From a virus, in IMG/VR virus record IMGVR_UViG_3300032224_001746, positions 1-24,726 of that record: a stretch of 24,726 nucleotides of DNA; one strand, written 5' to 3'. Each line of letters begins with the position of its first letter. Positions within the stretch are counted from its first letter, which is position 1. The notes under the pieces are model-generated. The model saw nothing but the letters and a program-made list of their open reading frames with translations, searched no databases and had not been told where the DNA came from. Below are positions 1 through 24,726 of the stretch, in pieces. The translations under genes and the position numbers were made by a program.

Positions 1-282
1 GGCCATGCCGCAAACGGCACACATTTAGAAGGTTACGTTAGTGCCTACTACCACCAACTGGTGGAAGTATTTGGCGAACCAACATATTCGTCAGGCGGTG
101 ATAAAACCACGGTCGAGTGGATTATTGAATTCGAAGATGGTGAGGTTGCAACCATCTATGACTGGAAATGCTATGATACACCTATGGGTGAATATCGCTG
201 GCATATCGGTGGTTTCAATAACTCGGTTGTTGAACGTATTCAATTTATCGTGTTTAAAAACCAAACAATGAGTGTGGCTTAA
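1..282 (+). CDS. Conserved phage protein of unknown function, 5'-truncated
   Basis: The reading frame is open from the first base of the window to the TAA at 280-282, so the start lies outside; 93 residues are visible. The visible part begins GHAANGTHLEGYV and contains the segments FGEPTY, DKTTVEWIIEFEDG, VATIYDWK and YRWHIGG. From memory this resembles a small phage protein family with a DKT-xx-EW-x-I and ATIYDWK pattern, for which I know no function. The next gene starts two bases after the stop, so the two are probably co-transcribed. No membrane segment or catalytic motif is visible. The ATG-like starts inside are not convincing, because homology-like sequence continues to the window edge. 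Confidence 0.75.
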   Translation, partial: GHAANGTHLEGYVSAYYHQLVEVFGEPTYSSGGDKTTVEWIIEFEDGEVATIYDWKCYDTPMGEYRWHIGGFNNSVVERIQFIVFKNQTMSVA

Positions 283-283
283 T

Positions 284-484
284 ATGATGAACCCATCACC
301 TGCTCATATTATCAATTCTTTGATTGAAGATGATATGGCAAAATTCACTAAAATGAAAAAAATCGATTTACTGAAAGTTGTACGTGAATTGCAAGTTAGT
401 AATTACTACGAATTGACCGATTCTACCTTGCAGGACATTTATGATGACCGTTATAATGCAATAATTGAAGAACTTTGGAGATAA
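284..484 (+). CDS. Small hypothetical phage protein
   Basis: A 66-residue protein starting MMNPSPAHIINSLIEDD, followed by a Lys-rich helical stretch (KFTKMKKIDLLKVVRELQ) and an acidic, Tyr-rich end. ATG at 284 follows the upstream stop by one base; an upstream in-frame GTG at 272 would overlap the previous gene and was not chosen. No strong ribosome binding site precedes it, so translation may be coupled to the upstream gene. It looks like a small soluble helical protein. I do not recognise a function. Confidence 0.6.
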   Translation: MMNPSPAHIINSLIEDDMAKFTKMKKIDLLKVVRELQVSNYYELTDSTLQDIYDDRYNAIIEELWR

Positions 485-487
485 TGA

Positions 488-736
488 ATGAATAACTTTG
501 CACCGTATTTCACTAAAAACAAACCCACCAATAATTGGTGTGGTTACTCTACTGCTTTTTATACTGGTGTGCCTATGACGGCATTGGATGCGTTTCGCCA
601 AACATTTCCAGGTCAGTTTAGAATTCGTTTCCGTGGTCCACGTAATACAGTTGCTGACCGTGGTCGTGGTAGTATGGCACGCCAATCAAGTTGCCTAAAA
701 CAAAATGCCGTGACATTTACCGCATACAGGTACTAA
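488..736 (+). CDS. Small basic conserved phage protein
   Basis: An 82-residue basic protein. The centre is rich in Arg and Gly (FRIRFRGPRN, ADRGRGS) and it ends with SCLKQNAVTFTAYRY. That ending and the ARQSSCLKQ segment resemble small proteins I recall from other phages, without known function. The ATG at 488 lies three bases after the preceding stop, and the next gene starts one base after its own stop, so it sits inside one transcript. The Arg-rich centre could bind nucleic acid, but that is only inference from composition. Confidence 0.6.
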   Translation: MNNFAPYFTKNKPTNNWCGYSTAFYTGVPMTALDAFRQTFPGQFRIRFRGPRNTVADRGRGSMARQSSCLKQNAVTFTAYRY

Positions 737-737
737 A

Positions 738-1016
738 ATGAACTATACAATGCGAATTTACAAAACGGACAAACGCACCAAAAGCGGTGAACGAATCACC
801 GGCACATATGCGTACCGTGACGTAGAACCAAAATGGATGGAGGAAGAGGTTCGTGAGCTTTCTCATAAACTGTATCCAGCATCAGAAGGTTTCAGAATTG
901 AATATGATGAAACCTACAAAATGGTGAAAAACCTGATGACTGGCCAAATGGTGGAAATTGAAAAAGACACACCCGCCTGCTGTGATCCATCCACGGAAAC
1001 GTACTGGTCAATGTAG
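738..1016 (+). CDS. Conserved phage protein (MNYTMRIYK family), function unknown
   Basis: A 92-residue protein with a recognisable pattern: N-terminal YTMRIYKTDKRTKSGER, a TYAYRDVEPKWMEEEV helix, and the C-terminal tail CCDPSTETYWSM. This looks like a small protein seen in several phage groups, with no established function. The paired cysteines near the end are notable, but no full zinc site is visible. It is the last gene of the leftmost operon: a short hairpin and a sigma70-type promoter follow directly. Confidence 0.7.
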   Translation: MNYTMRIYKTDKRTKSGERITGTYAYRDVEPKWMEEEVRELSHKLYPASEGFRIEYDETYKMVKNLMTGQMVEIEKDTPACCDPSTETYWSM

Positions 1017-1034
1017 TGTTGTATAAAAACAACA
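1017..1034 (+). repeat. Short hairpin after stop codon, TGTTGT / ACAACA
   Basis: A 6-base-pair perfect inverted repeat (1017-1022 with 1029-1034) around a 6-base A-rich loop, starting on the base after the stop codon of the upstream gene. It lacks a following T-run, so it is not a convincing intrinsic terminator. A near-identical hairpin occurs at 3188-3205 in the same context, and a weaker one at 5386-5403. Confidence 0.5.
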
Positions 1035-1050
1035 GACTGGCAAAATCTGC

Positions 1051-1078
1051 TTGACTTTTCCACCACCACCTGTATAAT
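1051..1078 (+). promoter_or_regulatory. Sigma70-type promoter upstream of the AAA ATPase gene
   Basis: TTGACT at 1051-1056 and a perfect TATAAT at 1073-1078 are separated by 16 bases. The promoter lies in the only gap between the 738-1016 and 1109-1987 genes, so it most likely drives the ATPase operon through the host sigma factor. Confidence 0.75.
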
Positions 1079-1108
1079 GGCTTCTTTTGATTGATTGGGA
1101 ATATATTA

Positions 1109-1987
1109 ATGATTGACGTAAAATTTGTAAATGGAAAATATGTTGCCGTTATCAACGGAAAGACCGTGAAACGCACCAAAAAAGAGCACATGGACTATGT
1201 GTTGAAAAAAGCAGGTTTAATTACCAAGGCGTCTGTGCAAGTGAAACAATCCAAATTCACAATCAACCAACGATTTGGTTTTTTGTCTGATATGGTTGCT
1301 ATGCTCGCTAAAGGCGACCAACCATCCGTAGTTGTGACAGGACCTGGTGGTCTTGGCAAGTCCCACACCGTGACTGCTTCGCTGAATAAAGCAGGTCTCA
1401 AAGATATGTCCGTGTTGGACGAATTTGACGTTGGTTCTGGTGTGCCAAAAAATGCCTTTATTGTGATTAAAGGTTATTCTACACCCAAAGGTTTGTATCG
1501 TACATTGTACGAAAACCGTAATTCCACAATTGTGTTTGATGATTGTGATTCCGTTTTGAAAGATACCGTGTCCTTGAACCTGTTGAAAGGTGCCTTGGAT
1601 TCTTATTCTCGCCGTATTATCTCATGGCGTGCAGATATGAAAGATGAAGATTTGCCACAATCGTTTGAATTCAAAGGTCGTGTGATTTTCATCTCTAACA
1701 TGGATTCATCCACGCTCGACCAAGCGATTATCACCCGTTCATTGGCAGTTGACCTGTCCATGACACCAGAACAAAAAATTGAACGTATGAAGTTTCTGCT
1801 GACCGAACCAGAGTTTATGCCTGAGTTTGACAAGCAACACAAAACCGATGCGTTGAGCCTGATTTCAGAATTGGTTGATGAAGTCAAAGAATTGTCCTTG
1901 CGTACCTTGATTCAAGTTACCAAGATTCGTAAATCCAATCCCAATGGCGCTTGGAAGAATTTGGCAGAATATGCCATCTGTGGTTAA
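1109..1987 (+). CDS. AAA family ATPase
   Basis: A 292-residue P-loop ATPase. Seen: Walker A GPGGLGKSHT at about residues 78-87, Walker B IVFDDCD at 141-147, a sensor-1-like FISN near 194-197 and a possible arginine finger in IITRS near 208-211. The first 70 residues carry a VNGKYVAVINGKTVKRTKK segment that looks like a small separate N-terminal domain. ATG 1109 was preferred to the in-frame TTG at 1091 because the latter would sit too close to the -10 box. It is first in its operon, directly downstream of a consensus-like promoter. The substrate is unknown. The fold suggests a remodeller or loader rather than a helicase, but that is inference. Confidence 0.85.
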   Translation: MIDVKFVNGKYVAVINGKTVKRTKKEHMDYVLKKAGLITKASVQVKQSKFTINQRFGFLSDMVAMLAKGDQPSVVVTGPGGLGKSHTVTASLNKAGLKDMSVLDEFDVGSGVPKNAFIVIKGYSTPKGLYRTLYENRNSTIVFDDCDSVLKDTVSLNLLKGALDSYSRRIISWRADMKDEDLPQSFEFKGRVIFISNMDSSTLDQAIITRSLAVDLSMTPEQKIERMKFLLTEPEFMPEFDKQHKTDALSLISELVDEVKELSLRTLIQVTKIRKSNPNGAWKNLAEYAICG

Positions 1988-1992
1988 TTTGT

Positions 1993-2106
1993 ATGAAAGT
2001 TGATATGATTAATATTTTAGAAGATGCATTTTTGTATTCTGTTGCAACCTTGTATGTTTGCATAATGTCATTTGTTTTGGGTATGATTGTAGGATATTTT
2101 ATATGA
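1993..2106 (+). CDS. Small single-pass membrane protein
   Basis: A 37-residue ORF starting at ATG 1993, six bases after the ATPase stop. It has a short N-terminal region (MKVDMINILEDAFLY) and a hydrophobic segment from about residue 17 to the C-terminus, including CIMSFVLGMIVGYFI. It is a plausible phage membrane microprotein placed between two real genes in the same transcript. No clear ribosome binding site is seen. It matches nothing I recognise. Confidence 0.5.
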   Translation: MKVDMINILEDAFLYSVATLYVCIMSFVLGMIVGYFI

Positions 2107-2134
2107 ACAAAGTAATTCGTAAGGAGTTTGGTGT

Positions 2135-2344
2135 ATGACAAATGCAGAGTTAAAACAAAAACTGGAACAGGCACAGGCGTTGCTTGCTGATGTATATCAT
2201 TGGGCAGATATGCCGTTGTCCAATGGTTTGCAAATTTCGCCATTAAAAACCAATGCAGAGATTGCTTCTTTAATGAGTGCGGCTGATACCTGTATTTGGG
2301 AAGCATTAGATGAACTTGATTGTTTAGAAGGATACAAAGTATGA
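2135..2344 (+). CDS. Small conserved phage protein, mostly helical
   Basis: A 69-residue protein starting MTNAELKQKLEQAQALLADV, with a helical amphipathic N-terminus, the segment YHWADMPL and a second helix NAEIASLMSAADTCIWEAL. A good ribosome binding site (AAGGAG) lies about ten bases before ATG 2135. The stop overlaps the next start as ATGA. The pattern resembles small phage proteins I have seen, without known function. Confidence 0.7.
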   Translation: MTNAELKQKLEQAQALLADVYHWADMPLSNGLQISPLKTNAEIASLMSAADTCIWEALDELDCLEGYKV

Positions 2345-2571
2345 ACAAAGAATATACAATTAAAGGTTTGACCAAACCACAGGTTACATTGCTTGATACA
2401 ATGTGGGCTATTGATGGTTTTGCTGAATACATGGAATGGAAATCAAACCTTGATGCCAAAACCTTGCGTATGGTTGAAACATTTGAAGAATTGTTAATGT
2501 TGCAAGATATTGACGAAGTGGATGATTTGACAGAATCAAAAAATGTTATAAAAGGATTTTTACTAAAATGA
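2341..2571 (+). CDS. Small conserved phage protein
   Basis: A 76-residue protein starting at ATG 2341, overlapping the previous stop by ATGA; a longer form from TTG 2320 was rejected. The central segment MWAIDGFAEYMEWKSNLD followed by TLRMVETFEELLML is typical of a small helical protein that recurs in T4-like phages. No catalytic or binding motif is visible. Its own stop again overlaps the next start at 2568, so translation of 2135-2747 is probably coupled. Confidence 0.75.
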   Translation: MNKEYTIKGLTKPQVTLLDTMWAIDGFAEYMEWKSNLDAKTLRMVETFEELLMLQDIDEVDDLTESKNVIKGFLLK

Positions 2572-2747
2572 GTTTTTCTATGCCTGAGGACAAAATTTAC
2601 GTATGCCGTACAGATGACGGCCAATACTACCGATTTGGTGGTGAAGATTTGGAATGTGCGAAGCATAGTTTCGCTTTGCATTTTCCAAACAAGAAACTGG
2701 TTTCTGTTAGTTTGGTGGTTTGGGAAGATTTTGGAGATGAAGAATGA
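2568..2747 (+). CDS. Small hypothetical phage protein
   Basis: A 59-residue ORF starting at ATG 2568 inside the previous stop (ATGA). It reads MSFSMPEDKIYVCR, then GQYYRFGGEDLECAKHSF and a beta-like LVSVSLVVWEDFGDEE tail. It fills the gap between two genes in the same orientation and has ordinary protein composition, so I regard it as real. The alternating pattern suggests a small beta-rich domain. No function is recognised. Confidence 0.6.
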   Translation: MSFSMPEDKIYVCRTDDGQYYRFGGEDLECAKHSFALHFPNKKLVSVSLVVWEDFGDEE

Positions 2748-2800
2748 GCATCATTGTCATGGCTGTAATTATATTGATTGAATGGAAAATAAAAATATGA
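2744..2800 (+). CDS. Possible 18-residue membrane peptide
   Basis: A tiny ORF starting at ATG 2744 inside the previous stop and ending in a TGA (2798-2800) that overlaps the next ATG at 2797. It is almost entirely hydrophobic (MSIIVMAVIILIEW) with a basic end. Its ATGA overlaps on both sides fit a translational-coupling relay. It could also be a chance ORF, and no independent evidence supports it. Confidence 0.3.
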   Translation: MSIIVMAVIILIEWKIKI

Positions 2801-3186
2801 GCATTTCAGCATATAAAGAAATAACCGAATGGGAAGATTCGGATGGTATTTTGTGTAACCATACATATTTGTTTGATGGTAAATCAAATGCATTGGCATA
2901 TGCCAAACAATCAAGCAATGATATCACCGTGTTCAAAAAGCCATTGCCTATCAATACCAGTCGCCGTAAGTTTATCAAAGTGGTACATCCAGGGCTAGAA
3001 GAAATTGCTCGTAATTTTGTGGTACAAGAAAAACCCAACAATTATCCTTTTTGGAAAGTCAAAAGTGACTCAGGAAAAGAATATATGGTAGAATTGATTG
3101 GTGGTAATTACCATTGCAATTGTAAAGGTTACCAATTCCGTGGTAAATGCAAGCACAGCGATTCTGTAAAAGCAGAACAAAAATAA
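2797..3186 (+). CDS. SWIM zinc-finger domain protein
   Basis: About 129 residues. The C-terminal part has the SWIM pattern C-x-C-x8-C-x-H: HCNCKGYQF then GKCKH, with C107, C109, C118 and H120. SWIM fingers are known to bind DNA or protein in recombination-linked proteins and transposases. The N-terminal two thirds show no recognised domain. ATG 2797 overlaps the preceding stop as ATGA; ATG 2782 in the same frame is an alternative that adds MENKN. It is the last gene before a hairpin-rich promoter region. Its role in the phage is unknown. Confidence 0.8.
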   Translation: MSISAYKEITEWEDSDGILCNHTYLFDGKSNALAYAKQSSNDITVFKKPLPINTSRRKFIKVVHPGLEEIARNFVVQEKPNNYPFWKVKSDSGKEYMVELIGGNYHCNCKGYQFRGKCKHSDSVKAEQK

Positions 3187-3187
3187 G

Positions 3188-3242
3188 TGTTGTTTTTTTA
3201 CAACATTACCAACAAAATGATTTTGTTGGTATCAACAAAATG
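3188..3242 (+). repeat. Operator-like cluster of inverted and direct repeats
   Basis: Three nested elements upstream of the 3244 promoter. The first is a 6-bp hairpin (3188-3193 with 3200-3205) with a T6 loop. The second is a perfect 10-bp inverted repeat, ACCAACAAAA at 3208-3217 with TTTTGTTGGT at 3221-3230 and a 3-base spacer. The third is a direct repeat of CAACAAAATG at 3210-3219 and 3233-3242, the second copy touching the -35 box. The arrangement fits a repressor or activator site. Confidence 0.5.
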
Positions 3243-3243
3243 G

Positions 3244-3271
3244 TTGCCAAATGCCGTGGAACCTGTATAAT
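3244..3271 (+). promoter_or_regulatory. Sigma70-type promoter, TTGCCA class
   Basis: TTGCCA at 3244-3249, 16-base spacer, TATAAT at 3266-3271. The spacer begins AATGCC, a feature partly shared with the promoters at 5421 and 6681. It should start transcription about 25 bases before ATG 3299 and drive the 3299-5385 operon. Confidence 0.75.
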
Positions 3272-3298
3272 GGACGTTTTAATAGTGAGGAAACCGCA

Positions 3299-3556
3299 AT
3301 GAAAGAATTGAAACAATACGTTGAAAACAAAAATCGTTGGAATTTAATTTTTAATAAACGTTGTTATGATTTGGCTATTGCCAATGACCGTCAGGCAATT
3401 GCCAATTCGCTTGATGCTGACCTGTCACCTGAGAATCTTACCTGTGACGGTGAATTGTCCCGTTCACAAGTGATTCAACGCAAACGTTTTTATGATAAAG
3501 CAGCAAAACAGTTGCTTACTCTCGATCCTTCTATCCAAATGTATGAATATTGCTAA
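3299..3556 (+). CDS. Small conserved phage protein
   Basis: An 85-residue protein starting at ATG 3299, after a GAGG-type ribosome binding site and just downstream of the promoter; the longer frame from 3251 would start inside the promoter and is not used. The characteristic middle part SPENLTCDGELSRSQV and the LLTLDPSIQ segment resemble small phage proteins known from several genomes, without known function. It is basic in its first half and helical throughout. It is the first gene of the operon. Confidence 0.75.
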   Translation: MKELKQYVENKNRWNLIFNKRCYDLAIANDRQAIANSLDADLSPENLTCDGELSRSQVIQRKRFYDKAAKQLLTLDPSIQMYEYC

Positions 3557-3566
3557 AGGAAACACA

Positions 3567-3812
3567 ATGAGCAGAATGTCTGAAATTCACATGGAAATCA
3601 CCGAACGCCTTGCTGACGGTGATGCACCAGAAGATATTGTAACTTATTTGATGGTGGCATATGCCATCGATTCTGACACAGCGTGGCATTTTGTAAATGA
3701 TTTGGTTGAATCAAATTACAATGACATAGGCGGAGAAACCGATGATGGTTGGGCTTTGCAAAGTGCAGGATTCGGAACTGATGAAGATTATGGTTTTTAT
3801 GGAGATGAATAA
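3567..3812 (+). CDS. Small acidic conserved phage protein
   Basis: An 81-residue acidic protein starting at ATG 3567 with a GGA-type ribosome binding site. The N-terminal half MSEIHMEITERLADGDAPED and the following IVTYLMVAYAIDSDTAWHFV look helical. The tail is Gly/Asp/Tyr-rich (DEDYGFYGDE). It is next in line in the 3299 operon, with its stop abutting ATG 3813. The longer frame from 3492 overlaps the upstream gene and was rejected. No function is recognised. Confidence 0.7.
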   Translation: MSRMSEIHMEITERLADGDAPEDIVTYLMVAYAIDSDTAWHFVNDLVESNYNDIGGETDDGWALQSAGFGTDEDYGFYGDE

Positions 3813-4052
3813 ATGTTGACTAAAGAAATTCGCAAAGGCGACCGCTTTGTATTGAACAATGGTTGGTACGCCACAATGAAAGACAATGGACGTGGTACAA
3901 CACGTATTGCTGAAGTTGAAGGATTTTATACAGAAATCGGTTCTGTATATTCATATGATATTATAGCCGTGCGGACACCTACAGGTTGGGAAGCCGTGGT
4001 GCATACTGAAAAAGAATTGAAACTAAAATCTTTTGTGGATTCTGTACTATGA
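3813..4052 (+). CDS. Conserved small phage protein, beta-rich (MLTKEI family)
   Basis: A 79-residue protein starting MLTKEIRKGDRFVL, then NGWYATMKDNGRGTTRIAEV, GFYTEIGSVYSYDI and a C-terminal HTEKELKLK. The beta-strand-like pattern suggests a small SH3-like or OB-like barrel, but I cannot prove that. The family pattern (NGW-x-ATM, GS-V-Y, HT-x-x-x-L-x-L) is one I recall from phage genomes with no assigned function. It starts directly at the previous stop and overlaps the next gene by ATGA. Confidence 0.75.
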   Translation: MLTKEIRKGDRFVLNNGWYATMKDNGRGTTRIAEVEGFYTEIGSVYSYDIIAVRTPTGWEAVVHTEKELKLKSFVDSVL

Positions 4053-4273
4053 CGATTTTGAAGAAACAATTAAATACTGGTAAAATGTCAATCGATTTGA
4101 CAGGACCTGAAGGCAATGCCTTTTGTTTATTGGGTTATGCTAAAAAAATTTCGAGAGAATTAAACCTTGACGGCAATGCAATCATGGAAGAAATGAAACA
4201 AGGTGATTATGACCATTTGGTTGAAACGTTTGATAAACATTTTGGTGAATACGTAACATTGTATAGGTGGTAA
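4049..4273 (+). CDS. Small conserved phage protein (SIDLTGPEGNAF family)
   Basis: A 74-residue protein. The core SIDLTGPEGNAFCLLGYAKK and the C-terminal HLVETFDKHFGEYVTLYR match a small protein found in many phages, of unknown function. ATG 4049 overlaps the previous stop (ATGA); the later ATG 4085, which starts at MSIDLTG, is a fair alternative and would give 62 residues. It is probably a compact helical protein. Confidence 0.75.
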   Translation: MTILKKQLNTGKMSIDLTGPEGNAFCLLGYAKKISRELNLDGNAIMEEMKQGDYDHLVETFDKHFGEYVTLYRW

Positions 4274-4274
4274 A

Positions 4275-4547
4275 ATGCGTACAAAAACAATTATTGATGG
4301 TTTTAAAAATTCACAAAAATTCCGTGTCATCTTCAAAGGTGATGGTTCGGAAAATGATATTGGTTTTTATATGACTATTCAGCAAATGACCGAACAGTTT
4401 GCTACTGTGACTGCTCGTGCCATATGTTGGGATGCTTTGATTAAATTGTCGCATATGCGTTACAATGCAAACAAGTTCAATTCACCTGTACCAACAGGTC
4501 TTGGTGGTACGATTCGTGGCAAACAAGTGCAAATTGATTTGATTTAA
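4275..4547 (+). CDS. Small hypothetical phage protein
   Basis: A 90-residue basic protein starting MRTKTIIDGFKNSQKFRVIF one base after the previous stop. A helical middle (YMTIQQMTEQFATVTARAI) is followed by a Gly-rich PVPTGLGGTIRGKQVQI end. No motif or family is recognised. Its place within a gapless operon and its normal composition support it being real. Confidence 0.65.
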   Translation: MRTKTIIDGFKNSQKFRVIFKGDGSENDIGFYMTIQQMTEQFATVTARAICWDALIKLSHMRYNANKFNSPVPTGLGGTIRGKQVQIDLI

Positions 4548-4557
4548 GGAGAAAATT

Positions 4558-4947
4558 ATGGGTTTAGATATGTACGCTTGGCGTGTCAAGGCAGAAGATG
4601 CCATTGGTGATTTTGAAATTGCCAAAGATAGTGAAGGTCAATCTAAAATTGAAGAAATGTTTTACTGGCGTAAGCATCACGACCTCCATGGTTGGATGGA
4701 AAAACTGTATCGCAACAAAGGCGGCGCAAAAGAATCATTCAATTGTGTGCCTGTACGATTGACCACGGAAAATCTGGATGCATTACAATTCGATTTGTTG
4801 AATGATGCATTGCCTGAAACTCAAGGTTTTTTCTTTGGTAATAATCCACCTGACCTTGAAACGTTGGCTGAAGATTTGAAATTCATCCAAGCGGCACGGG
4901 ATGCCATTAATGAAGGTGATGCTGTTTACTACGATTCATGGTGGTGA
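4558..4947 (+). CDS. Conserved phage protein (MGLDMYAWRVK family)
   Basis: A 129-residue protein with a strong ribosome binding site (AAGGAG) before ATG 4558. Recognisable segments are MGLDMYAWRVK, FYWRKHHDLHGWMEKLYR, NCVPVRLT, GFFFGNNPPD and the end GDAVYYDSWW. Proteins of this kind occur in many phages. From memory they are sometimes labelled phosphoglycerate kinase in automatic annotation, which the sequence does not support: there is no nucleotide-binding pattern and it is far too short. The conserved His/Trp/Tyr residues suggest a binding or catalytic site of unknown purpose. Confidence 0.85.
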   Translation: MGLDMYAWRVKAEDAIGDFEIAKDSEGQSKIEEMFYWRKHHDLHGWMEKLYRNKGGAKESFNCVPVRLTTENLDALQFDLLNDALPETQGFFFGNNPPDLETLAEDLKFIQAARDAINEGDAVYYDSWW

Positions 4948-4948
4948 T

Positions 4949-5107
4949 ATGGGTAGATTCATTTTAGGTTTTGTTGGTTTTTTAATAGTCTATGGTTCTG
5001 TTGGAGCATTAGACTATGACCCAAACGCTGATGTTGTTTTACAATCAATATTTGCCTGCCTTGGACTTTTGATGATGTTTGTTTCAATTAAAGGATTAAA
5101 AAAGTGA
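4949..5107 (+). CDS. Small membrane protein, two predicted membrane segments
   Basis: A 52-residue protein starting MGRFILGFVGFLIVYGSVG. Two hydrophobic stretches (about 4-19 and 30-47) are separated by the polar DYDPNADV loop. ATG 4949 lies one base after the previous stop, and the end overlaps a GTG start (GTGA). It probably sits in the host inner membrane. Similar small proteins occur in other phages; no function is known to me. Confidence 0.7.
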   Translation: MGRFILGFVGFLIVYGSVGALDYDPNADVVLQSIFACLGLLMMFVSIKGLKK

Positions 5108-5385
5108 AAGTTGTAATCAATCGTTGTTTTGGTGGTTTTGGTTTATCCAAGGCAGCCTTAGATGAATACAAAAGCCGTAAAGATATCAGAGATGAAAATT
5201 TTTGGTACTATGACATTCCTAGGGATTGTCCAGTTTTGGTTTCAATGTTTGAAGAACAAGGAACTGCAATCAACGGTAATTATGCCGATTTGAAAATTGT
5301 GGAAATACCTGATGATGTGAGTTGGTATATTGCGGAATACGATGGTATGGAGCACGTTGCTGAAAGACATAGAACGTGGCAATAA
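5104..5385 (+). CDS. Conserved phage protein (MKVVINRCFGGFGLS family)
   Basis: A 93-residue protein starting at GTG 5104, which overlaps the previous stop as GTGA. Hallmarks are VVINRCFGGFGLS at the start, a divergent middle, NGNYADLKIVEIPDD, and the end EYDGMEHVAERHRTW. This is one of the more common small conserved phage proteins, still without known function. It is the last gene of the 3244 operon; a weak hairpin and a new promoter follow. Confidence 0.85.
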   Translation: MKVVINRCFGGFGLSKAALDEYKSRKDIRDENFWYYDIPRDCPVLVSMFEEQGTAINGNYADLKIVEIPDDVSWYIAEYDGMEHVAERHRTWQ

Positions 5386-5420
5386 TGTTGTTAATTGGCA
5401 ACAATACCGCAAATAGTGCT

Positions 5421-5449
5421 TGCCATTTGCCACATATTGTGCGATAATA
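5421..5449 (+). promoter_or_regulatory. Sigma70-type promoter, TTGCCA class
   Basis: TTGCCA at 5421-5426, 17-base spacer, GATAAT at 5444-5449. A 5-bp hairpin (5386-5390 with 5399-5403) lies just after the preceding stop. The promoter sits in a gene-free gap of about 117 bases before ATG 5503 and should drive the MoxR/CobS-like gene. Confidence 0.65.
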
Positions 5450-5502
5450 TGTGTTCTGTTCGGTTATATTATGTGTTGTAATTTTTTGATGAAAGTGAAA
5501 GT

Positions 5503-6654
5503 ATGAACAAAAATGCAAAAGCGTTTGTGGTTGCTTGTGAATCAATTTTTGGTTCTGATGCGGTTGTAAACCGAGACCAAATTAATAGGGTCGTTGAAGA
5601 ATCTAGCGCACCATATCCATATTGGTTGGTGACAAAACAAGAGTATCGTGCCGACCGTGGCCATTACAAAGTTCCATCATCTGGTGAACGTATTCAAAAA
5701 CGTGAAGTTGTAAAAGAACCTGAATTTGAGGTTGCATTGTCAGCACAAGTTCTTGCATTGCGTCAACCTAAATTGATTGACGAATCCGATTCTTCTATTC
5801 CAGAGAAATACCCCGATTATGTCCCTTTTGGATTCTTTAACGATTTGCAAAATATTATTAGGTCTAGTAATTTTTATCCTGTGTTTGTTACTGGCCTTTC
5901 TGGAAACGGGAAGACGCTCATGGTCGAGCAAGTTTGCGCTAAACTTAAGCGAGAATGTATTCGTGTCAACATTTCGATTGAGACTGATGAAAGTGATTTG
6001 TTGGGTGGTCCTACTCTTGTCAACGGCAACGTTGTTAATCGTGATGGACCTGTCCTGCAAGCTATGAAGCGTGGTGCAATTTTGTTGATTGACGAAGTTG
6101 ACCGTGGTTCCAATAAACTAATGTGTTTGCAAGGTATCTTAGAAGGCAAACCATACTACAATAAAAAATCTGGTGAAATGGTACATCCTGCTCTAGGCTT
6201 TAACGTGATTGCTACTGCAAACACCAAAGGTCGTGGTTCAGATGAAGGCAAGTATTTGTCACAAATTCTTGATGATGCTTTCTTAGAGCGTTTTCCAATT
6301 ACTGTTGAACAGGAATATCCTGATGCAAAAACAGAACGCAAAATTCTTGCACCATTGATTGATGATGCCAAATTTGTTGACAATCTGGTTCAATGGGCTG
6401 ACGTTGTTCGCCGTTCATATGATGATGGTGCAACTGATGAAATTATCTCTACTCGCCGTCTTGTACACATTGCCAAAGCATACAAAATCTTTGGTGACAA
6501 GATGAAAGCAATTACGCTTTGTGTCAATCGTTTTGATGAAGAAACGAAAATGGCATTTTTAGATTTGTATTCTAAGGTAGACTCCACGGTGGAATCTCCA
6601 GCGAATACAAGTACCACTACCGCTGAAACGTCCACTAATGAAGTGCCGTTCTAA
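5503..6654 (+). CDS. MoxR/CobS-like AAA+ ATPase
   Basis: A 383-residue AAA+ protein. Seen: Walker A GLSGNGKT at 131-138, DESDLLGG at 162-169, the QAMKRGAILLIDEVDR block at 186-201 with Walker B, sensor-1 ATANTKGRGSD near 237-247, and LERF near 261-264 with a possible arginine finger. The first 110 residues are a separate domain with no recognised motif. The closest families are MoxR-type ATPases and CobS, the ATPase of aerobic cobaltochelatase, which T4-like cyanophages are known to carry. No CobT-like partner is visible here, so a cobalamin role is unproven. Members of this group remodel protein complexes. The gene stands alone behind its own promoter. Confidence 0.85.
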   Translation: MNKNAKAFVVACESIFGSDAVVNRDQINRVVEESSAPYPYWLVTKQEYRADRGHYKVPSSGERIQKREVVKEPEFEVALSAQVLALRQPKLIDESDSSIPEKYPDYVPFGFFNDLQNIIRSSNFYPVFVTGLSGNGKTLMVEQVCAKLKRECIRVNISIETDESDLLGGPTLVNGNVVNRDGPVLQAMKRGAILLIDEVDRGSNKLMCLQGILEGKPYYNKKSGEMVHPALGFNVIATANTKGRGSDEGKYLSQILDDAFLERFPITVEQEYPDAKTERKILAPLIDDAKFVDNLVQWADVVRRSYDDGATDEIISTRRLVHIAKAYKIFGDKMKAITLCVNRFDEETKMAFLDLYSKVDSTVESPANTSTTTAETSTNEVPF

Positions 6655-6680
6655 GATAGTGGTAAACAACCGAAGGATGG

Positions 6681-6709
6681 TTGCCAAACAGCCATTTTTC
6701 GTGTATAAT
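6681..6709 (+). promoter_or_regulatory. Sigma70-type promoter, TTGCCA class
   Basis: TTGCCA at 6681-6686, 17-base spacer, TATAAT at 6704-6709. The -35 box overlaps the end of a small inverted repeat (CAACC at 6667-6671 with GGTTG at 6679-6683). It leads into the 6753-8014 operon, which ends at the terminator at 8026. Confidence 0.75.
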
Positions 6710-6752
6710 AGCACCTGTAGCTTACATTATGTTCAATTTGAAAGGAAATAAA

Positions 6753-7097
6753 ATGACTATTACTATTCGTAAAGGCAAACCTAACCGCCACGAAAAAATC
6801 ACTCAAGTGATGCTCTCTGGCAAACCCGTAACACCTGAAGAAATTCAGGCTGTATTCAAAGGCACAGACCAAGAAGCAGTTCTGTATCGCCTATCAACCA
6901 ACATCTACAACATTCGTAAAGATGGTGGTATTGTTAAGGTGATTAAGAATGGCCGTAAGGTTCAAGCATATCAATTGGTTAACTTTGACCAGTTCGATAA
7001 GAACGGCCGTTTTGTACAGAAGAAAGCACCTGTTGCCGCTAAACCTGTTGCAACACCTGCACCTGTTACTGAAACAAAAACTGAGGTAACAGTATAA
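6753..7097 (+). CDS. Putative winged-helix-like DNA-binding protein
   Basis: A 114-residue protein. Residues about 10-80 look like a winged helix: KITQVMLSGKPVTPEEI, then LYRLSTNIYNIRKDGGIVKV with basic NGRKVQAYQL as a wing. The C-terminal 30 residues are a Pro/Ala/Lys-rich flexible tail. ATG 6753 follows a good AAAGGA site; an upstream in-frame ATG at 6729 is less likely. First in its operon and moderately basic, it could be an early transcription regulator. DNA binding is inferred from the fold pattern only. Confidence 0.6.
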   Translation: MTITIRKGKPNRHEKITQVMLSGKPVTPEEIQAVFKGTDQEAVLYRLSTNIYNIRKDGGIVKVIKNGRKVQAYQLVNFDQFDKNGRFVQKKAPVAAKPVATPAPVTETKTEVTV

Positions 7098-7318
7098 TGA
7101 CAAAATACATCGCAAAGCCATCTTTGTTTAATAACAAAGACATGATGGAATTTGACGATGCGAAGTCTGCTATTGTTTACTTAAACTCTAAACTATCGGC
7201 AGTCGGGTCACACCCCGACTCCGATTATGTTTATATCGAACCTAAGGTTTCAAGTAAACACCTCAAACGTTCCATCGAAGAATATATGTGGATTGGTAAA
7301 TTGATTGTTCAGGAGTAA
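7097..7318 (+). CDS. Small hypothetical phage protein
   Basis: A 73-residue protein starting MTKYIAKPSLFNNKDMMEF, with ATG 7097 overlapping the previous TAA by one base. A short helical segment (DDAKSAIVYLNSKL) is followed by DYVYIEPKVSSKHLKRSI and a hydrophobic WIGKLIVQE end. There is no recognised domain. Position and overlap support translation in the 6753 operon. Confidence 0.6.
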   Translation: MTKYIAKPSLFNNKDMMEFDDAKSAIVYLNSKLSAVGSHPDSDYVYIEPKVSSKHLKRSIEEYMWIGKLIVQE

Positions 7319-7320
7319 TC

Positions 7321-7455
7321 ATGCAACTCATTATTGGTTTTGTTCTAGGTTTTTTTGTAGCAACAAGTGGTTTTGTTGGTGTTGCAACTTGGCTAGATAA
7401 TGCAATCAACACCGCAAAAACTGTTTCAATTAAAGTTGATGAAGGTAGAAAATGA
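7321..7455 (+). CDS. Small membrane protein
   Basis: A 44-residue ORF starting at ATG 7321, two bases after the previous stop. It has an N-terminal hydrophobic segment MQLIIGFVLGFFVATSGFVG and a polar tail TAKTVSIKVDEGRK. An AGGAG sequence within the end of the preceding gene serves as a ribosome binding site. Its stop overlaps the lipoprotein start as ATGA. It may anchor at the inner membrane; no function is recognised. Confidence 0.6.
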   Translation: MQLIIGFVLGFFVATSGFVGVATWLDNAINTAKTVSIKVDEGRK

Positions 7456-7694
7456 AAAACGTTAAACTTGCTGGCACTATCTTGGCATCTATTGTGATGG
7501 TTGGTTGTTCTTCAACACCAACCTATAAATTGTCCAATTACAAAGGACCTGAAGCAATGGAACGTAATGAAGTAGTGCAGGCTGCAAAGCAATGTGTGTA
7601 CGCTAAATTGCGTCCAAATGTAGAATATCTGACTGCCAAAACCGATTCAGGTCGTGCTTTGGTACCTGTGAATGTGCATTGTGAACCTTACTAA
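7452..7694 (+). CDS. Small phage lipoprotein
   Basis: An 80-residue protein with a clear lipoprotein signal: basic start MKNVK, hydrophobic LAGTILASIVMV and lipobox VGCSS with Cys at residue 19, expected to be lipidated after signal peptidase II cleavage. The mature part contains YKLSNYKGPEAMERNEVVQA and VPVNVHCEPY, a pattern I associate with small lipoproteins of unknown role in T4-like phages. Phage lipoproteins can act in superinfection exclusion or lysis control, but nothing here decides that. It sits among three membrane-associated small genes. Confidence 0.8.
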   Translation: MKNVKLAGTILASIVMVGCSSTPTYKLSNYKGPEAMERNEVVQAAKQCVYAKLRPNVEYLTAKTDSGRALVPVNVHCEPY

Positions 7695-7702
7695 GGTATA
7701 TC

Positions 7703-8014
7703 ATGGAATTATTTGACAATCTTGCCGCTATTGGCCTGACCCGCCAAGTGCTATCGATGCTGATAGTTGGCGGTTTCGCTGTTATTGCGGTTGGTATGTT
7801 TTGGCAACAAATTGTACTTGGTGCAGGAATCTTTTTTGCTGTATTTTGCCTAGTTGGTCCAATTAACGCAACTACTGATAATTCAAAAGCTTGGTCTGAA
7901 CGGAAAATTGAAGAAATGGATGCGGCAAATAAGAAGGAATTCCTAAAAGATTGCACTCATTATGGTGACAGTTTGGTAAAATGTGAGGAAATTTGGAATG
8001 AGCGGGACCGCTAA
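7703..8014 (+). CDS. Small membrane protein, two hydrophobic segments
   Basis: A 103-residue protein. Two hydrophobic segments at about 17-33 (VLSMLIVGGFAVIAVGM) and 37-53 (IVLGAGIFFAVFCLVGP) are followed by a soluble charged tail with HYGDSLVKCEEIW. It starts at ATG 7703 after a GGTAT-spaced weak ribosome binding site. It is the last gene of the 6753 operon, with an intrinsic terminator 12 bases downstream. It resembles small conserved proteins of other phages; the function is unknown. Confidence 0.7.
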   Translation: MELFDNLAAIGLTRQVLSMLIVGGFAVIAVGMFWQQIVLGAGIFFAVFCLVGPINATTDNSKAWSERKIEEMDAANKKEFLKDCTHYGDSLVKCEEIWNERDR

Positions 8015-8025
8015 AATGAACAAAT

Positions 8026-8062
8026 TGGCCAATTTGGCAGTTTTGCCATTTTGGCCATTTTT
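8026..8062 (+). terminator. Intrinsic terminator of the 6753-8014 operon
   Basis: The stem is TGGCCAA (8026-8032) with TTGGCCA (8051-8057), then a TT/TT mismatch, then TGGCA (8035-8039) with TGCCA (8044-8048). The loop is GTTT and five Ts follow (8058-8062). It lies 12 bases after the stop of the upstream gene. Confidence 0.8.
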
Positions 8063-8205
8063 CACATTCCGAAGCGAGTATTGGTCTAGTTGCCTGTGTG
8101 GTATGCCTGTGGCGACTCACCAGGATCGTCTGGAAGGCGCTCTGGTTGGTTGGTCTAATACAGACTAAGGTCAGGATCCGAGCGTCTCCTAGACTGTCCT
8201 ATGTA
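8063..8205 (+). other. GC-rich intergenic stretch without assignable gene
   Basis: This segment between the terminator and the next promoter is clearly richer in G and C than the rest of the window. The + frame open from 7983 to 8168 crosses it, but it starts inside the previous gene and runs through the terminator stem, so I do not call it as a gene. I looked for a tRNA cloverleaf and found no consistent acceptor plus T-arm. It could be a small RNA, a decayed gene piece or a foreign insert. Confidence 0.4.
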
Positions 8206-8207
8206 TG

Positions 8208-8258
8208 GATAGTTTTTGTCTATCATTGTAGACAATATCAATAGTTTTTGTCTATAAT
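8208..8258 (+). promoter_or_regulatory. Promoter with duplicated 15-base operator-like motif
   Basis: A -35-like TAGACA (8229-8234), 18-base spacer and TATAAT (8253-8258). The motif ATAGTTTTTGTCTAT occurs perfectly twice, at 8209-8223 and 8241-8255, exactly 32 bases apart (about three helical turns), the second copy covering part of the -10 box. A 7-bp inverted repeat TTGTCTA/TAGACAA (8216-8222 with 8229-8235) overlaps the -35 box. Confidence 0.6.
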
Positions 8259-8280
8259 AAGATACATTTTTGGAAATTTT

Positions 8281-8433
8281 ATGATTTTTGCAATTTTGAA
8301 TATTTTGGCCGCAATTTGGTTGTGGGATGCTTCAGCCAGAGCGTTTGGGGTTAACTATGATAAAGTTGGTTGGATTTTAATCTTTGCTTCAGCATTTAAT
8401 GCTGCGGTTGGTTTAGATTATTTTGTACCATGA
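8281..8433 (+). CDS. Small membrane protein
   Basis: A 50-residue hydrophobic protein starting at ATG 8281 after GGAAATTTT. Hydrophobic segments MIFAILNILAAIWLW and GWILIFASAFNAAVGL are joined by a short polar loop, giving a probable two-pass membrane protein. It is a single-gene unit behind the double-motif promoter; a hairpin and another promoter follow. A longer form from GTG/TTG-type starts near 8248 would start inside the -10 box and is rejected. The function is unknown. Confidence 0.6.
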   Translation: MIFAILNILAAIWLWDASARAFGVNYDKVGWILIFASAFNAAVGLDYFVP

Positions 8434-8469
8434 CATATCGGCAATATTATTGGAAAGAAATGAAAAGAA

Positions 8470-8509
8470 CTTTTGTGTGCTTGCTTATATACACAAAAGG
8501 CTTTATACT
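8470..8509 (+). promoter_or_regulatory. Promoter overlapped by a perfect 9-bp inverted repeat
   Basis: TTGCTT at 8481-8486 and TATACT at 8504-8509 with a 17-base spacer form a plausible sigma70 promoter for the 8535 gene. CTTTTGTGT (8470-8478) and ACACAAAAG (8491-8499) are perfect inverted repeats whose 12-base loop contains the -35 box. This suggests an operator, or else a terminator lacking its T-run. Confidence 0.55.
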
Positions 8510-8534
8510 CAATAGACGTATTTAAGGAGTAACA

Positions 8535-9275
8535 ATGAAAGTTTATATTGGTAAATATACCAATTGGATTGGTCCTTATCAAATTGCAGAAAAGATTCTG
8601 TTTTGGATAGACAAAGATGATGACCGTGTACATAAGTTCGGTGAATTTCTTGCCCATGGTTTTCACAAAGAAACAGAAGAACAAAGCAAACGTTGGTTTA
8701 GAAATGACCGGCCAATTACTTTGTTATACAAAGTGTGCAATTGGATTCAATCAAAGAAAAAACAAAAAGTAAAAATTCATATCGATTATTGGGACACATG
8801 GAATATGGATAGTACATTGTCACCAATCATTTTGCCAATGTTAAAACAACTCAAAGCAACTAAACAGGGTTCAGCTCAGGTTGATCCTGAAGATGTGCCT
8901 GTAGAATTGCGTATTGAAGGACATAAAGATTGGTCAGAACAATTTGAATTTGAATTTGATGACCATGAACAATACAAAACCGATTCTTGGAATATTGTCC
9001 ATCGCCGTTGGGATTGGGTGATGGATGAAATGATTTGGACATTTGAACAATTACAACCTGATTGTGATTGGGAAGAACAATACGCTTCTGGTGTTTTTGA
9101 CCATTACCATGAGCCTTGCAAATGGGATGAAAATGGTAAACCAACATTGTATCAAATGATGGATGGTCCTAATCACACATATGAGATAGATTGGGAAGGT
9201 CGTAGCAAACACCAAGAACGTATCAATAATGGTTTACGTTTGTTTGGTAAATACTATCAAGGATTGTGGGATTAA
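8535..9275 (+). CDS. Conserved T4-like phage protein, function unknown
   Basis: A 246-residue protein starting MKVYIGKYTNWIGPYQIAEK with a strong AAGGAG site before ATG 8535. Recognisable blocks are FGEFLAHG, KIHIDYWDTWNMDSTL, IILPMLKQLK, HRRWDWVMDEMIWTFEQL and the end IDWEGRSKHQERI then GLRLFGKYYQGLWD. From memory this is a widespread protein in T4-like marine and freshwater phages with no assigned function. Its many Trp, Asp and His residues suggest a catalytic or metal-binding role, but no known motif is present. It is first in a long run of small genes reaching 12871. Confidence 0.85.
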   Translation: MKVYIGKYTNWIGPYQIAEKILFWIDKDDDRVHKFGEFLAHGFHKETEEQSKRWFRNDRPITLLYKVCNWIQSKKKQKVKIHIDYWDTWNMDSTLSPIILPMLKQLKATKQGSAQVDPEDVPVELRIEGHKDWSEQFEFEFDDHEQYKTDSWNIVHRRWDWVMDEMIWTFEQLQPDCDWEEQYASGVFDHYHEPCKWDENGKPTLYQMMDGPNHTYEIDWEGRSKHQERINNGLRLFGKYYQGLWD

Positions 9276-9277
9276 TT

Positions 9278-9457
9278 ATGAATCAAGAAGAAGCATTCAA
9301 ACGAATTGAGGCACTAGAAGAAGAAATGCGTATCCTCAAAATGAGGGTGGCTACTATGGTTGAAATTCAAGAACAACTAGATGAAGTTGATGACCGTACA
9401 CGACAATTCAAAAAGTTTACACAAACTGGCCATCCAGATTTTGATTTAGGAAATTGA
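9278..9457 (+). CDS. Small coiled-coil protein
   Basis: A 59-residue protein starting at ATG 9278, two bases after the previous stop (the longer frame from 9266 was rejected). The heptad-like pattern IEALEEEMRILKMRVATMV continues through EIQEQLDEVDDRTRQF, so most of the protein should be one coiled coil ending in a short polar tail GHPDFDLGN. It could be a dimeric adaptor. No family is recognised. Confidence 0.65.
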   Translation: MNQEEAFKRIEALEEEMRILKMRVATMVEIQEQLDEVDDRTRQFKKFTQTGHPDFDLGN

Positions 9458-9458
9458 T

Positions 9459-9701
9459 ATGATGTGTTTTGTACATTACATTTCATCTGTACTACGATTA
9501 AAGGAATCGGAAAAAACCGTTGCTATGATGCGTGAAGAAAAGAATTCAGACAGAGGTGTACCTGATATGGTATTGGCACAAAGAGATTTCATTCAAAATG
9601 AAATGGAATATTTCAAGGATGAATGTATCAAATTTACCTTTGTGTCTGTTGCCTTATGCATAAGTATTATGTTAACATTGGTCTTATTTTACTGGAGATA
9701 A
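9459..9701 (+). CDS. Small tail-anchored membrane protein
   Basis: An 80-residue protein. A charged N-terminal part (RLKESEKTVAMMREEKNS) and a helix VLAQRDFIQNEMEYFKDE precede a C-terminal membrane segment FVSVALCISIMLTLVLFYW. The layout is that of a tail-anchored inner-membrane protein. It starts at ATG 9459 one base after the previous stop and precedes another small membrane protein at 9703. The function is unknown. Confidence 0.6.
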   Translation: MMCFVHYISSVLRLKESEKTVAMMREEKNSDRGVPDMVLAQRDFIQNEMEYFKDECIKFTFVSVALCISIMLTLVLFYWR

Positions 9702-9702
9702 A

Positions 9703-9948
9703 ATGGAAAATATCAAAAAATGGTTCGTTGACCATTACAAAAAAATCATAGCAATTGTTGTTATTGTTTTTGGTATTCATTATCTTTTTTTTAAAGATAT
9801 GTACTTGTCACAATCAGAATTGAAAGGTGGCATACAAAATCATTTGGTATGGTCAATCAAAGGAGAATGTTTCTTTGTGAAACCTAGTATTGTGTTAGTT
9901 AATCAGAACGTTGTTCTTGTACGTGTAGAGGATTGTGATAAGAAATGA
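9703..9948 (+). CDS. Small N-terminally anchored membrane protein
   Basis: An 81-residue protein. Basic MENIKKWFVDHYKK is followed by a membrane segment IIAIVVIVFGIHYLFF (about 15-30) and a soluble, probably periplasmic, part with two cysteines (GECFFVKP, VEDCDKK) that could form a disulphide. A TGGAGA ribosome binding site precedes ATG 9703. Its stop overlaps the next start as ATGA. The function is unknown; pairing with the 9459 membrane protein may be meaningful. Confidence 0.65.
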   Translation: MENIKKWFVDHYKKIIAIVVIVFGIHYLFFKDMYLSQSELKGGIQNHLVWSIKGECFFVKPSIVLVNQNVVLVRVEDCDKK

Positions 9949-10118
9949 AACCCAATAAAGATTTTCGCCTAAGTAAAACCACTAAGCGTATGCTTTCTAT
10001 GATTACGGATGATAAATCCAGAAATCAATATAAGAGAATGATGATTGATGCAGAAATCTCTGAAAGATCCGCACGCTCAGCTAAACTGAATTTAAAACAT
10101 AATCAAGGAGATGAATGA
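9945..10118 (+). CDS. Small basic conserved phage protein
   Basis: A 57-residue basic ORF starting at ATG 9945 inside the previous stop. The segments MKPNKDFRLSKTTKRMLSMI and YKRMMIDAEISERSAR recur, as I recall, in small proteins of T4-like phages. It ends with an embedded AAGGAG that serves the next gene. It is probably helical and could bind nucleic acid by charge; no function is established. Confidence 0.65.
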   Translation: MKPNKDFRLSKTTKRMLSMITDDKSRNQYKRMMIDAEISERSARSAKLNLKHNQGDE

Positions 10119-10402
10119 TGGCATTATTTGTTGAAGTGGACTCAGTTGAAAAAAACTGTAAAGTAATTATTAATTTGGATGAAGTAATGGAAATAGCACC
10201 GCTGTTAGCGGGTGGTTGTGACTTGTTCTTCTCTGATTCAGCCGCAGTTGGTGGCAAACGTGCAATGAAAGTAACTGATAGTTACGAACTATTCAAACAA
10301 TTTGCAATGACTACCGTATCAAGTGATGATATTGCAAAACGTTTTCCTACAAAAAAAGGAAATAAATTGAGTGACCTCGATGTGGAGATTCCAAAATTAT
10401 GA
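10118..10402 (+). CDS. Small conserved phage protein
   Basis: About 94 residues starting MALFVEVDSVEKN, with KVIINLDEVMEIAPL and a CDLFFSDS strand-like segment, then a helical YELFKQFAMTTV and a Lys-rich end. Two consecutive ATGs exist (10115, 10118); 10118 gives the better seven-base spacing from AAGGAG. The beta-rich first half with NLDEVMEI looks like a small regulatory or structural domain. There is no known function. It overlaps the next gene by ATGA. Confidence 0.7.
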   Translation: MALFVEVDSVEKNCKVIINLDEVMEIAPLLAGGCDLFFSDSAAVGGKRAMKVTDSYELFKQFAMTTVSSDDIAKRFPTKKGNKLSDLDVEIPKL

Positions 10403-10668
10403 GCAAATTTACATTCACCTGTGTAGATGACGAACCTTCTGCATGGGGTCAAAGATTTAAATCTACGACCACCAAAGAATTTGAAGCAGTTACATTGGAT
10501 CAAATTCTACCCGAATTTGAGACCTTCTTGCGTGGATGTGGATTTGAGTTTGATGGACACTTAGATTGGTATACACCAGATGAACCATCCAAATTAGATT
10601 TAGAAAAAGAAATGAAAAATCAATTTAAGGATGACAATACGGCACCTTTATTTCATCACCCTGTTTGA
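10399..10668 (+). CDS. Small conserved phage protein
   Basis: An 89-residue protein starting MSKFTFTCVDDEPSAWGQRF, followed by EFEAVTLDQILPEFETFLRG and CGFEFDGHLDW. This block (LPEFE-x-FLRGCGF) is a recurring phage pattern without known function. It starts inside the previous stop (ATGA). No metal site or catalytic motif is visible. Confidence 0.75.
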   Translation: MSKFTFTCVDDEPSAWGQRFKSTTTKEFEAVTLDQILPEFETFLRGCGFEFDGHLDWYTPDEPSKLDLEKEMKNQFKDDNTAPLFHHPV

Positions 10669-10676
10669 GAATAAAA

Positions 10677-10829
10677 ATGTGGCGTCTTTGGGCAAAAGCT
10701 CTTGGTGAAAAAGTTGGTAATAATGACAAAGAGGCAAACACAATAGCTTGTATTCGTACAGCTATTGTGTTATCATACATTATAACCAACTGCTTTATTG
10801 TGGCAGGTGTAATCAGACATTGGAATTAA
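10677..10829 (+). CDS. Small conserved phage membrane protein
   Basis: A 50-residue ORF starting MWRLWAKALGEKVGN, then NDKEANTIACIRTAIVLSYI and a hydrophobic IITNCFIVAGVI segment ending in RHWN. The MWRLWAKALGEK start and RHW end resemble a small protein I recall from T4-like phages. It is probably single-pass in the inner membrane. A perfect 12-bp inverted repeat lies within the coding sequence (10737-10771). Confidence 0.7.
   Translation: MWRLWAKALGEKVGNNDKEANTIACIRTAIVLSYIITNCFIVAGVIRHWN
10737..10771 (+). repeat. Perfect 12-bp inverted repeat inside a gene
   Basis: AACACAATAGCT at 10737-10748 and AGCTATTGTGTT at 10760-10771 are perfect complements separated by 11 bases. It lies inside the 50-residue membrane protein gene and would form a strong mRNA hairpin. 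No T-run follows, so it is not a usual terminator; it could be a processing or mRNA-stability element. Confidence 0.6.
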
Positions 10830-10830
10830 A

Positions 10831-11400
10831 ATGAATATTTTCTATCTACATAATGATCCAAAAACCTGTGCTGAAATGCACGTTGATAAACACGTTTGCA
10901 AAATGGTAATTGAATATGCTCAGTTGTTATCAACAGCTCATCGTGTTCTTGATGGTGAGATGTATATCGATAAAACAATTAATAATCGTAAAATTAAACG
11001 ATGGCGATTATTTGATGAACGTGAATTGAGATTGATGAAACCCACAATGATGAATCATCCTTCTGCTATTTGGGTTCGTCAAAGTGACAAACATTATTTG
11101 TGGCTATATAATATGTGGTGTGAATTACTAAAAGAATTCACCTATCGTTATGGTAAAACACACGCAACAGCAAGATTGATACCAGATTTGGCCAAAGTAC
11201 CAGATAAATGTCCTGTTGGTGATTTTGTTGGCCCAACTCCTGCGATGCCTGATGATTGTAAAGTTCCTGGTAATTCATTGCAATCATATCATAATTATTA
11301 TGTGATGAAGAAAGAACATTTATGGTCTTGGAAAGGCAAGATAAATAGTAGAAAAGAACCGGAATGGTTTGTACAGGCAATCCTTAAATTAGCAGCTTAA
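10831..11400 (+). CDS. Possible pyrimidine-dimer DNA glycosylase family protein
   Basis: A 189-residue protein starting MNIFYLHNDPKTCAEMHVDK, then HVCKMVIEYAQLLSTAHRVL, NHPSAIWVRQS, LLKEFTYRYGKTHAT, a PxPAMPDDCK segment and a C-terminal HNYYVMKKEHLW. From memory, phage proteins of this pattern are often placed near the T4 endonuclease V (Pyr_excise) group. The conserved His-rich start fits a small enzyme. I cannot confirm the catalytic N-terminal residue that endonuclease V uses, so the activity is uncertain. It starts directly after the previous stop. Confidence 0.6.
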   Translation: MNIFYLHNDPKTCAEMHVDKHVCKMVIEYAQLLSTAHRVLDGEMYIDKTINNRKIKRWRLFDERELRLMKPTMMNHPSAIWVRQSDKHYLWLYNMWCELLKEFTYRYGKTHATARLIPDLAKVPDKCPVGDFVGPTPAMPDDCKVPGNSLQSYHNYYVMKKEHLWSWKGKINSRKEPEWFVQAILKLAA

Positions 11401-11409
11401 AGGAAAATT

Positions 11410-11937
11410 ATGGTTACTCTTGTGAAACATGAATGGCATCAAGTTGATTCGCAATTTGCATACGAACTTGATATTGATACATTGGCTGAAATCTATCCCG
11501 ATATGAAGAAACGGGAACTCAAACAGTTAATGAAACAGATTGAAAGTGGTGAAGCTGACGTTGAAGAAATTATCAACGAAGCATGGAATAATGATATTGA
11601 AATTGAATGGGAACGCCAATACGATGATTGGTGGACTGACCGCAAAGGTGGTTATGAAGTTACTTATGAATTAGGTGATGAAGATAGTTGGCACCACACA
11701 CCTCCTCCACCAGAACCTACACACAAATGTACCAAGTGTAAATGGACCGGCCAATCATATGACGCTGATTGGAAATGGGAAGATGAAAATGGTAATCGAT
11801 ATGAAGAATCTAAAAAGATTTGTCCTATGTGTGAATCTGATACCGAATTGACGGAACAAGGTCTTAAAGAAGAAGCAGACCGTGCAAAATGGGATGCTGA
11901 GTGGGCAACTGAAAGTGATGAAAAAGGAGAAGAATGA
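11410..11937 (+). CDS. Acidic zinc-ribbon protein
   Basis: A 175-residue acidic protein. The N-terminal 100 residues contain a helix MKKRELKQLMKQIESGEADV and a Trp/Asp-rich stretch. A zinc ribbon follows: CTKC at 107-110 and CPMC at 138-141, with a Pro-rich PPPPEP linker in front. AAGGAAA before ATG 11410 serves as the ribosome binding site. Zinc ribbons of this type bind nucleic acids or proteins; no specific family is recognised. Confidence 0.7.
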   Translation: MVTLVKHEWHQVDSQFAYELDIDTLAEIYPDMKKRELKQLMKQIESGEADVEEIINEAWNNDIEIEWERQYDDWWTDRKGGYEVTYELGDEDSWHHTPPPPEPTHKCTKCKWTGQSYDADWKWEDENGNRYEESKKICPMCESDTELTEQGLKEEADRAKWDAEWATESDEKGEE

Positions 11938-12317
11938 TGGCAGTATGGTCAATTAAACCAACATGGAAAAAATCTTTGATTGAACGGATGTACTTTCGTA
12001 AAGGTGACAATCGTTTCATCGTTGAAACTGGTTGGCGTTGGGGTGAATTTACCTGCATTACCGAAGATAATAATCCACCAGAAATCGAAGCCGGTGCTAA
12101 TCTTTGGGACTGTGGTTATGACGTTGAAATGATTGAGATGAATGATGGTTGTTGGGAAGAACACGACTTTGATGATTGCGATGAAGAAACCCGTGAGTGG
12201 TTAGAAAACTTCTTAGAAGAAAATTCATGGATGGATTTAGAAGAAGAAGGTTGGGACCAATATGAATCTGAATGTATTATTGATTGTGACCCTGAAATTG
12301 AAAAGATTGAAGATTAA
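11937..12317 (+). CDS. Acidic conserved T4-like phage protein
   Basis: About 126 residues, very acidic. Recognisable segments are MAVWSIKPTWKKSLIERMY, GDNRFIVETGWRWGEFT, DGCWEEHDFDDCDEETREWL and ENFLEENSWMDLEEEGW. I recall this pattern from T4-like aquatic phages, without known function. ATG 11937 gives better spacing from AGGAG than the adjacent 11934, and overlaps the previous stop. Its strong negative charge could mimic nucleic acid, but that is speculative. Confidence 0.8.
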   Translation: MAVWSIKPTWKKSLIERMYFRKGDNRFIVETGWRWGEFTCITEDNNPPEIEAGANLWDCGYDVEMIEMNDGCWEEHDFDDCDEETREWLENFLEENSWMDLEEEGWDQYESECIIDCDPEIEKIED

Positions 12318-12595
12318 TGAAATATACTTTTCTAAATAAAGATACCAATGAAGTTGAAGAACATACAATGAGGCTATCTGAATTGGATGATTTTAAAACA
12401 AACAATCCACATTTAGAACGTCACTTTGCGCCAGATTCTATGCCAATTTTTAGTGATGGTTCACGTATGTCTACTCCTGGTATTGGTCAACCAGTTAAAG
12501 CATTTGAACAAGGTGTCATTGAACGTATGAAAGCCACGATTCCTGGTAACACACTATCCAAAACACACAAGACGAAACTCCCAAGAGAATGGTAA
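12317..12595 (+). CDS. Small hypothetical phage protein
   Basis: A 92-residue protein starting MKYTFLNKDTNEVEEHTMRL, then LDDFKTNNPHLERHFAP. ATG 12317 overlaps the previous TAA by one base. The start, with its strand-turn-strand look and the KTNNPHLE segment, resembles small phage proteins that in some genomes carry a zinc ribbon; no cysteines are present here. It has a basic C-terminus. The function is unknown. Confidence 0.65.
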   Translation: MKYTFLNKDTNEVEEHTMRLSELDDFKTNNPHLERHFAPDSMPIFSDGSRMSTPGIGQPVKAFEQGVIERMKATIPGNTLSKTHKTKLPREW

Positions 12596-12597
12596 TC

Positions 12598-12768
12598 ATG
12601 TCATCAACTCAAATCCCTTATCTTTTATTGAAAAAGGATCGAAATGATAAAGTTAAACCTGTAGAAAAGGTTCATAAAATTCCTGCACTTCAACGTCAAC
12701 AAGGGAGATTTTATGAGCAAAAAGAAAATCATGACAAAACAACAGCGGCTCTATTACGCAGCAAGTGA
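12598..12768 (+). CDS. Small basic hypothetical protein
   Basis: A 56-residue ORF starting MSSTQIPYLLLKKDRN at ATG 12598, two bases after the previous stop. It is Lys/Gln-rich with KVHKIPALQRQQGRFYEQKE. Its last 56 bases overlap the next ORF in another frame, so one of the two could be spurious; the next has the better ribosome binding site. Confidence 0.45.
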   Translation: MSSTQIPYLLLKKDRNDKVKPVEKVHKIPALQRQQGRFYEQKENHDKTTAALLRSK

Positions 12769-12871
12769 TAAAAGGATAGTTAAAGAAGAAATCATAGAGT
12801 ACTATAAACACACAAAAGAATCGGAATGTAAAGTTCCGATTTTTCTACTTTATCGAAAAGAACTACAATAA
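12713..12871 (+). CDS. Small basic hypothetical protein
   Basis: A 52-residue ORF starting MSKKKIMTKQQRLYYAASDK after a good GGGAGA site at about 12703-12708. It continues with IVKEEIIEYYKHTKESE and ends KVPIFLLYRKELQ. Its final codons form the intrinsic terminator hairpin at 12819-12845, so the gene end and transcript end coincide. The stop lies three bases before the tail-fibre-like gene. The function is unknown. Confidence 0.55.
   Translation: MSKKKIMTKQQRLYYAASDKRIVKEEIIEYYKHTKESECKVPIFLLYRKELQ
12819..12845 (+). terminator. Intrinsic terminator inside the 3' end of a gene, before the fibre genes
   Basis: AATCGGAA (12819-12826) pairs with TTCCGATT (12834-12841) around a 7-base loop, followed by Ts to 12844. 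The hairpin is encoded within the last codons of the 12713 gene. It separates the small-gene region from the tail-fibre block and could limit early read-through. Confidence 0.7.
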
Positions 12872-12874
12872 TAA

Positions 12875-14908
12875 ATGGCATTACCACTAGAATCAGGCAA
12901 CTCAATAACGATGTTACAAATCGCTAATGAATTTAGCGATCCACCACCATATTCTCTAAATGAATTCTATAGAGGTGGTGCGAGGGTGCCTGCCTCAGCG
13001 AACACAAATATACCAACAGATGGCTCAATCTCAATGAGAAGTTTTTATGGTGCTGCAGCTGGACCTGGTGCTACCCGTGTTACTTTGAATTTGAATATTA
13101 ATTACGATACACTATGGTATAACGTTGAACAATATGCAACATCAACAGTAGGTTATATACAAGGTCTTACCGATATAAATGTTACTGTTGCACCTGAAGT
13201 TAGAGTTGGTTCTACTATTGGAATTCCTACAAGCCCAACACCAACCAATCCAGGTATATTTGCACCAGGAAGTTCATCACCATCTTTACCTGCAGCTGGA
13301 TACCCAATTGGTAACATTCCAGGTGTATTTGGAGCAATGATGGTGCCTGTTAACATTTCAAATCCAGTAGGACTTGGAGCAGGAAATAAAGTTACTATTA
13401 ACAACAATGGTCACATTGTGGGATATGGTGGCGGTGGTGGTCTTGGTGGACCTCAGGCTCCTGCTCCTCCAGGTGGTTCTGGTGGTACTGCACTATATCT
13501 TTCTGGACCAATAACTTTAAATTTAGGACCAGGTAGTATATTGGGTGGTGGCGGTGGTGGCGGAGGCGCAGGCGGTACCCTTAATTATGTTATTCCACGT
13601 CCTCCTAAATCAGGTGGCCCAATAGCAACGTACCAAAGTGGTGGTACTGGTGGCCAAGGTGCGGGTATTATTGGTGTACCTACATTAACAGGAAATCCTC
13701 AAAATCCTTTTAATTTTGCTACTGCTTTTGGACCTTCTTCTTGGCCAACAAATCCTGCTGCGTTCACTCCCTCCCCCTTTATGCCATTAGGAACATCAGC
13801 ATATCAAGCAGGTGCCGGTAGTACCTTTTTTACTCCTGTTGGCCCTACTGGAGCTGGTGGACCTGGTGGTACTCTTGGTAGTGCAGGTACAGCTGGTACT
13901 CCATCTTCATATCCGGGTGGTCCTGGTGGTGCGGCTGGACTAGCAATTAGTGGAACTAGTTTTGTAGACAATTATCCATCAATTTCTCCTTTGATTGGCA
14001 CAGTTATCGTGGGCCCAACTATAGCGGGTTCACGATTCTTAGACATAACTGCAACAGGTGCAACAAGCGTTACTACTACAGGCAATTATAAAACTGCTGT
14101 GTTCAATGGCACAGGAAATTTTACAGTTAATGCTGTTGGTTGGGATCTCACAGAAGGTCAAAACATATGGGTAATTATGGTTGGTGGTGGAGGTTCAGGT
14201 GGATCTGCGTTTGCTGGCCAGCAAAGTGGCGGCGGCGGTGGCGCAGGCGGATTTATAAATTCTAACACAACAATATCAAGCGTTGGAACATATACAATTA
14301 CAGTAGGTGGTGCTTCGAGTCCTACCAACATAACTCCTTCAACAGGGTTGGGCACAGCATTAAATGCTCCGGGTGGCGGCAGCGGCGGTAATGCTGGAAA
14401 CCAAGGTTCAAGTGGAGGATCAAGTGGTGGTAATTCAGGTTATCTTCCATTCACAGTATCAGGTGCTACTGGTAGTCCAGGCATATATGGTGTTGCGGGT
14501 CTTTATGGATATCCTGGTGCTCAAGGTACTGGAGACGGATCTACTTATTATCTTGGAGGTGGTGGCGGTGGTGCTGGCGGTTCAGGTCAATTTAGTCCAC
14601 CTGTAAGTCCTAAAACTGTACAAGGACCCTCAGGAGGAGGTTTTGGACTAAAACATTCTATCACAGGTTCAGAAGTATATTATGCAATTGGTGGTAGTGC
14701 AGGTAGTATTGATGGTAATCAACAGGCTCCACCCGCAGGTCCAACAGGTGGTGGCGTAGGAGCCAGAAGTCCATTTTTAGAGTCAGCAACCGATGGCGCA
14801 GTAAATACCGGTTCAGGTGGCGGTGCTGGTGCTGGTACTGGTGGATCTTATTCAAATGGCGCATTTGGTGGTTCAGGTGTATTCATTATGAGATGGAGAT
14901 TTCAATAA
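12875..14908 (+). CDS. Glycine-rich tail-fibre-like / adhesin protein
   Basis: A 677-residue protein. The N-terminal 60 residues (MALPLESGNSITMLQIANEF, YRGGARVP, MRSFYGA) form a small conserved head domain shared with the 15238 protein. Two glycine-rich regions follow: about 180-280 with runs such as GYGGGGGLGG and LGGGGGGGGAGG, and about 400-677 with FNGTGNFTVNAVGWDL leading into VMVGGGGSGGS and further poly-Gly runs. Many PGG and PPGG motifs occur. This layout fits a distal tail-fibre or adhesin with a polyglycine-sandwich-like domain, as in T-even adhesins. It ends FIMRWRFQ. It would bind the host surface. There is no signal peptide. Confidence 0.8.
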   Translation: MALPLESGNSITMLQIANEFSDPPPYSLNEFYRGGARVPASANTNIPTDGSISMRSFYGAAAGPGATRVTLNLNINYDTLWYNVEQYATSTVGYIQGLTDINVTVAPEVRVGSTIGIPTSPTPTNPGIFAPGSSSPSLPAAGYPIGNIPGVFGAMMVPVNISNPVGLGAGNKVTINNNGHIVGYGGGGGLGGPQAPAPPGGSGGTALYLSGPITLNLGPGSILGGGGGGGGAGGTLNYVIPRPPKSGGPIATYQSGGTGGQGAGIIGVPTLTGNPQNPFNFATAFGPSSWPTNPAAFTPSPFMPLGTSAYQAGAGSTFFTPVGPTGAGGPGGTLGSAGTAGTPSSYPGGPGGAAGLAISGTSFVDNYPSISPLIGTVIVGPTIAGSRFLDITATGATSVTTTGNYKTAVFNGTGNFTVNAVGWDLTEGQNIWVIMVGGGGSGGSAFAGQQSGGGGGAGGFINSNTTISSVGTYTITVGGASSPTNITPSTGLGTALNAPGGGSGGNAGNQGSSGGSSGGNSGYLPFTVSGATGSPGIYGVAGLYGYPGAQGTGDGSTYYLGGGGGGAGGSGQFSPPVSPKTVQGPSGGGFGLKHSITGSEVYYAIGGSAGSIDGNQQAPPAGPTGGGVGARSPFLESATDGAVNTGSGGGAGAGTGGSYSNGAFGGSGVFIMRWRFQ

Positions 14909-15207
14909 TGGCACATTTCGCAGAAATAGATGAGAAGTTTGTTGTACTCAGAACTGTTGTTGTTGATAATCGTGTGATTACTGATGATAACGGCGTAGAA
15001 CAAGAAAGTATAGGCGTTGAATACTGTAGAAAACTTTTGGGTGGAATATGGATTCAAACTAGTTACAATGAAAAATTTAGAAAAAATTTTGCACTTCCAG
15101 GATCTGTATATGATGCTGGCCGTGATGCATTTATACCACCGATGCCGCCATATGGTGATTGGATTTTTGATGAAGAATCCTGCAAGTGGTTACTTGCACC
15201 TAGATAA
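14908..15207 (+). CDS. Conserved phage virion-associated-type protein (MAHFAEID family)
   Basis: A 99-residue protein starting MAHFAEIDEKFVVLRTVVVD, with ATG 14908 overlapping the fibre stop by one base. Further marks are VEYCRKLLGGIWIQTSYNEK, YDAGRDAFIPPMPPYGDW and CKWLLAP. This family is common next to tail genes in T4-like aquatic phages, so a virion or fibre-assembly role is plausible but unproven. The upstream ATG 14893 lies inside the fibre gene and was not chosen. A hairpin (15181-15198) is encoded in its last codons. Confidence 0.8.
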   Translation: MAHFAEIDEKFVVLRTVVVDNRVITDDNGVEQESIGVEYCRKLLGGIWIQTSYNEKFRKNFALPGSVYDAGRDAFIPPMPPYGDWIFDEESCKWLLAPR

Positions 15208-15210
15208 ATA
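15181..15210 (+). promoter_or_regulatory. Hairpin and T4-late-type promoter motif before the second fibre gene
   Basis: TGCAAGT (15181-15187) and ACTTGCA (15192-15198) form a perfect 7-bp hairpin. GATAAATA at 15203-15210 matches seven of eight bases of the T4 late consensus TATAAATA. It lies about 28 bases before ATG 15238, so transcription would start a few bases downstream and give a short leader. Confidence 0.5.
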
Positions 15211-15237
15211 ATATATCAATTAAAAAGACGAATAAAA

Positions 15238-16470
15238 ATGCCTTTACCTTTACCAGGAAATACAATTTCATTTTTGGACTTAGCGACAGAGTTCTTAGAT
15301 AGTCCAGATTATCAAATCAGCGACTACTATCGTGGTGGTTCATTGGTTACTAATATAGCAAATAATGTTAACGTACCTTTGGTTGCTATAGCTAATACCG
15401 ACCCCTACTCTACTGCTAATACAGTTTGGAATTACACTCAATGGGCAACATCAAATGTTTGGAATGTCAGCAGTCAGATGTATACTACTGGATCAAATGT
15501 TGAAAAAGGAAATGCAATTGATTTAGGTAATTTTTATGGAGCTACAAGAACGGGTAGTGTTAGGCCATTATTATATTTGACTTTAAATGTTAGTGGAACC
15601 AATAATTCAATTGCTCCAGCAAATACTGTTCAGGCCCCTGACGTTTTTCTTAGTGTTGATTTATGGAATATTGCAAATTCCAATGCACAATTTGTGAATG
15701 GTAATACTGATATTGTTTTGTTGAACTATGGTATAATTTCAAGTAATATAATACTTAATTATACTAATTGGCCACAACACACAATGAATACAAATCTTGG
15801 TTCTTCAAGTACAGATCCTTATCGATTCGCATCGCCAACTAAATCTAACACATATGGATTGGTTATTCCTGGTAATTTTTTACCTGGAACAAAAATTACT
15901 ATCATTAATCGTGGCTATATTTCAGGTAGTGGAGGTGGAGGTGGAATAGGTACCTATAATACGTTTAGTCCAAATACCGACATTAGTTATGCTAGTGGTT
16001 TTCCAGGTACTGGAGCAATATGGGTTGATCCTGCTTTTGCAACTGTACCTTATAGTAATAGTAGGGTATCTATCATAAATCAAGGTATAATTGGCGGTGG
16101 AGGTGGTGGTGCAGGTAGCACTTATGGATATTCAGGTGCTACTCCTGGACCACCAAAAAGCGGTCCTATTCCTTATGCTGTACCTGGATATCCTGGTGGT
16201 AACGGCGCAGGAATAAATAATTCATACACTAATCCTACAGACAACTTTAATGGTGCTTATTCTGCCCAAATTGTTTATGTTGGCGCTGTTCCACCTACTG
16301 GCCGCAATGGTGGAGCGTTAGCACAAGCAGCTCCATTTACTTATGGTACCTACTCTTCCGGTGGAAATGCACCAGGTGGTGCTGCAGGAAATGCAATCAA
16401 TGGAATGGCCGGAGTTAGATTTATTAATAATGGTGGTGTAGTATACGGAAATACATTTCCAAGTAATTAA
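15238..16470 (+). CDS. Glycine-rich tail-fibre-like protein, paralogue of the 12875 protein
   Basis: A 410-residue protein. The N-terminus MPLPLPGNTISFLDLATEFL with YYRGGSL and LGNFYGA matches the start of the 12875 protein, so the two share a head domain, probably by duplication. Here the head has an insertion of about 40 residues. After a non-repetitive middle comes one glycine-rich region (about 205-405) with GSGGGGGIG, IGGGGGGAGS and PGPPKSGP. The second glycine-rich domain of the larger paralogue is missing. It is a likely distal fibre or accessory adhesin. Confidence 0.75.
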   Translation: MPLPLPGNTISFLDLATEFLDSPDYQISDYYRGGSLVTNIANNVNVPLVAIANTDPYSTANTVWNYTQWATSNVWNVSSQMYTTGSNVEKGNAIDLGNFYGATRTGSVRPLLYLTLNVSGTNNSIAPANTVQAPDVFLSVDLWNIANSNAQFVNGNTDIVLLNYGIISSNIILNYTNWPQHTMNTNLGSSSTDPYRFASPTKSNTYGLVIPGNFLPGTKITIINRGYISGSGGGGGIGTYNTFSPNTDISYASGFPGTGAIWVDPAFATVPYSNSRVSIINQGIIGGGGGGAGSTYGYSGATPGPPKSGPIPYAVPGYPGGNGAGINNSYTNPTDNFNGAYSAQIVYVGAVPPTGRNGGALAQAAPFTYGTYSSGGNAPGGAAGNAINGMAGVRFINNGGVVYGNTFPSN

Positions 16471-16481
16471 AGAGGAATAAT

Positions 16482-16844
16482 ATGCAAGAAATAATTATGA
16501 AAATTAAAGGTTATGATGAGAGAAATCATTCTTTGATTGTATCTTGGTGTTCTGATACAACAAAATCACAGAATCCGGATGACTATCAGGCTTTAGCTTT
16601 GCAACCATTAGATATGTGGCCAGACGCAGATAATCAATTATTACTCAAAAGAATTGCTGAAATGGGAATACATCATGTTCAATCTATAGAGCGCAAAGAA
16701 AATATCAGTCAACAAGATGATAGGATTGAATATTTAAAGTCGTTGGTTGACCAGGAGTTTAGAGTGAGTGTGTCTGATATGATAAATGAAATCAATACTT
16801 GGCAAAACACAAATTCTTCTAATAACTTAGTTCATACGGTTTAA
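16482..16844 (+). CDS. Fibre-associated conserved phage protein, function unknown
   Basis: A 120-residue protein starting at ATG 16482 with an AGAGGA site. It contains KGYDERNHSLIVSWCSDTTK, a YQALALQPLDMWPD segment, a helix LLLKRIAEMGIHHVQSIERK and a C-terminal helix. I recall similar proteins beside tail-fibre genes in T4-like phages, perhaps as chaperones or structural parts. The sequence shows no known motif. It sits between fibre and oxygenase genes. Confidence 0.65.
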   Translation: MQEIIMKIKGYDERNHSLIVSWCSDTTKSQNPDDYQALALQPLDMWPDADNQLLLKRIAEMGIHHVQSIERKENISQQDDRIEYLKSLVDQEFRVSVSDMINEINTWQNTNSSNNLVHTV

Positions 16845-16846
16845 AT

Positions 16847-17410
16847 ATGAAACAAACTAAACACACCTATTGTCATGCTTTTGGTTATGTGATTAGTAAA
16901 TCACTATATGAACCAGATGATGAAATTGTTAACGAAAAGTGTAATTTTTTTGAAGAAAATATTTATTATATTACAGGACCTTTTGTTAGAGATAAATTAC
17001 ATTACGGCGATAAAGACAACTGCATCATTTGGTTAAACGTTAGTGGACATATGCAAGTTAAAAATGTTGAAACTGGTGAAATACAAGACCGTTTTGCGGG
17101 TGCTAGCAACTTAATAACAACAGAAGAAGTTGGTACATATATTGGCGGATGTATTGAACCCGCAATTGTATTCAGTATATGGCCAGAAAACAATTTTAAC
17201 AACAGTCCAGTAATACCAGACTTAGAATATTTCAAATTAGAAAAAGGTGCCACATATAACGCAAAGATTGGCACAAAATTATTCCTTGCAGAAGGAACAA
17301 TACAGATTGATAATAATGATCCAGTATCCTCAACCAGACAAATCAGAGTTCAATCTGGTGACAAAGTATTTACTGCAATAAGTGACTGTTATGGATTCAT
17401 ATTCAAATGA
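16847..17410 (+). CDS. Hypothetical beta-rich protein in the oxygenase operon
   Basis: A 187-residue protein. The alternating pattern, with GPFVRDKLHYGDKD, CIIWLNVSGHMQVKNV, TYIGGCIEPAIVFSIWP and GTKLFLAEGTIQI, suggests a beta-sandwich or cupin-like fold. No complete cupin metal motif is seen. It starts just after the previous stop and its 3' end overlaps the first oxygenase gene. It could be a binding partner of the neighbouring oxygenases or a virion protein. I do not recognise the family. Confidence 0.6.
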   Translation: MKQTKHTYCHAFGYVISKSLYEPDDEIVNEKCNFFEENIYYITGPFVRDKLHYGDKDNCIIWLNVSGHMQVKNVETGEIQDRFAGASNLITTEEVGTYIGGCIEPAIVFSIWPENNFNNSPVIPDLEYFKLEKGATYNAKIGTKLFLAEGTIQIDNNDPVSSTRQIRVQSGDKVFTAISDCYGFIFK

Positions 17411-17960
17411 TTTTTGTACCAAGTTAAATCTAAAACTTGATACCACGGGTATAAATTTAGATATCGAAAATCTTCCTTTTCATAATGAATTTTATCGACC
17501 ACAAAAATACGCAATGAAAATGTTGCGTGACAAATCAAATCATTTCACAACAAATAAAACATACCAATTACTAGACGAAGATAAAAAGAAAATCATTGCA
17601 CAACTACCACAATCATTATTGGCACTCGAAACGCCAGATGATATTGGTATTATGAGTATGATTTTACCTGAGAGTGATGATGTAGTTTACTTACCACCAC
17701 ATATAGATAAAGTTAGATTGGCCGCAATCAACTTCTACTTAGAAACAAGTGGTGGTGAAACATTATACTATGACTACATAGATGGTGAACTAACAGAAAA
17801 ATTTAAGTTTGTGGCAAACAATCATGATATTTGGTTGCTAGATGTTGACAAACCACACTCGGTTAAGATACAATATCCTTATGTTAGGAAAGTTTTGACT
17901 ATATCATTTAAAAAATTAAAATATGGAGAAGTCTTGAATCATGTCTGCGGAAATATTTAA
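17391..17960 (+). CDS. 2-oxoglutarate/Fe(II) oxygenase-like protein 1
   Basis: A 189-residue protein. The C-terminal half has the double-stranded beta-helix signature: PPHIDK gives HxD at H104/D106, INFYLETSGGETLYY follows, the distal His is H156 in KPHSV, and R166 in VRKVLTISF fits the 2-oxoglutarate-binding position. The first 90 residues are helical. ATG 17391 was chosen over an in-frame GTG at 17382; both overlap the end of the previous gene. It is the first of five oxygenase-like genes in a row. Such enzymes hydroxylate proteins, nucleic acids or small molecules; the substrate is unknown. Confidence 0.75.
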   Translation: MDSYSNDFCTKLNLKLDTTGINLDIENLPFHNEFYRPQKYAMKMLRDKSNHFTTNKTYQLLDEDKKKIIAQLPQSLLALETPDDIGIMSMILPESDDVVYLPPHIDKVRLAAINFYLETSGGETLYYDYIDGELTEKFKFVANNHDIWLLDVDKPHSVKIQYPYVRKVLTISFKKLKYGEVLNHVCGNI

Positions 17961-18552
17961 AAAGCATGGCGCCCTAGAGGTTGCCGATATGATACCAATT
18001 GAGTTCTGCCATTTCTTTACTCACGTATTAATGCACGCTGGTGATATTCTTAGATATAAAAATATGCGAACCGGTGATGAACAGATTCCAAATGCTGCAT
18101 CTAAGTTAGAACATGAACCCATGTTTGAAACATTACAGGAAAGATTATGGCCTGTCATTGAAAATTTAACAGGCCTTCAACTGTATCCAACATACACATA
18201 CGCCAGACTGTATACCAATGGTGATGTGTTAGAAAAACATTCTGATAGACCATCATGTGAAATTAGTGTTACATTACAATTAGGTCGTTCACATCATTAT
18301 GCATGGCCAATTTATATGGGTGGAAAAAGATTTGACTTGGCTGAAGGTTCTGCTGTAATCTACAGAGGTTATGACATAGAACATTGGAGAGATAAATGTG
18401 ATGGTCCACCAGACTATTACTCTGGTCAAGTATTTCTACACTATGTAGATAGAAACGGTCCTTTTACTGAATATGCAGGAGATGGTAAACATAGACCTGG
18501 ATATATTAGAACATATCATCCATACAGAACATACGCAATGGAATCTAAATGA
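17941..18552 (+). CDS. 2-oxoglutarate/Fe(II) oxygenase-like protein 2
   Basis: A 203-residue protein. The HxD motif is in LEKHSDRPSCEIS (H100, D102), followed by a strand VTLQLGR, and the distal His is H148 in DIEHWRD. The domain fills most of the protein; a C-terminal RPGYIRTYHPYR tail follows. It overlaps the preceding gene by 20 bases and the next start by ATGA. Similar proteins are known among T4-like phages near structural genes. The substrate is unknown, and the 2-oxoglutarate-binding Arg is not certain from the sequence. Confidence 0.75.
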   Translation: MSAEIFKKHGALEVADMIPIEFCHFFTHVLMHAGDILRYKNMRTGDEQIPNAASKLEHEPMFETLQERLWPVIENLTGLQLYPTYTYARLYTNGDVLEKHSDRPSCEISVTLQLGRSHHYAWPIYMGGKRFDLAEGSAVIYRGYDIEHWRDKCDGPPDYYSGQVFLHYVDRNGPFTEYAGDGKHRPGYIRTYHPYRTYAMESK

Positions 18553-19031
18553 TAGTTATATTAGATGATGTGTTGAATGATGAGGGTGTAAAGATTATTC
18601 GTCAAATATTTGAAAATGAAAAATTCAGAAAGAATAACTGGTTAGATACTACACTTGACCACGCACAACAAATAAATTCTCCAATTGCTAGTCTTATACA
18701 AATTGCTTCAAAGTTTTTTGATATATCATCTATGGTTGGCTGTGAAATATGGGCACACTATGGCACCAGACCTGAATGGCATCACGATAAAGATGAATTG
18801 GCAAGTAAAAACGGCGAACTAAAATTTCCTTTGTGTGGTATTGTTTATTATCCATTGATTGAGAATTTAGTGGGTGGTAGATTGTTAACTGGTTCAGAAC
18901 AAATTGTACCCAAAACAAACAGAATGGTATTGTTCAGTCCAGGAATACTACATACTGTTGAACCATACGAAGGCAATAGAATGTCTGTTGCTATTAATCC
19001 TTGGAATTATATATTGAGTGAATACAAATAA
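18549..19031 (+). CDS. 2-oxoglutarate/Fe(II) oxygenase-like protein 3
   Basis: A compact 160-residue protein. Metal motif WHHDKD gives H78-x-D80, FPLCGIVYYPL is a core strand, LVGGRLL fits the usual G-G-x-L turn, H135 in GILHTVEP is the distal His and R144 in EGNRMSVAI fits 2-oxoglutarate binding. All four expected active-site residues are thus present. It starts inside the previous stop (ATGA), implying coupled translation. It is shorter than its neighbours but complete. The target is unknown. Confidence 0.75.
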   Translation: MIVILDDVLNDEGVKIIRQIFENEKFRKNNWLDTTLDHAQQINSPIASLIQIASKFFDISSMVGCEIWAHYGTRPEWHHDKDELASKNGELKFPLCGIVYYPLIENLVGGRLLTGSEQIVPKTNRMVLFSPGILHTVEPYEGNRMSVAINPWNYILSEYK

Positions 19032-19633
19032 TGCAATATCCTATACCCCCACGAAATAATTTTGGTCAAGATATCTCAGCATTTTGGGAAGGCTTTTTAA
19101 CAGACGATGAAATTAATTGGATTCTAGCCAGACAAGAATGGATTAATAATGAACGTGCTGGTGTTGGAGGTCAAACTGGTATGCCAGCTATTAATGATAA
19201 TATTAGACGAAGTGATGTTGGTTGGTTAAACATTACACCAGAAACCGAATGGCTTTGGGAAAAAATAACTCACGTTGTTGCTGAAATGAATCGAAGATTT
19301 TTTAGATTTGACTTAACTGGTTGTTATGAACCTATGCAGTTAGGCATCTATAAACATACTGACGAAGGACATTACAACTGGCATACAGATGCTGGTATGG
19401 GTGATGCAGCTGCACCAAGAAAATTATCAATGTCTATTTTATTATCTGACCCATCTGAATTTGAAGGTGGTGAATTTCAGATGAAAACATTCAGCGATGA
19501 TCCAATCACACTTGAAAATAAAAAAGGTCGTGCTTGGTTTTTCCCATCTTATTGTTTACATAGAGTAGCACCGGTTACTAAGGGCGTTAGACGTTCATTG
19601 GTGTTATGGGTTGGAGGCCCACCATTTAAATGA
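19031..19633 (+). CDS. 2-oxoglutarate/Fe(II) oxygenase, prolyl-hydroxylase-like
   Basis: A 200-residue protein and the clearest member of the set: YNWHTDAG gives H118/D120, SMSILLSDPSEFEGGEFQM is the typical core with EGGEF, CLHRVAPVTKGVRRSLVLW gives H177 and R187/R188, and it ends WVGGPPFK. This is the pattern of the PKHD/P4Hc-type hydroxylases. The N-terminal part carries GFLTDDEINWIL. It overlaps the previous stop by one base and the next start by ATGA. The substrate is unknown; a fibre protein is one possibility. Confidence 0.85.
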   Translation: MQYPIPPRNNFGQDISAFWEGFLTDDEINWILARQEWINNERAGVGGQTGMPAINDNIRRSDVGWLNITPETEWLWEKITHVVAEMNRRFFRFDLTGCYEPMQLGIYKHTDEGHYNWHTDAGMGDAAAPRKLSMSILLSDPSEFEGGEFQMKTFSDDPITLENKKGRAWFFPSYCLHRVAPVTKGVRRSLVLWVGGPPFK

Positions 19634-20295
19634 CATTCGTTTATTGCCCACCAAAAGAGATACCAAATCTCACCTCAGAAACTTTTCCAGACGGCAAACG
19701 TTATTACGTTTTACCTGATGGTTCAAAAGTACCATCTATCACCACAGTACTGTCTGCAATGAAACGTGAATCCATTATGAAGTGGAGAAAAAGTGTTGGT
19801 GAAGAAAAAGCCAATGCCATTTCACGTAAAGCATCTGGTCGTGGTACAAATGTGCATACTTTATGTGAAAGATACTTGAATAATGATGCACTAGGTGATA
19901 TAATGCCTGATGCAAAAGAAATGTTCTTGGCAATCAAACCATTATTGAATCGTATCAATAACATCCATTACCAAGAACAATCATTGTGGTCGACACAACT
20001 TGGCCTTGCTGGTCGTGTTGATTGTATTGCTGAGTTTGATGGTGTATTGTCTGTAATCGATTTTAAGACTTCACGTAAGATTAAAAAGAGAGACAATATT
20101 TTAGATTATTTTTGGCAAGAAACTGCGTATGCTCTGATGTATGAAGAAATTGTTGGAAATCCAATTGACCAAATTGTAACAATTATGGCAGTTGAAGATG
20201 AGCAACCATTGTTGTTTATTGAACACACAGAGGATCATATTGAAGGTTTAGTTAAAGCGATTGAGTTTTATAAAAATGATAGAAAATACAGTTGA
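19630..20295 (+). CDS. PD-(D/E)XK exonuclease, RecB/MGME1-like
   Basis: A 221-residue nuclease. Seen: an N-terminal PSITTVLSAMKRES helix region, GRGTNVHTLCERYL with H76 and E80, GLAGRVDCIAEFDG with D131, VIDFKTSRK with D144 and K146, and WQETAYALMYEE with Q163 and Y167. These are the ordered motifs of the RecB-like/Cas4-like branch, and T4-like cyanophages are known to carry a similar exonuclease. It probably trims DNA ends in replication, recombination or host DNA degradation. It sits between the fourth and fifth oxygenase genes, overlapping both neighbours. Confidence 0.85.
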   Translation: MTFVYCPPKEIPNLTSETFPDGKRYYVLPDGSKVPSITTVLSAMKRESIMKWRKSVGEEKANAISRKASGRGTNVHTLCERYLNNDALGDIMPDAKEMFLAIKPLLNRINNIHYQEQSLWSTQLGLAGRVDCIAEFDGVLSVIDFKTSRKIKKRDNILDYFWQETAYALMYEEIVGNPIDQIVTIMAVEDEQPLLFIEHTEDHIEGLVKAIEFYKNDRKYS

Positions 20296-20812
20296 TAGAG
20301 GAAAGAAAATAAAAGTCTTTGACAATCTTTTTGATATGTTAACAAGACAACGTTTCTTTAATTATGTAAACAATTCGATGTATAGAATAGGTTGGGCTGA
20401 CGGAGATATTCCTGAGAAACAACATCATACCTACTTACATTCAATCTATACACCAGATGATTTGAAGAATATGGGACTACTTGAAGCTTTTGAGAAGTCG
20501 CCATTGTTGAAAGAAGTAGAAGGTTTAAGATTGTGTAAAGCAAATGTAAATTTGTCTACACCACTTGATGTACATTTTGTACATTCACATCCACATAAAA
20601 AAGCAGTTTTGTTTTATTTGAATTTGGAATGGCATGATGGTTGGTATGGTGAAACAATGTTTTATGATGAACAACAAAAGAACGTTTTGTTCACATCACC
20701 ATATGTACCTGGTAGAGTAATTGTATTTGATTCGTCTGTACCACATACATTAAGGCCACAATCAATCATTGGTGCAAAACACAGATTCACATTAGCATTA
20801 TTTTTTGAATAA
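20276..20812 (+). CDS. 2-oxoglutarate/Fe(II) oxygenase-like protein 5, HxH variant
   Basis: A 178-residue protein. The core VLFYLNLEWHDGWYGETMFY, YVPGRVIVFDSSVPHTLRP (H157) and HRFTLALFF (R170) fit the double-stranded beta-helix family. The usual HxD position reads VHSHPH, so the metal triad would be H103-x-H105 rather than His-Asp, which may be normal for this subfamily. ATG 20276 lies inside the exonuclease gene; an in-frame TTG at 20261 is less likely. The stop TAA overlaps an ATAAATA late-promoter motif in front of the tmRNA gene. Confidence 0.75.
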   Translation: MIENTVDRGKKIKVFDNLFDMLTRQRFFNYVNNSMYRIGWADGDIPEKQHHTYLHSIYTPDDLKNMGLLEAFEKSPLLKEVEGLRLCKANVNLSTPLDVHFVHSHPHKKAVLFYLNLEWHDGWYGETMFYDEQQKNVLFTSPYVPGRVIVFDSSVPHTLRPQSIIGAKHRFTLALFFE

Positions 20813-20815
20813 ATA
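20809..20815 (+). promoter_or_regulatory. T4-late-type promoter motif before the tmRNA gene
   Basis: ATAAATA at 20809-20815 matches the last seven bases of the T4 late consensus TATAAATA and overlaps the stop of the preceding gene. Expected transcription start is near 20821, immediately before the tmRNA acceptor piece. Confidence 0.5.
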
Positions 20816-20895
20816 ATTTTATGGTTGTATGAAGTAAAGAGAAAAGTGTTCTGGACGGGGGTGCGAATCCCCCCATCTCCACCATAAGGATTTTT

Positions 20896-20994
20896 ATGTT
20901 TGATGAATGGCATTGGGTTTATCTATGGGGCATATTAATTTGGATAAATTATATATTCTGTCTCATAAAAAGTCTTTATGATGGGGATGACTAG
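20896..20994 (+). CDS. Small membrane-protein ORF inside the tmRNA intervening segment
   Basis: A 32-residue ORF starting MFDEWHWVYLWGILIWINYI and ending CLIKSLYDGDD. It has a ribosome binding site (AAGGA at 20886-20890) five bases before ATG 20896. It is one Trp-rich membrane segment with charged ends. The ORF fills the tmRNA intervening segment and its last 12 bases lie within the tmRNA coding piece, the TAG being at 20992-20994. Its protein-like composition suggests a real gene. It may be translated from the unprocessed precursor. The function is unknown; a membrane or lysis-related role is only a guess. Confidence 0.55.
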   Translation: MFDEWHWVYLWGILIWINYIFCLIKSLYDGDD

Positions 20995-21065
20995 TTTCGA
21001 CAGGGCAAAGAGTAACAGAGTGGACAAGTCGACACAGAGAGTCGTAAAAAGTAAATAAAGTAAAC

Positions 21066-21098
21066 GCAAACGATGAAAAGTTCGCATTAGCAGCTTAA
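21066..21098 (+). other. tmRNA tag-peptide reading frame
   Basis: GCA is the resume codon and the frame reads ANDEKFALAA then TAA. With the alanine carried by tmRNA the added tag is AANDEKFALAA, close to E. coli AANDENYALAA and ending in the ALAA recognised by ClpXP. It is translated only after template switching on stalled ribosomes, so it is not a free-standing gene. Confidence 0.92.
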
Positions 21099-21148
21099 AG
21101 GCCGCTTAGGGTTTCGGTTGGTTTCCTCGTAACAGAATAACCAACCAT

Positions 21149-21156
21149 TATAAATA
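21149..21156 (+). promoter_or_regulatory. T4-late-type promoter, exact TATAAATA
   Basis: TATAAATA at 21149-21156 matches the T4 late promoter consensus exactly. It lies three bases after the hairpin closing the tmRNA coding piece and about 55 bases before ATG 21212, so it probably drives late expression of the 21212 gene and the endolysin. Confidence 0.7.
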
Positions 21157-21211
21157 AACCACCAACACACACATTTAGTTGGTATACACACAAACACACA
21201 AGGAGAAAACT

Positions 21212-21484
21212 ATGTCAATGACACCATTTGAAATACGCCTAGAATTACTAAAGATGGCGAAAGATATGCTCACAGATGACTACTTTGGTCAACGTGAAAT
21301 GATATCTAATAACTGGCAAACCGAAATCGAAAACGCTCGATTAAAAGGTGAAACACCACCTAAACATCCAGGTTTCCCAGAGTTCCCAAGCGAATCAAAA
21401 ATTATTGAGAAAGCAGCAGCCCTCAATGGATTCGTTTCTCAAACCACTCCAACACCAGAAGTGAAAACTAAAAAAGTATCGTAA
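21212..21484 (+). CDS. Conserved T4-like phage protein, function unknown
   Basis: A 90-residue protein starting MSMTPFEIRLELLKMAKDML at ATG 21212 with a strong AAGGAG site (the longer frame from 21179 begins too close to the late promoter). The helix MTPFEIRLELLKMAKDMLTDDY is followed by a Pro-rich segment PPKHPGFPEFP and a short C-terminal helix. I recall this as a common protein in aquatic T4-like phages, located near replication genes. No function is known. It is expressed from the upstream late promoter. Confidence 0.75.
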   Translation: MSMTPFEIRLELLKMAKDMLTDDYFGQREMISNNWQTEIENARLKGETPPKHPGFPEFPSESKIIEKAAALNGFVSQTTPTPEVKTKKVS

Positions 21485-21494
21485 TTGGAGAAAA

Positions 21495-21513
21495 GGGGAA
21501 CCTATGGTTCCCC
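21495..21513 (+). repeat. Perfect 8-bp inverted repeat before the endolysin gene
   Basis: GGGGAACC (21495-21502) and GGTTCCCC (21506-21513) are separated by TAT. The repeat lies between the 21484 stop and ATG 21533. No T-run follows. In RNA it would be a very stable hairpin about ten bases before the ribosome binding site, and may tune mRNA stability or translation. Confidence 0.65.
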
Positions 21514-21532
21514 GTATCAAAGAGGAGAACTA

Positions 21533-22048
21533 ATGTTCAATCTAAAAACTTATAGAGATTTTTCTATTTTGTTGTTACTTACTGTAATGACTTCTTTTAT
21601 TCTAACAACAAATACAAATTCTTACACCATACAAAAAAATGTCAGTATCGATTTCAATCGGCAAGTTGAGTGTATGGCAAAAAATATTTACTATGAAGCT
21701 GCGATGGAACCTTATGAGGGTAAACTAGCAGTAGCACAAGTTACAATGAACCGAGTCAATCATCCAGATTATCCAAAAGATGTTTGTGATGTTGTATATC
21801 AAAAAACAGGACACACTTGCCAATTTTCATGGACTTGTATGAATGTACCAGAAATTAAATCTAGGTATAATTGGGAAGAAAGTATACTTGTTGCGAAAAA
21901 AGCCTTGACAGAACCGTTTGTACATGATAGAATAGCAGAAACAAATTCACTATTTTATCATGCAACTTATGTCAATCCACAATGGAAGAAAAAAGTGGTC
22001 ATGGTAATCGGTAACCACATATTCTACAAGAGATACGATAAAAGTTAA
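21533..22048 (+). CDS. SleB-type cell-wall hydrolase, likely endolysin
   Basis: A 171-residue protein. An N-terminal hydrophobic segment FSILLLLTVMTSFILTT (10-26) follows a basic start, and the catalytic domain (about 45-165) shows AKNIYYEAAMEP with E55 as probable catalytic glutamate, MNRVNHPDYP, TCQFSW and FYHATYVNP. This is the Hydrolase_2/SleB lytic transglycosylase-like pattern that degrades peptidoglycan. The N-terminal segment suggests export, either cleaved or as a signal-arrest-release anchor. ATG 21533 has an AGAGGAG site; an upstream TTG at 21485 was rejected. It lies in the late region, as expected for lysis. Confidence 0.85.
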   Translation: MFNLKTYRDFSILLLLTVMTSFILTTNTNSYTIQKNVSIDFNRQVECMAKNIYYEAAMEPYEGKLAVAQVTMNRVNHPDYPKDVCDVVYQKTGHTCQFSWTCMNVPEIKSRYNWEESILVAKKALTEPFVHDRIAETNSLFYHATYVNPQWKKKVVMVIGNHIFYKRYDKS

Positions 22049-22050
22049 TT

Positions 22051-22272
22051 ATGCCAACTAAAGATGAAATTAAAGAATTTAGCCTGATGGTAGAAGAAAT
22101 AGCCAAACAAAACAAAACAAGTTTTATGGACGCTATCTGCCATCATTGCAAAGAAACTGGTTTAGAAATTGAAGTGGCAGCATCACTCATTTCGGCATCT
22201 CTGAAATCGAAAATCAGAGATGAAGCCTATGACAACAATATGCTGAAGAAAACATCCCGCTTGCCTATTTAA
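22051..22272 (+). CDS. 33: Late-transcription co-activator, gp33-like
   Basis: A 73-residue protein. The segment MVEEIAKQNKTSFMDAICHH followed by ETGLEIEVAASLI and LKSKIRDEAYDNNML aligns by eye with the C-terminal part of T4 gp33 (MVEEFGMSYLEATTAFLEEN and EKIQSEAIDENLL). In T4, gp33 links RNA polymerase to the sliding clamp for late transcription. The protein lacks the longer N-terminus of T4 gp33, as in other small aquatic-phage versions. The place directly before gp59 and near gp32 matches T4 order. The end RLPI may be the clamp-binding tip. Confidence 0.75.
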   Translation: MPTKDEIKEFSLMVEEIAKQNKTSFMDAICHHCKETGLEIEVAASLISASLKSKIRDEAYDNNMLKKTSRLPI

Positions 22273-22286
22273 TTGGATTTTTTGTT

Positions 22287-22898
22287 ATGAGTGACAACAC
22301 AGGCTTTGCGAGTTATGCACTCTACACGGCCATTCGTTTGCATTTTACTTCCAAGAGTTATGATTTTTTCAAATACAATGGAAAAACAAATGTAACGAAG
22401 GACAATTTTGCCAACCGCAAAGACAAATATTCTTTCTATAAACTATCACGGAAATATTCCATCCATGAAATGAGAGACTTTTTTGTTGCCAATTTCTTGG
22501 AAAAAGATTGGAATTGGATTGGGGAATTATTGGGTCCTGAGGGTGAAGAAAACTACAAAAAGTGGCAAAAAAGAAACCAGAGCTTGACATACCTCTTTAA
22601 AGATGATATAATATCTATGTGTGAACAAGGCAACTTAGATGGTCTATTGAAAGTTGAAAATGGTAATTTACCAGCTTTACTGTATGGTTGGATGCGTAAT
22701 GATGTATCTACCGAAACAGTAGTCATACTGGATGATATACTAAATTTCTCAGAGATGTGGAACAAGAAAATCACCGATGACATTGTTTGGCCACAATACA
22801 GAATGAAGTTGGAAAAATACAAACCTTTTCTTCAATATGACCGAGTTGCATTTCGAAAAACCCTTAAAGATTTAATTAAAGATTATGCAGAAACCTAA
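22287..22898 (+). CDS. 59: Replicative helicase loader, gp59
   Basis: A 203-residue protein, close to the T4 gp59 length of 217. The block NRKDKYSFYKLSRKYSIHEM then FFVANFLEKDWNWIGELL aligns by eye with T4 gp59 (KRRDKYFFQKLSEKYKLKEL), and DDILNFSEMWNKKITDDIVW matches its C-terminal domain. In T4, gp59 loads the gp41 helicase onto gp32-covered forked DNA. It starts at ATG 22287 and overlaps the next gene by 14 bases. Placement between gp33 and gp32 supports the call. Confidence 0.88.
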   Translation: MSDNTGFASYALYTAIRLHFTSKSYDFFKYNGKTNVTKDNFANRKDKYSFYKLSRKYSIHEMRDFFVANFLEKDWNWIGELLGPEGEENYKKWQKRNQSLTYLFKDDIISMCEQGNLDGLLKVENGNLPALLYGWMRNDVSTETVVILDDILNFSEMWNKKITDDIVWPQYRMKLEKYKPFLQYDRVAFRKTLKDLIKDYAET

Positions 22899-23376
22899 AA
22901 TCTCACAAATCTATTTGGACATGGATGGTGTGATAGCAGACTTTACAAAACGATACAAAGAATTGTATCTTATGGAACCAAAACAGGCAGAAAAGAATAA
23001 AGAGTTTGATAAATTTTTTAATCAATTCATTGCCACGGGTCAATTTGCAACGTTAGATTTAATGCCTGATGCTATGCTTGGTATTGAATATCTACGTAAC
23101 GCACCAGTACCAACACAAATTCTTTCTTCAACTGCCAGTCCAGAAAGAAATGATGCTATTGCTAAACAGAAACTGATTTGGCTACACACGCATGGCATCA
23201 CCTTTAATCCCATCCTTGTACCAGGAAAACGTCACAAGTACAAATGGGCAACACCAGATTCAATAATCATTGATGATACCGAAAGTGTTATCAATGATTG
23301 GCGAAAAGCAGGCGGCATCGGCATACTTCACAAGAACTGGGTAACAACTCTGGCAATCTTGAAGATGTATGTTTGA
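22885..23376 (+). CDS. HAD-family 5'(3')-deoxyribonucleotidase-like protein
   Basis: A 163-residue phosphatase. Motif I is LDMDGVIADF with D12 and D14; motif II is the Ser in ILSSTAS (81-82); K115 in PGKRHKYK can serve as motif III; motif IV is IIDDTESVINDW with D130 and D131. This is the small C1-capped HAD type related to 5'(3')-deoxyribonucleotidases, which remove phosphate from (deoxy)nucleoside monophosphates. A role in nucleotide balancing is likely. It is inserted between gp59 and gp32, unlike in T4. Its stop codon overlaps the -35 box of the gp32 promoter. Confidence 0.8.
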   Translation: MQKPKISQIYLDMDGVIADFTKRYKELYLMEPKQAEKNKEFDKFFNQFIATGQFATLDLMPDAMLGIEYLRNAPVPTQILSSTASPERNDAIAKQKLIWLHTHGITFNPILVPGKRHKYKWATPDSIIIDDTESVINDWRKAGGIGILHKNWVTTLAILKMYV

Positions 23377-23401
23377 CAACGCCTAAATAAATGTATATAA
23401 T
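23373..23401 (+). promoter_or_regulatory. Consensus sigma70 promoter for gene 32
   Basis: TTGACA at 23373-23378, 17-base spacer, TATAAT at 23396-23401: a perfect match to the bacterial consensus in both boxes and spacing. The spacer also holds CCTAAATA (23382-23389), six of eight matches to the T4 late motif. It should give strong expression of gp32 from early in infection. Confidence 0.85.
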
Positions 23402-23419
23402 GTATACTGTGAAAACAAT

Positions 23420-23452
23420 CCGTTTATATACCGTTCATACTCCGTTAATACG
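23420..23452 (+). repeat. Three tandem 11-base repeats in the gp32 leader
   Basis: Three adjoining units, CCGTTTATATA, CCGTTCATACT and CCGTTAATACG, share CCGTTnATA. They lie between the promoter and the ribosome binding site of gp32. T4 gp32 is known to repress its own translation by binding its leader; these repeats are a candidate operator. Confidence 0.7.
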
Positions 23453-23464
23453 AAAGGAAATACT

Positions 23465-24349
23465 ATGACCTCATTTGCAAATCTCAAACGCCAATCCGGC
23501 AATCTCGACAAACTCTCCAAAGCAATCGAAGCACTCAGCTCCAACGAAGGTTCGGAGAAACAGGATAATTTCTGGCGACCAGAAGTAGACAAAGCTGGCA
23601 ACGGCATGGCTACAATCCGTTTTCTTCCCGCACCCGCTGTTGATGGTGATGAAGCCCTACCTTGGGTTAAAATCTTCTCACACGGTTTTCAAGGACCTGG
23701 TGGCTGGTTGATTGACAATTGTTTGACAACCAAGAATAACCAATGTCCTGTTTGTGAACACAATTCTACTTTGTGGAATTCTGGTATCGAAGCAAACAAA
23801 GAAATTGTTCGTAAACAAAAGCGCAAGCTGAACTACATTGCTAACGTCTATATCGTTTCGGATCCTAAACATCCAGAAAACGAAGGACAAGTTAAGTTGT
23901 TCAAGTTTGGTGCCAAAATTTTCGAAAAGATTACTGGTGCAATGAACCCTGCTTTTGAAGATGAAACACCTATCAATCCATTTGATATGTGGAAAGGTGC
24001 AAACTTTAAGTTGAAGATTACTAAAGTTGCAGGTTATCAAAATTATGATAAATCAGAATTCGCATCGCCTTCAGCTTTGCTTGATGATGATGAAGCACTT
24101 GAAAAGATTTGGAAATCTGAATACTCTCTACAAGAAATGATTGGAGAGAAAGAATTCAAATCATATGATGACTTGAAGAAACGCCTAGATAAAGTCCTAG
24201 GACTTAATGGTGAAGTGCCTGTTGCAAAAACAACAGTCGAACAGATGAAAGAAGAAAAGAAAGTTGCACCTAAGAAAATGGTGGAACCAGATATTTCTGA
24301 ATCAGATGATGACATGGCATACTTTGCCAAACTAGCTGAAGAAGAATAA
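23465..24349 (+). CDS. 32: Single-stranded DNA-binding protein gp32
   Basis: A 294-residue protein, near the T4 length of 301. Seen: a basic N-terminus FANLKRQSGN resembling the LAST/cooperativity motif, the zinc site H73-x12-C86-x7-C94-x2-C97 in FSHGFQGPGGW then NNQCPVCEH, the ssDNA-binding core with NYIANVYIVSD and LFKFGAKIFEKI, and an acidic C-terminus (SESDDDMAYF, AEEE) that recruits partner proteins in T4. It coats single-stranded DNA in replication, recombination and repair, working with gp59. It has its own consensus promoter, a leader with tandem repeats, an AAAGGA site and a terminator, so it forms a single-gene unit. Confidence 0.95.
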   Translation: MTSFANLKRQSGNLDKLSKAIEALSSNEGSEKQDNFWRPEVDKAGNGMATIRFLPAPAVDGDEALPWVKIFSHGFQGPGGWLIDNCLTTKNNQCPVCEHNSTLWNSGIEANKEIVRKQKRKLNYIANVYIVSDPKHPENEGQVKLFKFGAKIFEKITGAMNPAFEDETPINPFDMWKGANFKLKITKVAGYQNYDKSEFASPSALLDDDEALEKIWKSEYSLQEMIGEKEFKSYDDLKKRLDKVLGLNGEVPVAKTTVEQMKEEKKVAPKKMVEPDISESDDDMAYFAKLAEEE

Positions 24350-24358
24350 TCAGCACCG

Positions 24359-24384
24359 ATGGCCGGATAACACCGGCCATTTTT
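24359..24384 (+). terminator. Intrinsic terminator of gene 32
   Basis: ATGGCCGG (24359-24366) pairs perfectly with CCGGCCAT (24373-24380) around loop ATAACA, followed by Ts to 24384. It starts ten bases after the gp32 stop. Confidence 0.9.
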
Positions 24385-24406
24385 ATTAATTGTTTGGAGT
24401 ATTCGA

Positions 24407-24726
24407 TTGGCTAAACCTGTTGTAGCATTATTTTTACATCAGCCTAAATGTTCAATTCAATCCGGCAATGGAATAATCTATGCGTTGCAGGATAATTTCA
24501 ATTTTAAAATATTCACCAAACAGAATGTAGAATCTGGTTTCTTTAACGATGTTGATATCGTTGCTTTTCCAGGTGGTATTGGTGATGCAAATAGTTGGGA
24601 TCATTTACTTAAACCCAATCTAGAACCAATCAAAGAATATATTGACAATGGCGGCCGATACTTAGGAATTTGTATGGGTGCATATTGGGCAGGTAATGAT
24701 TACTTTAATTTCCTCAAAGATGTTGA
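24407..24726 (+). CDS. BPL_N / class-I glutamine-amidotransferase-like protein, 3'-truncated
   Basis: The frame starts at TTG 24407 after TTGGAG and is open to the window end; 106 residues are visible. Seen: KPVVALFLHQPKCS, a strand DIVAFPGGIGDANSW and the nucleophile-elbow-like GGRYLGICMGAYWAG with a Cys. This is the pattern of the biotin-protein-ligase N-terminal (BPL_N) group within the GATase1-like fold. The role in a phage is unknown; it may be an amidotransferase or peptidase-like enzyme. An ATG start is absent nearby, so the TTG start is inferred from the ribosome binding site and the fold boundary. Confidence 0.7.
   Translation, partial: MAKPVVALFLHQPKCSIQSGNGIIYALQDNFNFKIFTKQNVESGFFNDVDIVAFPGGIGDANSWDHLLKPNLEPIKEYIDNGGRYLGICMGAYWAGNDYFNFLKDV

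Follow-up and report, generated by a model that had tools for sequence, protein, structure and literature searches.

The permuted tmRNA gene of the window and its spacer

The window, i.e., the whole stretch of 24,726 nucleotides analyzed here (positions 1 to 24,726 of IMG/VR virus record IMGVR_UViG_3300032224_001746), holds a single tmRNA gene, which is phage-encoded, has the permuted two-piece form, and lies at approximately 20821-21153, as shown by ARAGORN and two Rfam models. ARAGORN places the permuted gene at 20792-21189 with the tag ANDEKFALAA*. RF04321 (tmRNA_permuted) matches 20823-21098 with 120.4 bits against a gathering threshold of 47 (E 2.3e-23, model positions 1-213 of 213), and RF01850 (beta_tmRNA) matches 20772-21153 over its full length with 101 bits against a gathering threshold of 84 (E 5.8e-30). 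The features of the locus are listed below with the evidence for each.

20821-20884, + strand: acceptor piece of the tmRNA (RF04321 and RF01850 matches, ARAGORN, fold, and direct reading)
20847-20853, + strand: 3' strand of P2, TGTTCTG (direct reading; fold)
20857-20873, + strand: T arm (direct reading; fold)
20874-20880, + strand: 3' strand of the acceptor stem, CATCTCC (direct reading)
20881, + strand: discriminator A (direct reading)
20882-20884, + strand: CCA (direct reading)
20883-20980, + strand: predicted terminal helix of the precursor, 13 bp, 20883-20895 with 20968-20980 (MFE and centroid folds; complementarity of spacer ends across families)
20885-20982, + strand: spacer (intervening segment), 98 nt, between CCA and the paired 5' acceptor strand
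20886-20890, + strand: AAGGA, the Shine-Dalgarno sequence for the nested ORF, 2 nt after CCA and 5 nt upstream of the ATG (direct reading)
20896-20994, + strand: nested small ORF, 32 aa, MFDEWHWVYLWGILIWINYIFCLIKSLYDGDD (translation, relatives, coding-type substitutions, hydropathy)
20983-21098, + strand: coding piece of the tmRNA (ARAGORN, Rfam, parsing)
20983-20989, + strand: 5' strand of the acceptor stem, GGGGATG (direct reading)
20996-21001, + strand: TTCGAC (direct reading)
21001-21007, + strand: 5' strand of P2, CAGGGCA (direct reading)
21066-21098, + strand: tag reading frame ANDEKFALAA* (ARAGORN, Rfam, parsing)
21099-21153, + strand: 3' part of the coding piece, the downstream stem region of the beta tmRNA model (RF01850 match to 21153)

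The acceptor piece thus lies upstream of the coding piece, and the two pair across the permutation. The original prediction had called a permuted, phage-encoded tmRNA gene here and named covariance models and ARAGORN as checks on it; the claim held, with both checks positive, and its account of the anatomy held to the base, that is, an acceptor stem with 7/7 pairs, including one G-U at position 3, and a P2 of seven pairs, two of them G-U. P2, the T arm, and the acceptor stem were all recovered in the MFE fold as well. Its spacer of about 98 bases is exactly 98 nt by direct reading, and the RNA ends it expected at 20884 and 20983 agree with the sequence, the processing at 20884 and by RNase P at 20982/20983 being predicted only, without RNA end data. 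A T4-like context had also been claimed and is supported by nearby genes for a gp32-type SSB, a helicase loader, an exonuclease, and an endolysin. The roles suggested for the tmRNA, namely boosting ribosome rescue or replacing the host tmRNA, are conjecture without experimental test. What failed was the view of the spacer as filler, for a conserved protein-coding gene lies inside it.

The G3-U70 identity element is present by sequence, alanine charging and SmpB-dependent trans-translation being putative, and the tag ends in ALAA, the canonical hydrophobic proteolysis signal. The tmRNA is most likely functional because all conserved parts are retained in the loci that carry a spacer ORF; this is an inference from those parts, and activity remains untested. 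The spacer itself is likely absent from the mature two-piece tmRNA, the cleavage being only predicted.

Directly 3' of CCA, the spacer reads TAAGGA, five further bases, and then the ATG of the nested ORF, whose TAG stop is situated between the 5' acceptor strand and TTCGAC, i.e., 3' of the expected RNase P site. The last codons of the ORF overlap the acceptor strand, and part of the peptide conservation is therefore imposed by the RNA. Hydropathy predicts a single membrane helix for the 32-aa peptide, and a membrane-associated phage function, which is possible, is the furthest claim we offer for it. No family was found for the nested peptide in PHROGs or Pfam, and its free-standing form gave only a weak match to phrog_14813 (E 0.007). 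A holin was considered, and no evidence links the peptide to the cell-wall hydrolase gene (PF07486) two genes downstream, the proximity of which is merely suggestive. As for transcription, a single late-promoter motif, TATAAATA at 21149, is no more than expected by chance, and no convincing sigma-70 promoter was found for the locus.

The locus is preceded by an exonuclease gene and a run of 2OG-Fe(II) oxygenase-type genes, and is followed by genes for the cell-wall hydrolase, the helicase loader, a nucleotidase, and the gp32-type SSB, which is closest to cyanophage gp32 (≤57%). Homologues of most flanking genes surround the same tmRNA in contigs bearing relatives of the peptide. Within 16847-20812, five consecutive genes, the exonuclease gene among them, resemble 2OG-Fe(II) oxygenases or small enzymes of a similar kind; the PF13640 match is significant for 19031-19633 and near the cut-off for 18549-19031 and 20261-20812.

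Small protein genes in the spacers of viral permuted tmRNAs

The family of the window's peptide, designated WHWVY, was found in 14 distinct nested versions and, outside spacers, in 7 distinct free-standing copies with a different C-terminus and their own stop (SLFDNVKE*), several of which immediately precede a permuted tmRNA. Each of the 12 nested relatives that parsed has a spacer of exactly 98 nt. Mean conservation among nested relatives is 84% in the spacer, 77% in the acceptor piece, and 64% in the coding piece, and between the window and L154 the spacers are 99% alike and the flanks 88% and 86%. This pattern fits a cassette passed between phages via the conserved tmRNA flanks, a possibility that has no tree behind it.

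The conservation of the coding frame is shown by 11 disjoint pairs of spacers from 8 families, in which pN/pS is 0.335 in the proposed frame versus 0.71 and 1.30 in the other two, and in which 108 of 218 differences fall on third codon positions (p = 5.6e-7). Codons in the terminal helix were left out of the pN/pS test; because some of the disjoint pairs are not fully independent, the p-value should be read as approximate.

For a wider survey, permuted tmRNAs were gathered from IMG/VR via acceptor-piece patterns alone, a neighboring gene, an ORF-type pattern, and the DNA of the peptide, and were parsed by a finder that requires two paired acceptor strands and a tag. This anchor-based finder makes false calls on standard bacterial tmRNAs (L460, L470, and L494), and those were excluded. 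ORFs qualified when a Shine-Dalgarno sequence and a start lay within the first 26 nt and the frame spanned the spacer. In the two samples gathered by acceptor-piece patterns alone, and thus without regard to ORFs, this definition was met by 14 of 97 distinct spacers, compared with a mean of 3.2 and a maximum of 8 in shuffles. Across all samples, spanning ORFs occur in 43 of 150 distinct viral spacers and belong to many unrelated families; 107 of the 150 have none, and the ORF is therefore optional. Spacers of ≥150 nt hold an ORF by the strict criteria in 15 of 19 cases, and L257, L317, and L202 have further spanning frames outside the strict cut.

The recurrence of unrelated families at a fixed position is also shown. 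A Shine-Dalgarno sequence stands at the spacer start in 41/43 ORF-bearing versus 4/107 ORF-less viral spacers, and 37 of the 43 ORFs start at +11 with the Shine-Dalgarno sequence inside the terminal helix. The ORF-type search pattern selected in part for this offset, which nevertheless recurs in ORF-bearing spacers from the unbiased samples. In 21 of the 43, the frame closes with a stop codon that ends 1 nt before the 5' acceptor strand, where RNase P is expected to cut. The acceptor stem, T arm, P2, TTCGAC, and canonical ALAA-ending tag are retained at these relatives as they are in the window.

By hydropathy, 20 of the 43 spacer ORFs look like single membrane helices. The ORF on the reverse strand of L246, whose spacer is 284 nt long, matches Pfam PF03692 with 29.4 bits against a cut-off of 23. 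Its product is a putative metal-binding CxxCxxCC protein, so that here a recognizable domain is encoded within a tmRNA spacer. Another family, Y-T-[QE]-x-EW-[DNS]-R-x-VGWG, is free-standing and also enters tmRNA spacers through read-through of the acceptor piece. In L025, L034 (read-through locus at 2780-3010), L044, L561, L537, L540, and L548, among others, the frame opens upstream of the acceptor piece, crosses it, reading it as approximately 20 residues (e.g., MTVRSEEKSVLDAGANPAISTK), and enters the spacer, where it encodes the conserved Y-T-x-x-EW-x-R-x-VGWG domain that is also a common free-standing small protein in many marine viral contigs. The tRNA-like domain itself would then be decoded as protein, an inference drawn from sequence alone.

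The nested-gene format is shown, within the samples taken, for many uncultured phages and for none of the bacteria. The permuted tmRNAs of alpha- and betaproteobacteria, collected with Rfam covariance-model searches since a scan of a genome collection gave mostly other matches, have spacers of 3-57 nt (median 30) apart from one or two outliers, and none of the sampled cellular genes has an ORF inside its spacer. Three frames flagged by the script in cellular spacers of 25-36 nt run mainly in the coding piece and were rejected. The WHWVY DNA pattern is absent from 84,980 bacterial and archaeal species genomes, and a search of 635 alpha- and betaproteobacterial genomes for CCACCA-N-AAGGA-N5-ATG recovered no tmRNA; the lone match was a tRNA followed by an unrelated gene. 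No homologues of spacer ORFs were found in 50,697 isolate-phage records at the thresholds used, searches with queries this short being rather insensitive. The Stenotrophomonas phages recovered through DNA similarity carry a plain 57-nt hairpin spacer.

The predicted precursor helix and two proposed uses of one transcript

The predicted terminal helix prolongs the acceptor stem past CCA and buries the Shine-Dalgarno sequence. The complementarity underlying this burial is shown. Whether or not a viral spacer has an ORF, its two ends are complementary, with helix scores of 19.9 versus 14.1 after random re-pairing for spacers that have one and 21.4 versus 11.9 for those that do not. For 25 family representatives the score was 20.0 versus 13.7 when re-paired, 0 of 1000 shuffles scored as high, and the ends co-vary. 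The Shine-Dalgarno sequence falls within the helix in 39 of 43 ORF-bearing spacers, and its predicted unpaired probability, averaged over the 43 loci, is 0.57 in the nascent RNA but 0.04 once the precursor is complete and 0.11 in the spacer after excision; the corresponding predictions for the window are 0.86, 0.00, and 0.01. These fold energies are those of naked RNA without ribosomes or proteins. The helix is equally strong without an ORF, and the burial may therefore be a side effect of a need for the helix in tmRNA maturation.

Taken together, we consider it likely, with a probability of roughly 0.75, that the locus is a permuted tmRNA gene of the beta type, from a T4-like phage, and that its spacer is at the same time a gene for a small protein, the roles of messenger and precursor excluding each other. 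In this view, transcription would yield one RNA with the acceptor piece first, the mini-gene next, and the coding piece last. Pairing of the spacer ends would let the acceptor stem form, and the spacer would then be cut out by RNase P (20982/20983) and 3' processing (20884) to give a two-piece tmRNA that appends ANDEKFALAA. If a ribosome instead loads at AAGGA/ATG on RNA that is still being made, the 32-aa membrane peptide would be translated, and neither the acceptor stem nor the cleavage sites could form while the ribosome is on the spacer. A given RNA molecule would thus serve as messenger or as tmRNA precursor, never as both at once. Since the ribosome-binding site is hidden in the folded precursor, the most likely template for the peptide is a transcript that is nascent or unfolded; the competition between the two uses follows from the geometry. 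Production of the peptide, in vivo competition of maturation and translation, and whatever role the peptide may have are nevertheless inferred, there being no transcript, ribosome-profiling, or protein data, and that the competition is regulated or useful is a hypothesis only.

The most serious alternative is that the ORF works as a regulatory leader, in which its translation, not its product, matters: free ribosomes would translate it and block maturation, and when ribosomes are scarce or stalled the precursor would fold and tmRNA would be made. The +11 start with a helix-embedded Shine-Dalgarno sequence in 37/43, the start at +10 to +12 in the unbiased long spacers L288, L246, L229, L257, and L317 despite room in the loop, the predicted switch in Shine-Dalgarno accessibility, and the stop 1 nt before the RNase P site in 21/43 all speak for it. 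However, amino-acid conservation and the presence of unrelated families in the slot, one with a Pfam domain, imply that the products matter too, the fixed position may be inherited from one ancestral cassette, and part of the sample was picked by the pattern that fixes +11, so that we judge this reading possible but less likely than not. A bolder reading, which we likewise consider less likely than not, takes the spacers as a gene slot whose format is fixed (a helix-embedded Shine-Dalgarno sequence right after CCA, then the ORF, then a stop next to where RNase P cuts) and whose contents, small genes unrelated to one another, are exchanged, with the helix acting as an either/or switch that senses ribosome availability.

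It is also conceivable that the excised spacer of the WHWVY class, a short mRNA ending in ...GAT without a stop, is a built-in non-stop message and itself a tmRNA substrate, given that in every nested WHWVY member, as in the MEQW family, the ORF extends beyond the expected cut. The stop 1 nt before the cut in 21/43 means that this cannot be general, and the fold prediction leaves the Shine-Dalgarno sequence paired after excision of the spacer; we therefore regard the idea as unlikely. The ORF is short and most viral spacers have none, as would be expected of a chance frame in an ordinary permuted tmRNA, but the coding-type substitutions, free-standing homologues, Pfam domain, and excess over shuffles all but exclude that explanation. 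Finally, the tmRNA might have been ruined by insertion of the ORF or might be a decoy titrating SmpB, as was suggested for the tRNA-like domain of DS6A (PMC4131195), and phage forms consisting only of the tRNA-like domain are known to inhibit tmRNA (PMC4131195, PMC11915505). The intact acceptor stem (7/7), T arm, P2, TTCGAC, and ALAA tag, found in the ORF-bearing relatives also, make this very improbable.

Relation to known tmRNA genes

Two-piece tmRNA in a phage is as such a known kind, to which the window gene adds a member. A 2014 survey listed ten phages with ssrA (PMC4131195). A two-piece tmRNA carried by the OM43 phage Melnitz was published in 2022 together with the finding that 53 of 133 unique phage tmRNA structures are two-piece by ARAGORN, 50 of these in marine or aquatic phages (PMC9004378). 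The current tmRNA database, the source of the RF04321 model, contains 79 phage sequences and 11,946 permuted ones (PMC11915505), and more than 150 viral loci with permuted tmRNA were gathered in this analysis. With Melnitz and permuted tmRNAs in general (RF04321, RF01850; PMC9004378), the window gene shares the gene order, acceptor stem, T arm, TTCGAC, P2, and tag frame, and with Melnitz also a T4-like aquatic phage as carrier (PMC9004378); it differs from known permuted tmRNAs in its 98-nt spacer with a conserved protein gene. The relevant sections of two papers on phage and permuted tmRNA do not mention a spacer ORF, and no description of the nested-gene arrangement was found in the open-access literature searched, although a prior description elsewhere is not excluded.

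Two further systems come close. Group I intron tmRNA genes with a homing endonuclease gene (PMC11915505) likewise hold a protein gene within a segment missing from the mature tmRNA, but the segment in the window is a permuted spacer, to be removed by tRNA-type processing, and the spacer ORFs described here are of 22-86 aa and mostly of unknown family. No group I intron or homing endonuclease was seen at the locus, where the T-loop TGCGAAT is uninterrupted and the Rfam search returned only tmRNA models. A permuted tmRNA with tRNA-Ala in the intervening sequence, reported for one MAG (PMC11915505), also has a second gene in that place; it is, however, an RNA gene and a single case, in contrast with the protein genes recurring here in a fixed format.

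The findings indicate that phage RNA taken for a discarded spacer can be a protein gene, and that a "non-coding" RNA gene may be transcribed together with a messenger whose use is in structural conflict with its own. They add a set of putative small phage proteins, most of them membrane proteins, that gene callers miss; such genes will stay hidden wherever tmRNA annotation passes over long intervening sequences, and the locus offers a testable system for asking whether phages couple ribosome rescue to ribosome availability.

Several individual loci show peculiarities of their own. The ARAGORN tags of L014, L084, and L049 are unusually long or odd (e.g., VKSKKPINANDNSYALAA), probably through miscalled resume codons. 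The spacer ORF of the MWKKNYRGM family is broken right after its start (ATG TGA) in L162 and L174 (compare L143, L160, and L176), and in L162 a downstream in-frame ATG leaves the conserved part open, suggesting either re-started translation or decay. In L202 (approximately 6880-7280), the tmRNA gene of which is missed by ARAGORN, the tmRNA is immediately preceded by a WHWVY gene, and the 376-nt spacer contains two tandem ORFs, each with its own Shine-Dalgarno sequence and helix-like end.
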